In this document: piece by piece, positions 1 to 64,000 of the stretch
How positions within the stretch are numbered: the stretch's first letter is position 1
Layout: each line of letters begins with the position of its first letter
Source of the DNA: Spirosoma endbachense
Lineage (GTDB): Bacteria > Bacteroidota > Bacteroidia > Cytophagales > Spirosomataceae
Assembly: GCF_010233585.1 (NCBI RefSeq)
Contig: NZ_CP045997.1
Span: 4,903,284-4,967,283 of the forward strand
Length of the DNA: 64,000 nucleotides
Direction: 5' to 3'
The notes under the pieces: generated by a model
What the model was told of the DNA's origin: nothing
Database searches by the model: none
The model's input: only the letters and a program-made list of their open reading frames with translations
Position numbers and translations under genes: made by a program

Positions 1-1
1 G

Positions 2-2290
2 CAACCCGTTGTGCGGGCTGCGGTTGTGCTCGATTATGAGAAAAATACGACCGGCACCTATACTGACGATCAGGGCTATTTTTCGATAAAAGCCCGATCT
101 GGCCAGCATATCATCGTGGTTAGGAGCATCGGGTACGTCCCTTTCCGTACAACCCTTTATCTGCGCGAAAATAAGACGCTAAATGTACGCTTGCCATCGG
201 TATCCAGCCAGTTGGAAGAGGTCGTTGTCACCAGTAAAGGCTACGATCGAAATGTACGACAACCACTTCTGGGCGTTAGCCAGATTTCTATTCCTGCTCT
301 AAAAAAGATGCCCGCAGCGCTGGGTGAAGTCGATATTTTGCGTAGTCTGCAAATGCTCCCCGGTGTCACCAGCGTGGGAGAAGCGGCCAATGGGGTCAAC
401 ATTCGGGGTGGCACGACTGATCAGAACCTGATCCTCCTCGACGATACGCCCATTTTCAATCCGACCCACATGTTTGGGCTGTTTTCAGTTTTTCCGCCCG
501 ATGCCGTCGGTGGGCTTGATCTGTACAAAGGTAATGTACCGGCCCGCTACGGCGGACGGGCAGCATCGGTGCTCGACATTAGCCTGCGCAATCCTGATCT
601 GAATCAGTTTAAGCTTAGCGGTGGTGTTAGTCTTGTCTCAAATCGGCTGACGGTCGAGACGCCCATAATCAAAGGTAAACTGGCCCTGATGGTGTCGGGG
701 CGCGGAGCATTTAACGACTTTCTGCTGCGGCTGGTCTCGCCCCGGCTGGAAAATATTCGGGCTAAGTTCGGTGATGGTACGGCCAAACTATTTTGGCGGA
801 TAAACGACCGCAACACCATTACGGCTATGGGGTATTACAGTCAGGACTTGTTCCAGACCAATTTGTTGGGCAGTCTGGCCAATGTGAACTCGACTGCTAC
901 GCAATATGCCCAGCAAACCGCTAATGGAATGGTACGCTGGTTCCACGAATTCAATCCCCGGCTGAATCTGCAAACGACAGCGTTGGTGTCCCAATACATT
1001 CCTAAAATTTTATCTATTGAAGATAGTACCAACAACAAAGTCGTGCTGAAGCAATCGCTGCTGCAACGCCAGATCAAGTCGAACCTGAATTTTCAGCTGG
1101 AAAATCAGAAGCTGGAGATAGGCATAAGTGGCATCCAGTATCGACTTAACCCCGGCGAATTGATACCCGGTAGTAGCCCGGCTGTGAACTATCAGAAAAC
1201 CCCCAATGAAAATGCACTGGAACTAGCCATCCATGCCGAAGATGAGATCAGCGTGTCAGATCGGTTGGCTGTATCGGTTGGACTACGCTATTCGCACTTT
1301 TTGAGCCTTGGGCCGTCTGTTGTCCGTCGGTATGCCAGTGGCGAATCGGTCGATGCCACAACGGTCGTCGATTCAGTTCGTTACGAAGCTGGTCAGGTGA
1401 CCAGTCAATATGGCGGTTTGGAGCCTCGCTTAGGCTTACGTTATTCGTTGACGCCCAATGCTTCTATTAAAGTGGGCTATAATCTGATGCGGCAGTATTT
1501 ACAGGTGATTACGAATACAACGACCCCGTTGCCTACTGCCCGCTGGAAAACGTCCGACGCTCATATCCAGCCTCAGGTGAGCCAGCTATGGTCGGCCGGT
1601 TATTTCCAGAATTTCAAGAACAACATCTTTGAGTTATCGGCAGAGGTCTACTGGCGGAGTACGCAGCACGTGCTGGATTACAAGCCGGGCGCTGACTTTT
1701 TGCTACAACCGTATCCCGAAACGCAATTATTGCCTGGACGCAGCAAAGCGTACGGACTGGAGCTGATGATCGCCCGAAAAAAGGGAGAACTGACTGGCTG
1801 GATCAATTATACATTTTCACGAACGCTGAATCAGGTCAGTCAAGGGGTTGATTTTCAGCAGCAGATCAATAATGGTGACTGGTATCGGGCCAACTACGAC
1901 CGGCCTCACAGTTTGAACATGAGCCTGACGATCAATCAGGGCAAACACCACAGTTTTTCGTTCAACTTTGCCTATAGCACAGGACGACCTTATACGGCCC
2001 CCGAAGGGTTTATTCGCTATCAGGGCCGGACATACCCTTATTATGATGAGCGTAACCAGTATCGCTTACCTGACTATCACCGCCTGGATTTTGCCTGGAA
2101 CATCTACAATCCCAGTATGAAAAACCGGCGCTGGCAGAGCCACTGGACATTTACCGTGTATAATCTCTATGGTCGGAAGAATGTTTACTCGATTTTCTAT
2201 CGCACAGAGGGTCAGGGCACGAATCCGTATCGGCTAAGCATTTTTGGGGCACCAATCCCCAGTTTGACCTACAATTTTGAGTTTAAATAA
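2..2290 (+). CDS. TonB-dependent outer-membrane receptor with carboxypeptidase-like N-terminal domain (5' end missing)
   Basis: The frame is open from the first bases of the window, so the true start and signal peptide lie upstream; GTG at 11 is internal. The first ~70 residues are the end of a carboxypeptidase-regulatory-like beta domain (TYTDDQGYFSIKA) leading to LEEVVVTSKG. A plug domain follows (~95-200: DILRSLQMLPGV, GVNIRGG, LLDDTPIFNPTH), then a long beta-barrel ending in an aromatic-rich strand (SLTYNFEFK). It lacks the SusC YGSRA signature, so it is a plain TonB receptor rather than a SusC. It converges on the SCO/YHYH gene run; whether the two are linked cannot be told because the upstream side is missing. 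Confidence 0.85.
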   Translation, partial: QPVVRAAVVLDYEKNTTGTYTDDQGYFSIKARSGQHIIVVRSIGYVPFRTTLYLRENKTLNVRLPSVSSQLEEVVVTSKGYDRNVRQPLLGVSQISIPALKKMPAALGEVDILRSLQMLPGVTSVGEAANGVNIRGGTTDQNLILLDDTPIFNPTHMFGLFSVFPPDAVGGLDLYKGNVPARYGGRAASVLDISLRNPDLNQFKLSGGVSLVSNRLTVETPIIKGKLALMVSGRGAFNDFLLRLVSPRLENIRAKFGDGTAKLFWRINDRNTITAMGYYSQDLFQTNLLGSLANVNSTATQYAQQTANGMVRWFHEFNPRLNLQTTALVSQYIPKILSIEDSTNNKVVLKQSLLQRQIKSNLNFQLENQKLEIGISGIQYRLNPGELIPGSSPAVNYQKTPNENALELAIHAEDEISVSDRLAVSVGLRYSHFLSLGPSVVRRYASGESVDATTVVDSVRYEAGQVTSQYGGLEPRLGLRYSLTPNASIKVGYNLMRQYLQVITNTTTPLPTARWKTSDAHIQPQVSQLWSAGYFQNFKNNIFELSAEVYWRSTQHVLDYKPGADFLLQPYPETQLLPGRSKAYGLELMIARKKGELTGWINYTFSRTLNQVSQGVDFQQQINNGDWYRANYDRPHSLNMSLTINQGKHHSFSFNFAYSTGRPYTAPEGFIRYQGRTYPYYDERNQYRLPDYHRLDFAWNIYNPSMKNRRWQSHWTFTVYNLYGRKNVYSIFYRTEGQGTNPYRLSIFGAPIPSLTYNFEFK

Positions 2291-2373
2291 GTGGTTTATT
2301 TTCAACTGCAATCCGAAAAGCAGCTAAGCGCCTGATCGGTGTTTATCCTTAATGCGGCAATTAAAACGAGTTG

Positions 2374-3057
2374 CTATTCGCGCAGCAATGTAGTCATGTC
2401 GGCAATCAGTTTATCGACATCCAGCGGCAATGTTCCGTTATAAATACCCCTGATTCGGCGGTTCTGATCGACCAGAATCAGGTGCTCGGTATGCAGAAAC
2501 TCCGTTGAATCTTTGGTGAAGCCAATCGCTTCTTCGGCAAAATAAGAGCGCCGGGCTAGCTCATATAGTTTGCCGCGTTCGCCAGTCAATAGATGCCATT
2601 TGGTCGAAATAATGCCCTTATTAGCTGCATACTGGCGAAGCCGGGGAATCGAATCGAGCCAGGGCGTAACGCTGAATGATATGAGAGCGACCTTCGGTTC
2701 ATGCAGAAAGGTATCCTGAACGGCTTTGAGCAGGTTGGTCATCTTTGGGCAGATACTGGGGCAGGCCGTAAAAAAGAAATTCGCAACATAAATCTTATTC
2801 GCAACCGACTCTTGCGTGATCAACCTGTTCGTCTGGTCGTAGAAGGCGAAATCGGCGATGCGGTGCGGAATTTTCTGCTGAATATCAATCGGGTTGGTTA
2901 ACCAAACCGGCGTAAAATCAGGTGTGTTGTAGTACGGAACTGGCTCGGAAGCCAACGCCTGCTGGCGATCAGCTGTTTCGGCCGACTGGCACCCGATCAG
3001 ACACGCCAGTAAAACCGACACGCCATTAATGCGAAACAGCAATTGAATCCCAGACAT
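2374..3057 (-). CDS. SCO1/SenC family thioredoxin-fold lipoprotein
   Basis: The protein is 227 residues with a lipoprotein signal peptide (lipobox LIGC) and a SCO fold: CPSICP supplies the CxxxC pair and HTEH the conserved downstream His, the three copper ligands of SCO proteins. The family delivers copper to cytochrome oxidase CuA or acts as a thiol reductase at the membrane. I chose ATG 3057 because it gives a clean signal peptide; ATGs at 3087 and 3099 would lengthen the n-region. The start overlaps the end of the MORN-like gene by 32 bp, so it is the last gene of the sigma-headed run beginning at 5935. Confidence 0.85.
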   Translation of the reverse strand: MSGIQLLFRINGVSVLLACLIGCQSAETADRQQALASEPVPYYNTPDFTPVWLTNPIDIQQKIPHRIADFAFYDQTNRLITQESVANKIYVANFFFTACPSICPKMTNLLKAVQDTFLHEPKVALISFSVTPWLDSIPRLRQYAANKGIISTKWHLLTGERGKLYELARRSYFAEEAIGFTKDSTEFLHTEHLILVDQNRRIRGIYNGTLPLDVDKLIADMTTLLRE

Positions 3058-3622
3058 TGACACAGTTTTTAACACCCGTAAATCCATAATTCCGGCCATT
3101 GCGGGCCACGTAATTTGCCTTCAGACTACCTTCGGCAAACCACATCTTTTGTGAGCCGCTTTCCTGCCCGTTCTGATAATGCTTATCCTGAGCGGGTTGG
3201 CCGCTTTGATACCATTCCTGACAGCGACCTTCGTAGATATCGTTTCGAAAGTGATAGACGAAAGCCAATTTTCCCGATTCGAACCAGCCGCGTTGCTCGC
3301 CTTCCTGCCAGCCATTCTGGTAGTGCCGGATTTCTTTTTGCCGTTGATCGGCATACCAATATCGATGCAAACCTTCTGCTTGCCCCTCATAGAAAGCACC
3401 GACGAACGAAGTATCGCCGTCCGGCCAGAGTTGGTATTGCCAGCCGCTGAAAGGTTTACCGTTTAGCCATAACTGGCCCTCGTGCCGCTGCCAGCCCGCC
3501 GAGCCTGCCGATACAAATTGAGCCGGAATCGTACGATCTCGCGGGCTACAACCGAACAGGCTCAGCAACAGGCCTACTACTACCAATAAGGGATTATTGA
3601 GTAACCGTACCTGCCTTGCCAT
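3026..3622 (-). CDS. MORN/YwqK-like repeat lipoprotein
   Basis: A 198-residue protein starting MARQVRLLNN with a lipobox (LFGC). The mature part is a chain of ~22-residue repeats of the type GxxEGxxxxWYxxGxxxxxxxYxNG (for example GWQEGEQRGWFESGKL), typical of MORN-like proteins that databases often name 'YwqK family antitoxin'. The name does not establish toxin biology; the signal peptide argues for an envelope location. ATG 3622 is used because the frame upstream of it is only an out-of-frame shadow of the YHYH gene. It overlaps the YHYH gene by 29 bp and the SCO gene by 32 bp, which suggests translational coupling. Confidence 0.7.
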   Translation of the reverse strand: MARQVRLLNNPLLVVVGLLLSLFGCSPRDRTIPAQFVSAGSAGWQRHEGQLWLNGKPFSGWQYQLWPDGDTSFVGAFYEGQAEGLHRYWYADQRQKEIRHYQNGWQEGEQRGWFESGKLAFVYHFRNDIYEGRCQEWYQSGQPAQDKHYQNGQESGSQKMWFAEGSLKANYVARNGRNYGFTGVKNCVNVWDSIAVSH

Positions 3623-4421
3623 AAAAGCCGCTGCCGTTGAGATAGGGGTCTTCGGCGGTGATGTGATAGTGATAAATGCCGTTGGGGTAATCAGCGGTAG
3701 CGTGAGAATGGCCATGATAGCTGTCCAGATCAGCGTTTGTGACGGTTTTGCCGTTTTCCTGAGGGCCATAAACCGGAAATCCATCGAGCAGGAAGCCGAG
3801 TAGCGCATCTTTACCTTTGTTCTTTGTGAGGTAGGTCGGCTCGACGTGGTAATGATATTGCCCCTGCTGTTGTGGATGCCCGCCATACTGATCGAACCCG
3901 TTGATTTCATTGGTGAGAGCTGCTCTCATGGCTGCGTATTGATTAAAAAACGCCACGCCATTTAACGCAATACCGATGGAACCCAGTGGTGTTGCTGCAT
4001 GAGAAGCCTCTATCTGAGGGTTCATCGGGATTTTAAAAGTCAGGCTAAACTCGCTGATGGTATTTGGATTGGCCCCGAATTTGGTGTTGGTTCCATTGTA
4101 GGCTTCGTAGAGGCTGCTTTCCCACTGCGTGCCTTTGTAATAAGGGCTCTTGTGATCGGGTCGCCCCTTTGTTTTAATCACAATGTTTGTGCCTTCCACA
4201 TAAATCTCCGAGGCTCCGTAAATCTTTTTGTACACATCCGGTACACCCGTGCCAACGGACACGGTGCTAGTAGTCGTTCCTGTTGCGGTTGTCGAACTTG
4301 TCGTTCCTGTTGTCGTAGCGGGAGTAACCGTGTTGTCGCTTTTCTGGCAGGCAACAACTGTTATCAGGCCTAGTAGAAGAGTCAATCCGCCTGAAGCGGT
4401 GATTATTCGTAGTCGATTCAT
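3594..4421 (-). CDS. YHYH domain-containing lipoprotein
   Basis: About 275 residues. A lipoprotein signal (LLGLITVVAC) is followed by a Thr/Ser-rich linker and a domain with two His-rich signatures, GQYHYHVEPT and GIYHYHITAEDP, plus DSYHGHSH. These match the YHYH protein family, secreted proteins of unknown function whose repeated His motifs look suited to metal binding. ATG 4421 gives n-region MNRLR; ATG 4436 and GTG 4457 are in-frame alternatives. It sits between the Spy-like and MORN-like genes. The pairing with a SCO protein makes a copper role attractive, but that is inference. Confidence 0.75.
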   Translation of the reverse strand: MNRLRIITASGGLTLLLGLITVVACQKSDNTVTPATTTGTTSSTTATGTTTSTVSVGTGVPDVYKKIYGASEIYVEGTNIVIKTKGRPDHKSPYYKGTQWESSLYEAYNGTNTKFGANPNTISEFSLTFKIPMNPQIEASHAATPLGSIGIALNGVAFFNQYAAMRAALTNEINGFDQYGGHPQQQGQYHYHVEPTYLTKNKGKDALLGFLLDGFPVYGPQENGKTVTNADLDSYHGHSHATADYPNGIYHYHITAEDPYLNGSGFYGKAGTVTQ

Positions 4422-4468
4422 ACGATTGGTGATCATTTGCTGCTTAGACGACACCACCGAATCGATTC

Positions 4469-5014
4469 CTACGGCCGTGATGGAAAATTTTCTGGCGGGC
4501 CTTCCGGGCGACCTTCTGGTGGACCCTCACCGTTTGGTCGTGGTGGGCGTTGACGTCTGCCGAACAAGTGGGCCAGATCATCTACCAGTTTCGTAAAATA
4601 GGGTTGCTGGTCGGGTTGGCACAAGGCTTTTATTTGCTGGAAATGCGCAAAATTAAGTTCGGCGATTGACCGCTGATTGTCGGCTATCTGATGGCTAAGG
4701 GTATTTGCTCGTGCTGAATCGGGTTGAGTAGATGCCAGTAGTCCATAATAAGCGCGGAATAGCTGAACCGACTCCTGGTTCAGAACCCGCGTTTGCCGTT
4801 GGTGTTCCTGAACTAGCTGACGGTATTGTTGCTGCTGTTGCGTATCAAAATGCAGTCGCTCGATAATGAGCCTTGCCGGTCCATCGCCTTCGGGTGGTGG
4901 GCCTTGAGAAAGGGAAGACGACTGATCAGGCTTGAGCCATACAAAACCTATCGTAAGCAGATTGAGTAGAAGTAATCCGATAACAGCAAAGGTTAGTAAT
5001 TTTGTCCGCTCCAT
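4469..5014 (-). CDS. Spy/CpxP-like periplasmic sensor or chaperone, membrane-anchored
   Basis: The protein has 181 residues: an N-terminal membrane anchor (TFAVIGLLLLNLLTIGFVWL), then a helical Gln-rich domain (LHFDTQQQQQYRQLVQEHQ) and a Pro/Gly/Arg/Glu-rich tail. The layout and the LxxxQQQxYxxLxxEH spacing fit LTXXQ/heavy-metal-sensor proteins (Spy, CpxP, CnrX) that sense periplasmic metal or misfolding and act with an ECF sigma system. Its start overlaps the small membrane protein upstream by 22 bp, and the ECF sigma gene lies two genes upstream. A sensing role on this sigma factor is inferred. Confidence 0.65.
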   Translation of the reverse strand: MERTKLLTFAVIGLLLLNLLTIGFVWLKPDQSSSLSQGPPPEGDGPARLIIERLHFDTQQQQQYRQLVQEHQRQTRVLNQESVQLFRAYYGLLASTQPDSARANTLSHQIADNQRSIAELNFAHFQQIKALCQPDQQPYFTKLVDDLAHLFGRRQRPPRPNGEGPPEGRPEGPPENFPSRP

Positions 5015-5310
5015 AGGTTATAAGGTTGGTTGGAGGTCGGGTCGAGTTGCATATCCGTTATGACCGCATTTAACCCGGCGTTATCATCAGACGCTTTTTC
5101 TGACAGCCGACTTGTTGCCCGCCAGTTAAGTAATAACAAGAGGGCAAGTGAGGCAATAGTTAGCCATACCGTTCGGGCTGGTACATACACCACCGACGTT
5201 GCCAGGCGATTCCGGATTCTGGTGTACAGAAATGGACCCGGTTCTGCCCGTTCAATACCATCAGCACTAGCCAGTATATCGTTGATCCATTTATCTTTTT
5301 TAGGTTCCAT
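4993..5310 (-). CDS. Small membrane protein, probable anti-sigma-like partner of the ECF sigma factor
   Basis: A 105-residue protein: a ~50-residue cytosolic segment (INDILASADGIERAEPGPFL, then YTRIRNRL), one membrane helix (LTIASLALLLLLNW) and a short outer part. Small single-span proteins with an 'ILxSxDGIxRAEPxPFLYTRI' segment commonly follow ECF sigma genes in Bacteroidota and are taken as anti-sigma or sigma-associated proteins. No zinc-binding ZAS motif is visible. ATG 5310 (MEPKK) is preferred over the in-frame TTG at 5328. It begins 31 bp after the sigma gene. Confidence 0.55.
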   Translation of the reverse strand: MEPKKDKWINDILASADGIERAEPGPFLYTRIRNRLATSVVYVPARTVWLTIASLALLLLLNWRATSRLSEKASDDNAGLNAVITDMQLDPTSNQPYNLWSGQNY

Positions 5311-5341
5311 ACTTAGGTCAGACGACAAATCGTTTTGATTC

Positions 5342-5935
5342 CTACGGCTTCTGTAGGGTTTTATAGAAACCAGCCAATTGTTTTTTTAGGTTTTCGGTAG
5401 CCCGCTGCAACAATGACTCTACAGCGCCAACACTAACAACCATAACGCTGGCTGCTTCAGTATTACTCAATGCTTCAATTCTTGTTAGAATATAGGCCGT
5501 TTTTTGTTTGTCGGGGAGTTTATCGATCGCCTTAAACAACATAGCCGCATTCTCCTGATTTTCAAGAGCAACACCCGGATGAATGAAATCGGTGGGATGG
5601 TGCAACACCTCACCTGTGCTATGATCGAATAAACTGGTAAAAAAGGCAAAACGCTTCTGTCGCTTTTTCTGCTTCAGGAAATCGAGCGATTTATTAACCG
5701 TAATTCGATACAGCCAGGTTGTGATGTTGGCATCACCTTTAAATGCCTCAATGGCCCGAAACACCTCGACAAACACATCCTGGGTAATTTCTTCGGCGTC
5801 TTCGCGCGTGCGTACATAGCTAAGAGCCGTATTGAAAACACGACTTTTAGTGGCTTCGTAAAGTTGCCGGAAAGCCGATTCATTGCCTTGCCGGATGGGT
5901 TCGATCAGTAATGACAGGTCGGGCGAGGTGGGCAT
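5342..5935 (-). CDS. ECF-type RNA polymerase sigma factor
   Basis: A 197-residue sigma-70 family protein. Region 2 is clear (FRQLYEATKSRVFNTALSYV, DAEEITQDVFVEVFRAIEAF, NITTWLYRITVN) and region 4 shows LPDKQKTAYILTRIEALSNT with the helix-turn-helix VSVGAVESLLQRA. It probably heads the run that continues with the anti-sigma-like, Spy-like, YHYH, MORN and SCO genes. The APH-fold kinase gene ends 7 bp before this start, so transcription may also read in from upstream. No clear promoter is visible because that gap is only 7 bp. Confidence 0.9.
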   Translation of the reverse strand: MPTSPDLSLLIEPIRQGNESAFRQLYEATKSRVFNTALSYVRTREDAEEITQDVFVEVFRAIEAFKGDANITTWLYRITVNKSLDFLKQKKRQKRFAFFTSLFDHSTGEVLHHPTDFIHPGVALENQENAAMLFKAIDKLPDKQKTAYILTRIEALSNTEAASVMVVSVGAVESLLQRATENLKKQLAGFYKTLQKP

Positions 5936-5942
5936 TTGGGCA

Positions 5943-6983
5943 TCATATTCCCAGCGCTTTCAGGATTTTCTCCGCGTCAAATTTTTCAATAGAGGGAAAA
6001 TAGAGTTGGTATGCTTCGCGCTGGAGTTTGGTGGCATACGTACGATGGAAAAAATACCGCCCGTATTTAATGACGTAATTTAAGATGAAAAAGCGATAGG
6101 CTTCGGGCAGGAAGCGTATTTCATTCTCTGTCAGCGGATAAACCTTATGATACTCCTGCAAAAACAGCATAAAGCGGTCTTCCATCAGTGGCCCTATGAC
6201 GTAGCTGAATACGGTTCGATCGCCAACGTTGGAAACGACCCGGCTGAAGAAATAAAAATCCATCACCCGATAGCTGATCCGAAACCAGTCGTAATCCCAG
6301 CGAGAATATAGCTCAAGGTTGTCGGTTACCGAGAAATTGCCGATGTTCCAGTCCACAAAAACGGGCATGGTTTCAACCGTTTTGGCAACCAGTTTCTGCC
6401 GGTTTTCCAGAAAGAGATTACATTGTCTTTTTAGTTCGTCGACATGCATCCGATGCTCATACTGACCAGCCTCCGTTTCCAGCAAATCAAGTAAGTCCCA
6501 AACATCGGATCGTAACGTTTTCGACGAGTTGGGCAGAACCGTACTCACGCGTGAACAGGCCTTGTGAAACTTGGCGATCTGATTACCAAGCTTTCGGATG
6601 TGGTGTTCTTCCAGCCGCCGGGGTAGCTTATATTGACTCCGGATCGGATTGTAAAACACAACCCATGCATCCACAAAGCCATCTTTATGCCGGTAGGTAT
6701 AAACCTGACCATCACGTACCAGCGATTTGGCCAGCACATTCTCAAAAGGATAGAGTAGGTTGTTGGAGAGGGCGTGGATAATGCGGTGATCTTCTACAAA
6801 ATGCTCATACTTACCAAAATAGGAGAGTTTGGCAATGATACTGTCGCCATCTTCAAACGTAACTTTGAAAACGTGATTTGTAGAAACCTTGGCACTTATG
6901 TCCGTAATGGTATCAATCTGTACCGACGGATCGAAGCTGGCCCAAGCTTTTTTTATAATTGTGGGGTAATCGACTAGACGCAT
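5943..6983 (-). CDS. Aminoglycoside-phosphotransferase-fold (APH) kinase
   Basis: A 346-residue protein with an APH-like kinase layout. The N-lobe carries VFKVTFEDGDSIIAKLSY, where Lys in IAKL is the likely ATP-binding residue. The catalytic loop FVDWNIGNFSV is a variant of HxDxxxxN, with Trp-Asn where His-Asp variants are usual, and WDYDW acts as the DFG-like metal site. Substrate is unknown; relatives phosphorylate choline, homoserine, sugars or aminoglycosides. It follows a glutamine-synthetase-like gene across a 110-bp palindromic spacer and stops 7 bp before the sigma gene. Resistance is not implied by the fold. Confidence 0.65.
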   Translation of the reverse strand: MRLVDYPTIIKKAWASFDPSVQIDTITDISAKVSTNHVFKVTFEDGDSIIAKLSYFGKYEHFVEDHRIIHALSNNLLYPFENVLAKSLVRDGQVYTYRHKDGFVDAWVVFYNPIRSQYKLPRRLEEHHIRKLGNQIAKFHKACSRVSTVLPNSSKTLRSDVWDLLDLLETEAGQYEHRMHVDELKRQCNLFLENRQKLVAKTVETMPVFVDWNIGNFSVTDNLELYSRWDYDWFRISYRVMDFYFFSRVVSNVGDRTVFSYVIGPLMEDRFMLFLQEYHKVYPLTENEIRFLPEAYRFFILNYVIKYGRYFFHRTYATKLQREAYQLYFPSIEKFDAEKILKALGI

Positions 6984-7093
6984 GAAAAGTTTTCACCGGG
7001 CTGCCGGTGCAATTTTCAGTTCATGGTTTTTAGTTGTTCGTAGATTAATAGGTGACCACTAACCGTGAACTGAAAACCATGAACTAAAACCAG
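6984..7093. repeat. Stop-to-start palindromic spacer A
   Basis: This fills the whole gap between the GS-like stop (7094) and the kinase ATG (6983). An 18-bp pair (7018-7035 AGTTCATGGTTTTTAGTT with 7068-7085) forms a near-perfect dyad. Next to the kinase start lies a 37-bp block, 6985-7021, holding the small hairpin CACCGG-GCTG-CCGGTG; 32 of 37 positions match 16249-16285. Confidence 0.7.
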
Positions 7094-8464
7094 TTAAATA
7101 ATTTCGAAATATCGTTTTAATTCCCAATCACTGACCTGGCCGACATATTGCCGCCACTCCCAGTCACGTGTACGGGTGAAATGGTCAACAAATTCGGCAC
7201 CAAACAGTTCAGATGCAATGGGTGAATTTGCCATGGCTCGGGTGGCTTCTGATAAATTTGCCGGTAGGACACCGTGTTTTTTATCGGCGTATCCATTGCC
7301 CACAGAGGCTGGTATGTCGAGCGTTAGTTGATGCCGGATACCGTATAAACCAGAAGCCAATGCCGCAGCAATGGCCAGATACGGGTTTGAGTCAGAGCCC
7401 GAAACCCGGTGTTCGACGCGGGTATAGGCTTCTGTTCGGTTCAGCACCCGCAGTGCCGTTGTCCGGTTATCGACCGACCAGGTTACTGTTGTCGGAGCCC
7501 AGGCACCTTCTACCAGCCGTTTATAGCTGTTTATGGTTGGTGCAAACATGGGTGTTATGTGTGGCAGACAATGCAACTGGCCGGCAATGAATTGACTCAT
7601 CAGTTCGCTCATGCAGTTTGGCCGGGCCGGATCGTAGAACAGATTTTTGGTTTGTTCCGGATTCCAGAGACTTTGGTGGATGTGGCCGCTGCAACCGGGT
7701 AGATCGGCATTCCATTTGGCCATGAACGTAGCAACAAGCTCGTGTCGGTAAGCAATTTCCCGAACGGCTGTTTTGAATAAAATAGCTTTATCGGCTGCTT
7801 TGAGAACTTCATCGTGCATGATAGCCGCTTCGTATACGCCCGGTCCGGTTTCCGTATGGAGCCCTTCGAGCGGTATATCGAACTCACCCAGCAGATCGAA
7901 CAGGTCATGATAAAAAGCGCTTTCGAGCGAAGGACGAAGAATCGAGTAACCAAACATGCCCGGCGTTAGTGTTTCTAAATTCCGGAAGCCTTTTTGTTGC
8001 AGGCTCTGCGGAGTTTCCCGAAAGTTAAACCACTCAAATTCTTGTGAATATTCGGCATGAAAGCCCATTGTACCGCAATCGTGAGCAATCCGTTTCAGTA
8101 ACGATCGAGGGCAGGCCGCTAAATCGCTGCCCGGTTTGCCGTTGCCATCGGCGCTAAAGTCAGCCAGAAAGAATGGAATTCCATCCTCCCAGGGAACCTG
8201 CCGGAACGTAGCCAGATCGAGCCGGACCGGAGCGTCGGGATAGCCGGAATGCCAGCCCGTTGTGCGTCCATTGTCGTAGGGTGTATCGGATGAATCCCAG
8301 CCCCAGACAACATCACAGAATCCGTAACCATCAGCTAGGCCATCCAGAAATTTTTGTCGGCCAATGATTTTGCCCCGAAGCACACCGTCGATGTCGGCAA
8401 AGGCGAATTTGATTTTTTGTATATCGTTTTGTTCGATGAAGGAAATAATGTCTTGCTGATTCAT
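7094..8464 (-). CDS. Glutamine synthetase-like ligase (GlnA/PuuA/FluG superfamily)
   Basis: A 456-residue protein with the GS layout: an N-terminal beta-grasp domain (IQKIKFAFADIDGVLRGKII), the catalytic stretch HTETGPGVYEAAI, the ATP/glutamate loop DLPGCSGHIHQSLW and VDNRTTALRVL in place of the usual NRS-A-R-IP segment. Length fits type I GS and gamma-glutamylpolyamine or amine synthetases. The altered N-terminal segment (DIDGVLRG) and NRTT motif resemble the PuuA/FluG-like branch, which joins glutamate to amines other than ammonia. I therefore avoid the name glnA. An APH-fold kinase follows in the same direction. Confidence 0.8.
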   Translation of the reverse strand: MNQQDIISFIEQNDIQKIKFAFADIDGVLRGKIIGRQKFLDGLADGYGFCDVVWGWDSSDTPYDNGRTTGWHSGYPDAPVRLDLATFRQVPWEDGIPFFLADFSADGNGKPGSDLAACPRSLLKRIAHDCGTMGFHAEYSQEFEWFNFRETPQSLQQKGFRNLETLTPGMFGYSILRPSLESAFYHDLFDLLGEFDIPLEGLHTETGPGVYEAAIMHDEVLKAADKAILFKTAVREIAYRHELVATFMAKWNADLPGCSGHIHQSLWNPEQTKNLFYDPARPNCMSELMSQFIAGQLHCLPHITPMFAPTINSYKRLVEGAWAPTTVTWSVDNRTTALRVLNRTEAYTRVEHRVSGSDSNPYLAIAAALASGLYGIRHQLTLDIPASVGNGYADKKHGVLPANLSEATRAMANSPIASELFGAEFVDHFTRTRDWEWRQYVGQVSDWELKRYFEII

Positions 8465-8861
8465 GGCGTGTTGTCAATGGCAATGAGCAACTCAAAAGGC
8501 GCTGCCGGGGCGCGTAAGGTAGCAAAATCTATTAAGTTATTGGTTAACCAATTCTAATGCCATATTAGGTAATAACATTGTTCGGTGTAGCGGTGCAAAC
8601 TTATGTACTGGCCACCAAACAGATTGTTATATAGCATTTTAGGCATGAATAGTCGCGAAAGAAAGGTAGAATAAGAGAAAACTAAACGTATAGATCTGAT
8701 TTTTATAAAGGCTCCTGAAGCTCGTTAGGCAGTGCGATTTATAAAAACTGAGCCAGTTACACAAACACAAATCGTTCATCCGGATCGGTAGCAGTGCCAA
8801 GCTAAATCGAGCTTAACCTAAAATCGTGGCACCGTTACCGTTCCAGGTGAAAGCGCTGAAA
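8465..8861. other. 397-bp non-coding gap upstream of the GS-like gene
   Basis: I see no convincing gene on either strand. On the minus strand there is a possible -7 box, TAAGTTTG (8596-8603), for the GS-like gene, without a TTTG at the expected distance. Weak dyads such as GTGCCA/TGGCAC near 8795-8835 are present. Confidence 0.4.
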
Positions 8862-8896
8862 CAAAAACAGGCTGCCTATTTTTATAGGCAGCCTGT
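8862..8896 (-). terminator. Intrinsic terminator after the nucleoside transporter
   Basis: A perfect 13-bp stem (8867-8879 ACAGGCTGCCTAT with 8884-8896), a 4-nt loop and a run of A on the plus strand (8863-8867), which becomes a U tract in the minus transcript. Confidence 0.85.
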
Positions 8897-8938
8897 CTTA
8901 AAAAGAATGAATATCTGTGCTGATAAAATGCGTACGGA

Positions 8939-10180
8939 TTACAGCAGCAAACCGGCCAGCGTTGCCGACATATAACTTGCCAGTGTGCCACAGATCAGAG
9001 CTTTAAAGCCAATTCTGGCCAGATCGCCCCGGCGCGATGGAGCTAATTCGCCAATACCACCTACCTGAATGGCAATTGAACTGAAATTGGCAAATCCACA
9101 AAGAGCAAAACTCACAATAGCGATTGTTTTAGGCTCAAGTGTCTGTTTAATTTTCACTAAATCCAGGTAAGCGACGAATTCATTGACCACCATTTTAGTG
9201 CCCATCAATGATCCTGCCGCCACAATATCCTTATTCGGAACGCCCATTGCCCAGGCAAATAGGGAAAATACTTTACCTAGTAGAAGATTTAAGCTCAGGT
9301 TGTCCATGCTGAAAATATAGAAACCTATTCGGAATAAAATGCTGTCTATCAGGGCGATAAGGGCAATAAAGCCGATTAGCATGGCAATGACGTTGAAGCC
9401 TACTTTCAGCCCTTCGCTGGCTCCGGCAGCAATGGCATCGAGTAGATTCGCGTGTGTTTTTTTGATCTCGACCTTTACCGTTCCCTGCGTTTCTGATACC
9501 TGGGTTTCGGGCATCACGATCTTACTGATTACCAAAGCACCTGGCGCTGCCATAATGCTGGCTGCCAACAGATAAGGGGCCGGAACACCAAGCGAAATAT
9601 AAACGGCCAGCACGCCACCTGCAATGCAGGCAAACGAGCCTGTCATGGAAGCCAATAGTTCAGAATTGGTCATGCCGTTCAGGTACGGCTTGATCATGAT
9701 TTGGGCTTCAACCTGACCGACAAATGTACTGGCCACGTTTGATAGCGCTTCGGCTCCACTAACGCCCATGAGCCACTTCATGGCTTTAGCCATTACAGCC
9801 ACTATGCGCTGCATAATGCCTAAATGGTAGAAAATATTGACCAGTACGGCCACAAAAATAATGGTCGGAATAACCTTGAAGAAGAAAATAAAGCTGTTGT
9901 CGGGACCAAACGCTTTACTAAGAACATCGGGTCTAACGAGTGAGGAAAAGACAAACTCGGCGCCTTTATTGGCTTTTTGAAGAAGCCTGTCTACGTAATA
10001 ACCCAGGCCCTGAAAGAGTTGCTGCCCGATATCTGTTTTTAGTACAAAAACTGCCAACCCGAACTGAAGGGCAAGCCCAACTCCGACGGTACGGTAGTTT
10101 ATTGATTTTCTGTTGTCGGAGAGGGCATAAGCAATGCCCAGAATTAAAACAATACCAATTAGTCCGGTGAAGCGATCCAT
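8939..10180 (-). CDS. Concentrative nucleoside transporter, NupC/CNT family
   Basis: A 413-residue integral membrane protein with ~9-10 hydrophobic segments and CNT signatures: GQVEAQIMIKPYLNGMTNSE, SGAEALSNVASTFVGQ, GTKMVVNEFVAY and SFALCGFANFSSIAIQVGG. CNT transporters import nucleosides with Na+ or H+ across the inner membrane. The family length is ~400, so it is complete. It is probably monocistronic: a 23-bp hairpin separates it from the Uma2 gene upstream and a strong terminator follows. Confidence 0.9.
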   Translation of the reverse strand: MDRFTGLIGIVLILGIAYALSDNRKSINYRTVGVGLALQFGLAVFVLKTDIGQQLFQGLGYYVDRLLQKANKGAEFVFSSLVRPDVLSKAFGPDNSFIFFFKVIPTIIFVAVLVNIFYHLGIMQRIVAVMAKAMKWLMGVSGAEALSNVASTFVGQVEAQIMIKPYLNGMTNSELLASMTGSFACIAGGVLAVYISLGVPAPYLLAASIMAAPGALVISKIVMPETQVSETQGTVKVEIKKTHANLLDAIAAGASEGLKVGFNVIAMLIGFIALIALIDSILFRIGFYIFSMDNLSLNLLLGKVFSLFAWAMGVPNKDIVAAGSLMGTKMVVNEFVAYLDLVKIKQTLEPKTIAIVSFALCGFANFSSIAIQVGGIGELAPSRRGDLARIGFKALICGTLASYMSATLAGLLL

Positions 10181-10258
10181 TCAGCGAAAATACAATTACA
10201 GTTAGGTTGGCGAATATACAAAAAGAAGGTTAGGAATGCGGCTTTCATCAATCTTACT

Positions 10259-10315
10259 AAATGAAAAGAGGTCGAAGTGGCAAATATTATTCGCCACTTC
10301 GACCTCTTTTCATTT
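10259..10315. terminator. Very long perfect hairpin (23-bp stem)
   Basis: The arms 10259-10281 and 10293-10315 pair perfectly across an 11-nt loop, starting AAATGAAAAGAGGTCG. It lies 12 bp past the stop of the minus-strand Uma2 gene, so it is probably its terminator. The A/T-rich stem base supplies the only U-run. Confidence 0.75.
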
Positions 10316-10326
10316 GTAGGAATGCG

Positions 10327-10905
10327 TCAGGCGGTCAAGGCTGCTAAATCTAATGAGAAGCCAGGTAGTACATCCTCTCCAGATAATTGCCCTAATCCGG
10401 CAATTTCCTGCCGTTCCTGATTGGGCCGGTAGATGTAGGTGATTTGGTTCGTCAAGTCAATGAGCCAGCCTAAGCGGCAGCCGTTTTCCATCCAGTCCTC
10501 CATTTTTTCAAAGCAATCTTTCAGGCGGTCGTTGGGTGAGCGTAATTCCAGAATAAAATCAGGACAGAGGGCTACAATTTTACGGCGCTGTTCGGCATTT
10601 AATTCATCCCATCGATTCTGGGCAATGCCCGAAATATCCGGCGACATGATGGATGTATCGGAAAGCCGAAACGCGGTTGACGAATCAAAGAACTTGCCGA
10701 ACTTTATCTGTCGGTTCCATACACCAAAATCGACACTTAATTCAAAATTATAATTACCTGTCTCTCCGCCTGTGTTAGCCATAAAAACAATATCGCCGTT
10801 TTTTCGACGCTCAAACTTCAGGTCGGGATTGTCCTGGCAAAAGCGAAAGAACTCATCATCGTTCATCCGCAAATCTTCTGGCAAATGTACCCGTATTGAT
10901 TCCAT
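10327..10905 (-). CDS. Uma2 family (DUF820) putative endonuclease
   Basis: A 192-residue single-domain protein of the restriction-endonuclease-like Uma2/DUF820 family. Visible PD-(D/E)xK-type residues are SPDISGI (Asp), DFILELRSPNDRL (Glu) and KMEDWMENGCRLGWLID after them. The N-terminus (VHLPEDLRMNDDEFFRFCQD) and the C-terminal LPGFSLDL are typical of the family. Biological substrates are unknown; the genes are often present in many copies in Bacteroidota and cyanobacteria. A possible -7 box TAAGTTTG lies at 10926-10933. Confidence 0.8.
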   Translation of the reverse strand: MESIRVHLPEDLRMNDDEFFRFCQDNPDLKFERRKNGDIVFMANTGGETGNYNFELSVDFGVWNRQIKFGKFFDSSTAFRLSDTSIMSPDISGIAQNRWDELNAEQRRKIVALCPDFILELRSPNDRLKDCFEKMEDWMENGCRLGWLIDLTNQITYIYRPNQERQEIAGLGQLSGEDVLPGFSLDLAALTA

Positions 10906-10945
10906 ACCTTCTGTTATTAAGCAATCAAACTTACGATATTATTTA

Positions 10946-13198
10946 CTAAATATTGGCAATAGCCCGTTCAGCTCCTTCCTGATATTCTTCTTCAATCTTG
11001 GCTACTTCGGCAGGTTTAATCTCCGGGTCGAATAGCCGTGTTTCCAGCGCTTCCTTCTCGGTTACCTCGAAGAAGCGCTGGTGTAGATTAAAGGGTTGAC
11101 CACCAGTCGGTACCTGGCATTTTTTAAAGTCGCCATCTTCCATCAATTCATACGAATTGACGTTATCTTTCAGGTTATAGTCCAGAATCAGGATCGCTAA
11201 CTGCTTCACACGATGATCGGCCAGGAAAAATAACGATTCAATCCGCCGATCAAAACTCCGTACCATTACGTCGGCGCTGCCACCGTATATCTTTGGATCG
11301 CCGTTATTATGGAAATAATAAACCCGCGTGTGTTCCAGAAAATCGCCAACGATCGACCGAACCGTAATGTTCTCACTAAGGCCGGTTCGGTGGGGGCGTA
11401 AACAGCAAATACTTCTGACAATGAGCCGGATTGGAACACCTGCCTGCGACGCTTTGTACAATTCGTCGATCACCAGTTTGTCTTCCAGCGAGTTGACCTT
11501 TATACAGATGCCACTTGGTAAACCACGCTGGGCGTTATCGGCTTCGACCCTGATCAGTCGAAGTAACTGTTCGCGCATGTCGCGGGGAGCCGTAATGAGG
11601 TACTGGTATTCGTTGGGCAGAGAATGGCCCGTAATAACGTTGAAAAACTCTGAGATATCGTGCGTATAGGTCTCATTGGTTGTCAGAAGGCCAATGTCCG
11701 TATATAACTTCGATGTATCTTCATTGTAATTACCCGTGGCCATGTGAGCATAGCGTACAACACGGCTGCCTTCATTGCGTACAACCAGTAGAAGTTTGGT
11801 GTGCGTTTTATACCGGCTGATTCCATAAATGACAAAGCATCCCGCTTTTTGCAGGCGCTGGGCTTCACGAATATTATTCTCTTCATCGAAGCGTGCTTTC
11901 ACTTCAAACAGTACCGAAACGTGCTTGCCATTTTCAGCCGCTTTCAACAGCGCTTCCGTAACCCGTGATCGCTTGGCCAGCCGGTAAACGGTGATTTTAA
12001 TGGCCAGTACATGCGGATCTTCAGCGGCCTGTTCGAGGAGTTGTAATACGGGCTCGAAATTGTTGTAAGGGTGATGAAGGAGTAAGTCGCGCTGTTTAAT
12101 GATCTCAAAAATATCGTCGTTTTTGTCGCGACCAAGACCCAGCGGTGGAACGGGTACATGAGGCCGAGGCATATCGTCTTTAAATTCCGGATGGCCGATG
12201 ATTTGCCAGAAGGCCGAAAAATCAAGTATTGTCTTCGACTCAAAAATATTCAGGTCATCGATTTCCCAGCGCTTTTTGAGTAGGTTCATCATCCAGGGTG
12301 AAGCCACTTGACCATTGCTGTCTGTTTCAACCTCAACGCGCGTTACACGACCGAGCCGACGACTTTTGATTTTCTGCCGTACTTCGTCCAGAAAATCGAC
12401 TTCATCATCGTCGTTTTCGTCGAGCGTAAAGTCGCCGTTACGTGTGATACGAAATAGGTTAACGGAAAGAATTTCGACGTTACGGTAGAGCTTTTTTATA
12501 TTTTGCCTAACGATCTCTTCAATTGGAACGAACACGATAGTATCCTCCCGTTCGAATGACAGAAAGCGCGGCAGGTTGGCCGGAATCTGGACAAACGATA
12601 ACCGTTGCCGATCATCTTCATCTTCTGAACGCAGACTCTGGAGGTTAGCGCCGTCCGGATTTTGCGTTACCACACCAAATATGAGCACTTTGGCTAATAG
12701 CACCGGAAACGTGTGCGTATAGTCGTAGAGCATTGGTGTCAATGTTGGATAGATTGCCCGATCGAAATAGCCTGTCGCTTCCGTTTTTTCGTCGGCCGTA
12801 AGGCCACTATAGTTGGCTAGCTGAAGACCATTTTCGAGAAAAAGGGGCAACAGCTGATCCGTAAACACAGCCTGCTGGTCGCGGCAGAATTGCTGGGAAG
12901 TCGTAAATAATGCTTTCCGAAAGGGTACTTCGCGTAAGCCGGAATAATCGACACGCTGTTTATGATAATCGAGGTAATTGTATAGACTTCCAACCCGGAT
13001 CATAAAGAACTCATCAAGATTCGAGGCCGAAATCGCCAGGAATTTCAATCGTTCCATGAGGGTCCGATCCTGAAGAGGAGGTTCTACACGACGGGCCTGA
13101 TCCAGCACCCGTTCATTGAATTTAAGCCAGCTTAAATCGCGGCTGAGGTAGTCACTTTGATCAATGACACTACTAACTTTTTCGCTAACCTTTGCCAT
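10946..13198 (-). CDS. ppk1: Polyphosphate kinase 1
   Basis: About 750 residues with the full PPK1 architecture. The N domain opens YLSRDLSWLKFNERVL. The catalytic core holds the phosphorylated His in HMATGNYNEDTSKLY (~485) and the second conserved His in YYFHNNGDPK (~628), then GSADVMVRSFDRRIESLFF. It reversibly polymerises the gamma phosphate of ATP into polyphosphate. ATG 13198 (MAKVSEK) leaves ~16 residues before the conserved start, as in the family; ATG 13297 would add 33 residues and is a real alternative. It is flanked by gyrB upstream and the Uma2 gene downstream. Confidence 0.95.
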   Translation of the reverse strand: MAKVSEKVSSVIDQSDYLSRDLSWLKFNERVLDQARRVEPPLQDRTLMERLKFLAISASNLDEFFMIRVGSLYNYLDYHKQRVDYSGLREVPFRKALFTTSQQFCRDQQAVFTDQLLPLFLENGLQLANYSGLTADEKTEATGYFDRAIYPTLTPMLYDYTHTFPVLLAKVLIFGVVTQNPDGANLQSLRSEDEDDRQRLSFVQIPANLPRFLSFEREDTIVFVPIEEIVRQNIKKLYRNVEILSVNLFRITRNGDFTLDENDDDEVDFLDEVRQKIKSRRLGRVTRVEVETDSNGQVASPWMMNLLKKRWEIDDLNIFESKTILDFSAFWQIIGHPEFKDDMPRPHVPVPPLGLGRDKNDDIFEIIKQRDLLLHHPYNNFEPVLQLLEQAAEDPHVLAIKITVYRLAKRSRVTEALLKAAENGKHVSVLFEVKARFDEENNIREAQRLQKAGCFVIYGISRYKTHTKLLLVVRNEGSRVVRYAHMATGNYNEDTSKLYTDIGLLTTNETYTHDISEFFNVITGHSLPNEYQYLITAPRDMREQLLRLIRVEADNAQRGLPSGICIKVNSLEDKLVIDELYKASQAGVPIRLIVRSICCLRPHRTGLSENITVRSIVGDFLEHTRVYYFHNNGDPKIYGGSADVMVRSFDRRIESLFFLADHRVKQLAILILDYNLKDNVNSYELMEDGDFKKCQVPTGGQPFNLHQRFFEVTEKEALETRLFDPEIKPAEVAKIEEEYQEGAERAIANI

Positions 13199-13320
13199 TT
13201 TGTCGGTTACTGTCGTAGCTTGATCTTGCTGACGGTGAGTAAAACGGGAAACAATGTTACCCAGTATCGTACGGTTGGGATTAAGGGAATAACGCATACT
13301 GAATTTAGAACTTTGAAGTA

Positions 13321-13349
13321 AAACAAAAAAGCGGGCTTTTCAGCCCGCT
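13321..13349 (-). terminator. Intrinsic terminator of gyrB
   Basis: Stem AGCGGGCT (13330-13337) with AGCCCGCT (13342-13349). A plus-strand A run (13321-13330) gives the U tract on the minus transcript, 17 bp after the gyrB stop. Confidence 0.85.
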
Positions 13350-13365
13350 CTATGTTATCTTTCGG

Positions 13366-15366
13366 TTAAACATCCACTCGGGCATATTTAGCGTTTCGTT
13401 CGATGAAGTCGCGTCGGGGAGCAACTTCATCGCCCATCAGGGTTGAAAAGACGTGATCAGCATCGGCGGCCGACTCAACGGTCACAATCTTGAGAGTTCG
13501 CGTGTCGGGGTTCATCGTCGTGCTCCAGAGCTGTTCGGCGTTCATCTCACCCAGACCTTTATAACGCTGTACACCTACATTTTCTTCTCGACCACTACCG
13601 GCAAGTTCTTTAACGGCTACTTCGCGTTGCGCTTCAGTCCAGCAATACCGTTCTTCTTTGCCTTTTTTGACAAGATAGAGTGGTGGCTGAGCAATGTAGA
13701 TATAGCCGTTATCAATGAGCGCTTTCATGTTGCGATAGAAAAGCGTCAGGATCAGTGTCCGGATGTGACTACCATCAACATCGGCATCGGTCATGATAAT
13801 GATTTTGTGGTAGCGAAGCTTTTCCAGATTCATTACCGTTTCGTCATCTTTCTTTTCGAGCCGCACGCCGAGAGCGGTCCATATATTCTTGATCTCTTCG
13901 TTTTCGTAGATCTTGTGCTCCATTGCCTTCTCGACGTTCAGGATTTTACCACGCAGTGGCAGAATCGCCTGAAACGCCCGGTTGCGGCCCTGTTTGGCCG
14001 TTCCACCAGCCGAGTCACCCTCTACGAGGTAAAGTTCACACTTCTCCGGATCGGTGTCAGAACAGTCGGCAAGCTTACCGGGCAGGCCCATACCACCCAT
14101 GAAGTCCTTGCGCTCGGTCATGATACGCTTGTAGGCCAGATCGGCGGCAATCCGCGCCTGAGCCGATACCAGCACTTTCTTCACGATACCGGCTGCCGTC
14201 TTGGGGTTTTCTTCCAGCCAGGTTTCCAGCAGGTCGGCCATTGTCTGGCTAACCGCACTGACTACTTCCTGATTCCCCAGCTTGGTTTTGGTTTGTCCCT
14301 CAAATTGAGGCTCCTGAACTTTTACCGAGATAACAGCGGTGAGTCCTTTGCGGAAGTCTTCGCCACTAAACGTTACTTTCCCGGAGTTCTTGGGCAATAC
14401 GCCGGGGTTCTTGTCGGCATAGTTCTTCAAGACCCGTGTTAGTGCCGAGCGGAAGCCCTGTACGTGTGTACCGCCTTCGTGCGTATTGATGTTATTGACA
14501 TACGACAGGACATTTTCGCCTGCTTCGTAATTATACACCAAAGCAACCTGTACGGGAGTAGCGCCCTTCGTGCTCTCCATGTAAATGGGCTTCATGCCAT
14601 CAAGTGCAGGGCGGGTTTCATCCAGATATTGCACGAATTCGACCAGACCGCCTTCTGAAAAGAAATCGTCCTGGCGGATGGGCTCACCGGCTTCATCCAA
14701 TTCCCGCATATCTTTCAGGAAAACGTGAATACCCTTGTTCAGATAAGCCAGTTCACGCAGTCGACCAGCTACTGTGTCGTACTTATAAACTGTATCGGTA
14801 AAAATGCTGGCGTCGGGCTTGAAATGCGTCGTTGTACCCGTATCGGTGGCATCACCAATAACGCGGACATCGTACTGAGGGACGCCAATTTTATATTCCT
14901 GTTCAAAAATTCTGCCTTCGCGGTGAACTTCCACACGAACGTCGGTCGAGAGCGCATTTACGCAGGAAACGCCCACGCCGTGCAGACCACCGGATACTTT
15001 ATAGGTGTCTTTATCGAACTTACCACCGGCGTGTAATATCGTCATGGCAATTTCGAGTGCCGACTTACCCATTTTGGTATTGATACCTGTTGGGATACCC
15101 CGGCCATTATCCTGTACTGTAACCGAGTTGTCAGGATTTATTGTTACAGTGATCTTGTCGCAGTAGCCTGCTAAAGCCTCGTCAATAGAGTTATCAACAA
15201 CTTCCCAGATGAGGTGGTGCAAGCCGCGCGTACCTACGTCGCCAATGTACATGGATGGACGTTTGCGAACGGCTTCCAGACCTTCTAACACCTGGATGTT
15301 ATCGGCACCATAGTTGCCTAGCGCGGTTTCAACGGGAGCATCTGCTTCAATCAGTTCGTTGGTCAT
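13366..15366 (-). CDS. gyrB: DNA gyrase subunit B
   Basis: The product has 666 residues. The GHKL ATPase is clear: EVVDNSIDEALAG, DNGRGIPTG and GLHGVGVSCVNALS. The transducer carries TKLGNQEV. The TOPRIM site has EGDSAGGTAKQGRNR (~440) and MTDADVDGSHIRTL, and the C-terminus has QRYKGLGEMNAEQLW. It lacks the ~160-residue TOPRIM insertion of enterobacterial GyrB, so its length is ordinary for this phylum. ATG 15366 is chosen because homology begins at once (NIQVLEGLEAVRKRPSMYIG). A possible -7 box TATTTTTG lies at 15451-15458. Confidence 0.97.
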   Translation of the reverse strand: MTNELIEADAPVETALGNYGADNIQVLEGLEAVRKRPSMYIGDVGTRGLHHLIWEVVDNSIDEALAGYCDKITVTINPDNSVTVQDNGRGIPTGINTKMGKSALEIAMTILHAGGKFDKDTYKVSGGLHGVGVSCVNALSTDVRVEVHREGRIFEQEYKIGVPQYDVRVIGDATDTGTTTHFKPDASIFTDTVYKYDTVAGRLRELAYLNKGIHVFLKDMRELDEAGEPIRQDDFFSEGGLVEFVQYLDETRPALDGMKPIYMESTKGATPVQVALVYNYEAGENVLSYVNNINTHEGGTHVQGFRSALTRVLKNYADKNPGVLPKNSGKVTFSGEDFRKGLTAVISVKVQEPQFEGQTKTKLGNQEVVSAVSQTMADLLETWLEENPKTAAGIVKKVLVSAQARIAADLAYKRIMTERKDFMGGMGLPGKLADCSDTDPEKCELYLVEGDSAGGTAKQGRNRAFQAILPLRGKILNVEKAMEHKIYENEEIKNIWTALGVRLEKKDDETVMNLEKLRYHKIIIMTDADVDGSHIRTLILTLFYRNMKALIDNGYIYIAQPPLYLVKKGKEERYCWTEAQREVAVKELAGSGREENVGVQRYKGLGEMNAEQLWSTTMNPDTRTLKIVTVESAADADHVFSTLMGDEVAPRRDFIERNAKYARVDV

Positions 15367-15781
15367 ATCGGAATGGGAGCGTGTCTGAAATTTGCTGTTT
15401 ATGGCTCGATAAATGACAAAATCAGGTGAGCCTAACAGATTGTAAAAATACAAAAATAATTTGTCTTTTCCTAGGTCTTTTGGTAAGATTGCCTTAATAT
15501 ACGTAAAATTATTTTATTCCCCAATTTGACCGATAAGTAGTGGATTTTAGCGGGTTTATGGTCGATTTATGGCCTATTCTCTGACAGTTGATCATCCAAT
15601 CGATAACGCCATAAATGACATTTTTCATCAGCTTTTTTTAGCGCGGGGATTTCCCGAAAAAGTATTATTAGCCAACATGAAATTTGCCGATGTTTAACGC
15701 TCATTATTGTGCGTTAAACACAAAACTTAGCAGGAGGCCCCAGAAGCATAACCGGATGCTCAGAACGGTAACCAGTTTGGT
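15367..15781. other. 415-bp non-coding gap upstream of gyrB
   Basis: No credible gene. It is AT-rich and holds two dyads: TGTTTAACGC (15691-15700) with its exact complement 15711-15720, and ATTTATGGC (15565-15573) with GCCATAAAT (15608-15616). The likely -7 box of gyrB (15451-15458) lies near the gene. The dyads could be regulatory sites or terminator remnants. Confidence 0.4.
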
Positions 15782-15814
15782 AAAAAGAAGCCAGGTCTCG
15801 TGATGGCCTGGCTT
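15782..15814 (-). terminator. Intrinsic terminator after the 15840 gene
   Basis: AAGCCAGG (15788-15795) pairs with CCTGGCTT (15807-15814). AAAAA at 15782-15786 gives the minus-strand U tract. Confidence 0.75.
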
Positions 15815-15839
15815 TGTTATGATGGATTGAAAAACGCTA

Positions 15840-16244
15840 TTAGTCTTCGGGATAAGGGATATAAACAAAGCCGGCAAAATCACCATGTACGACAAACAGA
15901 CAGCAATATTCGTCCGGTTGCTTGTAATTTTCTTTCCACAAATCCAGCGATTCTGCACCAATCAGGGCGCGTTGGATGAACTCGTCCAGAAACGATGCTT
16001 TATAGTTCCATTGATTGTCGAGTTCAGTGGCCCCAATCAGTAACTGGCCTACCGGAACATCACGGCGTGAAGCGACAAAAACCGGATACTCTGAGAAGCC
16101 ACGTTTCCTGATCTGGTACGAAGCCTCTTTCAACTGATCGGCTACTTTGATAAAATCCGACGATATCACACCCATCAACTCTTTGTTGACATCATACGAA
16201 TTGGCATCGTCGAGTAGGGTATTTTCGTTGCTATGGTTAATCAT
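15840..16244 (-). CDS. Conserved-looking hypothetical protein
   Basis: A 134-residue soluble protein without signal peptide or membrane helix. Its sequence is ordinary and globular (MGVISSDFIKVADQLKEAS, GFSEYPVFVASRRDVPVGQL, C-terminal FVVHGDFAGFVYIPYPED). I do not recognise a family. It follows the alanine dehydrogenase gene across a palindromic spacer and has a good terminator after it, so it probably ends the tsaE-ald transcript. Confidence 0.7.
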   Translation of the reverse strand: MINHSNENTLLDDANSYDVNKELMGVISSDFIKVADQLKEASYQIRKRGFSEYPVFVASRRDVPVGQLLIGATELDNQWNYKASFLDEFIQRALIGAESLDLWKENYKQPDEYCCLFVVHGDFAGFVYIPYPED

Positions 16245-16352
16245 GCTAAAAAGTTTTCACCGGTTCGCCGGTGCGGTTTTCAGTTTTCAGTACTGTCGCG
16301 CCAGTAAGGCTCACCTGCTACAGAAGACTATAAACTGAAGACATTGTAAAAC
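16245..16352. repeat. Stop-to-start palindromic spacer B
   Basis: This fills the gap between the ald stop and the ATG of the hypothetical gene. The block at 16249-16285 (AAAAGTTTTCACCGG, then a TTC loop, GCCGGTGCGG and TTTTCAGTT) is the copy of the block in spacer A. Beyond it, GTTTTCAGTTTTCAGT is loosely complementary to ACTATAAACTGAAGAC near 16327-16342. Confidence 0.65.
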
Positions 16353-17564
16353 TTAAAATCGGGCGGCCAGCAACAGATCTAAATCCTTGAAGCGCATGTT
16401 GAACTTCCGGGCGATGTAGGCGTTAGTGAGCGTTCCCTTATGAGCATAAACACCTTTCATGAACCAACGGTTCGCATACATCATCTGCTCAATACCACCC
16501 GTAGTGCCAGTTTCAAGCAGAAAAGGTAAAAAGATGTTACTCAAGGCCATACTAGCCGTATAGGCGACGCGTGCTGCAATATTGGGTACGCAGTAGTGGA
16601 TGACGCCCATGTGCTTAAATGTGGGGTGTTTATGGGTCGTCATGCGTGAGGTTTCGAAGTTGCCGCCTTGATCGATTGACACATCGATGATCACAGAGCC
16701 CGGTTTCATGCGGCTAATCATCTCCTCGGTTACAACAATCGGACTTAGGCCATCTTCTGCCCGCATGGCACCAATGACCACATCTGCCCGCTGAATGGCT
16801 TCTGCCAGTGTGTCGGAGTCGATAATAGACGTGTAAACGTGTTGGCCAACGGAATATTTGAGCCGCTGGAGCTTATACAGATGTTTGTCGAATACCTTCA
16901 CGTCGGAACCCATACCCAGGGCCGTCCGGACGGCATATTCGGTAACGGTTCCGGCTCCGAGCATCACTACTTTGGTGGGAGGTACTCCCGTAATGCCACC
17001 CAGAATAATGCCACGCCCATTATCGGCGTTGCTCAGGTATTCACCGGCAATCAGCATGACGGTACTGCCTGCAATCTCGCTCATCGAGCGGATAATGAGC
17101 ATATTGCCAGCCTGATCTTCAATGTATTCGTACCCGAAAGCTGTCAGGTTTTTGTTGTTGATTTTCTCGAAATAGCCCCGGTCATGAGCGGGTAAATTCA
17201 GGGCTGAAATAACCGTACTGCCTGATTTTATGTGGTCGAACTCCGACTCGACGAGGGGTTCAACTTTTAGGATCAGATTGGCCTCATATACTTCCTGGGG
17301 CGATTGCGCAACCTGTGCTCCGGCTTCACTGTATTCCGTATCCGAGAATTTGGCTTTTTCGCCAGCTCCTTTTTCAACAATTACGTTGTGGCCGTTACGG
17401 ACCAGAATGGCCACGGCTTCGGGCGTGAGTGCGATACGGTTCTCCTGAAGAGATACTTCTTTCGGTAGACCGATAAGTAAACCGTTCCGACTGGTCTTTA
17501 CGGCCATCGGAGCTTCTTTGGGATATAAGGCCGTTTGCTTAGCCAATTCCTCGAATCCAGTCAC
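16353..17564 (-). CDS. ald: Alanine dehydrogenase
   Basis: A 403-residue protein of the AlaDH/PNT family, which interconverts L-alanine and pyruvate plus ammonia with NAD. Visible are IGLPKEVSLQENRIALTP (substrate-binding N domain), the dinucleotide fold VVMLGAGTVTEYAVRTALGMG, the active-site region IHYCVPNIAARVAYTAS and VDVSIDQGG-like VIIDVSIDQGGNF. The GTG start at 17564 keeps a leader (GFEELAKQTALYPKEA) that Bacteroidota homologues tend to share; ATG 17507 is the shorter alternative. It sits downstream of tsaE across a palindromic spacer. Confidence 0.92.
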   Translation of the reverse strand: MTGFEELAKQTALYPKEAPMAVKTSRNGLLIGLPKEVSLQENRIALTPEAVAILVRNGHNVIVEKGAGEKAKFSDTEYSEAGAQVAQSPQEVYEANLILKVEPLVESEFDHIKSGSTVISALNLPAHDRGYFEKINNKNLTAFGYEYIEDQAGNMLIIRSMSEIAGSTVMLIAGEYLSNADNGRGIILGGITGVPPTKVVMLGAGTVTEYAVRTALGMGSDVKVFDKHLYKLQRLKYSVGQHVYTSIIDSDTLAEAIQRADVVIGAMRAEDGLSPIVVTEEMISRMKPGSVIIDVSIDQGGNFETSRMTTHKHPTFKHMGVIHYCVPNIAARVAYTASMALSNIFLPFLLETGTTGGIEQMMYANRWFMKGVYAHKGTLTNAYIARKFNMRFKDLDLLLAARF

Positions 17565-17629
17565 TTGCTAATCGTTTTCAGTTTTCGATAGATAGAAACA
17601 TGAATCGGTACGTGTCTACCCTTCGAAAA
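17565..17629. repeat. Stop-to-start palindromic spacer C
   Basis: AGTTTTCGA (17580-17588) pairs with TCGAAAACT (17623-17631), and the pairing extends imperfectly inward. The right arm runs into the TAG stop of tsaE (17630-17632). It shares the word GTTTTCAGTTTTC with spacers B and E. Confidence 0.6.
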
Positions 17630-18052
17630 CTAGTCAACTGATAAAGTTTCCACCGTTCGGCGGCCGACATGATCGGCTGAAAGATGGATCTGATAGTACG
17701 TGGCAGGCCACAGCGATTCGATGCGTTCCGGCCACTCAATGAAACAATAATAACCTGAATCAAAATACTCTTCGATACCAATATCCAGCGCTTCGGCTTC
17801 ATTGCGGAGTCGGTAGCAATCGAAGTGATAGACCGACCTGCCTTCGTGCGTTGTATACTCGTTAACAATCGAAAAGGTTGGACTTTGCACCATACTAACA
17901 ACACCTAATGCCCGGCAAAGTGCTTTAATCAGTGTTGTTTTGCCAGCACCCATCTCGCCTTCAAACAGCCATACCGAATACTTGCGTCCTTCGGCGAGTA
18001 ATTGATGGGCAACCGTATCTAATTCGTCGAGTCGATGAAAGTGTAACGTCAT
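17630..18052 (-). CDS. tsaE: tRNA threonylcarbamoyladenosine biosynthesis ATPase TsaE
   Basis: A 140-residue protein with Walker A GEMGAGKTTLIKALCRALG (~31-49), SPTFSIVNEY, YHFDCYRLRNEAEALDIGIE and IEWPERIESLWP, all hallmarks of TsaE. It hydrolyses ATP in the TsaBDE complex that makes t6A37 in ANN-decoding tRNAs. The length is typical. A likely -7 box TATCTTTG lies at 18165-18172 on the minus strand. Confidence 0.93.
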   Translation of the reverse strand: MTLHFHRLDELDTVAHQLLAEGRKYSVWLFEGEMGAGKTTLIKALCRALGVVSMVQSPTFSIVNEYTTHEGRSVYHFDCYRLRNEAEALDIGIEEYFDSGYYCFIEWPERIESLWPATYYQIHLSADHVGRRTVETLSVD

Positions 18053-18384
18053 AATCCGGCATTAATCTGGATTAGTCAATTCAGACCGAGTCAATTCAGA
18101 CCGAGTCAGTTCAGACCGAGCCAATACGAAACGAATTAATTCGTATCCAGAAACTAACAGCCTGCAAAGATACAGATTTTTAGGAGGTCCACTCTTTTCG
18201 CATTGGTTTACTTAATAGCTTCTTAGCTTCCGGGTCGTTTCACGGGTTAGTGATGCATCTCCACACCATTCCTGTAGCACTTGACTAGCCCTTGTCACCT
18301 TTGCCAGAAAGCTGTTTAATCAATGTCCGACGATTGGGTTGGGCGGATAAAAATTTTCATAAATCAGGATTCTGGCGACAAAAA
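18053..18384. other. Non-coding gap upstream of tsaE with a tandem repeat
   Basis: It holds three tandem 15-bp copies of AGTCAATTCAGACCG (18074-18118), the palindrome ACGAATTAATTCGT near 18130 and the tsaE -7 box. Beyond 18200 a short minus-strand open stretch reads like protein (QVLQEWCGDASLTRETTRKL) but has no start and is only ~33 codons, so I leave it uncalled. Confidence 0.45.
18074..18118. repeat. Tandem repeat, 3 x 15 bp
   Basis: The unit AGTCAATTCAGACCG is at 18074-18088, 18089-18103 and, with one change, 18104-18118. A partial fourth copy (AGCCAA) follows. Confidence 0.9.
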
Positions 18385-18425
18385 AAGTGGGCAGCCGAAC
18401 ATCTTTATCTGTTCACTGCCCACTT
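18380..18425 (-). terminator. Terminator of the first SusD/SusC pair
   Basis: AAGTGGGCAG (18385-18394) pairs with CTGCCCACTT (18416-18425). A plus-strand A run at 18380-18386 gives the U tract. It lies beyond the long hairpin at 18445-18570. Confidence 0.75.
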
Positions 18426-18444
18426 GTGCTGCTTATAGGAAATT

Positions 18445-18570
18445 AGGACTTTCGCTTCAATCCGTGCCACCGCAGCCGCGGACGGTGGTTTCTAATCGTG
18501 CTCCTAATAACCACGGTCCGCCGTTGCGACCGTCCGCGGCTGCGGTGGCACGGCTCGAAACGAAAGTCCT
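18445..18570. repeat. Long hairpin element (42-bp arms) downstream of susD
   Basis: Arm 18445-18486, starting AGGACTTTCG, pairs with arm 18529-18570 at 39 of 42 positions. The arms include CCGTGCCACCGCAGCCGCGG. The right arm ends 5 bp before the susD stop. It is GC-rich, unlike the flanks, and much larger than a normal terminator, which is present separately further on. Confidence 0.85.
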
Positions 18571-18575
18571 GAAAA

Positions 18576-20282
18576 TTAATAGCCCGGATTCTGTTTTAGT
18601 GTTTCCTTGCCACTAATCTTACTATTCAAAATCTCCTGCAATGGAATCGGGTAATATTCGTGCTTACCTTTCGAGAAGGAGGCTCCATTGAAATACGTGC
18701 GCAGGCGGGCCTCTTTCGCCATATAGGCATTGAGAGTCTGATCAGCTATACCCCAGCGTACCAGGTCAAAGAAGCGGTGACCTTCCATGCCAAATTCCAG
18801 CCGATGCTCGAACCGTACGGCCGTGCGGGCAGCGGCTTTATCAGCCCATGAAGTTGTATACTGGCTGATCACATAATTAGCTGCTGGCTTACCGTCATCC
18901 AGTTTCACAAAACCATCGGGATTAGCGGCCCGTTTCCGGATCACGTTGACGTATTCCCTGGCTTTTTCGAGGCTACCTACTTCAATTTCACACTCGGCCA
19001 GCCAAAGGTATACGTGCGATAAACGAATCATCCGGTAATTATTGGCGTTCAGACGCGAATTGCTGGCGAAGGTGTTTGTGCCGACATCTGTCTTGTAGAA
19101 TAAGTGCTTTTTCCCTTCGTAAGGCCCGCCATTGCCCTGATCGCGTACCCACGACTTGCCGGGCATTATTCCCCAGTCGAGAAATGGAATGCCGCGTCGG
19201 CCAACTGTCCAGTCCAGACGTGGGTCAAGGGTACCTGCGTAAGGCGTAAACGGCTGTGTCGACTCAATGCCCTGATCGCTAATTACATCCGAATCATTGA
19301 ACGTTGCGGGCATTGGCAAGCCATTGGCGTCGGTTTTGAACGCATTGACCAGGTTCTGCGCAGGCTGGAAAAAGCCACAGCAGGTTGTCGGACCGGCATA
19401 AGGGTAGTTCAACACAGCCCCATTGTTACCGTTTTCGCCTGTACCGTCATTAACCGAATACTGAATCTCAAAAATAGACTCCGAATTATTATTCGTTACC
19501 GTCTTGAAATTATCATGGTACCTGTCCATGAGCTTATATTTCCCGCTGGCAAGAATAGCTTCCAGCAACGGTTTGGCCTCTGCCCATTTCTGCTGAAAAA
19601 CATAGGCTTTAGCCAGCAGGGCCGCAGCAGCCCATTTGGTTACCCGGCCTTTCTGCGACTGTACTTCGGGCAGATTGTCGTAAGCAAATTTCAGATCTTC
19701 AATAATATTAGGCCATATGTCTTTATCATTAGGCACTTTCGTACTGTTCAGATCGAGCGGATTATAGATTTTTTCATCGATATACGGCACCATGTTGAAC
19801 ATTTTTTTCGCTTCAAAATGGTAGTGCCCCCGCAGACAGCGTGCCTGTGCAATCGCCTGTGTTTTTTCGTCATTGCTCATGTCAGTTGCTTTGGCAACTG
19901 CCTGAATCACATCATTCGAGCGGGCTACGCCATCATACACAACCCGCCACTTACCCCGGAAGTAGGTGTTATCGGGCTGAATGTTTTTGTATTCGATGTA
20001 GCCTGCTTCCGGCTGATCTCCTGAGGTAGATCCTTTGTAAGCATCATCGGCAGCTATACTGCCATAGACCCAGTTGTCGGCCGAGCTATGGTACGATGTT
20101 CCGCCGGAACCCCAGCCGTCCAGTAGCGAGTAGGCTCCTGTGAGCAAATAGCCGACGCCAACACGGTTATAAAAGTTTTCTGCACCCAGTACGGCCTTGG
20201 GTTGTACGTCAAGGAAGGACTCTTTACAGCCTGTAACAAAGCCAATTGTTAACAGACAGGCTAATACAGTTATTTTTTTCAT
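18576..20282 (-). CDS. RagB/SusD family outer-membrane nutrient-binding lipoprotein
   Basis: A 568-residue protein with lipoprotein signal (GFVTGC) followed by the typical SusD start ESFLDVQP. TPR-like helices (AIAQARCLRGHYHFEAKKMF, WAAAALLAKAYVFQQKWAEA) and the C-terminal family segment (AVRFEHRLEFGMEGHRFFDL) are clear. It acts as the surface lid over the SusC channel encoded just upstream. No glycosidase or peptidase is adjacent, so the substrate cannot be guessed from context. Confidence 0.93.
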   Translation of the reverse strand: MKKITVLACLLTIGFVTGCKESFLDVQPKAVLGAENFYNRVGVGYLLTGAYSLLDGWGSGGTSYHSSADNWVYGSIAADDAYKGSTSGDQPEAGYIEYKNIQPDNTYFRGKWRVVYDGVARSNDVIQAVAKATDMSNDEKTQAIAQARCLRGHYHFEAKKMFNMVPYIDEKIYNPLDLNSTKVPNDKDIWPNIIEDLKFAYDNLPEVQSQKGRVTKWAAAALLAKAYVFQQKWAEAKPLLEAILASGKYKLMDRYHDNFKTVTNNNSESIFEIQYSVNDGTGENGNNGAVLNYPYAGPTTCCGFFQPAQNLVNAFKTDANGLPMPATFNDSDVISDQGIESTQPFTPYAGTLDPRLDWTVGRRGIPFLDWGIMPGKSWVRDQGNGGPYEGKKHLFYKTDVGTNTFASNSRLNANNYRMIRLSHVYLWLAECEIEVGSLEKAREYVNVIRKRAANPDGFVKLDDGKPAANYVISQYTTSWADKAAARTAVRFEHRLEFGMEGHRFFDLVRWGIADQTLNAYMAKEARLRTYFNGASFSKGKHEYYPIPLQEILNSKISGKETLKQNPGY

Positions 20283-20309
20283 GATTTAAGATCAGATTAA
20301 GTCAAGGGA

Positions 20310-23300
20310 TTAGAACGCCAGATTTAGCCCCACAAGCAGGGTTTTGGCAACCGGATAAGCCGCTTCATCAACGCCAATATGCCGGTCGTTTCCGGTACCT
20401 CCTGAATCACGCAGGTTGATTTCAGGGTCGAGTCCCGAGTACTTAGTTGCCGTCAGCAGATTCTGACCTTGTACGTAAATCGTTGCATTGCTTACACCTA
20501 ATCTGCTCATCAAGGTGCGGGGAAGGTTGTAGGACAACTGAACGTTTTTGAGCCGCAGGTAACCGCCCGGTTCCAGATAATAGGTGGATGGGTTGGAGCT
20601 TATCGCGTCATTTGAGCGCAGGATTGGTAGTTTTGCATCCGTTTTGCCTGGCTTCCAGGACTCATAGTACATGCGTGTACTGCGGTTACCGCCAAATGTC
20701 GGGAAGTCAGTCCAGTAGCGAACGTAATTGAAGATTTGATTGCCCTGTACACCCTGTCCAAACAGCGTAAGATTGAAGTTTTTATAGCCAATATTTACGT
20801 TAAGGCCATAGCTGAAGTTGGGGTGCGGGCTACCAATAATTGTCCGGTCGCTGGCATTGACTTTCCCATCGCCGTTTACGTCCCTGAAAATGAACTCACC
20901 CGCTTTGTTGTAATTGTTTGTTCCATCGGCATTGGCGAAGGCTGGGGGAGCTGCTTTGGCCTGCTCATCCGATTGGAAAATTCCGTCGATGACATACCCA
21001 AAGAACGACGAAATTGGGTAGCCTGCCTGCGTTACGGTCATGGCTGGAATGCGGGGCGTAAAACCGAAATACTGCGTTGACTCATTCCCGTCGGTCTTCG
21101 TGACCACGTTGCGATAAGTCGAGATATTCGCACCCAGGCTATAGGTCAGCTCACCGCCCAGTGCCCGACCATTGTAGTTCAGGCCGAGTTCAATGCCTTT
21201 GTTTGTAAACTCGGCAATGTTCTGGAATGGGTTGGTGGCAACGCCCTGCGTCGATTGAACTTCTACCGGGAACAACGCATTGGTGGTTTTGCGGTTGAAC
21301 CAGTCGAATGTCAGATCAACTTTGCCTTTAAACAGCGACGCATCCAGGCCAAAGTCAACGGAAGTTGTTGTTTCCCATTTCGCGTTGGCATTGCCAAACT
21401 GATCGAGCTGATAACCCTGAATCGATGACGTTCGGGAGCCATTAAGATCATAGAACGAATTGGTTGGGTTCGTTGCATAAATCAGGAAGGGGTTGTAGTT
21501 ACCAATCTCCTGATTGCCGGTTTGCCCGTAGGCTGCCCGTAGTTTGAGGTCATCGATCCAGCCAGCCGTAGGAGCCATGAAAGACTCTTTTGACACGCGC
21601 CAGCCAGCAGAGAGAGCCGGGAAGTAAGCTACGCGGTTTGCTGCCGAAAAGCGTGAAGAACGGTCCCGACGCAGTGTACCATCAATGAGGTATTTGTCGA
21701 AGAAGGCCAGGTTTAGTTTGGCAAACTCCGAGGCCAGCCGCCAGTCTGATGAGCCGTTGGTATTGGTCGATGTACCAGCATTCCCCGCATCTAAATACCG
21801 GTTTTCCATACCATCGTCGGCAAACCGGCTTCGGTCACCCCGCAGAAACTCGAAGTAATTTTTGATTGACTCCGTTCCGGCAATGACGTTATACCGAATG
21901 TTGCTGCCAATTTCGCCATTGTAGGTCAGGGTATTATACCATGTCCAGGTATAACCGAACTCGTTCCGGGCAAACATGCTGTTGGCTCCTGCCGATTCAG
22001 ACGATTCAACGTCGCGCGGTGTATAAACGCGAACATTAAGCGTATTATAATCAACCCCAAAACTGGTTTTTGCCGTTAAGCCTTTCAGAATATCGACTTC
22101 GGCATAAACATTACCGAACAACTTCATCTCTTTGTTGACGTTGTCTTTGTTGCGATAGAGCAAAGCCACTGGATTACGAGCGTTGTCGAGGTCACCCCCT
22201 TTGGTACCCGCAAAGTTTCCGGCTACGTCATACACCGGAATGATCGGCTGTATCCGGAAGGCCATTGAGATGGCGTTGCTTTCGTTGTTATTGGCCGTGG
22301 CACTTTGGGTTGAGTTACCGCCCCCAACGCGTTCTCCGTAAGCAATCTGGACGTTTTCACCCACCCGAAAGCGCTTGTTTACGTTGAATTCTGTGTTAGC
22401 CCGTACCGAATACCGCTTGTAGCCGGTGTATTTCAGGATGCCCTGCTGGTTGAAATAGTTCACCGACATCGCATATCGACCACTTTCGTTACCGCCCGAT
22501 ACGCCCAACTGGTGATTTTGAATGGGGGCCGGATCGAAAATTTCGTCGAACCAATCGGTTCCCTGTTTGTTCGCTTTGGTGATCAGGAATTTAGTTTTTC
22601 GAAAGTCGGCCCCGTCGATATCACTTGAGTAGTTGACATAACTACCATCTGGATTTTGTGCCAGGCGAGGATCGTTTGCAGCCGCGCCATCCGGAAAGAT
22701 GTAATCGGGCAGAACGGGCGTAGTACCGCTCCCAAACTGGGCATTTTTGGGATAAATCAAACCACTCTGACCGGCATTAGGCGTTGCTACACCATTGACG
22801 AGTGTATTGGCCGAATTGATACGTGACTCCCATAAAAGATCGGCGTATTGTTGCGTATTCAGTAAACTTAATGTTTTGCCGGGTTGCTGCGTGCCATAGT
22901 ACACATCGTATGTGAACTTCGGTTTTCCCGCTTTCCCTTTTTTTGTCGTAATGATAACAACGCCATTACCGGCCCGTGAACCATAAATCGAGGCTGCCGA
23001 TGCATCCTTCAGTACTTGGATGGATTCAACATCGTTTGGGTTGATGGTGTTGTTGGTCCCTTTGGTGGGTACGCCGTCGATGATGTAGAGCGGAGAGTTA
23101 TCGTTCAGCGTGCCAAAGCCGCGAATACGTACCATTACGCTACCTCCCGGCGAATTGTCGTTTCCAACCTGAACGCCGGCTACGCGTCCCTGCAATGCCT
23201 GCGAAACGTTTGTAACCGGCACTTTCAATGCTTCCTTGACATCTACTGTGGCAACCGCGCCGGTAATGTCGCGTTTGGCCTGAGCGCCATACCCGGTTAC

Positions 23301-23642
23301 GATAACTTCATTCAGGGTTTTGACATCAGGAGCCAGCGTAACATTGATGTCCGATTGATTTCCAATGGTAATTTCCTGGGCTGTGTAGCCAATGGCAGAA
23401 ATGGTCAGTGTGTTACGGCCAGTCGGTACTGTTAGCGTAAATCGTCCTTCGGCATTCGTAACCATACCGATTTGCGTACCCTTGATGACGACATTCGCTC
23501 CTGGCAGTGGATTGTTGTCATTACCGTCGGCAATACGGCCACTAATTTTACGATCCTGGGCGAAGGCCCCTTCGCACAAAAGCCAGCAAAGCAATGCCAG
23601 CGGCCATGTGCGGTGCACATTGCGTAGAAGTTGGTTAATCAT
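20310..23642 (-). CDS. SusC/RagA family TonB-linked outer-membrane transporter
   Basis: 1110 residues: a signal peptide ending CEGAFAQ, a carboxypeptidase-like domain (GRIADGNDNNPLPGANVVIK), a TonB-box region (LNEVIVTGYGAQAKRDITGA), a plug with the SusC hallmark SAASIYGSRAGNGVVIITTK and a 22-strand-type barrel. It imports a ligand captured by the SusD 27 bp downstream, using TonB energy. The leader contains a 12-bp inverted repeat (23648-23659 and 23718-23729). No anti-sigma or ECF gene is adjacent. Confidence 0.95.
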   Translation of the reverse strand: MINQLLRNVHRTWPLALLCWLLCEGAFAQDRKISGRIADGNDNNPLPGANVVIKGTQIGMVTNAEGRFTLTVPTGRNTLTISAIGYTAQEITIGNQSDINVTLAPDVKTLNEVIVTGYGAQAKRDITGAVATVDVKEALKVPVTNVSQALQGRVAGVQVGNDNSPGGSVMVRIRGFGTLNDNSPLYIIDGVPTKGTNNTINPNDVESIQVLKDASAASIYGSRAGNGVVIITTKKGKAGKPKFTYDVYYGTQQPGKTLSLLNTQQYADLLWESRINSANTLVNGVATPNAGQSGLIYPKNAQFGSGTTPVLPDYIFPDGAAANDPRLAQNPDGSYVNYSSDIDGADFRKTKFLITKANKQGTDWFDEIFDPAPIQNHQLGVSGGNESGRYAMSVNYFNQQGILKYTGYKRYSVRANTEFNVNKRFRVGENVQIAYGERVGGGNSTQSATANNNESNAISMAFRIQPIIPVYDVAGNFAGTKGGDLDNARNPVALLYRNKDNVNKEMKLFGNVYAEVDILKGLTAKTSFGVDYNTLNVRVYTPRDVESSESAGANSMFARNEFGYTWTWYNTLTYNGEIGSNIRYNVIAGTESIKNYFEFLRGDRSRFADDGMENRYLDAGNAGTSTNTNGSSDWRLASEFAKLNLAFFDKYLIDGTLRRDRSSRFSAANRVAYFPALSAGWRVSKESFMAPTAGWIDDLKLRAAYGQTGNQEIGNYNPFLIYATNPTNSFYDLNGSRTSSIQGYQLDQFGNANAKWETTTSVDFGLDASLFKGKVDLTFDWFNRKTTNALFPVEVQSTQGVATNPFQNIAEFTNKGIELGLNYNGRALGGELTYSLGANISTYRNVVTKTDGNESTQYFGFTPRIPAMTVTQAGYPISSFFGYVIDGIFQSDEQAKAAPPAFANADGTNNYNKAGEFIFRDVNGDGKVNASDRTIIGSPHPNFSYGLNVNIGYKNFNLTLFGQGVQGNQIFNYVRYWTDFPTFGGNRSTRMYYESWKPGKTDAKLPILRSNDAISSNPSTYYLEPGGYLRLKNVQLSYNLPRTLMSRLGVSNATIYVQGQNLLTATKYSGLDPEINLRDSGGTGNDRHIGVDEAAYPVAKTLLVGLNLAF

Positions 23643-23647
23643 GAGAT

Positions 23648-23729
23648 CTTAATTAGAATAGGTAATATGATCGAGAGAAGTACATGAGTACTAATGCTTA
23701 AAGTATTTCTTCGATTAATTCTAATTAAG
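23648..23729 (-). promoter_or_regulatory. Inverted repeat in the susC leader
   Basis: CTTAATTAGAAT (23648-23659) and ATTCTAATTAAG (23718-23729) are exact complements 58 bp apart, starting 6 bp upstream of the susC ATG. Between them lies AGTACATGAGTACT, a second small dyad. No TAnnTTTG box is visible here. Confidence 0.4.
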
Positions 23730-23764
23730 CTTACTTTAATTTTATTGAAAATATTTTTACCCAT

Positions 23765-23800
23765 AAAAAATCCCGGCTTTTTTATAAGTCGGGATTTTTT
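23765..23800 (-). terminator. Terminator of the phosphoglucomutase gene
   Basis: AAAAAATCCCG (23765-23775) pairs with CGGGATTTTTT (23790-23800). Further pairing of GCTT with AAGT gives ~15 bp in all. The A run serves as the minus U tract. Confidence 0.85.
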
Positions 23801-23835
23801 TATATTTTTTTTAAATAAGTATAATTACAGGTAGA

Positions 23836-25593
23836 CTAGACCAGCTTCATGTCATCGATTACGCGCTGAACTTTCGCTTTCAATTGCGCATACGTATCGT
23901 CAAAAGCTTCTTTGCTTTCGAGTGGTTCACGAACGCTAACGTAGAACTTAATCTTGGGCTCCGTACCCGAAGGACGTGCTGATACTTTCGTGCCATCGGC
24001 CGTAAAGAACTGGAGTACATTCGATGATTCAATGCCCATTTTCCCCGCTTCAATGGCACTTGTCTGTCCGCTCTGTGCGTCCAGGCGTGTAAGTGCTTTG
24101 TAATCGTCGACCCGAACAACGGCTGAACCCGCAATCGATTTAGGCGGATTTGCCCGGAAATCCGCCATCATTTGCTGAATCTCTTCGGCACCGGCTTTTC
24201 CTTTCTTCGTTAGCGATACAAGGGCTTCATAGTAGAAACCGTTCTCCTGATACATCGTCATCAACAGGTCAAACAGACTCTGACCGTTGTCTTTGGCGTA
24301 GGCGGTCAATTCGGCAATTATGGCGCAGGAAGCAATCGCATCTTTGTCGCGAACGAAATCACCGATGAGGTAACCGTAGCTTTCTTCACCGCCACCAATG
24401 AATTTTTCCTGACCTTCCAGTTCACGAATGACTTCGGCAATGTATTTGAAACCGGTGAGCGTGTTGTAGCATTTTACTCCGTAGCGTTCACACATCTGGT
24501 CGATGAGGTCGGTCGTAACGATGGTTTTCGCTACGAACTCATTACCGGTTAGTTTCCCGGCGTCTTTCCAGGCATTGAGCAGGTAATAAATAATCAGGCT
24601 GGCCATCTGGTTGCCATTCAGCAACTCGAATTCACCATGGTGATTACGAGCGCCCGCACCCACACGGTCGGCATCGGGATCAGTGGCCATGACCAGATCG
24701 GCATTGATCGACAAAGCCAGATCGAGGGCCAACTGCATGGCGGGCCGTTCCTCCGGGTTAGGCGACTTTACGGTCGGGAAGTTGCCATCGGGTGTTGCCT
24801 GCTGTTCAACAATATGAACGTTTGTGAAGCCCAGCGCATCAAGAGCGCGCGGAACGAGCGTAATGCCGGTGCCATGAATAGGCGTATAAACAATATTCAG
24901 GTTTGCCTGCCGCTTAATAACATCCGGATTAACGGCATTCGACTTGATGCGCTCAATATAAGGCGCATCGATTTCTTCATCGATCAGGTGAATCTTTTCC
25001 GGAACACCCACAAACTTGATATCGTCTACCGATGTGATTTTAGCCACCTCGCCAATGATCGCTTTATCGTGGGGGGCAACCACTTGTGCGCCATCATTCC
25101 AGTATACTTTGTAACCGTTGTATTCAGGTGGATTGTGCGATGCTGTTACGACGATACCACTCTGGCAACCCAATTGCCGAATTGCAAACGACAGTTCGGG
25201 AGTCGGGCGCAGAGCACTGAACAAGTACACTTTAATGCCATTTGCTGAGAAAATATCGGCGACTAACCGCGCAAATTCTGGGCTCATCCGGCGGCTATCG
25301 TGTGCAATGGCTACGCTAATATCCTGATCGGGGAAAGCGGCATTGATGTAGTTGGAAAGCCCCTGGGTGGCCGCGCCAACCGTGTAGCGGTTCATGCGGT
25401 TAGAACCCACACCAACCACACCCCGTAGACCACCTGTTCCGAATTCGAGATCGCGGTAGAACGAATCGGTCAGTTCGGTAATATTGCCCGAGTCGATCAG
25501 GTGTTGGATGGCATCTTTAGTGTCGGCGTCGTAATTACCGCCAAGCCATTGGTCGATTCGCTGCTGGGTAGAAGCGTCAAGGGTAGTTGTCAT
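23836..25593 (-). CDS. Phosphoglucomutase/phosphomannomutase (alpha-D-phosphohexomutase)
   Basis: 585 residues with all four phosphohexomutase loops: catalytic Ser in VVTASHNPPEYNGYK (~150), metal loop DPDADRVG, sugar loop GGGEESYGYLIGD and phosphate loop RPSGTEPKIKFY. It interconverts hexose 1- and 6-phosphates. The long N-terminus (FGTGGLRGVVGVGSNRMN) matches the PgcA/PGM2-like branch. ATG 25593 starts at MTTTLDAS; the extra 22 residues further up overlap the promoter found at 25630-25660 and are excluded. Confidence 0.93.
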   Translation of the reverse strand: MTTTLDASTQQRIDQWLGGNYDADTKDAIQHLIDSGNITELTDSFYRDLEFGTGGLRGVVGVGSNRMNRYTVGAATQGLSNYINAAFPDQDISVAIAHDSRRMSPEFARLVADIFSANGIKVYLFSALRPTPELSFAIRQLGCQSGIVVTASHNPPEYNGYKVYWNDGAQVVAPHDKAIIGEVAKITSVDDIKFVGVPEKIHLIDEEIDAPYIERIKSNAVNPDVIKRQANLNIVYTPIHGTGITLVPRALDALGFTNVHIVEQQATPDGNFPTVKSPNPEERPAMQLALDLALSINADLVMATDPDADRVGAGARNHHGEFELLNGNQMASLIIYYLLNAWKDAGKLTGNEFVAKTIVTTDLIDQMCERYGVKCYNTLTGFKYIAEVIRELEGQEKFIGGGEESYGYLIGDFVRDKDAIASCAIIAELTAYAKDNGQSLFDLLMTMYQENGFYYEALVSLTKKGKAGAEEIQQMMADFRANPPKSIAGSAVVRVDDYKALTRLDAQSGQTSAIEAGKMGIESSNVLQFFTADGTKVSARPSGTEPKIKFYVSVREPLESKEAFDDTYAQLKAKVQRVIDDMKLV

Positions 25594-25629
25594 ACTAAAG
25601 GGCTGATTAATACAGAAACGATTATTCGC

Positions 25630-25660
25630 CAAAATTACAATTCCCCATTTGCCCACCAAA
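25630..25660 (-). promoter_or_regulatory. Bacteroidota-type promoter of the phosphoglucomutase gene
   Basis: On the minus strand TTTG (25657-25660), 19 bp, then TAATTTTG (25630-25637). This fits the known Bacteroidota consensus TTTG-N19-21-TAnnTTTG at both boxes and spacing. The predicted start is ~30 nt before ATG 25593. Confidence 0.7.
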
Positions 25661-25723
25661 TCCTTACGGTAGAATCATTTGGAGAATTTTAGTAACAAGA
25701 ATAGCTGATTACCCTGTCTTTAT

Positions 25724-25763
25724 AAAAACGGCCCTTCATTGTCTGCACGATGAAGGGCCGTTT
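25724..25763 (-). terminator. Terminator of the ddl-like gene
   Basis: AAACGGCCCTTCAT (25726-25739) pairs exactly with ATGAAGGGCCGTTT (25750-25763). The A run at 25724-25728 gives the minus U tract. Confidence 0.85.
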
Positions 25764-25844
25764 ATGGATAGATGGTTATGGTTGGGCCGTTTCCAGGCCC
25801 TTCTATCTGGTCATATTCAGCTATTTGTTGAAAAGTACTACGAG

Positions 25845-27500
25845 TTAAACATACCTCGCCGTAATGTGAGCGCTTCTTTCCGCTGTTTCCAGCAGTAATG
25901 GATGGCGCGGTTGATTTAGGGCTGCTTCCAAATCGGCGATGGTGTCTTTGAAAAGGAAATGCAACGGAATTTCATGCGATTCGGCTTTGCCTTTAATGTA
26001 CATCAGCGATGGCCGTACGGTTCCCGATGCTGCCAGCTCGTTGTATTGTTGCTTTGCCGCCAAAAATTCTTCATCACTAATGCCGAATGAAATCACGCGT
26101 TCGGGAAGGGGATTAGCTTTGCGATTGGCGAGCTGCGTATCGAGATCGGCCAACAGTCGTTTGAGATGGAACGTATCTTTTCCCGTACGAATGCGTTCCC
26201 GTAATGACTGGCGGATAAGATATGTCAGGGAGTTGGCCAGATTCAGGCCAATCTCTGCCATTTGCTTAAAAATAAGCGACGAAGGCGACATGCCCGGAAT
26301 TGTGTTCGGATCGTGAAGCAACACGCGGCCGTCGGGGGTCAGAAATCCATCAATTCGGGAATAGACATTTATGCCCAGACGTGTGAAAACTTCGGCGACG
26401 GCCAACTGAATTTTGCGATTATTTTCGAGAGTCGTCTCAACCGGAATCCGCTTTTTGGTCGTATTCAACTTATACTTCGATTCAAAATCGAAGCTCGTTA
26501 CATTATATATCTCAGTGGGCGGCAGGGCAATTGCCATCTGGTCATCATCCTGAATAACCCCGCACGAAAATTCCTGGCCACTGATGAACTCCTCAAATAA
26601 CACTTCGTCTTCAGCGTTGAGGGAGGCAAGGGTAATTGATCCGCCCGAAACCCTCGTAAGTTCATTGAGTTTTTCAACGAAGTCTTTTGGATGCCGAATG
26701 ACTTCTCCCGTTTGTTCGATCACAACCGGAAAGCTAATCCCCGAATCCAGACTGACCATTGCCTGGGCTAATTCCTGTTTTTCGCTGGTCGATAAATCAG
26801 ACCATTCGCTCAGTTTGCTCCAGCCGTCTGGTTGAATGCTCATCGTAAAGAAGCATTGCTCGACAGCCCGGCAGAATTGTGCCAGATCGGCTTCACGAAC
26901 GATAGCCACGCCAATGGAAGAACCCTGGTGCGGGGCTTTTACAACGATTGGTAAACCCAGGTGATCAGTCAGTGATTTGAAAAATTGCGCTTTATCGGCT
27001 CGTTCGTAAGCGTCACGACTTATAGTGGCTGTTTTTTTCTGCTGCCCGTTAGCGAGTGCAATCAGTTCATTCTGTAAGATTTTATTGATGCCTACCGCTG
27101 AACCAACTAAACCCGGACCTGTATACGGCATTTTGTGCCATTCGAGCAAACCCTGAATGGCACCGTCTTCGCAGTCGGGACCATGCATGGCCAAAAATGC
27201 CAGATCGAAGTAATTCCGAAAATGTTCTGGACGAATTTCGAGTAGGGTTATGTCCAGGACGTTTGGATCGAGCGATTCATCGTAAACCGAGAAACCCGAG
27301 CTGTCCTGTGGCAGGGCCTCCCGTAACGATGGCGAATTCAGGAACTCGGGTTGCACGAGTCTGAATCGACCTCGCCCATCTACGAATACCAGAACTGGCT
27401 CGAACAAGCCTTTATCTAAATTTGCCAGAGCTGTACGCCCACCTGCATATGACACCTCGCGCTCCCGCGCCGGGCCCCCGAAGAAAATGCCTATTTTCAC
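25845..27500 (-). CDS. Divergent, oversized D-alanine-D-alanine ligase-like ATP-grasp protein
   Basis: From GTG 27500 (VKIGIFFGGPAREREVSYAGG) the protein has ~551 residues; ordinary Ddl has ~310-370. Ddl motifs are present: LAFLAMHGPDCEDGAIQGLL, MPYTGPGLVGSAVGINK, EEFISGQEFSCGVI and RIDGFLTPDGRVLLHDPNTI, then PGMSPSSL. Differences are striking: GED is CED, the usual DK is NK, and the metal site NEIN becomes HDPN, Glu replaced by Asp. There is a large insertion and a ~110-residue C-terminal extension. It may make another dipeptide-like bond. The start is uncertain; a terminator hairpin of the toxin gene precludes a much earlier one. Confidence 0.75.
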   Translation of the reverse strand: MKIGIFFGGPAREREVSYAGGRTALANLDKGLFEPVLVFVDGRGRFRLVQPEFLNSPSLREALPQDSSGFSVYDESLDPNVLDITLLEIRPEHFRNYFDLAFLAMHGPDCEDGAIQGLLEWHKMPYTGPGLVGSAVGINKILQNELIALANGQQKKTATISRDAYERADKAQFFKSLTDHLGLPIVVKAPHQGSSIGVAIVREADLAQFCRAVEQCFFTMSIQPDGWSKLSEWSDLSTSEKQELAQAMVSLDSGISFPVVIEQTGEVIRHPKDFVEKLNELTRVSGGSITLASLNAEDEVLFEEFISGQEFSCGVIQDDDQMAIALPPTEIYNVTSFDFESKYKLNTTKKRIPVETTLENNRKIQLAVAEVFTRLGINVYSRIDGFLTPDGRVLLHDPNTIPGMSPSSLIFKQMAEIGLNLANSLTYLIRQSLRERIRTGKDTFHLKRLLADLDTQLANRKANPLPERVISFGISDEEFLAAKQQYNELAASGTVRPSLMYIKGKAESHEIPLHFLFKDTIADLEAALNQPRHPLLLETAERSAHITARYV

Positions 27501-27532
27501 TGAATTGAGGAATAATGCGATTCGCAAAGAAA

Positions 27533-27563
27533 CAAAAAAGCCGCCTGTTTTGGGCAGGTGGCT
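27533..27563 (-). terminator. Terminator of the toxin-antitoxin pair
   Basis: AGCCGCCTG (27539-27547) pairs with CAGGTGGCT (27555-27563) with one G-U. The preceding A run gives the minus U tract. It lies 6 bp past the toxin stop. Confidence 0.75.
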
Positions 27564-27568
27564 TAAGG

Positions 27569-27895
27569 TCAAATTCTAATAACAGTTGCTCCAGACTCTA
27601 AAGGTTGTTCTAATGTTGCGAGTAAGGCCGGAATAATCGCTTTTAAGACTGGGTATGCGTTTGTGTAGGTATCCAACACAAGTACTGGAGTTGAATATTT
27701 GGTGAGGTTTTGTTGAAACCTAAGATTTTTATCGCAGGTAATCAATGCATCCATGTTAAAATTTACCAGGAATTGAAGTACATCTTCATCTTCGTTTCCA
27801 TCCCGACGCATCTCTCTAACGGTAAAAACGTCATGAAAAGCTACTAAATCCTGCTTGAGTTTCTTTGGTACATTTTCGTCAAGCAACAGCCTCAT
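27569..27895 (-). CDS. DUF5615 PIN-like toxin
   Basis: A 108-residue PIN-like protein with MRLLLDENVPKKLKQDL (first acidic site), DGNEDEDVLQFL and MDALITCDKNLRF (second acidic site). DUF5615 proteins are PIN-fold ribonuclease-like toxins paired with DUF433 antitoxins. The gene overlaps the antitoxin gene by 17 bp. Activity and target are not known. Confidence 0.8.
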   Translation of the reverse strand: MRLLLDENVPKKLKQDLVAFHDVFTVREMRRDGNEDEDVLQFLVNFNMDALITCDKNLRFQQNLTKYSTPVLVLDTYTNAYPVLKAIIPALLATLEQPLESGATVIRI

Positions 27896-28115
27896 AGATT
27901 GTATTGAGGTTGGTTGCTGTCAATAAACGCTCAGCTATCTTTAAGGTAGCGACAACCTGTTCTTTCGAAACAGTTGGAAAATCATCTAAAAAATCATCTA
28001 CTGAAATGCCTAATTCCAGATGGTCGAATAAAGATTGAACGGGTACCCGGGTTCCTTTAAAGACTGGCGTCCCTCCCATAACTTTTGGACTAATTGATAT
28101 GACATCGGGTAGCAT
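27879..28115 (-). CDS. DUF433 antitoxin
   Basis: A 78-residue DUF433 protein: ISISPKVMGGTPVFKGTRVP is the family signature, followed by a helix-turn-helix-like part (LFDHLELGISVDDFLDDFP, SKEQVVATLKIAE). Known partners are DUF5615 toxins, as here. It starts 13 bp after the nfu stop, so it is probably co-transcribed with mrp-nfu as well as able to autoregulate. Confidence 0.82.
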   Translation of the reverse strand: MLPDVISISPKVMGGTPVFKGTRVPVQSLFDHLELGISVDDFLDDFPTVSKEQVVATLKIAERLLTATNLNTIYEAVA

Positions 28116-28128
28116 GGTCTTATTCGTC

Positions 28129-28395
28129 TTAAAACGCGGGCGTAATATTCACGGCTTCCACCTTCCTAATTTCGGGTACGGCACGCAGAATTGCTTCCTC
28201 CAGCCCTCCTTTGAAGGTCATTGCTGACATGGGGCAGGAACCACAGGAACCAATCAGCTCGAGCCGTACGGTTTTATCGTCGGTCACTTCCAGCACTTTC
28301 ACATTGCCACCATCTGCTGCCAGATAAGGACGCATGCTATCAAGCGCTCGTTCGATCTTCGTAATCAGTTGGTCGTTATTAACTACCGTTTCCAT
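28129..28395 (-). CDS. NifU C-terminal domain (Nfu-type) Fe-S cluster scaffold
   Basis: An 88-residue stand-alone Nfu domain. The CxxC cluster ligands lie in LIGSCGSCPMSAMTFKGGLE, preceded by RPYLAADGGNVKVLEV. Nfu proteins carry and hand over 4Fe-4S clusters. The mrp gene 90 bp upstream encodes another Fe-S carrier, so the two plausibly form one maturation unit. Confidence 0.92.
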   Translation of the reverse strand: METVVNNDQLITKIERALDSMRPYLAADGGNVKVLEVTDDKTVRLELIGSCGSCPMSAMTFKGGLEEAILRAVPEIRKVEAVNITPAF

Positions 28396-28446
28396 GAAAT
28401 TTTCTATTTACGGTAAAGTTACAGGGTATCGGGGTTTTATGCAACT

Positions 28447-28476
28447 GCCTGAACCAAGCTCTTGCCTGGTTCAGGC
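28447..28476 (-). terminator. Hairpin between mrp and nfu
   Basis: GCCTGAACCA (28447-28456) pairs exactly with TGGTTCAGGC (28467-28476). No U tract follows on the minus strand, so it may be an attenuator or RNA-processing hairpin rather than a terminator. Confidence 0.45.
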
Positions 28477-28485
28477 TAAAAGCTG

Positions 28486-29589
28486 TCAGGCTACTTCTAC
28501 GCGTTTGGTTCGTTCGGTCGTTGCGTTTCGAATGGCTACCTGCTGAGCCAGTGCTTCAGCAGTATTCTGGAAGGCCTCACTGGCCACTGGCTCACCAACG
28601 CTGATGGCAGGCCGACCTTCGTCGCCCGCTTCCCGAATGCTCTGAATCAGTGGGATCTGTCCCAGAAGGGGTACATCAAACTGATCGGCCAGTTGCTTTC
28701 CTCCCCCTTTACCAAAAATGTAGTATTTATTCTCGGGTAATTCTGCCGGAGTGAAATAGGACATGTTTTCAATAACGCCCAGTACCGGCACATTAATCTG
28801 CGGTTGCCGGAACATGGCCAGTCCTTTCGTCGCGTCCGCTAAAGCCACTTTTTGGGGTGTCGTTACAATGATAGCACCCGTTACCGGAACGGTTTGCACC
28901 AGTGTTAAATGAATGTCGCCCGTGCCCGGTGGCAGATCGATGAGCAGATAATCTAATTCGCCCCAATCGGCATCGGAGAAGAACTGCTGCAAAGCCCGCC
29001 CTGCCATGGTGCCGCGCCAGATAATAGCCTGTCCAGGAGCTACCAGAAAGCCCATCGAGAGCATTTTGATGCCAAACTGCTGGATCGGTTCCATTCTGGT
29101 CTGGCCATCTACCTGAAAAATGCGGGGTTGAATATTCTCGGCGCCAAACATCGTTGGCATCGAAGGACCGTAAATGTCAGCATCGATGATACCGACCTTA
29201 GCGCCTGATTTATGCAGGGCAATGGCCAGATTTGCCGTCACGGTAGACTTCCCGACTCCGCCTTTTCCCGACGAAACAGCGATAATATTCTTTACACCCG
29301 GAAGTGTTGGGGCATTGGCACGCGTTGAGGTTACATCAGACACCATGTTGACTTTTACCTCAATTTCAGGGCCGATGTGCGTATGAATGGCATCTTCACA
29401 TCGCTTCCGGATCACTTCTTTCAACGGACAGGCGGGTGTGGTCAGCACAACCGTAAAACGAACCTGACCAATACTCAGCTCAATATCTTTCACCATGTTG
29501 AGCGAAACGAGATCTCGCTTCAGATCCGGCTCTTCAACGGTGCTTAGTGCTTGTAAAACAGCTTCTTTCGATAATCGATAATCAGACAT
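28486..29589 (-). CDS. mrp: Mrp/NBP35 family P-loop Fe-S cluster carrier
   Basis: 367 residues: an N-terminal MIP18/DUF59 domain (TVEEPDLKRDLVSLNMVKDI, TPACPLKEVIRKRCE), then a ParA-like ATPase with the deviant Walker A SSGKGGVGKSTVTANLA (~105), DADIYGPSMPTMFG and LIDLPPGTGD. The C-terminal segment ENMSYFTPAELPENKYYIFG lacks the CxxC pair of enterobacterial ApbC; Bacteroidota Mrp often have this form. It loads Fe-S clusters onto apoproteins. It is followed by nfu. Confidence 0.92.
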   Translation of the reverse strand: MSDYRLSKEAVLQALSTVEEPDLKRDLVSLNMVKDIELSIGQVRFTVVLTTPACPLKEVIRKRCEDAIHTHIGPEIEVKVNMVSDVTSTRANAPTLPGVKNIIAVSSGKGGVGKSTVTANLAIALHKSGAKVGIIDADIYGPSMPTMFGAENIQPRIFQVDGQTRMEPIQQFGIKMLSMGFLVAPGQAIIWRGTMAGRALQQFFSDADWGELDYLLIDLPPGTGDIHLTLVQTVPVTGAIIVTTPQKVALADATKGLAMFRQPQINVPVLGVIENMSYFTPAELPENKYYIFGKGGGKQLADQFDVPLLGQIPLIQSIREAGDEGRPAISVGEPVASEAFQNTAEALAQQVAIRNATTERTKRVEVA

Positions 29590-29670
29590 CAGGCTAATAA
29601 ATAATGTAAAATGTAGAATGCAGCACTGGAGTCCAATAACTCACTATTCATTATGCATCATACATTTTTC
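29590..29670. repeat. Palindromic spacer D (AAAATGTA type)
   Basis: AAAATGTA (29608-29615) pairs with TACATTTT (29661-29668), with looser pairing of GAATGCA and TGCATCA inside. The right arm overlaps the last codons of the GSCFA gene, so it encodes its MMHNE end. Confidence 0.5.
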
Positions 29671-30639
29671 TAAACGACGATGCACCTCTGCCAGTTCCGC
29701 CGAAACGTTGACTTGCTTCGATAAGGCTTCTAATTGTGCCAATAACTTCGCCAGAAATTGTTGATGAGCCGGACTATTTCCGTACAATGGTCTATGTGCC
29801 AATGATTTACTGACGTTCGCCCATTTATCAATAAAGCTACGAAGATCGGTATCGAAAGCACTTTCGGCAAGTTTGGTAAAGATATAATCGTGAGCCAGAG
29901 CGTTCGGATGAATCAGATCGGCCTCGTAGAATCGGTAATCACGCAGATCGTCGACCATTAATTCGTAGGCAGGGAAGTAGGACACCCAATCATTCCAAAC
30001 TGTCAGTTCATGCGTGATTACCCGCAATGTCGATTTGCTCACCTGGTTGAGTGGAAGCGTATCGCGGGTATGGCGCACAGGACTGACCGTCAAAACGACT
30101 TTAAGTTTTGGGTTGGCTTTGTGCAGCGTTTTCAGCAACCGCGTCATGTCGTCGCGGAGGTGATCAATCTGATACAGGTATTTTTCGAACAACTGCCCCG
30201 GCATTTTATGGCAATTGGCTACCACTTTTCCTGTTTCGATATGCCGGTAAACGACCGCCGAACCAAGGGTAAGCAACAGAAAGTCAGCTTTGCAAATCGC
30301 ATCACTGGTCTGCGCCAGGGTTTGAGTTAACCGGTTGCGTAATTCATCCCGACTGTTTGCCCAGAGCGACGAATGGAAGTCGTAATGAAACCAGACGCCA
30401 TCGCGTTCAACGTATCGATTCTCGTCGGGCAAAGTCCCGTAAAGAGCCATTGTTAGCAGCTTGGCAATAGAAACGGGATTGAAGATCGTGCCAAAGGGAT
30501 TATCCAGGACAGTTAGTTTATGGTCGGCCAATCGACGACCCATAACCTCAGCAAAACACGACCCAATAGTCACAATACGGCTGTTGAGGCCAATACGGTG
30601 GGCGAGTGGTTCAGGTGAAAATTCGGTATGAAACTGCAT
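29644..30639 (-). CDS. GSCFA domain-containing protein
   Basis: 331 residues starting MQFHTEFSPEP. The family motif IGSCFAEVMGRRL is near residue 25, followed by DNPFGTIFNPVSIAKLL. GSCFA proteins resemble SGNH/GDSL hydrolases; LLTLGSAVVY and the late DLIHPNALAHDYIF would supply further hydrolase blocks. The substrate is unknown. Common in Bacteroidota. A possible -7 box TATTTTTG is at 30650-30657. Confidence 0.9.
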   Translation of the reverse strand: MQFHTEFSPEPLAHRIGLNSRIVTIGSCFAEVMGRRLADHKLTVLDNPFGTIFNPVSIAKLLTMALYGTLPDENRYVERDGVWFHYDFHSSLWANSRDELRNRLTQTLAQTSDAICKADFLLLTLGSAVVYRHIETGKVVANCHKMPGQLFEKYLYQIDHLRDDMTRLLKTLHKANPKLKVVLTVSPVRHTRDTLPLNQVSKSTLRVITHELTVWNDWVSYFPAYELMVDDLRDYRFYEADLIHPNALAHDYIFTKLAESAFDTDLRSFIDKWANVSKSLAHRPLYGNSPAHQQFLAKLLAQLEALSKQVNVSAELAEVHRRLEKCMMHNE

Positions 30640-30908
30640 ACTGCATCAACAAAAATATATGCCAAATAGGTCCCTGTTTTTAAAGTTAATTTCGTGTATA
30701 ACTGTCTGATATTTAATGTGTTATATTGGTGTTTGGTTTGTAAAAAATTGTGCTAAAACTACCCTGATGTATTTCATCTGTCGTCTATACTATAAATATA
30801 AAATATAACCGTATAAATTTATTAACTATTATATCTATCCTGACGTAAGGAGATATAGCCTTTTATTTATACATTCACCGGAAATAATTCTTTTCGATTT
30901 ACTCAAGA

Positions 30909-31283
30909 ATGATGACCTTCCAGAAACGAATTAAAGCACTTAGTTTCGAATCACTACATGAATTAATTAATCAAGCGCGCCATGAAATTCACCGTCGGCA
31001 GGAGTTTATTGAACGAATTCCGCCACTGAAACTACAGGAAATCTCCTTTTCTGTTCGTGCCCGTGATTTGTTGTATCGAACGATTGCCGATAAGAAACAG
31101 CTGGTTTACTGGCAGGAGGCCCAGAAACTGACACTGAGCGAAACGTTGAAATTGCTGGAACCCTGTGATTGGCGGCAGATTCAATACAAAAACGCTAAAG
31201 TCTTTGGCGAAATATGTTCGATATTTCAAGAATACAAGGCCCCAGTAGAATGGTATTACACTGAAATTGAAGCGAAAGTATAG
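30909..31283 (+). CDS. Small protein resembling an RNA polymerase alpha C-terminal domain
   Basis: A 124-residue protein that I do not recognise as a named family. Residues ~44-110 have the order of an alpha-CTD helix-hairpin-helix fold: ISFSVRARDLLYRTI, a central L-TLSETLKLL, and KNAKVFGEICSIFQEY in place of the RPOA segment GxKSLxEIxxxLxxxG. The N-terminal ~40 residues are helical and basic. There is no N-terminal alpha domain, so it would be a stand-alone module. It stands alone, divergent from GSCFA, with a bidirectional terminator after it. Confidence 0.6.
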   Translation: MMTFQKRIKALSFESLHELINQARHEIHRRQEFIERIPPLKLQEISFSVRARDLLYRTIADKKQLVYWQEAQKLTLSETLKLLEPCDWRQIQYKNAKVFGEICSIFQEYKAPVEWYYTEIEAKV

Positions 31284-31287
31284 GCAT

Positions 31288-31331
31288 AAAAAAACGGTCG
31301 ACCGAGATATAAATCTGGCCGACCGTTTTTT
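31288..31331. terminator. Bidirectional terminator between the alpha-CTD-like gene and rplI
   Basis: AAAAAACGGTCG (31289-31300) pairs exactly with CGACCGTTTTTT (31320-31331), so U tracts are present on both strands. Confidence 0.9.
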
Positions 31332-31343
31332 GTTATGAAGTGC

Positions 31344-31787
31344 TTATTCTGCAGACACAACCTCAAATTTAACCTTGTGCTTCACATCCTTGTGCAGGTC
31401 GAGTGACGCTTCATAGGTACCGAGGGTTTTTACGTCATCAACCGTAATTTTCTTCCGGTCGATGTCGAAGCCTTTTGCGCGCAGAGCGTCAGCTACCTGT
31501 GTGTTTGTAACACGGCCGAATATTTTGCCGCTATCGCCCGCTTTTGCCGGAATAGTCAGTGTAATATCGCCGATGCCATCGGCAATTGCCTGGGCATCAT
31601 TTTTGATTTTTTCGGCTTTGTGAGCGGCCTGACGAATGTTTTCGGCGACGATTTTCTTGTTAGAATCGGTCGCCATGATCGCAAATCCCTGAGGAATCAG
31701 GTAGTTGCGGCCGTAGCCAGGCTTCACCGTTACGGTGTCATTCTTATAGCCCAGGCCGGCAATATCGGTTTTTAAAATGATATCCAT
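31344..31787 (-). CDS. rplI: 50S ribosomal protein bL9
   Basis: 147 residues with the L9 N-terminal signature MDIILKTDIAGLGYKNDTVT and VKPGYGRNYLIPQGFA, a central helix and the C-terminal domain (KIFGRVTNTQVADALRAKGF). It binds 23S rRNA at the L1 stalk base. It ends the rpsF-rpsR-rplI cluster but is set apart from rpsR by a 95-bp palindromic spacer. Confidence 0.97.
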   Translation of the reverse strand: MDIILKTDIAGLGYKNDTVTVKPGYGRNYLIPQGFAIMATDSNKKIVAENIRQAAHKAEKIKNDAQAIADGIGDITLTIPAKAGDSGKIFGRVTNTQVADALRAKGFDIDRKKITVDDVKTLGTYEASLDLHKDVKHKVKFEVVSAE

Positions 31788-31885
31788 GATTAAAAGAGTT
31801 TTCAGTTTTCAGTAGGTCCGTTTACAGTTTTGTGGACAGAAGATTGCTGTACAACTGAAAACTATAAACTATAAGCTGAAAACTA
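31788..31885. repeat. Stop-to-start palindromic spacer E inside the ribosomal cluster
   Basis: AGTTTTCAG (31797-31805) pairs exactly with CTGAAAACT (31876-31884), which runs into the rpsR TAG stop. Inner words (CAGTTTTGT near 31825, ACAACTG near 31851, ACTATAAACTATAAG) give looser pairing. It shares TTTTCAGTTTTCAGTA with spacer B but lacks the CCGG hairpin module. Confidence 0.65.
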
Positions 31886-32134
31886 TTTTAGTGAATCTCC
31901 TACGTACGGCAGGATAGCCAGATGACGAGCGCGTTTGACGGCCTGGGCCACTTTACGCTGGTTTTTCAGGCTTGTACCGGTCAAACGCCGGGGTAAAATT
32001 TTACCCTGTTCGTTCAACAGTTTCAGCAGGAAGTTTCCGTCTTTGTAGTCGATGTATTTGATGCCGGCTTTCTTGAAGCGGTCGTATTTTTTGCGGTTCT
32101 CGGTTTTCGAGACTGATTCGTTTTGCAAACTCAT
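31883..32134 (-). CDS. rpsR: 30S ribosomal protein bS18
   Basis: 83 residues with the S18 core: [40 protein letters not shown] and [13 protein letters not shown]. It pairs with bS6 on 16S rRNA, matching its position 2 bp after rpsF. Confidence 0.97.
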
Positions 32135-32136
32135 GA

Positions 32137-32511
32137 TTACTTGGCCTCCCCGGCGTTTTCGGTTTGTTTTTTCTTACCCACTAAGCCGTTGCGCTTACGG
32201 TCATTGTAAGCAACGGCGTGCTTATCAAGTGAAACCGTCAGGTGACGGATGATGCGCTCATCGCGTAGATACTCGGTGTTGAGTTTCTCGATGATCGTGC
32301 CGGGAGCCTTAAACTCGAAGAGTTGGTAGTAACCCGTATTCTTGTGCTGGATTGGATAGGCCAGTTTGCGTAGGCCCATATTTTCTTCGTGAACGAGCTC
32401 CGCACCGTTGTCGGTCAGCACTTTGCGAAACTTGTCAACGGCGTCCTTTATCTGAATCTCAGATAAAACGGGAGTTAAAATGAACACCGTTTCGTAGTTA
32501 TTCGGAAACAT
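32137..32511 (-). CDS. rpsF: 30S ribosomal protein bS6
   Basis: 124 residues: [40 protein letters not shown] and [20 protein letters not shown] mark S6. A C-terminal basic tail ([20 protein letters not shown]) is typical of this phylum. It is the first gene of the cluster; a good -7 box TACCTTTG lies 28 bp upstream. Confidence 0.97.
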
Positions 32512-32539
32512 TGTACGTAATTGGTTTGAAATGAGGGCG

Positions 32540-32547
32540 CAAAGGTA
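32540..32547 (-). promoter_or_regulatory. -7 promoter box of rpsF
   Basis: Minus-strand TACCTTTG fits TAnnTTTG. No TTTG is seen at the -33 distance, where the terminator stem of the next gene lies. Confidence 0.55.
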
Positions 32548-32549
32548 AG

Positions 32550-32611
32550 AAAAAAAACGAAAATTCCCAGTAGGCAGTCGCTTTTTTGCTAACTACCTGC
32601 TGGGAATTTTC
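32550..32611 (-). terminator. Terminator of the coiled-coil membrane protein gene
   Basis: GAAAATTCCCAGTAGGCAGT (32559-32578) pairs with 32592-32611 at all but two or three positions. A plus A run at 32550-32557 gives the minus U tract. Confidence 0.8.
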
Positions 32612-32626
32612 AATTGACGCCAACAA

Positions 32627-33577
32627 TTACTTCACAGTAAACTCACCCTCGCCAATCCGGAAGCCTTCGCAATAGACTTCAATACTATAACGACCCTGGC
32701 TAAACCGTTGCCCCCCGCGACCATAAATGAAGTCAACCTGCTGGCGGCTATTGTCGAAATTGAACCGTTGCATGGCTGTATAAATCATGCCTTCGCCATT
32801 ATACGTAAACTCTCCCGACCCGGTAGCCAAATCAGAGACAACGGCCCCACTCGGGTCCAGAACGCGCATATACAGCACTTTTTCTTCCTGCTTGGCCAGT
32901 CCATTTGGGGCGATCCGCACCGAAATCCGCACTTTATCGATTCGCCGGGCTTTATAACTGCCGCCGTCGCTCTCTTTTCCGCGCGAATTAATGGCATTCA
33001 CCGTAATGTTCTCAGCTCTGAGCGCAGCAGCAATAGTGACTTTTTCGCTCAGCTCCTGATTTTTCGATGCCACGGCAACGACCGAATCGCTCAATGTTTG
33101 TTTTTCTGCTTTCAAACTATTGTTTTCCTGCGACAGCGACTCGTTCTGCTGGGATAAAACACCGTTTTCTTCCTTCAGGCGGGCAATTTCCAGATCTTTC
33201 TGGGCCAGTATAGCCTGGTAATTTCGAATTTTCTGGTCGTATTTTTTTCGATCGAAGGAGTTAACATTCCGTAATTCGCGTTTATCGACTTCCAGTTGCG
33301 CTTTCACTTTCATGAGCGAATCCACACTGCCACCCAGTTGCTGAATTTCAGCGATTTTGGCATCCAGTTGAGCCGAAATGGAGTCCAGTTTCGTTTTCGC
33401 GGATAACACTTCTTCCGTTTTAGCCGCAATCGTGGCATCTTTTGTTTTATTATCCTGCCGTTCCTGATAATAGAAATAGAGTAGTAATATGTTTAATGCT
33501 GCCAGAACCAGTAGAGCGGCCAGCAAGTAGCTGCGACTATTGTTTCGGGATTGGGGTCTAGGTTCCATTGGGGTCAT
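32627..33577 (-). CDS. Membrane-anchored coiled-coil protein, function unknown
   Basis: 316 residues: a short basic cytosolic start, one membrane helix (LLAALLVLAALNILLLYFYY), a long coiled coil (~40-195, heptads such as LAQKDLEIARLKEENGVLSQ) and a C-terminal beta-rich domain (KVRISVRIAPNGLAKQEEKV ... RYSIEVYCEGFRIGEGEFTV). Similar proteins occur next to yggS in Cytophagales as I recall, but I cannot name a family. It probably spans the periplasm. It is divergent from yggS. Confidence 0.75.
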   Translation of the reverse strand: MTPMEPRPQSRNNSRSYLLAALLVLAALNILLLYFYYQERQDNKTKDATIAAKTEEVLSAKTKLDSISAQLDAKIAEIQQLGGSVDSLMKVKAQLEVDKRELRNVNSFDRKKYDQKIRNYQAILAQKDLEIARLKEENGVLSQQNESLSQENNSLKAEKQTLSDSVVAVASKNQELSEKVTIAAALRAENITVNAINSRGKESDGGSYKARRIDKVRISVRIAPNGLAKQEEKVLYMRVLDPSGAVVSDLATGSGEFTYNGEGMIYTAMQRFNFDNSRQQVDFIYGRGGQRFSQGRYSIEVYCEGFRIGEGEFTVK

Positions 33578-33693
33578 TTGTTAAGCGAAGGTGTTGTGTA
33601 AATCCTTACCAAAACTATATCATCTACCGGTTTATTGTACCAGTTAGCTGGTTTATGGCCAAAAACTACACGATTTCGCGTAGTTCTCAAACC

Positions 33694-33701
33694 TATCTTT
33701 G
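33694..33701 (+). promoter_or_regulatory. -7 promoter box of yggS
   Basis: TATCTTTG fits TAnnTTTG. The start codon follows 46 bp later. A TTTC at 33674-33677 is only a weak -33 candidate. Confidence 0.5.
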
Positions 33702-33747
33702 CACAATATTAATAAACGGTCGGTGTTGAACCGACTTTTAGGCCATT

Positions 33748-34407
33748 ATGATTGCTGATACGATTCACCAGATCGAAACCGAATTAGCGGGACGCGCCCA
33801 ACTTATTGCTGTTACCAAAACGAAACCGGTTGAGTTGCTGCGTGAGGCATATAACGCGGGTTGCCGAAAGTTTGGCGAGAATAAAGTACAGGAAATGGCT
33901 GAGAAACAGCCTCAGCTCCCTGCCGATGTAGAGTGGCACCTGATTGGTCATTTGCAAACAAACAAGGTTAAATACATTGCCCCGTTTGTGGCTTTAATTC
34001 ATTCGGTCGATAGTCTCAAACTGTTACAGGAAATCAATAAACAGGCGGCAAAGAACAATCGTACCATCGACTGTTTATTGCAGATTTATATTGCCGATGA
34101 AGAAACCAAGTTTGGCCTTAGTGCTCAGGAAGCCGAAAACCTGCTGAACGACCCAACTCTGGAGAGTCTGGAAAATGTTCGGATTGTTGGGCTTATGGGA
34201 TTGGCAACCAACACCGACAACGACGACCAGATTCGGCAGGAGTTTCGCGGGCTCAAGCAGTTATATGATACCTTGGCTGCTATGAACCGTAAAAATGTTC
34301 AGTTCGCCGAGCTCTCGATGGGTATGAGTGGCGATTATCAGATAGCGGTTGAAGAGGGTAGCACGCTGGTGCGGGTTGGGAGTGCTATTTTTGGATCACG
34401 GAACTGA
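33748..34407 (+). CDS. yggS: YggS/PLPBP family pyridoxal-phosphate homeostasis protein
   Basis: 219 residues. Lys in LIAVTKTKPVELLREA binds PLP. FGENKVQEMAEK, WHLIGHLQTNKVKYI, IHSVDSL, ELSMGMSGDYQIAVEEGSTL and VRVGSAIFG are family blocks. It is a single-domain PLP barrel that manages cellular PLP and amino/keto-acid balance. A palindromic spacer separates it from the DUF423 gene. Confidence 0.94.
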   Translation: MIADTIHQIETELAGRAQLIAVTKTKPVELLREAYNAGCRKFGENKVQEMAEKQPQLPADVEWHLIGHLQTNKVKYIAPFVALIHSVDSLKLLQEINKQAAKNNRTIDCLLQIYIADEETKFGLSAQEAENLLNDPTLESLENVRIVGLMGLATNTDNDDQIRQEFRGLKQLYDTLAAMNRKNVQFAELSMGMSGDYQIAVEEGSTLVRVGSAIFGSRN

Positions 34408-34516
34408 ATCTGTCATGCTGGCCGGTACGCCGGAGCAGAAGGAGGCATTTTCCAGTACGACCTTTTTAAAACTACCGCTCTGGCGGCCTGACTTTGTCAG
34501 CATAACAAACAATGAT
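34408..34516. repeat. Stop-to-start palindromic spacer H (TGTCATGCTG type)
   Basis: TGTCATGCTG (34411-34420) pairs with CAGCATAACA (34498-34507) at 9 of 10. The inner GGCCGGTACGCCGGAGCA resembles the CCGG hairpin of spacers A and B. Repeats opening TGTCATGCTGA are abundant in other Cytophagales genomes as far as I recall. Confidence 0.5.
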
Positions 34517-34894
34517 ATGAAATTCTTTATTCAGGCAGGAGCCGTTTTAGGTCTGCTGGGCGTTGCGCTCGGCGCGTTTGGTGCACATGCGTTGCGAGCA
34601 ATGCTCGATGCATCGGGCCGGGCGGCAACCTTCGAAACAGCCGTTAAATACCAGTTTTATCATGCACTGGCTCTTGTGCTGGTGGGTGTGTTGATGCAGT
34701 TATTTGGGAGTAACCCAACCATTGTCAAGCTTCTCAACTGGTCGGGGTATTCATTTCTGGGCGGAACGCTGATTTTTTCTGGGTCACTTTATGTTCTGTG
34801 CTTTACCGGCATCACCTGGTTGGGAGCCATCACACCTTTAGGCGGAGTGGCTATGATTGCTGGCTGGGCGCTGTTACTGTGGGCGTTTTTATAG
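34517..34894 (+). CDS. DUF423 family membrane protein
   Basis: 125 residues with four membrane helices and the family start FIQAGAVLGLLGVALGAFGA followed by HALRAML, then TAVKYQFYHALALVLVGVL and SGSLYVLCFTG. DUF423 (YgdD-like) proteins are inner-membrane proteins of unknown role. ATG 34517 is used; an open frame upstream of it only overlaps yggS and spacer H. Confidence 0.9.
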   Translation: MKFFIQAGAVLGLLGVALGAFGAHALRAMLDASGRAATFETAVKYQFYHALALVLVGVLMQLFGSNPTIVKLLNWSGYSFLGGTLIFSGSLYVLCFTGITWLGAITPLGGVAMIAGWALLLWAFL

Positions 34895-34971
34895 GTGAAA
34901 AGCGAAAAATGAAGCATAGTAACTCAACATGAGGTTTATTAGTCACGCTTCATTCTTCACTTAAATCTTCG
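34895..34971. repeat. Palindromic spacer F (AATGAAGC type) upstream of prfC
   Basis: AATGAAGC (34908-34915) pairs with GCTTCATT (34947-34954), and the flanks GTGAAAAG/CTTCAC extend it imperfectly. It begins at the DUF423 stop and precedes the prfC promoter box. Confidence 0.5.
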
Positions 34972-34979
34972 TATCTTTG
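34972..34979 (+). promoter_or_regulatory. -7 promoter box of prfC
   Basis: TATCTTTG fits TAnnTTTG and lies 19 bp before ATG 34999, giving a very short leader. Confidence 0.55.
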
Positions 34980-34998
34980 TAGTCTGATTCTGAGAATA

Positions 34999-36594
34999 AT
35001 GCAAACCAATATACAGGCTGAAACCGCTCGTCGGCGGACATTCGCCATCATTAGTCACCCTGACGCCGGTAAAACAACATTGACCGAGAAATTGCTTCTC
35101 TTTGGCGGGGCTATTCAGACGGCAGGGGCCGTAAAATCCAATAAAATCAAGAAGTCGGCAACCTCCGATTTCATGGAAATTGAGAAGCAACGGGGTATCT
35201 CCGTGGCTACGTCGGTAATGACGTTTGAATACGACAATCTCAAAATTAATATTCTCGATACACCTGGTCACAAAGACTTTGCGGAAGATACCTACCGGAC
35301 ACTTACTGCTGTTGATAGCGTCATTCTGGTTATCGACTGCGTAAAAGGAGTTGAGGAGCAAACCGAGCGGTTGATGGAAGTTTGCCGCATGCGCGATACA
35401 CCGGTTATTATTTTCATTAATAAACTGGACCGCGAAGGCCGTAACCCGTTCGATCTGCTCGACGAACTGGAAGAGAAGCTCAACATTCGTGTTCGGCCAA
35501 TGACCTGGCCTGTAAACATGGGTTCTGACTTTAAGGGTGTTTATAGCCTCATCGAGAAAAAGTTATATTTCTTCAAAGTCAACAAGACCCGCGTTGAAGA
35601 TGATGTGCTTCCAATTGATCTGGATGATTCATTACTTGATCAGAAGGTAGGCGCGCGCGATGCGGCTCAACTGCGTGAAGATGTTGAGCTGATTGAGGGC
35701 GTTTATGACTCCTTCGACAGGCAGGCTTATCTGGATGGCAAATTGGCTCCCGTGTTTTTTGGTTCGGCTGTCAATAATTTTGGCGTGAAAGAGCTACTGG
35801 AAGGTTTCTGTGATATCTCGCCCGAACCAATTGCCCGGCCAACCGATAAACGGGAGGTGCTACCTGACGAGAAGAACTTTAGCGGATTCGTCTTTAAAAT
35901 TCACGCCAACCTCGACCCGCGCCACCGCGATCGTATTGCGTTTCTGCGCATCTGCTCGGGCGTATTCGAACGGGGGAAATTCTACCACCACACCCGTCTC
36001 GACAAAAACGTTCGCTTTGCCTCGCCGTTCAGTTTTATGGCCGATAGCAAGAGCGTCGTGGAAGAAGGATTTCCTGGCGATGTCGTTGGCTTATACGACA
36101 CCGGTACGTTTAAGATTGGGGATACACTGACCGAGGGCGAAGACCTACAGTTTCAGGGTATTCCAAGTTTTTCGCCCGAAATCTTTAAAGAACTGGTGAA
36201 CCTCGACCCCATGAAATCCAAGCAGTTGGACAAGGGGATTCAACAGCTAACCGATGAGGGCGTTGCCCAGTTGTTCACGCTTGAACTAGGCAATCGGAAG
36301 TTTGTGGGGACCGTGGGCGAATTGCAATTTGAAGTAATTCAGTATCGCCTGGAGAATGAATACGGGGCGAAGTGCCGTTGGGTGCCACTCAACTATACAA
36401 AAGCCTGCTGGATCACCGCCGAAAATCCGGTTAAGCTTGCTGAGTTTATCCGACTGAAAGGCAACCAGATCGCCTACGATAAAGATCAGCATCCCGTTTT
36501 TCTGGCCGAATCTGATTGGATGTTGCGCATGAACCAGCAAAACAACCCGGATATTCAGTTCCATCTGACGTCGGAGTTTAACGTAACGGCCTAA
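34999..36594 (+). CDS. prfC: Peptide chain release factor 3
   Basis: 531 residues of a translational GTPase: G1 [20 protein letters not shown], switch region [17 protein letters not shown]3 [15 protein letters not shown]4 [20 protein letters not shown], then domains 2 and 3 with [20 protein letters not shown] and [20 protein letters not shown]. It recycles RF1/RF2 after termination. The length matches the family (~530). Confidence 0.96.
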
Positions 36595-36643
36595 TTGTTT
36601 TAAGCCCGTTTGCTTAGATTTCTTCCGGCGCAAAAACTACTGT

Positions 36644-36690
36644 CATCGGTATGGGTTAGTCAATTATTAACCAGACAACCCGTACCGATG
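36644..36690 (+). promoter_or_regulatory. Hairpin that would bury the start codon of the 36688 gene
   Basis: CATCGGTATGGGTT (36644-36657) pairs with AACCCGTACCGATG (36677-36690) at 13 of 14 positions (the other is a G-U). The 3' arm ends with the ATG at 36688. Confidence 0.55.
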
Positions 36691-37011
36691 ATAAACTCAA
36701 TGGCAATTGTTGCTTTCGTGCTGTTCATGGCCGGAACCGCCGTAGCCCAGCAAAAGCAGCCCAAACGCACTAAGCCAGCAACCACGGCTGGTACTATTTC
36801 TCCAGTCGATGCCGCGCGCTCCAGTCCGTCGGCGGCAAATACTCATGATGGAACTATGGGTGCATCGACCGGAACAGGTACAACGCTTGAGCAAAATCAG
36901 GCGGGTAATGCAACCAGCCCCCGCACAACATCAACCGATGCCAACAGCAGTACCAGAACTGGCGCATCTTCCGTAAAAGCAAAGAAAAAGCCCCGAAAAT
37001 CAGATAGTTAA
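36688..37011 (+). CDS. Small secreted Ser/Thr-rich low-complexity protein
   Basis: About 107 residues: a signal peptide (INSMAIVAFVLFMAGTAVAQ) followed by a disordered mature part rich in Thr, Ser, Ala and Gly with a basic end (VKAKKKPRKSDS). No domain is recognisable. ATG 36688 or 36700 are both plausible starts. It follows prfC after ~93 bp. Confidence 0.55.
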   Translation: MINSMAIVAFVLFMAGTAVAQQKQPKRTKPATTAGTISPVDAARSSPSAANTHDGTMGASTGTGTTLEQNQAGNATSPRTTSTDANSSTRTGASSVKAKKKPRKSDS

Positions 37012-37120
37012 ACGTGTTGACGTTTAATGTCAGTGGCTGATTTAACCAAAGTTTAATAACCTTTTCGTTGGAGGAGGGTTAAATTAATGTTGGTTTTATT
37101 TCACTTATCTAAGGAAGACT

Positions 37121-37345
37121 ATGAAAAAGGTAATGATCGCTGCAGTTGCAGTCCTGTTGATGACAGGTGCTGCTTTTGCCCAGGATGATGCAAAAAAGGC
37201 TCATAAAGAAATGAAACATGAAGCCAAGCAGATGAAAAAAGAGGCCAAGAAAGAGGGGGATGATGCAAAAGCGGATGCCGCAAAAGACATGAAGCATATG
37301 CATAAGAACATGAAAAAGGCCGAAAAGAAAACGACAGATAGTTAG
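37121..37345 (+). CDS. Small secreted Lys/Met/His-rich protein
   Basis: 74 residues: a signal peptide (KKVMIAAVAVLLMTGAAFAQ) then ~54 residues of almost pure charged helix with recurring KxxHKxMKHEAKQMKKEAKK and MKHMHKNMKKAEKK. The many Met and His residues could bind Cu or Ag, or the helix could bind nucleic acid or peptidoglycan; nothing decides. AAGGA lies 8 bp before ATG. It has its own terminator (37371-37398). Confidence 0.6.
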   Translation: MKKVMIAAVAVLLMTGAAFAQDDAKKAHKEMKHEAKQMKKEAKKEGDDAKADAAKDMKHMHKNMKKAEKKTTDS

Positions 37346-37370
37346 ATTATCCCTTTTATTTACACCATTG

Positions 37371-37398
37371 GCCTCCCAAGAGATTGGGGGGCTTTTTT
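37371..37398 (+). terminator. Terminator of the Lys/Met/His-rich gene
   Basis: GCCTCCCAA (37371-37379) pairs with TTGGGGGGC (37384-37392) with one G-U, followed by TTTTTTG. Confidence 0.85.
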
Positions 37399-37816
37399 GT
37401 TGGAGCTACCTTGAAGATAAGGTGAAGTTGAGAATTAGATTACTGTTCAATTAGTTTAAGACGTTCGTTTAGCGCTGTAGCACTGATTCTTGCACGATCG
37501 AGTAAGAACCAAAACATACTAAGTAAAAATACTTATTCATGGCTTAAATAATGGCCTCTTGTTGATAAATTTTAACGTAATCTGTTGGCTAGTAGTAGTT
37601 TATTGAGAATAGGTCTTTGTTTGCCTGTTTACGTTTCTAATTAATATATTCAATTGTAGATAGAATATAGGAGGTTTAATAGATAATATTTAAATATAAT
37701 GACTTAATAAAATTTTATTCTGTATTAAATAAGTATTAAAAAATATAATCCCTTATAATTGGTGCTTCATTTACTAAGTGCCATTCTCTATATGTATAAT
37801 CTCTACTTGAATATCT
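37399..37816. other. 418-bp AT-rich gap upstream of the second susC
   Basis: No full gene. It should hold the promoter of the 37817-43402 run, but I see no good TAnnTTTG box. A 25-codon minus-strand frame (37440-37517) reads MFWFLLDRARISATALNERL... and could be a tiny gene or the tail of a lost one; too short to call. Confidence 0.4.
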
Positions 37817-40800
37817 ATGAAACTAGTTGTCCTTGCTCTAACCCTGCTTTTGCCATTTTTTGCGCTCGCCCAGCAGCGAGCTGTGCGTGGCAAAGTAACT
37901 GACACGGCAGAAAAATCGGCATTACCCGGCACAACAGTAACGGTGAAGGGTAGTACCGTTGGGACGGTTACTGATGCACAGGGAACGTACCAGATTAATG
38001 TCCCAGACAAAAATGCCACCCTTGTTTTTTCCTCGGTTGGCTTTCAGTCCAAAGAGGTTGTGGTTGGCGCACAACAGGTGATCGATGTTGTGTTAGTGGC
38101 TGATACGAAGCAACTTAGCGAAGTTGTTGTGACAGCGGCTGGAATTAAACGCGACAAGAATGCACTCGGTTATTCGGTGAGTACGCTGGATGCCAACCAA
38201 CTGGCCCAGAAATCGGAGCCGGATGCACTGCGTGCGCTCACGGGAAAAGTTGCGGGCGTGAATATTCAGGGCTCGGGCGGTGCAGCGGGTGGTGCTACTA
38301 ACATTACCATTCGGGGCAACTCGTCGCTGGGTAATAATAACCAACCGTTGTTTGTGGTTGATGGGGTTCCGTTCGATAACTCCAGTTTTGGTGGTACCGA
38401 CGGCTCGGTTGGCGGATCGACCATTACCAACCGGGCGTTCGATTTAGACCCCAATAACATTCTAACAATGACGGTGTTGAAAGGAGCGGCCGCAGCCGCT
38501 CTTTACGGATCTCGGGCCGCCAATGGTGCCATAATCGTGACAACGAAAGCCGGTAAGCGTCAGAGTAAGAAAGGGCTGGAAATTACCTACAATACAGGCT
38601 ATTCGACGGAAACCGTAGCCGGACTTCCTGATTATCAGACGAGCTACGGGCAGGGCACCAACTTCGATTATCGAAGTGGTGTGTTTGGTTCCTGGGGGCC
38701 GCCTTATCAGGGTATTACGAGTCTGATTCCTACGCGGGCAACGATTCCGCATCCGCTAACAACCAACAACCGGTATCCTTCCACCGTGTTTCCGGAGTTT
38801 TATCAGGCAGATGGTATAACGCCAATTCAGATTCCATACCAGTCTTATTCACAGGATAACGCCAGAAAATTCTTTCGTACAGGTAGCGTATTTGAGAACG
38901 CACTGTCGGTATCGACGGGCAGTGAGAAAGGCAACTTCACGGCGGGTTTGTCACGAACCGCCAATCAGGGTGTTGTCCGGGAAAACCAGATTACGCGTAC
39001 AGCAGTCAACATTGGCGGTAATGCGCAGCTAGACAACAAATTCTACTTAAGCGGGGCGCTGAATTATGTAAACACCGATCAGGTATCTCCTCAGGTAACG
39101 GCGGCCAATGGGAGTGGAAGCTCCATTATGGACATTCTGATGTTTGTTCCGACCAGCTACGACCTGACGGGTTTCCCGAATACGAATCCGCTGAACGGCA
39201 ATAACGTGTATGACCGCGTAGGGACTGATAACCCATATTGGTCTGTCCTTAACAGTCCTACCCTGAGTAAGGTAGATCGCTATTACGGGAACGTTGTGCT
39301 TGGATTCGATCCATTGCCCTGGTTGAATGTGCAGAATACCGTTGGCTTCAACGCCTACACGGATCGGCGCACGGTAGTGAACGGGAAAGGCGGTGATTAT
39401 TTCCCAAATGGCAATGTCACGACCGATAACATCTACCGGCAGGAACTGGATAACACCTTGCTGATAACAGCTACGAAACCAATCAATGAAAACATTGGAC
39501 TGAAAGTTATTGTAGGGAATAATGTGAACCAGCGACTAACCGAACGCCAGGTCGTTTTTGGTGATGGTATTATTTTTCGGGGCATCAATTCGCTGAATAA
39601 TACCAGCGTAACCATTCCGCGTGTACTGCCTAACAACCGCAACGATTTCAAACAGCGATTCTTTGCGTTCTTCACCGACATTTCGCTGGATTATAAAAAC
39701 TTTGCCTTCCTGAACCTGGTAGCTCGCAATGACGTATCATCGACGTTGCCTGCCAGCAATCGAAGCTATCTCTACGGCGGGGCCAGTGCATCGCTGATTT
39801 TCACGGAAGCGTTCAAGCTACCCAAAAATATTCTGTCGTTTGGTAAATTCCGGGCTGGTTATACGCGTGTCGGCAATGAAGCCACACCGTATCAGACGCA
39901 GACGGTTTATATCGCCAACCCGGTTCTGGGCGCGGGTGCTTCAGGAACGGGTACGATTGCTTCTCCTTTTGCTGGACAAAGTACACTGACCGAATCGGAT
40001 TTGCTGGCCAATTCTTTGTTGAAACCGGAGTTTATCACCGAGCTGGAATTAGGAACCGAGCTCCAGTTTTTCAATAATCGGATTGGGCTGGACATCACAT
40101 ACTACAACAAGATTAGTACGTCGCAGATTTTTACGGTCAATGCTGTGCCTTCATCCGGGTATACGCAAAAGGTAATCAATCTGGGTAAGTCATCGAACGA
40201 AGGGATTGAAATCGGGCTGAACGCAACCCCCGTAAAGGCTCTCAACGGATTGACCTGGACGCTTTCGTCGGCCTTTACCATGAACCGCAACATCGTGCGG
40301 GACATTGGCAACCTGACCGAGTTACCCTACGGTGGATTCTCCGATCTGGGCAGCGTACACATTGCTGGTCAGCCTTACGGGCAGATTCGCGGATCGACTT
40401 ATGCTAAAGATGATGAAGGCAATATTCTGGTTAATCCAAATACCGGAAAGCCCATTCTAAGCGGTAAAACAGCGGCCATTGGCAATCCTAATCCCGATTT
40501 TATTCTGGGTGTCACCAATTCGCTGAGCTATAAGGGTATTACGCTGAGTGCGCTGTTTGACTGGAAAAAAGGGGGCGACATGTATTCCTTCACGGCTTAC
40601 GAACTGCTTAGCCGGGGTGTAACGAAAGATACCGAAGAGCGGGAAGCCATTCTGGTAGGACCGGGTGTACTGGGGGATGTGAATACCCTGAAGCCCATAC
40701 TGGATGGAGAAGGGAAGAAGATTCCGAATAACATCGGAATTGCGGTAGCTGACTATTATTTCACGGGTGGGTTTGGACCGGGTGGTGCGGCTGAGGTAAA

Positions 40801-41065
40801 CGTTTTAGATGCAACCGTTTTCCGGCTTCGTGAAGTATCGCTGGGCTATCAGTTACCGAAAAAATGGCTGGATAAAACGCCGTTTGGGTCTGCTTATCTA
40901 TCCCTTAGCGGCCGTAATCTGTGGTATCTGGCCCCGAACTTCCCCAAGCACCTGAACTTCGATCCGGAGGTTAGCTCGCTTGGCGCCGGCAATTCGCAGG
41001 GCTTCGATTTTATCGGTATTCCAACGACCCGCCGGTTGGGTGTAAACCTCCGGTTCAGCTTCTGA
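37817..41065 (+). CDS. SusC/RagA family TonB-linked outer-membrane transporter
   Basis: 1082 residues: a signal peptide (LVVLALTLLLPFFALAQ), a carboxypeptidase-like domain (GKVTDTAEKSALPGTTVTVK), LSEVVVTAAGIKRDKNALGY at the TonB-box end, the plug (VNIQGSGGAAGGATNITIRG, AAAALYGSRAANGAIIVTTK) and a barrel ending RRLGVNLRFSF. The AAGIKRDKNALGYSV variant belongs to a SusC branch usually paired with the SusD-like_2 type that follows. With the M14 peptidases downstream, a peptide ligand is likely (inference). Confidence 0.95.
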   Translation: MKLVVLALTLLLPFFALAQQRAVRGKVTDTAEKSALPGTTVTVKGSTVGTVTDAQGTYQINVPDKNATLVFSSVGFQSKEVVVGAQQVIDVVLVADTKQLSEVVVTAAGIKRDKNALGYSVSTLDANQLAQKSEPDALRALTGKVAGVNIQGSGGAAGGATNITIRGNSSLGNNNQPLFVVDGVPFDNSSFGGTDGSVGGSTITNRAFDLDPNNILTMTVLKGAAAAALYGSRAANGAIIVTTKAGKRQSKKGLEITYNTGYSTETVAGLPDYQTSYGQGTNFDYRSGVFGSWGPPYQGITSLIPTRATIPHPLTTNNRYPSTVFPEFYQADGITPIQIPYQSYSQDNARKFFRTGSVFENALSVSTGSEKGNFTAGLSRTANQGVVRENQITRTAVNIGGNAQLDNKFYLSGALNYVNTDQVSPQVTAANGSGSSIMDILMFVPTSYDLTGFPNTNPLNGNNVYDRVGTDNPYWSVLNSPTLSKVDRYYGNVVLGFDPLPWLNVQNTVGFNAYTDRRTVVNGKGGDYFPNGNVTTDNIYRQELDNTLLITATKPINENIGLKVIVGNNVNQRLTERQVVFGDGIIFRGINSLNNTSVTIPRVLPNNRNDFKQRFFAFFTDISLDYKNFAFLNLVARNDVSSTLPASNRSYLYGGASASLIFTEAFKLPKNILSFGKFRAGYTRVGNEATPYQTQTVYIANPVLGAGASGTGTIASPFAGQSTLTESDLLANSLLKPEFITELELGTELQFFNNRIGLDITYYNKISTSQIFTVNAVPSSGYTQKVINLGKSSNEGIEIGLNATPVKALNGLTWTLSSAFTMNRNIVRDIGNLTELPYGGFSDLGSVHIAGQPYGQIRGSTYAKDDEGNILVNPNTGKPILSGKTAAIGNPNPDFILGVTNSLSYKGITLSALFDWKKGGDMYSFTAYELLSRGVTKDTEEREAILVGPGVLGDVNTLKPILDGEGKKIPNNIGIAVADYYFTGGFGPGGAAEVNVLDATVFRLREVSLGYQLPKKWLDKTPFGSAYLSLSGRNLWYLAPNFPKHLNFDPEVSSLGAGNSQGFDFIGIPTTRRLGVNLRFSF

Positions 41066-41100
41066 TTTCTGGTCAATCAACCCATTTCGAACACGATTTT

Positions 41101-42699
41101 ATGAAAGTCATAACGCTAATACGAATAGCTTCTTTCGTGAGCCTGCTGTTTATCGGGAGCGCCTGTAAGGAATTTATCGATATAAATGCAGATCCGAACA
41201 ACCCAACAACGCCGGTTCTGGAATTGCTTCTGCCCGCAACTCAGGTGTCAATGACCGGCAGTTTGAGGGATGTAAACCAGGGTACATCCATCCTGATGCA
41301 GCAGCTCTACACGAGCAATACAAGCCGTAATTTTCAGGACGGAACCGATTATCAGCAGTCCTGGAATGGTTTGTACACCCAGGTTCTCAATGATATCGAG
41401 ATCGTTATCCGCGAGGGAACAAAGCAGCAACGCTGGGACTATGTATCGATTGCCAAGCTGGAAAAAGCTTACATCTACAGCCTGATGGTTGATCTGTGGG
41501 GTGATATTCCGTTTGCCGATGCGTCGAAGGGATTGACCATTTCTGACCCGGCGTTTGAAAGCGGGGCGACCATCTATGACAAACTGTTTACGCTGATCGA
41601 TGAAGCACTGGCCGATGCGAACAAAGGCAATTTTGCCATTCAGCCAACCACGGCCGACATCATTTATAAAGGGGATAAGGCCGCCTGGATTCGTATGGCC
41701 AACACGCTGAAATTGAAGCTATTCAACCAGATTCGGCTTGTGCAACCCGACAAGGCAAAAGCGGGTATCGCTGCTTTATTGTCGGCCAATACGCCCCTGA
41801 TCACGACCAATGCGCAGGATTTTTCGTTCCGGTTCGGCACCACCGAAACGCCCGCTAACCGGCATCCCTGGCACCGCTCGGAGTACCAGGCCAGCAAAAG
41901 TTACTACATGAGCCAGGGCTTCATCGAACGCTTGTTCAATACCGACGATCCCCGGATTCGTTATTTCTTCTACCGTCAGACCTCTAATTATACGGTTGGT
42001 TTTACGCCAACGGGTAATGGTTATTTCGGTCGTTACACGGGCGATGCAACCGCTTCACCGAATGATAACGCCTTGAAAGCTACGGTTGGCGTGTATCCGG
42101 CCGGTGGTTTGTATGATAACGGCCCCATCAACAACCTGACGTCGGCCAATGTATTCATAACCAACGCAGGGGCAACCTCAGCCCCGAAAGTAGTGAGCAA
42201 TACCGACGGTACGGGTGCGGGTGTGTTTCCGTTCATGACAAACGCGATGGTGAAGTTTATTTTGGCCGAAGCGGCATTAACATTGGGGACCACCGGCGAC
42301 GCGAAGCAGTTGTTTCAGGATGGTATCACGGCTCACCTGAACAGCGTCAACACAATTGCCTCGACTTCCGGGAATTCAGCTCCGGCCATTTCGGCGGCTA
42401 CCATCACGGCCTTCGTGGCCAACCGAACCAGCCAATATGACGCAGCCGATGCGGCTGGCAAACTGAACGCGGTTATGACGCAGAAGTACATTGCGCTCTA
42501 TGGCAATGGCATGGAAGCGTATAACGATTACCGCCGAACCGGATTGCCTGCGTTGCCCGCTCCCATTGCCCCGCTGAACACGTTCCCGTTGCGGCTAACG
42601 TATTCGATCACGGAGCTTTCGACCAATGCGAATGTATCGGCTAAGGCTGACCAGGTTCAGACAGCGCAGCAAACAACACCGGTTTTTTGGGATAAGTAA
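41101..42699 (+). CDS. SusD/RagB-like lipoprotein (SusD-like_2 type)
   Basis: 532 residues with a signal peptide ending SLLFIGSAC and the opening KEFIDINADPNNPTTPVLEL, LLPATQ, the signature of the SusD-like_2/starch-binding-associating branch. The C-terminal half has AEAALTLGTTGDAKQLFQDG and the late motif QKYIALYGNGMEAYNDYRRT. It captures the ligand at the cell surface for the SusC encoded 35 bp upstream. Confidence 0.92.
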   Translation: MKVITLIRIASFVSLLFIGSACKEFIDINADPNNPTTPVLELLLPATQVSMTGSLRDVNQGTSILMQQLYTSNTSRNFQDGTDYQQSWNGLYTQVLNDIEIVIREGTKQQRWDYVSIAKLEKAYIYSLMVDLWGDIPFADASKGLTISDPAFESGATIYDKLFTLIDEALADANKGNFAIQPTTADIIYKGDKAAWIRMANTLKLKLFNQIRLVQPDKAKAGIAALLSANTPLITTNAQDFSFRFGTTETPANRHPWHRSEYQASKSYYMSQGFIERLFNTDDPRIRYFFYRQTSNYTVGFTPTGNGYFGRYTGDATASPNDNALKATVGVYPAGGLYDNGPINNLTSANVFITNAGATSAPKVVSNTDGTGAGVFPFMTNAMVKFILAEAALTLGTTGDAKQLFQDGITAHLNSVNTIASTSGNSAPAISAATITAFVANRTSQYDAADAAGKLNAVMTQKYIALYGNGMEAYNDYRRTGLPALPAPIAPLNTFPLRLTYSITELSTNANVSAKADQVQTAQQTTPVFWDK

Positions 42700-42775
42700 T
42701 TCAGTTGACAGAGAATAGCGTTTTCTGCAAACCGAGTACAATAAACGATTCACCGTAAATTAGTTAAGGCTACCC

Positions 42776-43402
42776 ATGAAAAAAATCATTCTTTATTTTT
42801 CACTCCTTCTGGTCGTTGGCCTCGATGCCTGTAAGACCGAAGATTATGTTTGGGAAAACTGGTCCTACACGGCGGTTCCACTGGTGGCGGTCAACATAGC
42901 GAAATCCGCCTTGCCTACGGTTTCTACAGCCAATACCTCCTTTTTTGATATGGGTGCGACTAATCTGGCTACCCAGGAATTTGAGTATACCTTGAAATGG
43001 GAGGGTTTTGGGAAAGAAGAAGTGACTTCCATTGATGTCTATCTTGGTTTCAATAAGGCGGCAGCTACGGGAAATCCAGCTTACCCAATTGTGCTGTCGC
43101 AGCCGGGAGGTATCTATCCCAGTGTAACACAATATCCGCTTCCGAGCCGGGTTGGCACCTCCGACAAGCTCTATGAAACGGTTACGCAATTCCCCAAAAC
43201 CTTCACGGTTACTGCCGCGCAACTGGCTGCGTTTACGGGTGTTAACCTGAGCACGGTTGCGCAAAACGACTACTTTCTGTTCAAGTTTATGCTGAATCTG
43301 AAAGATGGGCGACGTATTGCGGGCTATCAGGAGAACGTATGCGACGAAGCCCGTGGTGAAGTTGGCGACTGCCGGGTTGGTGTTCGCTTCCGAAGAAAAT
43401 AA
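42776..43402 (+). CDS. Outer-membrane lipoprotein of a Sus-like locus, unknown family
   Basis: 208 residues with a lipobox (VGLDAC) and a beta-rich mature part (VPLVAVNIAKSALPTVSTAN, FEYTLKWEGFGKEEVTSIDV). Its place directly after SusD, its size and its lipid anchor suggest a SusE/SusF-like surface ligand-binding protein, but I see no recognised domain. Two Cys near the C-terminus (CDEARGEVGDC) could form a disulfide. It starts 76 bp after susD. Confidence 0.65.
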   Translation: MKKIILYFSLLLVVGLDACKTEDYVWENWSYTAVPLVAVNIAKSALPTVSTANTSFFDMGATNLATQEFEYTLKWEGFGKEEVTSIDVYLGFNKAAATGNPAYPIVLSQPGGIYPSVTQYPLPSRVGTSDKLYETVTQFPKTFTVTAAQLAAFTGVNLSTVAQNDYFLFKFMLNLKDGRRIAGYQENVCDEARGEVGDCRVGVRFRRK

Positions 43403-43437
43403 TCGATAAACAACTACCCCTCTAAATTAACCCCTTT

Positions 43438-46251
43438 ATGATTCGTTCTATTTTACAACCATTTGCCATCCTGCTGCTCGGCCTGACTACAGTCTGGGCG
43501 CAAATTCCGTCGCCTAAACAACATTTTGGCTTCAATATCGGCGACGATTACCAACTGGCCACTTATACGCAGACAGAGGCTTATTTTAAAAAGCTGGCGG
43601 CCACTTCCGATCGGGTAAAGCTGGTCGATATTGGCCCGACCGAAGAAGGACGTCGGCAATATATGCTGATCGTATCGTCGCCCGCCAACCTGAAAAAGCT
43701 GAGCCACTACAAGGAAATTTCCCAGAAGCTGGCCCGCGCCGAAAATCTGAACGACGATCAGGCCCGTGCGCTGGCTCTGGAAGGTAAAGCCGTTGTCTGG
43801 ATTGATGGCGGTCTACATGCCACCGAAACCGTTGGGACAATGCAACTGATTGAAACGGCCTGGCAACTGGCGAGCCGTAAAGATCCCGAAACGATGCGGA
43901 TTCTGAACGATGATATTATTCTGCTGACCCATGCAAACCCGGATGGGCAGGAGATTGTCACGAACTGGTACATGCGCGAAGCCACTCCCGAAAAGCGTTC
44001 GCTGGATAACGTACCAAGACTGTATCAGAAATACGTTGGTCACGATAACAACCGCGACTTCTTCATGTTGAACATGAAAGAAACGCAAAATATTGGCCGT
44101 CAGTTGTTTGTCGAATGGATTCCGCAGATCATGTATAATCACCATCAGCGCGGTCCGGCTGGGTCGGTACTGGCTGGACCTCCATACCGTGATCCGTTCA
44201 ATTACGTGTTCGATCCGCTGATGGTAACCGGGATCGATGCTCTTGGTGCAGCCATGATCAACCGCCTGAACGCCGAAAACAAACCCGGATTCACCCGCCT
44301 GAGCGGTTCAGTTTTCTCAACCTGGTATAACGGGGGCTTGCGCACAACTACGCACTTCCATAACATGATTGGGCTCCTGACCGAAATCATTGGTGACCCA
44401 ACTCCCGAAGATGTGCCGCTGGTTCCGAAGCGGTTGCTGCCTAATGGCGCTACGCCGTTCCCGGTTACTCCACAAAAATGGCATTTCCGGCAGTCAATCG
44501 ACTATTCGGTATCACTGAATTATGCTGTGCTGGGTTATGCCGCCCGTTATCGCGATGAAGTGCTGTTTAATATTTACCGAATGGGTAAAAACTCCATTGA
44601 GCGCGGTAGCCACGACACCTGGGCGCTCTCGCCCAAACGGATCGATGCGATCACCAATGCGTATGATTCAGACCCCAAGAAAGTAGTGCCGCCCACCAAT
44701 GCCGCTCTGGCGCAGTACGGAATGATTCCCAAAGGGGGTGGTATGCCAATGAAGTACTACGATACGGTTATGAAATCGCCGGTTCTGCGCGATCCGCGTG
44801 GGTTCATTATTCCGGCTGGTCAGCCTGATTTTGCTACCGCCGTCAAGTTCATTAATGCATTGATCAGAACGGGAATCCAGGTTCAGCAGGCAACGTCTGA
44901 ATTTGCCGTTGCCGGGAAGACGTATCCGGCTGGTTCTTACGTTATTAAGTCCGATCAGGCATTCCGTCCACACGTGCTTGATATGTTCGAACCGCAGGAT
45001 CATCCCAATGATTTTCAGTATCCGGGTGGCCCTCCTGTTCGCCCATACGATGCCGCCGGATGGACGCTGGCGTACCTGATGAATATTCAGTTTGATCGTA
45101 TTCTGGACAGTTTTGATGGGCCTTTCAAGAAATTGCCGTATGGTGAACTACAGTCGCCGGAAGGACACGTGGCCGGAGGAGTAGGCGACGGATATGTGCT
45201 GAGCGCACGGGCAAATAACACCTTTACTGCCGTCAATGATTTACTGGCATCTGGCGTTGAAGTATATCGCCTGCCCAATGGTACGGGGGTAAAGCCTGCC
45301 AGCGAAGCGGGGGCGTTTTATGTACCCGCTACACCGAAGTCAAAATCAGTACTAGATAAAGCCGCCAAAGAACTTGGTCTGGAAGTAGCCAGCCTTGCCA
45401 AACGGCCAACGACGACGATGACGAAAATGGCCCCGATGCGCATTGCTCTCTGGGATACCTATGGCGGGTCGATGCCTTCGGGTTGGGTCCGCTGGTTGAT
45501 GGAGCAGTATCACTTTCCGGCGAAAGTCATCTATACACAGGACATTGACGCGGGTGATCTCCGGAAAAAATTCGATGTGATCGTGTTCGTAACGCGGGCT
45601 ATTCCGCCGGTTGGCGGCAAGGATGTCGATATTTTCAGCCTGCTTGGTTCGGAGGCTAAACCCGAAAATACACCTGCTGAATACCGTCCGTGGCTAGGAA
45701 AGATTACAGCCGATAAATCGATTCCGCAATTGAAGACGTTTATGGAAACCGGTGGAACCGTAATCACCATCGGCACCAGCACCAATCTGGCTTATCACCT
45801 GAAACTGCCCGTTAAAAGTGCCCTGACCGAGATGACCACAACGGGACAGGAAAAGCCGTTACCGGGTGAGAAATATTACATTCCGGGCAGCGTACTGCAA
45901 ATGAGTGTAGACTCTACCAATCAGGCAACCTGGGGTTTGCCGGCGCTAACCGATGTTTATTTTGATGCCAGCCCCGTGTTTAAAGTAGCTCCTGATGCAA
46001 TCGCTACCGGAAAAGTGAAACCACTGGCCTGGTTCTCGACGAGCAAACCGCTGCGTAGCGGCTGGGCATGGGGACAGTCGTATCTACAGGATGGTATTGC
46101 GGCCTTCATGGCCCCTGTCGGTACCGGCAAACTCTACGCTTTCGGCCCCGAAATTACATTCCGGGCGCAGTCGCACGGAACGTTTAAACTACTGTTCAAT
46201 CAACTTTACTCCGCCGGTTCGGCACCGGGCGAGGCCACGAATGGCAACTGA
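43438..46251 (+). CDS. Secreted M14-family zinc metallocarboxypeptidase, copy 1
   Basis: 937 residues with a signal peptide (LLLGLTTVWAQ) and an N-terminal M14 domain: GGLHATETVGTMQL gives the HxxE zinc ligands, THANPDGQEIV, GHDNNRDFFMLN, MYNHHQRGPAG the third ligand and LLTEIIGDP the catalytic Glu. The C-terminal half (from ~660: MRIALWDTYGGSMPSGWVRW, DVIVFVTRAIPP) has a DJ-1/amidotransferase-like look. It is predicted to trim peptides in the periplasm or outside. It lies 35 bp after the small lipoprotein, so it is in the SusCD transcript. A close paralogue follows. Confidence 0.88.
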   Translation: MIRSILQPFAILLLGLTTVWAQIPSPKQHFGFNIGDDYQLATYTQTEAYFKKLAATSDRVKLVDIGPTEEGRRQYMLIVSSPANLKKLSHYKEISQKLARAENLNDDQARALALEGKAVVWIDGGLHATETVGTMQLIETAWQLASRKDPETMRILNDDIILLTHANPDGQEIVTNWYMREATPEKRSLDNVPRLYQKYVGHDNNRDFFMLNMKETQNIGRQLFVEWIPQIMYNHHQRGPAGSVLAGPPYRDPFNYVFDPLMVTGIDALGAAMINRLNAENKPGFTRLSGSVFSTWYNGGLRTTTHFHNMIGLLTEIIGDPTPEDVPLVPKRLLPNGATPFPVTPQKWHFRQSIDYSVSLNYAVLGYAARYRDEVLFNIYRMGKNSIERGSHDTWALSPKRIDAITNAYDSDPKKVVPPTNAALAQYGMIPKGGGMPMKYYDTVMKSPVLRDPRGFIIPAGQPDFATAVKFINALIRTGIQVQQATSEFAVAGKTYPAGSYVIKSDQAFRPHVLDMFEPQDHPNDFQYPGGPPVRPYDAAGWTLAYLMNIQFDRILDSFDGPFKKLPYGELQSPEGHVAGGVGDGYVLSARANNTFTAVNDLLASGVEVYRLPNGTGVKPASEAGAFYVPATPKSKSVLDKAAKELGLEVASLAKRPTTTMTKMAPMRIALWDTYGGSMPSGWVRWLMEQYHFPAKVIYTQDIDAGDLRKKFDVIVFVTRAIPPVGGKDVDIFSLLGSEAKPENTPAEYRPWLGKITADKSIPQLKTFMETGGTVITIGTSTNLAYHLKLPVKSALTEMTTTGQEKPLPGEKYYIPGSVLQMSVDSTNQATWGLPALTDVYFDASPVFKVAPDAIATGKVKPLAWFSTSKPLRSGWAWGQSYLQDGIAAFMAPVGTGKLYAFGPEITFRAQSHGTFKLLFNQLYSAGSAPGEATNGN

Positions 46252-46259
46252 TGCTTAAC

Positions 46260-46311
46260 CTGAAAAACACTGTGGCCCCGAATTTGAATTCGGGGCCACA
46301 GTGTTTTTCAG
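46260..46311 (+). terminator. Long perfect terminator between the two M14 genes
   Basis: A 23-bp perfect stem: 46260-46282 (CTGAAAAACACTGTGGCCCC...) with 46289-46311, a 6-nt loop and a TTTTTCAG end. It starts 8 bp after the first peptidase stop and implies separate transcription or attenuation before copy 2. Confidence 0.85.
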
Positions 46312-46350
46312 CCTTTCTCTATTATCTGTTAACCAAATTGCCTGACTAAC

Positions 46351-48987
46351 ATGAACTACTATCGTCATCGTTTATTACTGCTCTGCGTGGCCTTGTTTTC
46401 AGGGCTGGCGGCTATGGCTCAGGTGCCAAAACCCGCCGATGTGTTTGGCTTCGAACCGGGAGCCGACTATAAGCTGGCCAACTACAAAATGCTGATGGAC
46501 TATTATCAGCGCCTTGATAAAGCCAGTAATCGGGTGCAGATGGTAACCATCGGAAAATCGGTGCTGGGTAAACCGCTGTTACTGCTGATGGTGTCGAGCG
46601 AAGCCAACATGAAACAGCTGGATCGCTGGCGGAGTGTTAGTGAACAGCTTTCACGGGCAAAAATCGATGACGCTCAGGCGCGCAGTCTGGCGGCTTCGGG
46701 CAAGGCCATTGTGTGGGTCGATGCCGGAATGCACGCATCGGAAGTAGCATCGGCGCAGATGATGCCCGAACTGGCCTACCGCATGGCAACCGAAGAGTCG
46801 TCGGAGATGAAGAAAATTCGCGATCAGGTCGTTGCGCTGCTCATGGTTGAAATGAACCCCGATGGGCTCGATATTGTGGCTGACTGGTATAACGGTAATC
46901 TTGGAACACCCTTCGAAACCACACAGCCACCCTGGTTGTATCACCATTACGTTGGGCACGATAACAACCGCGACTGGTTTACGAATAACATGCCCGAAAC
47001 AAAAGCCGTTTCGGAGGTACTCTACAATCAGTGGTATCCGCAAATTGTTTATAACCACCACCAAACGTCGCCTGCCTGGACTCGTATTTTCATTCCGCCC
47101 TTTGCCAATCCCGTTAATCCGCAGATTCACCCCGCTGTAACGGCAGGCGTCAATCTGGTCGGTACGGCAATGGCCAGCCGATTTGCCATCAAACGAATGC
47201 CGGGAGTGGTGTCACAACTGCGGTTCAGCATGTGGTGGAACGGCGGTATGCGAACGGTTCCTTATTACCACAATCAGATCGGTATTCTGACCGAAACAGC
47301 TCACGCAACGCCGTCGCCCCGATTTTATCCACCCGATTCACTCCCTAAAACCGTTGGTCAGGGCGTAACTGCCGCCACGACGGGAACCGAAATTTTTTAT
47401 GCTGATCCCTGGAAAGGTGGCCAATCGCATTTCCGCGATGCGGTTAACTACATGGAAGAAGCGTCGATGGCTACACTTGTCCTGGCGGCCGATAAACGCG
47501 AGGAATTTCTGTATAACATTTACCGGATGGGCCGCGATGCCATCGAAGCGGCCGGGAAAGAGAAGCCGTATGCCTACATCATTCCAACCGGGCAATGGGA
47601 CAAAGGCGAGGCCCTGAATCTGGTCAATATGTTTCGCCAAAGTGGGGTAGAAGTACACCGGGCTACGCAGCCGTTTCAGGTCAATAGTGTCTCTTATGCG
47701 GCTGGTTCCTATGTTATTTATGGCGGTCAGGCATTTAGTCCCTACGTCGTCGACCTGATGGAAAAGCAGGTTCATCCAAATCAACGGCTCTATCCGGGTG
47801 GTCCGCCGATTCCACCATACGATCTGGCCGGTTGGACATTGCCCATGCAAATGGGCGTGAGTGTGGCCAAAATCGGCACTGCATTTAAGGCCGAAACCGA
47901 GTTGATTAAAGGACTCGCACCCGTTGTTGCCGGTCAGGTTGCCGAAAGTGCGGGATATGGCTATCTGCTTTCCCGGAACCAGAACGCCAGCGTCATGGCC
48001 GTTAACCGCCTGCTAAAAGACGGTGAACTTGTGTCGATGATGCCTGCCAGCGCCCAATCGACCGATCCGAAGAACTTCCTGATCGAAAAAGGAGCGTCAA
48101 CCGATGCCCGTATCCAGAAGCTGGCCAAGGAACTGGGTGTAAGTTTTACTGCCATTGCGAGCAAACCGGCAACCGTGGGAAAACCGCTGAAACTGCCTAA
48201 AATCGGCCTGTATAAATCGTGGGTAGCGAACATGGATGAAGGCTGGACGCGCTGGCTGATGGAAACCTATGGGTTCCCGGTCGATACGTTGCACGACGCC
48301 GACATCGCCAAAAAAGATCTGTCGGCTTATAGCGCAATTATCATTCCTGATCAGGAGGTGAAGCGGATTCTAAATGGTCATGCCGCCAACACAATGCCTG
48401 CTCAATACGTCGGTGGATTAGGCCTGGGCGGTACAGTAGCCTTACAGCAGTATGTCTCGAATGGCGGAACGCTGGTCGCATTTGACGGTGCCAGCGACTT
48501 TGCGATAGAGCTATTTGGGTTACCGGTTAAGAATGTTACCGACGGTTTGTCGAGTCAGCAGTTCTATATCCCCGGCTCGCTGATTCGGACGGTTATCGAT
48601 ACGAAGCATCCGCTGGCCTATGGTATGCAGCCCGAAGCGGCCGCTGCTTTCTCCAATAGTCGGGCCTTTGAGGTTATTCGTCAGGTTCGCGAGGGCGAAG
48701 GCGGCCGCGAGGAGGTTAAAGCCGCGCCAGAACCGAAAGTAGAGGTTATTGCCAGCTATGCCAAAAAAGAGTTGCTGATGAGCGGCTGGGCATTGAATGA
48801 AGACAAATACATTGCCGGAAAAGCCGCAGTTGTTCGAGCTTATCAGGGTAAAGGTACTATTGTTCTTTTCGGCTTTAGCCCACAATTTCGGGGCCAGCCA
48901 CGCGGAACGTATAAATTGATTTTCAACACTCTTTATGAAAGCACATTACCTAAAAATAACGGTGAGCAGAGCGCTAAAAGTGAATAA
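46351..48987 (+). CDS. Secreted M14-family zinc metallocarboxypeptidase, copy 2
   Basis: 878 residues, paralogous to the preceding gene along the full length. Signal peptide: FSGLAAMAQ. The zinc site is in DAGMHASEVASAQMM and VYNHHQTSPAWTRI, with VEMNPDGLDIVADWYNG, GHDNNRDWFTNN and catalytic GILTETAHA. A C-terminal amidotransferase-like part follows (IGLYKSWVANMDEGWTRWLM, IIIPDQEVKRIL), with an acidic/basic insert EGEGGREEVKAAPEPKVE. The different loops after the third zinc ligand suggest a different specificity from copy 1. Confidence 0.88.
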   Translation: MNYYRHRLLLLCVALFSGLAAMAQVPKPADVFGFEPGADYKLANYKMLMDYYQRLDKASNRVQMVTIGKSVLGKPLLLLMVSSEANMKQLDRWRSVSEQLSRAKIDDAQARSLAASGKAIVWVDAGMHASEVASAQMMPELAYRMATEESSEMKKIRDQVVALLMVEMNPDGLDIVADWYNGNLGTPFETTQPPWLYHHYVGHDNNRDWFTNNMPETKAVSEVLYNQWYPQIVYNHHQTSPAWTRIFIPPFANPVNPQIHPAVTAGVNLVGTAMASRFAIKRMPGVVSQLRFSMWWNGGMRTVPYYHNQIGILTETAHATPSPRFYPPDSLPKTVGQGVTAATTGTEIFYADPWKGGQSHFRDAVNYMEEASMATLVLAADKREEFLYNIYRMGRDAIEAAGKEKPYAYIIPTGQWDKGEALNLVNMFRQSGVEVHRATQPFQVNSVSYAAGSYVIYGGQAFSPYVVDLMEKQVHPNQRLYPGGPPIPPYDLAGWTLPMQMGVSVAKIGTAFKAETELIKGLAPVVAGQVAESAGYGYLLSRNQNASVMAVNRLLKDGELVSMMPASAQSTDPKNFLIEKGASTDARIQKLAKELGVSFTAIASKPATVGKPLKLPKIGLYKSWVANMDEGWTRWLMETYGFPVDTLHDADIAKKDLSAYSAIIIPDQEVKRILNGHAANTMPAQYVGGLGLGGTVALQQYVSNGGTLVAFDGASDFAIELFGLPVKNVTDGLSSQQFYIPGSLIRTVIDTKHPLAYGMQPEAAAAFSNSRAFEVIRQVREGEGGREEVKAAPEPKVEVIASYAKKELLMSGWALNEDKYIAGKAAVVRAYQGKGTIVLFGFSPQFRGQPRGTYKLIFNTLYESTLPKNNGEQSAKSE

Positions 48988-49032
48988 ACAGTCTCTGTTT
49001 TGACTGGAGCCGATTCCTGAGATGTTGATTAA

Positions 49033-49078
49033 AATAAAAAGTGGTGTCAGGTTTGAGAGCCTGGCACCACTTTTTATT
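49033..49078. terminator. Bidirectional terminator after the second M14 gene
   Basis: AATAAAAAGTGGTGTCAGG (49033-49051) pairs with 49060-49078 at 18 of 19 positions, with A and T runs on both sides. Confidence 0.85.
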
Positions 49079-49093
49079 GGAACAAATCCGGTC

Positions 49094-49172
49094 AGGACAA
49101 TCGCTCAACACTGTGTCACGATTAGTATGAACGTCATCAGCAAACCGTGGCACAGTGTTGAGCGAATGTCCT
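49094..49172. repeat. Long hairpin element (27-bp arms) downstream of susD
   Basis: Arm 49094-49120 (AGGACAATCGCTCAACACTG...) pairs with 49146-49172 at 25 of 27. It ends 11 bp before the susD stop at 49184. It resembles the element at 18445-18570 in opening with AGGAC, in containing GTGGCAC/GTGNCAC and in location. Confidence 0.85.
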
Positions 49173-49183
49173 AACAGTGTTGC

Positions 49184-50557
49184 TTAATTATATCCCGGAT
49201 TTTGGACCAGCTTTTTATTCGTGTCAATTTCCCGTTGGGGGATCGGCAGAACAAGATTATTGGCGTTATAGGCTACTGTACCTACTGTGCCCGCTGTACG
49301 TTTGATGTCGGCGAGCTGCTGGCCTTCGAAAGCTAGTTCAAGACGACGTTCCAGCAGAACCGCGTTCAGATCGACAGCAGTCAATGGAGCCGCCTTGGCC
49401 CGGTTCCGGATCAGATTTACATCGGCCAGTGGAGTCGCACCAATGCTCGTATTCAGACGCTGGTTCGTTTCGGCGCGAACGAGATACATTTCAGCAAGTC
49501 GCACAACCGGAACATCGCCGTATTGATCGTTGAATTTACTGGTAAATGTATTCTGTCCTGCCGTGTTGAAAAACGTTCCCCGCACGTCGCCCGCAGCATA
49601 GAGCTGGCGGAATTTGGATTGAACGCGCACATCGCCCCGACCCTGATTAGGCACTGATGCGTAAAATGTATTCATGTCATTGACGCCATCCTGATCTGTA
49701 ATGATGATTTTGAAAATCAATTCATTATCATTCGTTGCGTCGTTAAATACATCCGTAAAATTCGATTCCAGGCTGTAGGTGCCCGATGCAATAACCCGAT
49801 TGGCCGCATCGCGGGCAGCCGCATAGTTTTGCTGTTGAAGATAAACGCGAGCCAGTATAGCCGCTGCTGCTCCTTTGGTGGCAAAACCAGTTCCTCCAGA
49901 CTGCGTAGCGGGTAATAAACTTTCTGCTTTCGTTAAGTCGTCCAGCACTTGAGTGTAAACTTCCGCCACTGTATTCCGGGCGCGGTAATCGGCATCTGAT
50001 ACAGAAGTGGTTGGCGTGAGTACCAGCGGTACGCCTGCATTAGCCGTTGCTGTGCCATCGTTCCAGCTTTTTCCGTAGAGCTTAACCAGTTCAAAGTAAA
50101 CCGCACCCCGGATAAAGCGGGCTTGCCCTTCAATATTCCCACGATTGGCTTCACTAACTTTAGGTAATGCCGACAGTACGTTGTTGGTACGGTTGATTGT
50201 ACTGTAGCTATTGAGCCATACATCGCGGTTGACTGTATTCGATGTTGTAACGGTTTTGCGCCAGATCTCATCAATCGTTGCGTAGGTACCACCAAAAACA
50301 ACATCACGGTTATCGCCGAGCAGATCGCCAATATACTGAAAGGCGCCACCGAATAAGTTAGCTCCATTTTGGGCAGCCGCGGATGTATTTAGCCCATCAT
50401 AAGCGCCGGTTAAGGTGATCTGAACGTCCTGTTCGGTATTTAACGCCTGACCCTGCTCAATACTCTGAGTCGGCACAACGTCTAGTCGGCTGTCGCAGGC
50501 CGTGAGCAATAGGCTAACGGAACCGACGTATAACCAGTATTTTATGGATGAATTCAT
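49184..50557 (-). CDS. RagB/SusD family outer-membrane nutrient-binding lipoprotein
   Basis: 457 residues: lipobox LLTAC then DSRLDVVPTQSIEQGQAL. TPR-like helices (EGQARFIRGAVYFELVKLYG, KGAAAAILARVYLQQQNYAA) and the C-terminal VVRLAEMYLVRAE, LERRLELAFEGQQLADIKR and LPIPQREIDTN mark the family. It lies 41 bp after its SusC. The compact size is at the small end for SusD. Confidence 0.93.
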   Translation of the reverse strand: MNSSIKYWLYVGSVSLLLTACDSRLDVVPTQSIEQGQALNTEQDVQITLTGAYDGLNTSAAAQNGANLFGGAFQYIGDLLGDNRDVVFGGTYATIDEIWRKTVTTSNTVNRDVWLNSYSTINRTNNVLSALPKVSEANRGNIEGQARFIRGAVYFELVKLYGKSWNDGTATANAGVPLVLTPTTSVSDADYRARNTVAEVYTQVLDDLTKAESLLPATQSGGTGFATKGAAAAILARVYLQQQNYAAARDAANRVIASGTYSLESNFTDVFNDATNDNELIFKIIITDQDGVNDMNTFYASVPNQGRGDVRVQSKFRQLYAAGDVRGTFFNTAGQNTFTSKFNDQYGDVPVVRLAEMYLVRAETNQRLNTSIGATPLADVNLIRNRAKAAPLTAVDLNAVLLERRLELAFEGQQLADIKRTAGTVGTVAYNANNLVLPIPQREIDTNKKLVQNPGYN

Positions 50558-50598
50558 AATGAAAATGCGTTTGAAAATTCAGTTTTAACGTGTTTGGG

Positions 50599-53500
50599 TT
50601 AGAAACCGATGTTAATTCCGCCGGTGATCGTACGAGCTTGTGGTGCGGTATAGAAATCATAGCCCTGAGCGATGTTCGATACGATATAATCGGCATTTAC
50701 TTCTGGGTCCCAGCCCGCATACTTCGTGAAGGTGAGGAGGTTCTGACCCGTTACGAAGAAACGTACACTATTCAATTTCACCCGATTGATCAGTGTTTTT
50801 GGTAAGTTGTACGATAATGTAGCCGTGCGCAGCCGGACAAATGAACCGTCGAGAATAAATCGGCTCGACGATTGAGCGCCGTTGTTATAATACAAACGGG
50901 CTTCCGGTACGTTCGTATTGGTGTTTTGAGTTGTCCAGGCGTCTAACTGATCGACGGTCTGGTTATCTTCAAAACGACCATTTGCCGACGAGTAGCGGCC
51001 AACACCATAGAAGTTGATCTTATTGCCAAATACGCCGTTGAATAGCACGCTCAATGTAATGCCTTTGTAGCTAAAGGTGTTGGTGATACCGCCAGTCCAT
51101 TTAGGTAGTGGACTTCCCTTCACGACACGCTGGGCCTGACTGTAGACATTCGTTGTCGTGCGATCTAATGATCCATCAGGATTCGCCGTATTTTTATACC
51201 AGAGCGCATCGCCATTCGCCGGATCAACACCTGCGTACTCCTGCGTGAAGAATACACCCAGCGGTTGTCCTTCAACGGCACGGCTCATGGCGTTGATACC
51301 ACCTTCAATAATTTGTCCCTGTAGATTGGTGATTTTGTTCTGGTTGGTAGCAGCATTGAAGCTTGTCGTCCACCGGAAAGCACCCGTCAGGTTTTCGGTA
51401 TTCAATACAAATTCAAACCCTTTGTTTTCCAGGCTACCAACGTTCCGGAATTGTGTAGCAAAACCAGTTGTACCCGGAACGTTTACGTTCAGCAGTAAGC
51501 CTGTTGTTTGCTTGTTATAGTAGTCAATTTCGCCGTTAATACGGTTGTTGAGAATCCCGAAATCAAGACCAATATCAAATTGGTTGGTCGTTTCCCACTT
51601 CAGATCGGGGTTGGCCAGCTGTGACGGACGCTGACCGGGTAATGAGCCATAATTGGCATCGCCCGTAAACAGACCTAATTGCGGGAAGTTCTGAATTTCG
51701 GCATTACCTGTCCGGCCATAACTGGAGCGGAGCTTCAGAAAACTGATGGTATTGTTATTTTTCAGGAAGCTTTCTTCCGATAATACCCAACCGGCCGAAA
51801 CTGCCGGGAAAAAGCCGTAGCGGCTATTGCGACCAAATCGTGACGACCCATCGACACGGGCACTTACCCCCAGCAGGTATCGGTCAGAGAATTTGTAATT
51901 AGCTCTGGCGAAGTATGACAGGAAGCGATAATCGGTCTGCGTTGAGCTACCATCGGTTTTGCGGGCCGCGCTAACGATCTGGCGATAGGCGTCCGACGGG
52001 AAGTCACGACCTTCGGTGAAGTTCGTTTTTTGCTGAGACTGCTGATAAGACATCCCCAGCGTAGCATCAATGGCATGCTTACCGAAGACTGCACCGTAGG
52101 AAAAGAAATTATTGGTCGTGTAATTCTCTACGCGCACGTAGCGGTTCTGGCCGACGCCTTGTGGGGCGCTGAAATTACGCTGTGTTTTACTGTTGTAATA
52201 CAGTTCTTCCTGCTGGTTCAATACGTCGAGGCCAAATTCCGTGCGGAATGTTAACCCTTTGATAATCTGCAACTGACCGTACACATTGCTGATATTCCGG
52301 TAAACCGTTGTATTAAAATAGGCATTGCCAATATTGATCAGCGGGTTATAATAAACCGGAATGCTGATGTCGCCGGGAGGGGTACCTACCGGAAGACCCG
52401 TAGTCGGATCCGTAGCGGGTGTCATTGGTGGAAGGGCCACCATCTGCATTGGATTATCAAACTGGTTATCTGCCGAAATGCGCTGGTTATAGGTTCGGGT
52501 CAGGCCAATGTTGAAGCCTGTGCGGAAGCGATCCGACACCTGATGATCAAGGTTCAGGCGACCAGAATACCGTTGCAGGGCGTTGCCAACCAGAATACCT
52601 TTCTGATCCAGCAATTGACCGGATAAATAGAACGTCGTTTTCTCATTACCGCCGTTTATGTTCAAGTCATATTGCTGATACGGTGCATCCTGATAAGCCA
52701 GGTCTCCCCAGTTTGTACTTACCTGTTTAGGAGTGCCATAGGTGCCGAGTCCCTGCGTGTCGTAAAAGCTCTTCATGTAGGACGAATACGAATCAGGATC
52801 GGCTGGATCAAGGCCCTCGATGCGGTCTGAATTAGCGGCAGCCTGATTGTAAAATTTGACGTATTGGTCCGTATTCAGAAAATTAAGTTTTTTCGTCGGT
52901 TTGCTCGATCCATATTGCGCACCAAAGTTGATATTCGTCCGACCGGCTTTTCCGCGCTTGGTAGTAATCAGCACAACGCCATTGGCCGCTCTTGCTCCGT
53001 AAATAGCCCCGGCAGACGCATCCTTCAAAATATCGACAGACTCAATATCCTGCGGGTTAATATCGGCCAATGGGTTTGTAGAAGCACTATTGAAGCTCAG
53101 ATTGTCGGTTGTAACCGGCGTTCCATCAACGACATACAGGGGCTGATTCGAGGCAGACACAGACGATTGCCCCCGAACCCGAACCTGAATTCCCTGACCT
53201 AATTTACCCGAACCTGAATTGATCTGCACTCCGGCGGCTTTACCCTGAAGAGCCTGATCAAAAGTAGTTACGGGTTGATCCTGAATATCCGCAGCCCTAA
53301 CCTTCGCAATATTACCAGTCAGATCACGCTTGATCTGCTGTCCATAACCTGTAACAACGACTTCGCTCAAATTACGTACGTCAGTCTTCAGTTCTACGTT
53401 GATTACAGAACGATTATTGACCGGTTCTTCAACGGAGGTAAAGCCGATGAAGCTATAAACAAGGGTAACAGTACCATCAGTAGACAGGCGGTAATTGCCC

Positions 53501-53670
53501 GATGCGTCGGTCAACGTTCCCTGCGTTCGGCCTTTTATGCTGACCGATACGCCTGGTAGACCAGCGCCGTCATCCGATGACGTGACCCTACCTGATACTA
53601 CCTGACTCTGTGCATAGCTACTGCAAGCTACCGCAAGAAATAGGAAGCTAACTAGTAAGAGTTTTCTCAT
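50599..53670 (-). CDS. SusC/RagA family TonB-linked outer-membrane transporter
   Basis: 1023 residues: a signal peptide (LLVSFLFLAVACSSYAQ), a carboxypeptidase-like domain (GRVTSSDDGAGLPGVSVSIK), LSEVVVTGYGQQIKRDLTGN, a plug with VDILKDASAGAIYGARAANG (YGARA variant of YGSRA) and a barrel ending ARTITGGINIGF. It forms a transporter with the SusD after it. Neither adjacent genes nor a regulator reveal the substrate. Confidence 0.95.
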   Translation of the reverse strand: MRKLLLVSFLFLAVACSSYAQSQVVSGRVTSSDDGAGLPGVSVSIKGRTQGTLTDASGNYRLSTDGTVTLVYSFIGFTSVEEPVNNRSVINVELKTDVRNLSEVVVTGYGQQIKRDLTGNIAKVRAADIQDQPVTTFDQALQGKAAGVQINSGSGKLGQGIQVRVRGQSSVSASNQPLYVVDGTPVTTDNLSFNSASTNPLADINPQDIESVDILKDASAGAIYGARAANGVVLITTKRGKAGRTNINFGAQYGSSKPTKKLNFLNTDQYVKFYNQAAANSDRIEGLDPADPDSYSSYMKSFYDTQGLGTYGTPKQVSTNWGDLAYQDAPYQQYDLNINGGNEKTTFYLSGQLLDQKGILVGNALQRYSGRLNLDHQVSDRFRTGFNIGLTRTYNQRISADNQFDNPMQMVALPPMTPATDPTTGLPVGTPPGDISIPVYYNPLINIGNAYFNTTVYRNISNVYGQLQIIKGLTFRTEFGLDVLNQQEELYYNSKTQRNFSAPQGVGQNRYVRVENYTTNNFFSYGAVFGKHAIDATLGMSYQQSQQKTNFTEGRDFPSDAYRQIVSAARKTDGSSTQTDYRFLSYFARANYKFSDRYLLGVSARVDGSSRFGRNSRYGFFPAVSAGWVLSEESFLKNNNTISFLKLRSSYGRTGNAEIQNFPQLGLFTGDANYGSLPGQRPSQLANPDLKWETTNQFDIGLDFGILNNRINGEIDYYNKQTTGLLLNVNVPGTTGFATQFRNVGSLENKGFEFVLNTENLTGAFRWTTSFNAATNQNKITNLQGQIIEGGINAMSRAVEGQPLGVFFTQEYAGVDPANGDALWYKNTANPDGSLDRTTTNVYSQAQRVVKGSPLPKWTGGITNTFSYKGITLSVLFNGVFGNKINFYGVGRYSSANGRFEDNQTVDQLDAWTTQNTNTNVPEARLYYNNGAQSSSRFILDGSFVRLRTATLSYNLPKTLINRVKLNSVRFFVTGQNLLTFTKYAGWDPEVNADYIVSNIAQGYDFYTAPQARTITGGINIGF

Positions 53671-53964
53671 GTTATTAATTTAGAAAGTTGAAAAGAACTG
53701 TAAAAGTACAACGCAACGATAACTTATAAAAAAAATGGTCTACAACAAAGGTTGATTCTGCTGGTAATGTCAAAATATTTGTTGGAAAAATAGTTTATCC
53801 TTAGAATAAAATATTTTTCAGGCCATTAAGGTGAGATAAAGGGCGATTTTCTTGATTTATTCACAATCAAATGCTCATAACTTACTGTTTGAGTAAAAAT
53901 TAAACCATAAACCACTCGGCATAGTCTAACGTTTATAGGGAGTAACTTCCTGTAAACAACGATT

Positions 53965-55245
53965 ATGAACCGTCTATTACTTCCATTTTTTGTTCTGCTG
54001 CTGCTCGCACCAGAGCTGCACGCACAGGTGCAATATGCCACCGAATCGCCCAGGGTAGATGATGTGAACGACCGTGACGTGTCTATACAGCGTGTTGAGC
54101 TAACGGCCCAATACACAGTCATTTACATGAAGTTTGAAGCCAGTCAGCGAGGCTCATTAGGCCGCGATCTGCCTTTCATCATCCCAATGCCCAATGGGAG
54201 AGGAGGAAAGATAGAGTCTGGCAACAACATTGGTTTTCAGCCAACATCACGATTGTATGTCAATGAGGGCGAACGATCGTATAAATTTATTCGGGCCGAG
54301 AATATTCCCCTCGAAACCCGTCGGCGGGTTCAGCCGGGTGAACGGGTAGATTTTGTCGCCTATTTTGAACGGATCGATCCCGGATATACTACGTTCGATT
54401 TGTTTGAATGTAAAGACGGTGGTGGTTATGTGTGTTTCAATTTCTGGGGAGTTCACATCATCAATCCGCCTAAAAAGACCTACTCACAACGAACACCCAA
54501 GCCACAGGTTCAGCCAAAACCGCAGCAACCACAACAACCACGCTATCAGCCCCGGACATCGCCTGGCGCTGGAACACCCGACCCAACCCCGCCCGTAACA
54601 CAACCACAGGCAACTCCATCGGCTGTGGCAATTGGTGGGATTACGCGCGACGCCAAAACTAAGCAGCTAATGGGCGCAACGGTCAGTTTTCGGCTGCTAT
54701 CCGGCGCTGAGTCGGCCGGCGACGGCTCGGCTGATTCTGTTCGGAGTAATAAATCAACAGGAGCCTATACGATTCCAGTCGATCGGCGCGGTGTGTATAT
54801 TGTAACCGCTTCGGCGAAAGGCTATTTCAGCCAGAGCGATACCCTCGCAACGAATCGCGTCAATGTAAACCGGAATTTTGATCTGGTTCCAATTGAAGCC
54901 GGAGCTACCATTACGCTGAAAAATATTTATTTTAATGCTTCCCTGTTCGACCTTCAGCCTGAATCCTACCCTGAACTGGATCGACTCGTAACCGTAATGC
55001 AGCAGAATCCGACAATGACCATTCGGCTCGAAGGGCACACGGATACGGTTGGCGATTTCGATTCGAACGTTGAACTGTCCCGGAATCGGGTCAATGAAGT
55101 GAAGCGATACCTGGTGGCAAAAGGAGTCAGTGCGGGCCGAATCGATACAGTCGGTTATGGCCCATCGCGACCAATCAATAAGAATAAAAGCCTGAAGGAG
55201 CGTCCTGAAAATCGTCGGGTAGAAATGGTAATCATAAACGTATAA
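53965..55245 (+). CDS. OmpA-like peptidoglycan-binding protein with a carboxypeptidase-like domain
   Basis: 426 residues: a signal peptide (LLLAPELHAQ), an N-terminal beta domain (~20-165), a Pro/Gln-rich linker (PKPQVQPKPQQPQQPRYQPR), a carboxypeptidase-regulatory-like domain (GITRDAKTKQLMGATVSFRL) and a C-terminal OmpA domain (IYFNASLFDLQPESYPELDR, LEGHTDTVGDFDSNVELSRN). The conserved Asp and Arg for peptidoglycan binding are present (TVGDFD, ENRRVEM). It probably links the outer membrane to the cell wall. Confidence 0.88.
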   Translation: MNRLLLPFFVLLLLAPELHAQVQYATESPRVDDVNDRDVSIQRVELTAQYTVIYMKFEASQRGSLGRDLPFIIPMPNGRGGKIESGNNIGFQPTSRLYVNEGERSYKFIRAENIPLETRRRVQPGERVDFVAYFERIDPGYTTFDLFECKDGGGYVCFNFWGVHIINPPKKTYSQRTPKPQVQPKPQQPQQPRYQPRTSPGAGTPDPTPPVTQPQATPSAVAIGGITRDAKTKQLMGATVSFRLLSGAESAGDGSADSVRSNKSTGAYTIPVDRRGVYIVTASAKGYFSQSDTLATNRVNVNRNFDLVPIEAGATITLKNIYFNASLFDLQPESYPELDRLVTVMQQNPTMTIRLEGHTDTVGDFDSNVELSRNRVNEVKRYLVAKGVSAGRIDTVGYGPSRPINKNKSLKERPENRRVEMVIINV

Positions 55246-55349
55246 AACCTTGACAGCCGGTTTTCAGTTTACGGTTTCTGGTTTACTGGTAGCTAACTCA
55301 ACCGAATAACAGTTGGTAGCTAACCCGAAACCGTAAACTAAACCGGTCT
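55246..55349. repeat. Stop-to-start palindromic spacer G
   Basis: AGTTTACGGTTTC (55266-55278) pairs exactly with GAAACCGTAAACT (55327-55339), with CCGGTT/AACCGG outside. Inside, TGGTAGCTAAC occurs as a direct repeat (55287-55297 and 55314-55324). Confidence 0.7.
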
Positions 55350-56012
55350 ATGAAACCTGATTTCGATCTCGACGTTATCCTGAACCGAATCGAGCGGGCT
55401 ATTCAACCTTACCCAAAAGCCGCTATGTTTGAGCTGGCCGAGCGTGGTTATGATAGCCTGTTTGAACAACTAATTTCCTGTATTGTCTCCATTCGCACGC
55501 TTGACGAGACAACAATACCGGTTTCGCTAAAACTATTTGACGCTGCCCGAACCCCCGAACAACTTCTGGCACTTAACATACCTACGCTAACGGATTTACT
55601 ATACGGCACGACCTATCCGGATCAAAAGGCGTATACCATGCATGGCATTGCCGATCGTATAGTCAATGAATTTGGTGGAGAATTGCCCGCCGATTTTGCT
55701 ACGCTGATTTCGCTGAAGGGAGTTGGTCCAAAATGCGCAAACCTGGCCCTGGGCGTAGCAACAGGCCAGGCTGCGATCAGCGTCGATGTTCATGTACATC
55801 GGGTCGTAAACCGGTGGGGCTATGTACATACCAAACAGCCCGAACAAACGCTGAACGTGTTGGAAACACAAGTACCACGTGAACAGTGGGTAAATATCAA
55901 TCGGTTACTGATGCCTTTCGGAAAGCACATCTGTACCGGCACACTGCCTCATTGTTCAACCTGTCCTGTGCTGGCCTGGTGTGAGCAGGTAGGCGTGGAG
56001 CGGCATCGATAA
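55350..56012 (+). CDS. Endonuclease III-like DNA glycosylase (HhH-GPD, Fe-S)
   Basis: 220 residues. The helix-hairpin-helix LKGVGPKCANLALGVATGQA carries the catalytic Lys; ISVDVHVHRVVNRWG gives the catalytic Asp; four Cys in CTGTLPHCSTCPVLAWC (C-x6-C-x2-C-x5-C) bind the 4Fe-4S cluster. It excises oxidised pyrimidines and nicks abasic sites. Residues before the HhH (SCIVSIRTLDETTIPVSLKL) differ from textbook Nth (LLSAQATD), so it may be a divergent second copy; I leave the symbol blank. Confidence 0.88.
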   Translation: MKPDFDLDVILNRIERAIQPYPKAAMFELAERGYDSLFEQLISCIVSIRTLDETTIPVSLKLFDAARTPEQLLALNIPTLTDLLYGTTYPDQKAYTMHGIADRIVNEFGGELPADFATLISLKGVGPKCANLALGVATGQAAISVDVHVHRVVNRWGYVHTKQPEQTLNVLETQVPREQWVNINRLLMPFGKHICTGTLPHCSTCPVLAWCEQVGVERHR

Positions 56013-56024
56013 ACAACGAATTGG

Positions 56025-56573
56025 TTATTCTGTCTTTTTTGCTGCCAGCGATACCATATACTCTTTTAAGCTAGCCAGTGTATCGTGACATTCTTTATCG
56101 ATTTGCCGGTATAAATCAGCCTGTTGACGAACGGCCTGGTTTATTACAGCCGTGCTTTTTGGTTTATTATCGGAGGAGCGACTCATTTCTTCAGCAGTAG
56201 GGCTATCGGGTCGGACGGGTAGCGAAAGTCCATTACCTTCTGCGATGAGATCGGTTATGGTGGCCCGGTAGCGTCCAAACTTAGACTCAATGGTAAGCGT
56301 GTACCGGATTAGTTGATCGTCGATACGGTAGGCCGATTTGACAAATAGAATGTTATGCTCCTGATCGAATTGTTGCTCAGCATCGCTTTCGTTGGGGAAT
56401 TGCTGTGCCAGCCACGAGCGTGCCTGAGTAATGATTTGCTTCGTTGGGCGTGTTGCGTCAGGCAGACGTACTAACTCCTGGTATTGAACCTGTCCAAGGT
56501 CATTGGTTGGCAACTTGACCTGGGCTAGTACGTTAATTGACAACAATACTAGAAGTGGTATCAGAATTTTCAT
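56025..56573 (-). CDS. DUF4468-like secreted protein
   Basis: 182 residues: a signal peptide (LIPLLVLLSINVLAQ), then GQVQYQELVRLPDATRPTKQ, ARSWLAQQFPNE and IRYTLTIESKFGRYRATITD, the order of the DUF4468 'TBP-like fold' domain found in Bacteroidota secreted proteins. The C-terminal ~50 residues are helical. Function unknown. A likely -7 box TATCTTTG lies at 56692-56699. It converges on the glycosylase gene with only 12 bp between stops. Confidence 0.75.
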   Translation of the reverse strand: MKILIPLLVLLSINVLAQVKLPTNDLGQVQYQELVRLPDATRPTKQIITQARSWLAQQFPNESDAEQQFDQEHNILFVKSAYRIDDQLIRYTLTIESKFGRYRATITDLIAEGNGLSLPVRPDSPTAEEMSRSSDNKPKSTAVINQAVRQQADLYRQIDKECHDTLASLKEYMVSLAAKKTE

Positions 56574-56691
56574 TGTTTAGCAATATCGTTACAACCATGT
56601 GCCGAATCACAGCGCTTATTAAGCTGACTGACAGTTAGTTATAGGTATCTGGGCCAGAAACTTTATACAGAAGTTCGGTACTTCGAGGGTA

Positions 56692-56699
56692 CAAAGATA
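56692..56699 (-). promoter_or_regulatory. -7 promoter box of the DUF4468 gene
   Basis: Minus-strand TATCTTTG fits TAnnTTTG; the leader would be ~110 nt. Confidence 0.45.
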
Positions 56700-56751
56700 T
56701 AGTTTAAGGGCGTTTGCTAAACGATTTATCGATGATAATGGTACTTATTGA

Positions 56752-57264
56752 TTAGGTTGTAAGCGTTTCATCATCTACAGAAAGCCCTGCCTCAATCAGG
56801 CCATCCAGATCGAAACCTTGTGCATCGAGGTAATTTATGATGGCACGGGCATTGACACGGGCTGGGCCAACGCGGTAACCACTGTCTTTGCTTGAAGCAA
56901 TAACACCTTTAGTTGTAATAATGAGCGTTATAGGGTCAGCGTATAATTCAATATAGTCATTGCCCCGCGTTACTGTCACATCGATATCTTCATCCCAGGA
57001 ATAAGCCGATTTAAAACATTCGCGTGCTTCGTCATTGCTGATCGTTACTAGTTTCCGGAGTACGGGACGGACCAATTCAGGCGATAACTCATGCTCAAGC
57101 CGACTCCCTTCGTAACAAACCTTTACCTCCCCGCTTGTAATATCAACGGCTACTAGTTTAGCATTTCGGCTTTGGGCATCTGTGCCTTCAACCAGTACCT
57201 GTACCCGGCCACCTAAATAGCGAGCCAGTTCCTGGGCTGTTAAACCTGTAGTTCGTGTCTTCAT
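56752..57264 (-). CDS. Hypothetical cytosolic protein
   Basis: 170 residues from ATG 57264 (MKTRTTGLTAQELARYLGGR). The N-terminal half reads like a small beta barrel (QVLVEGTDAQSRNAKLVAVD). The middle carries a helical SNDEARECFKSAYSWDEDID and the end INYLDAQGFDLDGLIEAGLS. I do not recognise a domain. The style (xTAxELAxYLGxxV) occurs in Cytophagales proteins of mobile or phage-like context, but nothing mobile is adjacent. A possible -7 box TATTTTTG is at 57329-57336. Confidence 0.65.
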   Translation of the reverse strand: MKTRTTGLTAQELARYLGGRVQVLVEGTDAQSRNAKLVAVDITSGEVKVCYEGSRLEHELSPELVRPVLRKLVTISNDEARECFKSAYSWDEDIDVTVTRGNDYIELYADPITLIITTKGVIASSKDSGYRVGPARVNARAIINYLDAQGFDLDGLIEAGLSVDDETLTT

Positions 57265-57474
57265 TATGTATTTTGGGTAATATGTTGGTGTTTGGTATAA
57301 AAGAGTCATTTGTAATTCTTCAGTTAAACAAAAATAACATCTTAAGGTGTTACTAACTCAATCACTGTAGTATTTAAATGTATACATGATGAATTAGGAT
57401 TCATGCTGTTAATCTAATCAAGATACTTAAAATAAGAAGTATCCCAATTTTCTACTATGCACAAGTGTTATGGT
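57265..57474. other. Leader and gap upstream of the 57264 gene
   Basis: AT-rich. It holds the likely -7 box at 57329-57336 and nothing else I can support. Confidence 0.4.
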
Positions 57475-58060
57475 TTAAGCATGTGCACTTCCGGAATTTA
57501 CATCCATCAATTTATAATCGTACCGAAAAAGGCTTATTAGGCCTTCGAAAGTCAGTTTGATTCTGGAATGATCAAATTTTGTACCAAAAACCTCACTTGA
57601 GACCAGGGTTGAATAAAGAAAAAGTATTTGTATCTATCTTTTCGATAGAGGGTACCATCTTTGTTTACGGATATTTTAATGAGTAATGCATTTATAATCA
57701 GCTGATAGCTTTATGTAAATACTATAATTTGATATGCTGTTCTGTGCTCGTAGGTCATTTCCGGTAGTTGAAGTCTACAAGTATCTCGCCAGAAATAAAA
57801 TTTAATTTACTACCCGTACCAAATGCCTGGTCGATTTTACAGAAATAGACTACTTACTAAATTAAATAATGGTGATCGCTTTTCATTGGCTGTACCGGTA
57901 GAATAATCCCGTATTTATCCTCCGAAATAATGGTAAGCTAATCTGATGAAGAGTAAATTACCCTTGCGATCCGTCAACGCCTGGACCGTGAAGTTCTGCT
58001 CTAATTGGACCTGCTTTTCAATAAGCTACCCCGTATAATTTGAGGTATGTGGGGCAGATG
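57475..58060 (-). pseudogene. Probable decayed gene, unknown family
   Basis: No long frame survives, but protein-like pieces line up in order on the minus strand: LIEKQVQLEQNFTVQALTDR and KGNLLFIRLAYHYF (58025-57923); then, one base out of frame, EDKYGIILPVQPMKSDHHYL, two stops, and KIDQAFGTGSKLNFISGEIL (57922-57755); then SIEKIDTNTFSLFNPGL (about 57655-57600); then, shifted again, VFGTKFDHSRIKLTFEGLIS and LFRYDYKLMDVNSGSAHA ending in TAA at 57475. This fits one ~190-residue gene broken by frameshifts and stops. I cannot name the family, and short frames can mislead. Confidence 0.4.
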
Positions 58061-58081
58061 TCTTGCGAAAGTGACCTGTTT

Positions 58082-58119
58082 AAAACAAAAAAATGGTCCA
58101 GAATTGATTCTGGACCATT
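58082..58119 (-). terminator. Terminator of the PBP1A gene
   Basis: AATGGTCCAGAA (58092-58103) pairs exactly with TTCTGGACCATT (58108-58119) around loop TTGA. The A run before it gives the minus U tract. Confidence 0.88.
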
Positions 58120-58140
58120 AAGAGTCAATAGCACTTCGGT

Positions 58141-60735
58141 TTATAGCTGAGTTCCTGTTGTGTCGGGTGGAACGGTTGGTTCTGCGGGGGCGGGTGTTGT
58201 TGGTACGAAGGTAGAATCCCCTGGTTCACCGATGGCGGTTGAGTCAGTGGCCTCCGTGGTTTCTTCGTCGTCAGACGGGCCGCAGTTCAGGTAATTCTTT
58301 GAAATCGAGAACGCTGGTTTCGGGAAAGGTCCCTGCAAACTCTTAAATTTAGGATCTGCATAGACTTTTTCCAGGAATCGACCGACAAGTGGTAAAGCTG
58401 TTTTTGCTCCTTCGCCGAGGTCCGTTGAGCGAAAGTGAATGCTCCGGTCGTCGCCACCAACCCAGGCTCCTACTACTAATTTGTCGGATACACCAACAAA
58501 CCAGCCGTCGGAGTTATTGGAGGTCGTACCGGTTTTTGCGCCCATTTCATTGTGGTTTCTAAATAGCTCAAATGACCACAGGTTTTGTGATGTGCCGCCC
58601 GATTCCTGTAAGCCGCCCTGTAGCATATAGCGCATCAGGAAGGCCGACTCAGGACTTATAGCCCGTTTCGTTTTGGACGAGAACGTTTCAATAACGTTGC
58701 CATCCCGATCTTCAATACGCTGTACGATCATGGGGTCGATGGCTTCACCGTCGTTGATAAACGTACAATAAGCGCCAACAAGCTCGTAAAGCGATACGTC
58801 CGATGACCCTAGGCCGATAGATGGCACCGCATCCAGCTTGCTTTTAATGCCCATTCGATGGGCATACTGGGCCACCCGCTCCGGCGTAACCCGGTCCGTT
58901 AGTTGTGCCGTGATTGAGTTCACTGAACGGGCCAGTGCCCGGCGCAAGGTCATGTTGGAGTAGGTATAATAACCCGTTGAGTTGCGCGGCTCCCACACGT
59001 CCTCTTTTCCTTCGGCGTTGATAAACTCCTTGCGAAAGGGTCTATCCTCAATTCGGTCGCACGGACTTAAATTGACCAGAGAGTCATCGATGGCAGCCGT
59101 ATAAACAAACGGTTTAAAGGTTGAACCCGGTTGCCGTTTTCCCTGCTTAACGTGATCATACTTGAAATAATCGTAATCTAATCCACCAACCCACGCCCGG
59201 ATATAACCCGTGTGAGGGTCCATCGCGACCATGCCCGACTGTAAAAAATGTTTATAGTAGGCTATGGAATCATAGGGGGTCATCTGTGTAGAGTCATAAC
59301 CACGCTTGTTGGTCCAACTGAAAACTCTCATTTTGTACTTCACATTTTTCATGTAGTACATGATCGAGTCGGGGTAAAGCGGCATGAAACGACGGCTGAG
59401 TGTTTTGTAGCGTTCCGTGCGCTTGGCGACCGAATCGATAAAGCCTGGCAGTTCATTTCCATCTTCGTCAGTCCACGGATTCCGGCCTCGCCAGTGGTTA
59501 TCGAATGTCCGCTGCAACTGCTTCATTTTTTCACTGGTCGCATCTTCCGCGTATTTCTGCATGCGCGAATCCACAGTAGTAATGATGCGCAGCCCATCGG
59601 TGTAGAGGTCATAACCGTTTTCTTCTCCCCATTTCTTCACATAATCCTGAACGGCATTTTTCAGATAGCTGGCTGGACCAGAATACGGATTTTCGGGCGT
59701 GAAGTCCGTTCCTAACGGTAAAGTACTAATTGAGTCGGCCTGCGCTTTGGTCAGATAATTGTACTTCGCCATCTGTCCCAGAACAATGTTTCGGCGTTCT
59801 TTCGACCGTTCAGGGTTCTTAAGTGGATTGTAGCTTGTTGTTGCTTTCTGCAATCCGACCAGTACGGCTCCTTCCTGCACATTGAGGCTATCAGGCGCTT
59901 TGTTGAAAAATGTTCTGGCAGCGGTTTTCAGGCCAAACGCATTGCTGCCGAAATCTACCGTATTGAAATAGTAGGTAATAATTTCCTCTTTCGAAAAGTT
60001 TCGCTCCAGCTTAAGTGCCATCAGCCACTCTTTCGACTTGTAAATAATCTTGCGGATAAACGGAATCCGGGTCAACAGACCTGACCGGGTTTTTCGACGG
60101 GTCTTGAAGAGGTTTTTGGCTAACTGCTGCGTGATGGTCGAACCACCCCCATCGCGTCCTAATGTAAATACCGCCCGGCCAATGGCGCGAGGATCAACAC
60201 CACCATGCTCGTAGAAACGCACATCTTCGGTGGCAATCAAGGCATTGATCAACTGTTTCGGAATGTTCTCGTATTTGATCGGAGTCCGGTTTTCGGCATA
60301 AAACTTCCCGATCATTACGCCATCCTGCGAATAAATCTCCGACGACTGATTCAGCTTTGGGTTTTTCAACTCCTCTACACTGGGCATTTCGCCGGTCAGG
60401 TACAAGAAATTGTAGTTGAGCATGAACACATAAAGACCCAAAGCCAGTGCTGCCGTTAATCCACCTTTGATTCCATATTTCAGGTATGGATAATACCAGG
60501 CATCCGGATCAATGTACTGATGGATAAATGAGCGCAGACGGCCGCGATAGTCGCGGTAAGCTGTGACCCATGAATTGACCCGTTCTTCACCGGCGATTCG
60601 TGCGGTTTGCCGATAGATGTGTCGACCGACTCCGCGTCTGACATCGCCAAATTGCGCCCGGCGTTGTCGAATTCGTCGCCGAAACGCTCCAAACGCGTGC
60701 CGGACGGCGCGGAATCGCTCCCTATATTCACTCAT
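58141..60735 (-). CDS. Penicillin-binding protein 1A (bifunctional glycosyltransferase/transpeptidase)
   Basis: 864 residues. A ~85-residue Arg-rich cytosolic extension (FRRRIRQRRAQFGDVRRGVG) precedes the membrane helix (GGLTAALALGLYVFMLNYNF). The GT51 domain has ATEDVRFYEHGGVDPRAIGR (~168), GGGSTITQQLAKNLFKTRRK and KEEIITYYFNTVDFGSNAFG. The transpeptidase has SxxK in PGSTFKPFVYTAA (~538), SVNS and KTGTTSNNSDGWFVG (~733). The C-terminal tail is Thr/Glu/Pro-rich. It polymerises and crosslinks peptidoglycan. A -7 box TATATTTG lies at 60852-60859. Confidence 0.95.
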   Translation of the reverse strand: MSEYRERFRAVRHAFGAFRRRIRQRRAQFGDVRRGVGRHIYRQTARIAGEERVNSWVTAYRDYRGRLRSFIHQYIDPDAWYYPYLKYGIKGGLTAALALGLYVFMLNYNFLYLTGEMPSVEELKNPKLNQSSEIYSQDGVMIGKFYAENRTPIKYENIPKQLINALIATEDVRFYEHGGVDPRAIGRAVFTLGRDGGGSTITQQLAKNLFKTRRKTRSGLLTRIPFIRKIIYKSKEWLMALKLERNFSKEEIITYYFNTVDFGSNAFGLKTAARTFFNKAPDSLNVQEGAVLVGLQKATTSYNPLKNPERSKERRNIVLGQMAKYNYLTKAQADSISTLPLGTDFTPENPYSGPASYLKNAVQDYVKKWGEENGYDLYTDGLRIITTVDSRMQKYAEDATSEKMKQLQRTFDNHWRGRNPWTDEDGNELPGFIDSVAKRTERYKTLSRRFMPLYPDSIMYYMKNVKYKMRVFSWTNKRGYDSTQMTPYDSIAYYKHFLQSGMVAMDPHTGYIRAWVGGLDYDYFKYDHVKQGKRQPGSTFKPFVYTAAIDDSLVNLSPCDRIEDRPFRKEFINAEGKEDVWEPRNSTGYYTYSNMTLRRALARSVNSITAQLTDRVTPERVAQYAHRMGIKSKLDAVPSIGLGSSDVSLYELVGAYCTFINDGEAIDPMIVQRIEDRDGNVIETFSSKTKRAISPESAFLMRYMLQGGLQESGGTSQNLWSFELFRNHNEMGAKTGTTSNNSDGWFVGVSDKLVVGAWVGGDDRSIHFRSTDLGEGAKTALPLVGRFLEKVYADPKFKSLQGPFPKPAFSISKNYLNCGPSDDEETTEATDSTAIGEPGDSTFVPTTPAPAEPTVPPDTTGTQL

Positions 60736-60851
60736 GCGTTTTAATTCGGTAAGTTCTCGGTTATGGGATGATTAGTTACGACTAGGTCGAACATTGGCTC
60801 CCGGCAAATCTACCCAACCGGCAGACCGGTCGTCGAATCATCGCCGGGCCT

Positions 60852-60859
60852 CAAATATA
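60852..60859 (-). promoter_or_regulatory. -7 promoter box of the PBP1A gene
   Basis: Minus-strand TATATTTG fits TAnnTTTG, with a leader of ~110 nt. Confidence 0.5.
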
Positions 60860-60942
60860 ACGGATTTTCAGCCGATGTGATATACTAAAGCCCGGCTCTT
60901 AGAACAACCTGACTGATTCTGAATAGGTTATTTTTAATAAGG

Positions 60943-61000
60943 AAGACGGTGACAACAAGGATCATGGCTCTTCAGGCCTTTCCCTTGTTGTCACCGTCTT
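60943..61000. terminator. Terminator of msrB
   Basis: AAGACGGTGACAACAAGG (60943-60960) pairs exactly with 60983-61000, an 18-bp stem with a 22-nt loop. T runs are stronger on the plus side; it lies 19 bp after the msrB stop on the minus strand. Confidence 0.7.
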
Positions 61001-61019
61001 TTGTCGTCTTTTTGTGCCC

Positions 61020-61547
61020 CTATTTCTTCTCAAATGTCATGGCTACGCCGTTCATGCAGTAACGCAGACCTGTTGGCTTTGGGCCATCATCGAAGACATG
61101 GCCCAAATGGCCACCACAAACAGTACAAACAACCTCTGTCCGGACCATACCATAACTTTTGTCGCTGGCATCTTTAACCGCGTTCTTGGCAATGGGTGCA
61201 TAGAAGCTCGGCCAGCCTGTGCGGGAGTCAAACTTCGTATCCGACGAAAAAAGCGGATTGTGGCAGGCTGCGCAATAAAAAACGCCATGATCATGAATAT
61301 CATTTAACGGGCTGGTAAAGGCTCTTTCCGTACCGTGTTCGCGTAGAACAGCGTATTGATCAGGTGTCAGGATTTTTTTCCATTCGGCATCCGTTTTAAC
61401 GACCTTCCGACCGCCCGGCGGTTTCTCATCGGCAAGGCGCTTCGATTGGTCAACTGTTTGGTTCGATGCACTGGACGTCCAGGCGCCCAGATAAATGAAG
61501 CCTGTTAATAGCCAGGCTGGCAATAACAAAAGCAGGGTATTTTTCAT
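61020..61547 (-). CDS. msrB: Secreted peptide-methionine (R)-S-oxide reductase
   Basis: 175 residues starting at ATG 61547 with a signal peptide (LLLLLPAWLLTGFIYLGAW), so it works outside the cytosol. The MsrB domain has EHGTERAFTSPLN, zinc pairs in FYCAACHNPLF and VVCTVCGGHLGHVFDDGP, FDSRTGWPSFYAPI and the catalytic Cys in LRYCMNGVAMTFE. It repairs methionine-R-sulfoxide in envelope proteins. The electron donor is not encoded nearby. An in-frame longer start exists but adds no signal. Confidence 0.93.
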   Translation of the reverse strand: MKNTLLLLLPAWLLTGFIYLGAWTSSASNQTVDQSKRLADEKPPGGRKVVKTDAEWKKILTPDQYAVLREHGTERAFTSPLNDIHDHGVFYCAACHNPLFSSDTKFDSRTGWPSFYAPIAKNAVKDASDKSYGMVRTEVVCTVCGGHLGHVFDDGPKPTGLRYCMNGVAMTFEKK

Positions 61548-61697
61548 GAGTTGATTCGTGATAGCTGTACAAAAACGTACAGGAGTAGAGCAAATCTGGA
61601 TTTCAGGTTGACAGATTACTGACAACGTTGCGAACGTTTTGAACCGTTGGAAAATCTATCGCTGGTACTACTAAAACAATGAAAAAGAAGCTATCGT

Positions 61698-62513
61698 TCA
61701 GGCATCTACTGTTGCCATAGCCAACAAGGTTGTTAGTGTAGGCGTAGGGCTACCGCCCCGTTTTTCGACTGTTACAGCAAAGGCGTCGGCCCGTTCGATC
61801 GGGCGATTGAGCTGTTGAAGATACTTACTCGCGCTATTGGCTTCAAATACACCGGCATCGACCGGCTTTCCGCCTACGAGCGACCAAAGCTGATACTGCT
61901 GATCAGGCCGCAAGGGAGGAAGTGATCGGACCTCAACGGCTACCTGATGGGTTTTAGCATTCCAGAATACCAGCATATCACCATTTGGCGCTTTTTCGTT
62001 GCCACGTAATTCAAGCGTACGAGTGCCTGGTTGTTTAAACAAAGCCAAAGCCTGTTCATTTTCGGCCTGTCGTTCTTTGAATTGACCGATTTCCTTTTGC
62101 AGCGATCCATTCGCTGCTTGTAATTGAGCCAGAGTCTCCTGACCAGATCGTAGTTGCGACAGCAGGAAAAACGAAAAACCAAGCAGCAATAAGCCTACAG
62201 AAGCCGCAACTACCCAGGTTGTTTTGAAGGTTGGGCGATCTTTAGTAAGGTCAACAGGCATGGGCCGAATAATCGGCTCGGCAGTTTTCTCAAACGAAAG
62301 CTGAGCCATAATCTTTGATTTTAGCTCGGCAGGTGGTTCAACGCTATGTAGTAATGCGTAATTTTCTATCGAAAGACTTAATTGATCCAGTTCCTGTTGG
62401 ATCTCAGGGTAAATAGACGCCAGACAGTTAACCTCACGCCGTTCCTGGTCGCTCACCGCGCCCATAACGTAAGATTCCAGGATGCCAGACGCTAAATACT
62501 CCGGTATATTCAT
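61698..62513 (-). CDS. Anti-sigma factor, RskA-type
   Basis: 271 residues: an N-terminal sigma-binding helical domain (SGILESYVMGAVSDQERREV), one membrane helix (WVVAASVGLLLLGFSFFLL), a short coiled coil and a C-terminal RskA domain (AVEVRSLPPLRPDQQYQLWS, GGKPVDAGVFEANSASKYLQ). RskA-type proteins hold an ECF sigma factor at the membrane until proteolysis. It overlaps the sigma gene by 4 bp (ATGA), a sign of translational coupling. Confidence 0.9.
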   Translation of the reverse strand: MNIPEYLASGILESYVMGAVSDQERREVNCLASIYPEIQQELDQLSLSIENYALLHSVEPPAELKSKIMAQLSFEKTAEPIIRPMPVDLTKDRPTFKTTWVVAASVGLLLLGFSFFLLSQLRSGQETLAQLQAANGSLQKEIGQFKERQAENEQALALFKQPGTRTLELRGNEKAPNGDMLVFWNAKTHQVAVEVRSLPPLRPDQQYQLWSLVGGKPVDAGVFEANSASKYLQQLNRPIERADAFAVTVEKRGGSPTPTLTTLLAMATVDA

Positions 62514-63070
62514 GACTTAAATAATTGTTTTAATTCCTGCAATGCGGCACGAATTCTGGTTTTTACTGTTCCGAGGGGTAAATTCAATTCATCGGCGGCT
62601 TCTTCGTGCGTATAACCGCCGAAGTAAACCAGATCGATCAACTGCCTGCGTTCAGGCCGGAGTTGACTCACAACTTCCTTGATCCCGATGTGTTCGGGAT
62701 TAGGCTGCTCAGTGTTGTGCTGACGATCAACAATATGTACGTTCTCTTCGTCGGTTCGGATTGCGTTGGAGGGGGATGGCTGCGTTTTTCTGGCACGAAG
62801 CGCATCAATTGCCGTATTACGGGCTACATTCAGCATCCACGTAAATAACCGGCCTTTACTAGGGTCGTAAGCATCAAGGTTTTTCCAGATTTTTACAAAA
62901 ATGTCCTGTACAAGGTCCTGAGCGTGTTCATCGTCGCGGACGATGCGTAACACAACTCCGTAGAGAGCGGGCGAATATTGGTCGTACAGCCAATGGAAAG
63001 CCTGCTCATCGCGCCTGGTAAGCTTCTCGATTAAGACACTTTCCGATACTAAAGATGACTGACGTTTCAC
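62510..63070 (-). CDS. ECF-type RNA polymerase sigma factor (SigK-like)
   Basis: 186 residues. Region 2: FHWLYDQYSPALYGVVLRIV, DDEHAQDLVQDIFVKIWKNL and GRLFTWMLNVARNTAIDALR; region 4: LRPERRQLIDLVYFGGYTHE and LNLPLGTVKTRIRAALQEL. The combination with an RskA anti-sigma factor resembles SigK/RskA systems. The start is GTG 63070, with no better Met nearby; a -7 box at 63091-63098 gives a ~14-nt leader. Confidence 0.9.
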   Translation of the reverse strand: MKRQSSLVSESVLIEKLTRRDEQAFHWLYDQYSPALYGVVLRIVRDDEHAQDLVQDIFVKIWKNLDAYDPSKGRLFTWMLNVARNTAIDALRARKTQPSPSNAIRTDEENVHIVDRQHNTEQPNPEHIGIKEVVSQLRPERRQLIDLVYFGGYTHEEAADELNLPLGTVKTRIRAALQELKQLFKS

Positions 63071-63090
63071 ACAGGTATAGTTAGATGGGC

Positions 63091-63098
63091 CAAATATA
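63091..63098 (-). promoter_or_regulatory. -7 promoter box of the sigK-like gene
   Basis: Minus-strand TATATTTG fits TAnnTTTG just upstream of the GTG start. No consensus -33 box is seen. Confidence 0.5.
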
Positions 63099-63253
63099 GC
63101 AGAAAGTATAAATGAATAAGCGTTTGACCAATAAAGCAGGTAATTACCGCTCTGTAAAGAGAAGTTGTTGACTGTATTTGTTGCCGATATTTATTAGATG
63201 GTCGTATGGCAGCTTGTTGTTGTACGGCTTCAACAAACTCGTTACTCATAAAC

Positions 63254-63306
63254 AGCCGTGGCATGATGAAGTCTTTGTGAGAAGGAGACCTCATTATGCC
63301 ACGGCT
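63254..63306 (-). terminator. Hairpin after the GH92 gene
   Basis: AGCCGTGGCAT (63254-63264) pairs exactly with ATGCCACGGCT (63296-63306) across a 31-nt loop that can pair further. The U tract is weak. Confidence 0.55.
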
Positions 63307-63310
63307 TTGG

Positions 63311-64000
63311 TTACTTGATTTCACTCGTAGAGAACGAGTAGGGGAACTCATTTGTTTGAGTTCCCCGCTGTTTATTTGGGGTTGCCGACATGTCTATCTC
63401 AATCGTTACACCCGCTGTCAATCCCTGATGACTTAGCCAGTTTTTGGTGTATGGCTTACCATTCAGCCGCATAGCTTTGATATAGCGGTTCGACTCGCTG
63501 TTGGCCGGGGCATTAATGATAATCTGCTTTCCATTTTCGAGCATTGCCGTAACCTTTTTGAACAATGGAGCTCCCAGTACATACTGATCGGTTGCTGGAC
63601 AAACCGGATAGAAACCCATAGCTGTAAAAACATACCAGGCCGAAGTCTGTCCATTATCTTCGTCACCACAGTAGCCATCCGGCGTTGGCAGATACAGGCG
63701 ATTCATGACCTCGCGAAGCCAGTACTGGGCTTTCCAGGGCTCTCCGGCGTAGTTGTAGAGGTAGATCATGTGCTGAATTGGCTGGTTTCCGTGAGCATAC
63801 TGGCCCATATTCGCGATCTGCATTTCCCGAATTTCGTGAATCACGCTTCGGTAGTAGCTCTCATCATATACGGGTGGCATGGTAAATACCGAATCGAGCT
63901 TGTTTACAAATTTCTCACGACCGCCCATCAAACTAACCAATCCCTGCACATCGTGGAAAACTGACCAGGTATAATGCCAACTGTTTCCTTCCGTAAACGC
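63311..64000 (-). CDS. GH92 family alpha-mannosidase-like glycoside hydrolase (C-terminal part)
   Basis: The frame is open to the window edge, so only the last ~229 residues are seen. Near the cut, EGNSWHYTWSVFHDVQGLVS is the GH92 signature. NMGQYAHGNQPIQHMIYLYN and GDEDNGQTSAWYVFTAMGFY carry the conserved acids of the catalytic domain. GH92 enzymes are Ca2+-dependent exo-alpha-mannosidases acting on N-glycans and mannans. The C-terminal beta-sandwich ends FPYSFSTSEIK. Confidence 0.9.
   Translation of the reverse strand, partial: AFTEGNSWHYTWSVFHDVQGLVSLMGGREKFVNKLDSVFTMPPVYDESYYRSVIHEIREMQIANMGQYAHGNQPIQHMIYLYNYAGEPWKAQYWLREVMNRLYLPTPDGYCGDEDNGQTSAWYVFTAMGFYPVCPATDQYVLGAPLFKKVTAMLENGKQIIINAPANSESNRYIKAMRLNGKPYTKNWLSHQGLTAGVTIEIDMSATPNKQRGTQTNEFPYSFSTSEIK

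What the first reader, a model, noticed from the sequence alone, without database searches (positions are those of the whole stretch)
2374..5935. Sigma-headed SCO/YHYH/MORN/Spy envelope module
Six overlapping or tightly spaced genes combine an ECF sigma factor, a small anti-sigma-like membrane protein, a Spy/CpxP-like sensor, a His-rich YHYH lipoprotein, a MORN-like lipoprotein and a SCO-type copper/thiol protein. YHYH proteins have no known function. The set suggests a self-regulated system for handling copper or thiol stress at the membrane, with YHYH as a possible metal carrier and the Spy-like protein as the sensor.
Basis: partly seen in the sequence, partly recalled or inferred. Interest (0 to 1): 0.7.

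Follow-up and report, generated by a model that had tools for sequence, protein, structure and literature searches.

The report
Copper-linked YHYH–MORN–SCO envelope operon
A three-lipoprotein gene block built on a protein family of unknown function (YHYH) recurs across Bacteroidota beside a relative of copper chaperones, which suggests that YHYH may be an overlooked copper protein of the cell envelope.

Summary
The six genes are real (window 5935→2374, minus strand; Spirosoma-like genome). They are two modules. Core: YHYH→MORN→SCO, three predicted lipoproteins. Among 123 distinct loci fetched by YHYH similarity alone, 118 have MORN and SCO downstream on the same strand; two misses are contig ends, three (L046, L190, L191) are true. 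Chance adjacency of SCO is about 0.2–0.3% per genome. Block SCOs split from sampled other SCOs at 100/100; the genome's two other SCOs sit with cytochrome oxidase genes or a cytochrome c. SCO keeps CxxxC and His, MORN a C-terminal Cys, YHYH its His/Asp sets. The YHYH model (pLDDT 90) has no significant PDB match. The sigma/anti-sigma/Spy head is optional (50 of 123). In 13 of 25 head loci sampled it fronts MbnP- and MbnH-like genes, in 12 with a long YHYH. Two different copper-linked partner sets point to copper; this is inferred, not measured. My literature searches showed no description of either arrangement.

The parts
5342..5935 (-). ECF sigma factor (SIG), 197 aa
   Evidence: Pfam Sigma70_r2 7e-17, r4_2 1.4e-11; invariant HPG at 119-121 in 25 aligned
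4993..5310 (-). Small one-helix membrane protein, probable anti-sigma (ORF open to 5328)
   Evidence: No Pfam; present in 50 of 51 loci with both SIG and Spy; nearly invariant F33, N68 and one hydrophobic segment read by eye
4469..5014 (-). Spy/CnrX-like membrane-anchored periplasmic sensor (PF13801), 181 aa
   Evidence: Metal_resist 2.9e-11; profile matches Spy 1.2e-4 and NccX 6.8e-4 in PDB; H71 98%, H124 100%, C132 96% of 50
3594..4421 (-). YHYH lipoprotein, short type, 275 aa (ORF open to 4457)
   Evidence: PF14240 1.6e-23; lipobox VVAC; H182,H190,H192,D213,H238,H251,H253 in 123 of 123; AF2 pLDDT 90.4
3026..3622 (-). MORN-repeat lipoprotein with conserved C-terminal Cys
   Evidence: MORN_2 1e-6, under cut-off; MORN-like model; lipobox LFGC; C-terminal Cys in 31 of 31 aligned, 99% of 119
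2374..3057 (-). SCO lipoprotein (ORF open to 3099)
   Evidence: PF02630 9e-21; best PDB match a chain named Sco1, 1on4, 1.5e-17; C113, C117 98%, H203 99% of 117; lipobox LIGC

Best explanation
The set is an envelope copper-handling operon. Core (shown: conserved block): three lipoproteins, YHYH, MORN and SCO. Inferred step 1: SCO, with its CxxxC and His, carries Cu(I) and loads it into YHYH, or keeps a thiol reduced so that loading works, as SCO proteins do for the CuA site of cytochrome oxidase (general knowledge). Inferred step 2: the MORN lipoprotein, with its conserved C-terminal Cys, is the docking scaffold or relay between SCO and YHYH. Inferred step 3: YHYH is a copper protein using the site shared by both types (H182, H190, H192, D213) and, in the short type, a second His-rich set (H238, H251, H253). 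Optional head (shown: conserved trio; inferred: function): the Spy/CnrX-like protein senses periplasmic metal, the small membrane protein releases the sigma factor, and the sigma factor raises expression of the operon. Other genomes use the same head with MbnP- and MbnH-like genes and, in most of those, a long YHYH.
For: MORN and SCO downstream of YHYH, same strand, in 118 of 123 loci chosen only by YHYH similarity, plus 7 of 7 short-type loci fetched later. No other neighbour family recurs comparably (next best 14 loci). Block SCOs separate from 29 other SCOs at 100/100. The genome has one SCO beside COX1/2/3 and another beside a cytochrome c. SCO ligand residues kept in 98-99% of 117. The same head fronts MbnP+MbnH-like genes in 13 of 25 head loci, 12 with a long YHYH (Pfam run on 3 of the 13 pairs plus L303, that is four pairs, the rest by profiles built from those four). 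MbnP lies within 6 kb of 13 of 45 full-length YHYH genes versus 0.31 expected. One long YHYH lies 25 bp from a multicopper oxidase gene. Shared H/H/H/D set in 123 of 123 short and 22 of 22 long.
Against: No metal was measured. Three loci truly lack MORN and SCO after YHYH: L046, L190, L191. MbnP/MbnH matches are above Pfam cut-offs but below NCBIfam cut-offs, so their copper role is by family resemblance. 32 of 45 full-length YHYH genes have no MbnP within 6 kb, nor do 12 of 13 of the 530-557 aa type. Eight of 25 head loci have neither YHYH nor MbnP/MbnH. A published prediction makes YHYH a Zn hydrolase (PMC7824862, passage read). A sulfatase abuts YHYH in five loci, which may point to enzymology. 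The Met that CnrX needs for signalling is replaced in the sensor by Ile, Val or Leu in 30 of 30 (need for the Met from PMC7689651 passages).
Confidence: 0.55

Rival explanations
1. YHYH is a Zn-dependent hydrolase of cell-wall or surface glycans; SCO acts as a thiol reductase or assembly helper, and copper is incidental.
For: Published prediction of a His triad plus Asp Zn site and a tail-associated hydrolase in jumbo phages (PMC7824862 passage); an H/H/H/D set is conserved here in both types; cyanophage YHYH proteins match the model; a sulfatase lies 5-87 bp from YHYH, same strand, in five loci.
Against: Does not explain why short YHYH is with SCO in 118 of 123 loci or why full-length YHYH is near MbnP far above chance.
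Confidence: 0.2
2. Thiol/disulfide stress system: SCO is a thioredoxin-like reductase, the MORN Cys its substrate, and YHYH a structural protein.
For: SCO has a CxxxC site; the MORN lipoprotein has a conserved C-terminal Cys; the sensor has a near-invariant Cys.
Against: The SCO distal His is 99% conserved; no further partner family recurs in more than 14 loci (most of those families were not identified, so a Dsb or Trx partner in some loci is not excluded); other loci with the same head carry MbnP/MbnH-like genes.
Confidence: 0.15
3. The head senses misfolded envelope proteins, as Spy/CpxP do, and the block is a general envelope-stress output.
For: The sensor profile scores best against Spy (1.2e-4).
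Against: 71 of 123 loci have none of the three head genes; H71, H124, C132 are near-invariant, which a pure chaperone would not obviously need; 17 of 25 head loci lead into YHYH and/or MbnP/MbnH-like genes, though 8 do not.
Confidence: 0.1

Closest known systems
SCO1/SenC copper chaperones (PDB 1on4 Sco1, 1xzo YpmQ)
   Same: PF02630 above cut-off, CxxxC and distal His, lipoprotein
   Different: Separate from 29 sampled other SCOs at 100/100; neighbours are YHYH and MORN, not cytochrome oxidase
CnrYXH / NccYXH metal-sensing sigma trio of Cupriavidus
   Same: ECF sigma, small membrane protein and PF13801-type periplasmic sensor as a gene trio; sensor profile matches NccX 6.8e-4, sigma profile matches CnrH 6.9e-16
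   Different: Sigma scores higher against a sigma-H, SigW and RpoE than against CnrH; no PDB match of the anti-sigma to CnrY; signalling Met position is Ile/Val/Leu in 30 of 30; gene order differs (Cnr order recalled)
MbnP/MbnH pair
   Same: Same regulatory head in 13 of 25 head loci; encoded beside the long YHYH in 15 fetched loci
   Different: Not found in the short-YHYH loci searched; below NCBIfam cut-offs
PF14240 YHYH proteins of phages and diatoms
   Same: YHYH domain; viral predicted structures match the model
   Different: The viral matches at E <= 0.001 are large proteins, about 525-1480 aa; here a small lipoprotein with an extra His set and SCO/MORN partners

Membership tests
PF14240 YHYH | Profile score over curated cut-off | tested here: met
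   84.1 vs 25 bits
SCO1/SenC | Profile over cut-off; CxxxC and distal His | tested here: met
   74.7 vs 22.8 bits; residues present
SCO1/SenC | Cu binding and delivery to cytochrome oxidase CuA | not testable with these tools
   Genome has another SCO beside COX genes
MORN repeat protein | MORN_2 profile cut-off; MORN fold | tested here: inconclusive
   Profile 28.7 vs 29.6 bits, just under; model matches MORN1 and SET7/9 at E 3e-4 to 1e-3
CnrYXH | PF13801-like periplasmic sensor | tested here: met
   44.1 vs 29.2 bits; NccX match 6.8e-4
CnrYXH | Signalling Met (CnrX Met123) | tested here: not met
   Position aligned with the NccX Met is I 15, V 9, L 6 of 30; that it equals CnrX Met123 is inferred; need for Met123 from PMC7689651 passages
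CnrYXH | Anti-sigma related to CnrY | tested here: inconclusive
   No CnrY match to E 10; CnrY is very short (recalled)
MbnP/MbnH (second locus type only) | PF20243 and PF03150 over cut-off | tested here: met
   Four pairs run; e.g. L303 138 vs 27 and 188 vs 25.6 bits
MbnP/MbnH (second locus type only) | NCBIfam TIGR04052 / TIGR04039 cut-offs | tested here: not met
   Three pairs run; L303 40.8 vs 140 and 225 vs 363 bits, L226 MbnP no match; so MbnP/MbnH-like

The most novel reading that the evidence does not exclude
YHYH is a new class of copper protein with a fold not yet in the PDB, present in two regulated forms: a short lipoprotein matured by a dedicated SCO plus a Cys-tipped MORN lipoprotein, and a long secreted form that works with an MbnP/MbnH-like pair; both can be driven by one CnrYXH-like sensor head.
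Probability: 0.42. Interest if true: 0.85.

Novelty: new variant of a known kind. Interest (0 to 1): 0.7.

Why it matters
PF14240 is a large family (5038 homologues at E ≤ 0.001 among 7643 candidates) for which my searches showed no measured function. Its tie to SCO in one form and to MbnP/MbnH-like genes in part of another gives a direct, testable hypothesis (copper) and names the partners to co-express. It also adds a candidate metal-sensing sigma trio for Bacteroidota and a possible client for SCO outside cytochrome oxidase assembly.

Tried and rejected

Selection and dropped rows: of 27 named loci I used 26 (L058, a weak Verrucomicrobia hit, left out). 100 stretches were taken from hits, mostly strongest first; several weaker hits were not fetched. 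Four loci whose YHYH was identical to another's were dropped before the counts. 'Downstream' means same strand within 6 kb; in L151 three further YHYH-like ORFs lie before or between. The SCO tree used 60 block SCOs (every second one, plus the window and L245) and 29 others. The sigma tree used 41 of 55 short-context heads, 13 with MbnP/MbnH and 9 others, by the quick method. The 42 genomes were picked by their long YHYH hits, after some MbnP neighbours had been seen. Gene calls were longest-ORF, not trained gene finding.
Full report
Setting. The window lies in a 10.33 Mb single-contig genome; its YHYH protein is 95% identical to one named Spirosoma aureum. The six genes lie on the minus strand from 5935 to 2374 and overlap or nearly touch. 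The genome has one YHYH gene, three SCO genes and one Metal_resist gene.

What is conserved. After removing four loci with identical YHYH, 123 remained. Profiles seeded with the window proteins placed MORN downstream of YHYH on the same strand in 120 of 123 and SCO in 118 of 123, both in 118. Two of the five misses are contig ends (L203, where MORN is present, and L214, where MORN is cut). Three are real: L046, a Cyanobacteria MAG, and L190 and L191, where the sigma head and YHYH are followed by another gene. The genomes of L190 and L191 (G413, G447) have complete blocks elsewhere (L153; L151, L160). Seven further short-type loci all had the block (L222, L224, L230–L234); five of them came from the phylum-wide sample. 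In a genome of about 6 Mb with three SCO genes, chance adjacency within 3 kb is about 0.3%; in this genome 0.2%.

The block is a unit of its own. All-against-all comparison of the other neighbours found nothing near this frequency; the next families occur in 14, 13, 12 and 12 loci. Repeated copies exist (L150 YHYH-MORN-YHYH-MORN-SCO; L057 two blocks plus a YHYH). Within the genus, 14 of 25 sampled genomes have a YHYH match, so it is accessory. An Ignavibacteria MAG contig (L032) carries the full six-gene set.

The block's SCO is distinct. A tree of 60 block and 29 other SCOs puts each group on one side of a 100/100 branch. Of the genome's other SCOs, one sits with COX1, COX2, COX3 and DUF420, the other beside a cytochrome c. 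So the block's SCO is not the only candidate for oxidase assembly, and its constant neighbours are YHYH and MORN.

Residues. SCO: C113 and C117 98%, H203 99% of 117. MORN: C-terminal Cys in 31 of 31 aligned, 99% of 119. YHYH: H182, H190, H192, D213 in 123 of 123 short and 22 of 22 long proteins; H238, H251, H253 in 123 of 123 short ones, while the long proteins do not align there. Sensor: H71 98%, H124 100%, C132 96% of 50. A missing match is not proof of a new fold.

The head. SIG, the small membrane protein and the Spy-like sensor precede YHYH in 50 of 123 loci; 71 have none of the three and two are partial. The sensor profile finds Spy (1.2e-4), NccX (6.8e-4) and, weakly, CnrX (listed as CnrR, E 0.13 to 1.3) in the PDB. 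In CnrYXH, metal binding by CnrX releases CnrH from CnrY (PMC7689651, passages read). The trio here is similar in parts but differs in ligands: the position aligned with the NccX Met, taken to be CnrX Met123, is Ile, Val or Leu in 30 of 30, and a Cys lies four residues further on in 28 of 30. I read it as working like CnrYXH without calling it a member.

A second YHYH locus. Searching 119 class genomes with the sensor profile gave 25 head loci at 67 bits or more; their contexts were read. Three are short-YHYH blocks (window, G613, G623). Thirteen continue with an MbnP-like gene (PF20243) and an MbnH-like di-haem gene (PF03150); twelve of these have a long YHYH next, one (L309) a sulfatase. Pfam was run on four of the thirteen pairs (L229, L300, L303, L311); the others were found with profiles built from those four. 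One has only the di-haem gene and eight have neither. One long YHYH examined (L303) carries a T9SS sorting tail. In 42 genomes chosen for long YHYH hits, MbnP lies within 6 kb of 13 of 45 full-length YHYH genes against 0.31 expected, P about 3e-17 by Poisson, which ignores relatedness; 32 of 45 have none. Of the other YHYH ORFs there, 1 of 13 of 530–557 aa and 0 of 9 of the rest had MbnP within 6 kb. In a quick sigma tree the contexts mix: starred branches force at least two changes for the long label and four for the short one, so one head family seems to have served both kinds more than once; support is by SH-aLRT only, and several rows have long branches.

What MbnP/MbnH are. In the methanobactin literature they are conserved partners far beyond methanobactin producers, then of unknown role (PMC3621798, passages read). 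The somewhat similar CorA and MopE proteins bind copper with two His and a kynurenine, thought to be made by a di-haem partner (PMC3912023, passages read). Later work on MbnP/MbnH copper binding is recalled (Kenney 2019, Manesis 2021; the two identifiers I tried are not held).

Conclusion. Two different partner sets, SCO+MORN and MbnP+MbnH-like, and in one locus a multicopper oxidase (L220), surround YHYH; SCO, MbnP/MbnH and the oxidase are copper-linked families. The simplest account is that YHYH is a copper protein of the envelope and that the window's operon loads and regulates it. Shown: conservation, clade structure, residues, shared head, co-location. Inferred: copper, SCO-to-YHYH transfer, MORN relay, metal sensing, autoregulation. 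The mended count of true misses does not change my odds.

What is in print. Searches for YHYH (44 papers, 30 listed, 3 papers) showed no functional study; the passages I read were a jumbo-phage Zn-hydrolase prediction (PMC7824862), a diatom Pfam mention (PMC11992049) and a pelagiphage mention (PMC7029224). Searches gave listings in which I saw no such operon; from the papers in them I read passages of three (PMC10141476; PMC3621798; PMC3912023). PMC7689651 came from the Cnr search and was read in passages. The library holds open-licence papers only.

Noticed in passing
L176:6143-7468, L188:8269-9597, L189:6098-7393, L208:8270-9586, L221:5021-6625; also L309:9191-10616, L220:12529-14121: One sulfatase subfamily abuts YHYH, same strand, 5-87 bp, in five loci of both YHYH types; it follows the MbnP-MbnH-like pair in the place of YHYH in L309 and lies near a YHYH-multicopper oxidase pair in L220. 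PF00884 was confirmed for L188, L309 and L220, the rest by profile.
   Followed up: partly
L184:1175-2494, L185:6937-8256; L044:7329-7991 and just upstream of YHYH in L151: An extra N-terminal secreted/TM module (no Pfam in L185 and L044) is fused to YHYH in two loci and, as a similar-looking separate ORF, directly precedes YHYH in two others; a second divergent YHYH of 317-328 aa lies beside it.
   Followed up: partly
L218, L221, L226, L228, L229, L298-L300, L303-L308, L311: Loci with MbnP-like, MbnH-like and long YHYH genes, some with repeated parts (L221 two YHYH, L228 two MbnP-like and three MbnH-like).
   Followed up: yes
L190:8361-8883 and L191:8446-9701: In two loci with the sigma head, YHYH (two copies in L190) is followed not by MORN-SCO but by an ORF, cut at the contig end, that begins alike in both.
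   Followed up: no
window 5943-6983 and 7094-8464: A 346-aa gene (weak homoserine-kinase-like match) ends 7 nt before the sigma gene, with a glutamine synthetase upstream; families like them recur on the same strand in 12 and 13 of 123 loci.
   Followed up: no
window 11-2290: A TonB-dependent receptor-like gene converges on the end of the operon; also in L117.
   Followed up: no
L041: YHYH and SCO are each split over two ORFs in a Crocinitomix MAG; sequencing error or decay.
   Followed up: no
L057:5667-5978 and L211: Small EF-hand protein directly upstream of YHYH (Pfam for L057; L211 by clustering).
   Followed up: no
14 and 12 of 123 loci: A family that looks by eye like a LytTR response regulator, and a membrane protein family, occur near some blocks, possibly an alternative regulator (not run through Pfam).
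   Followed up: no
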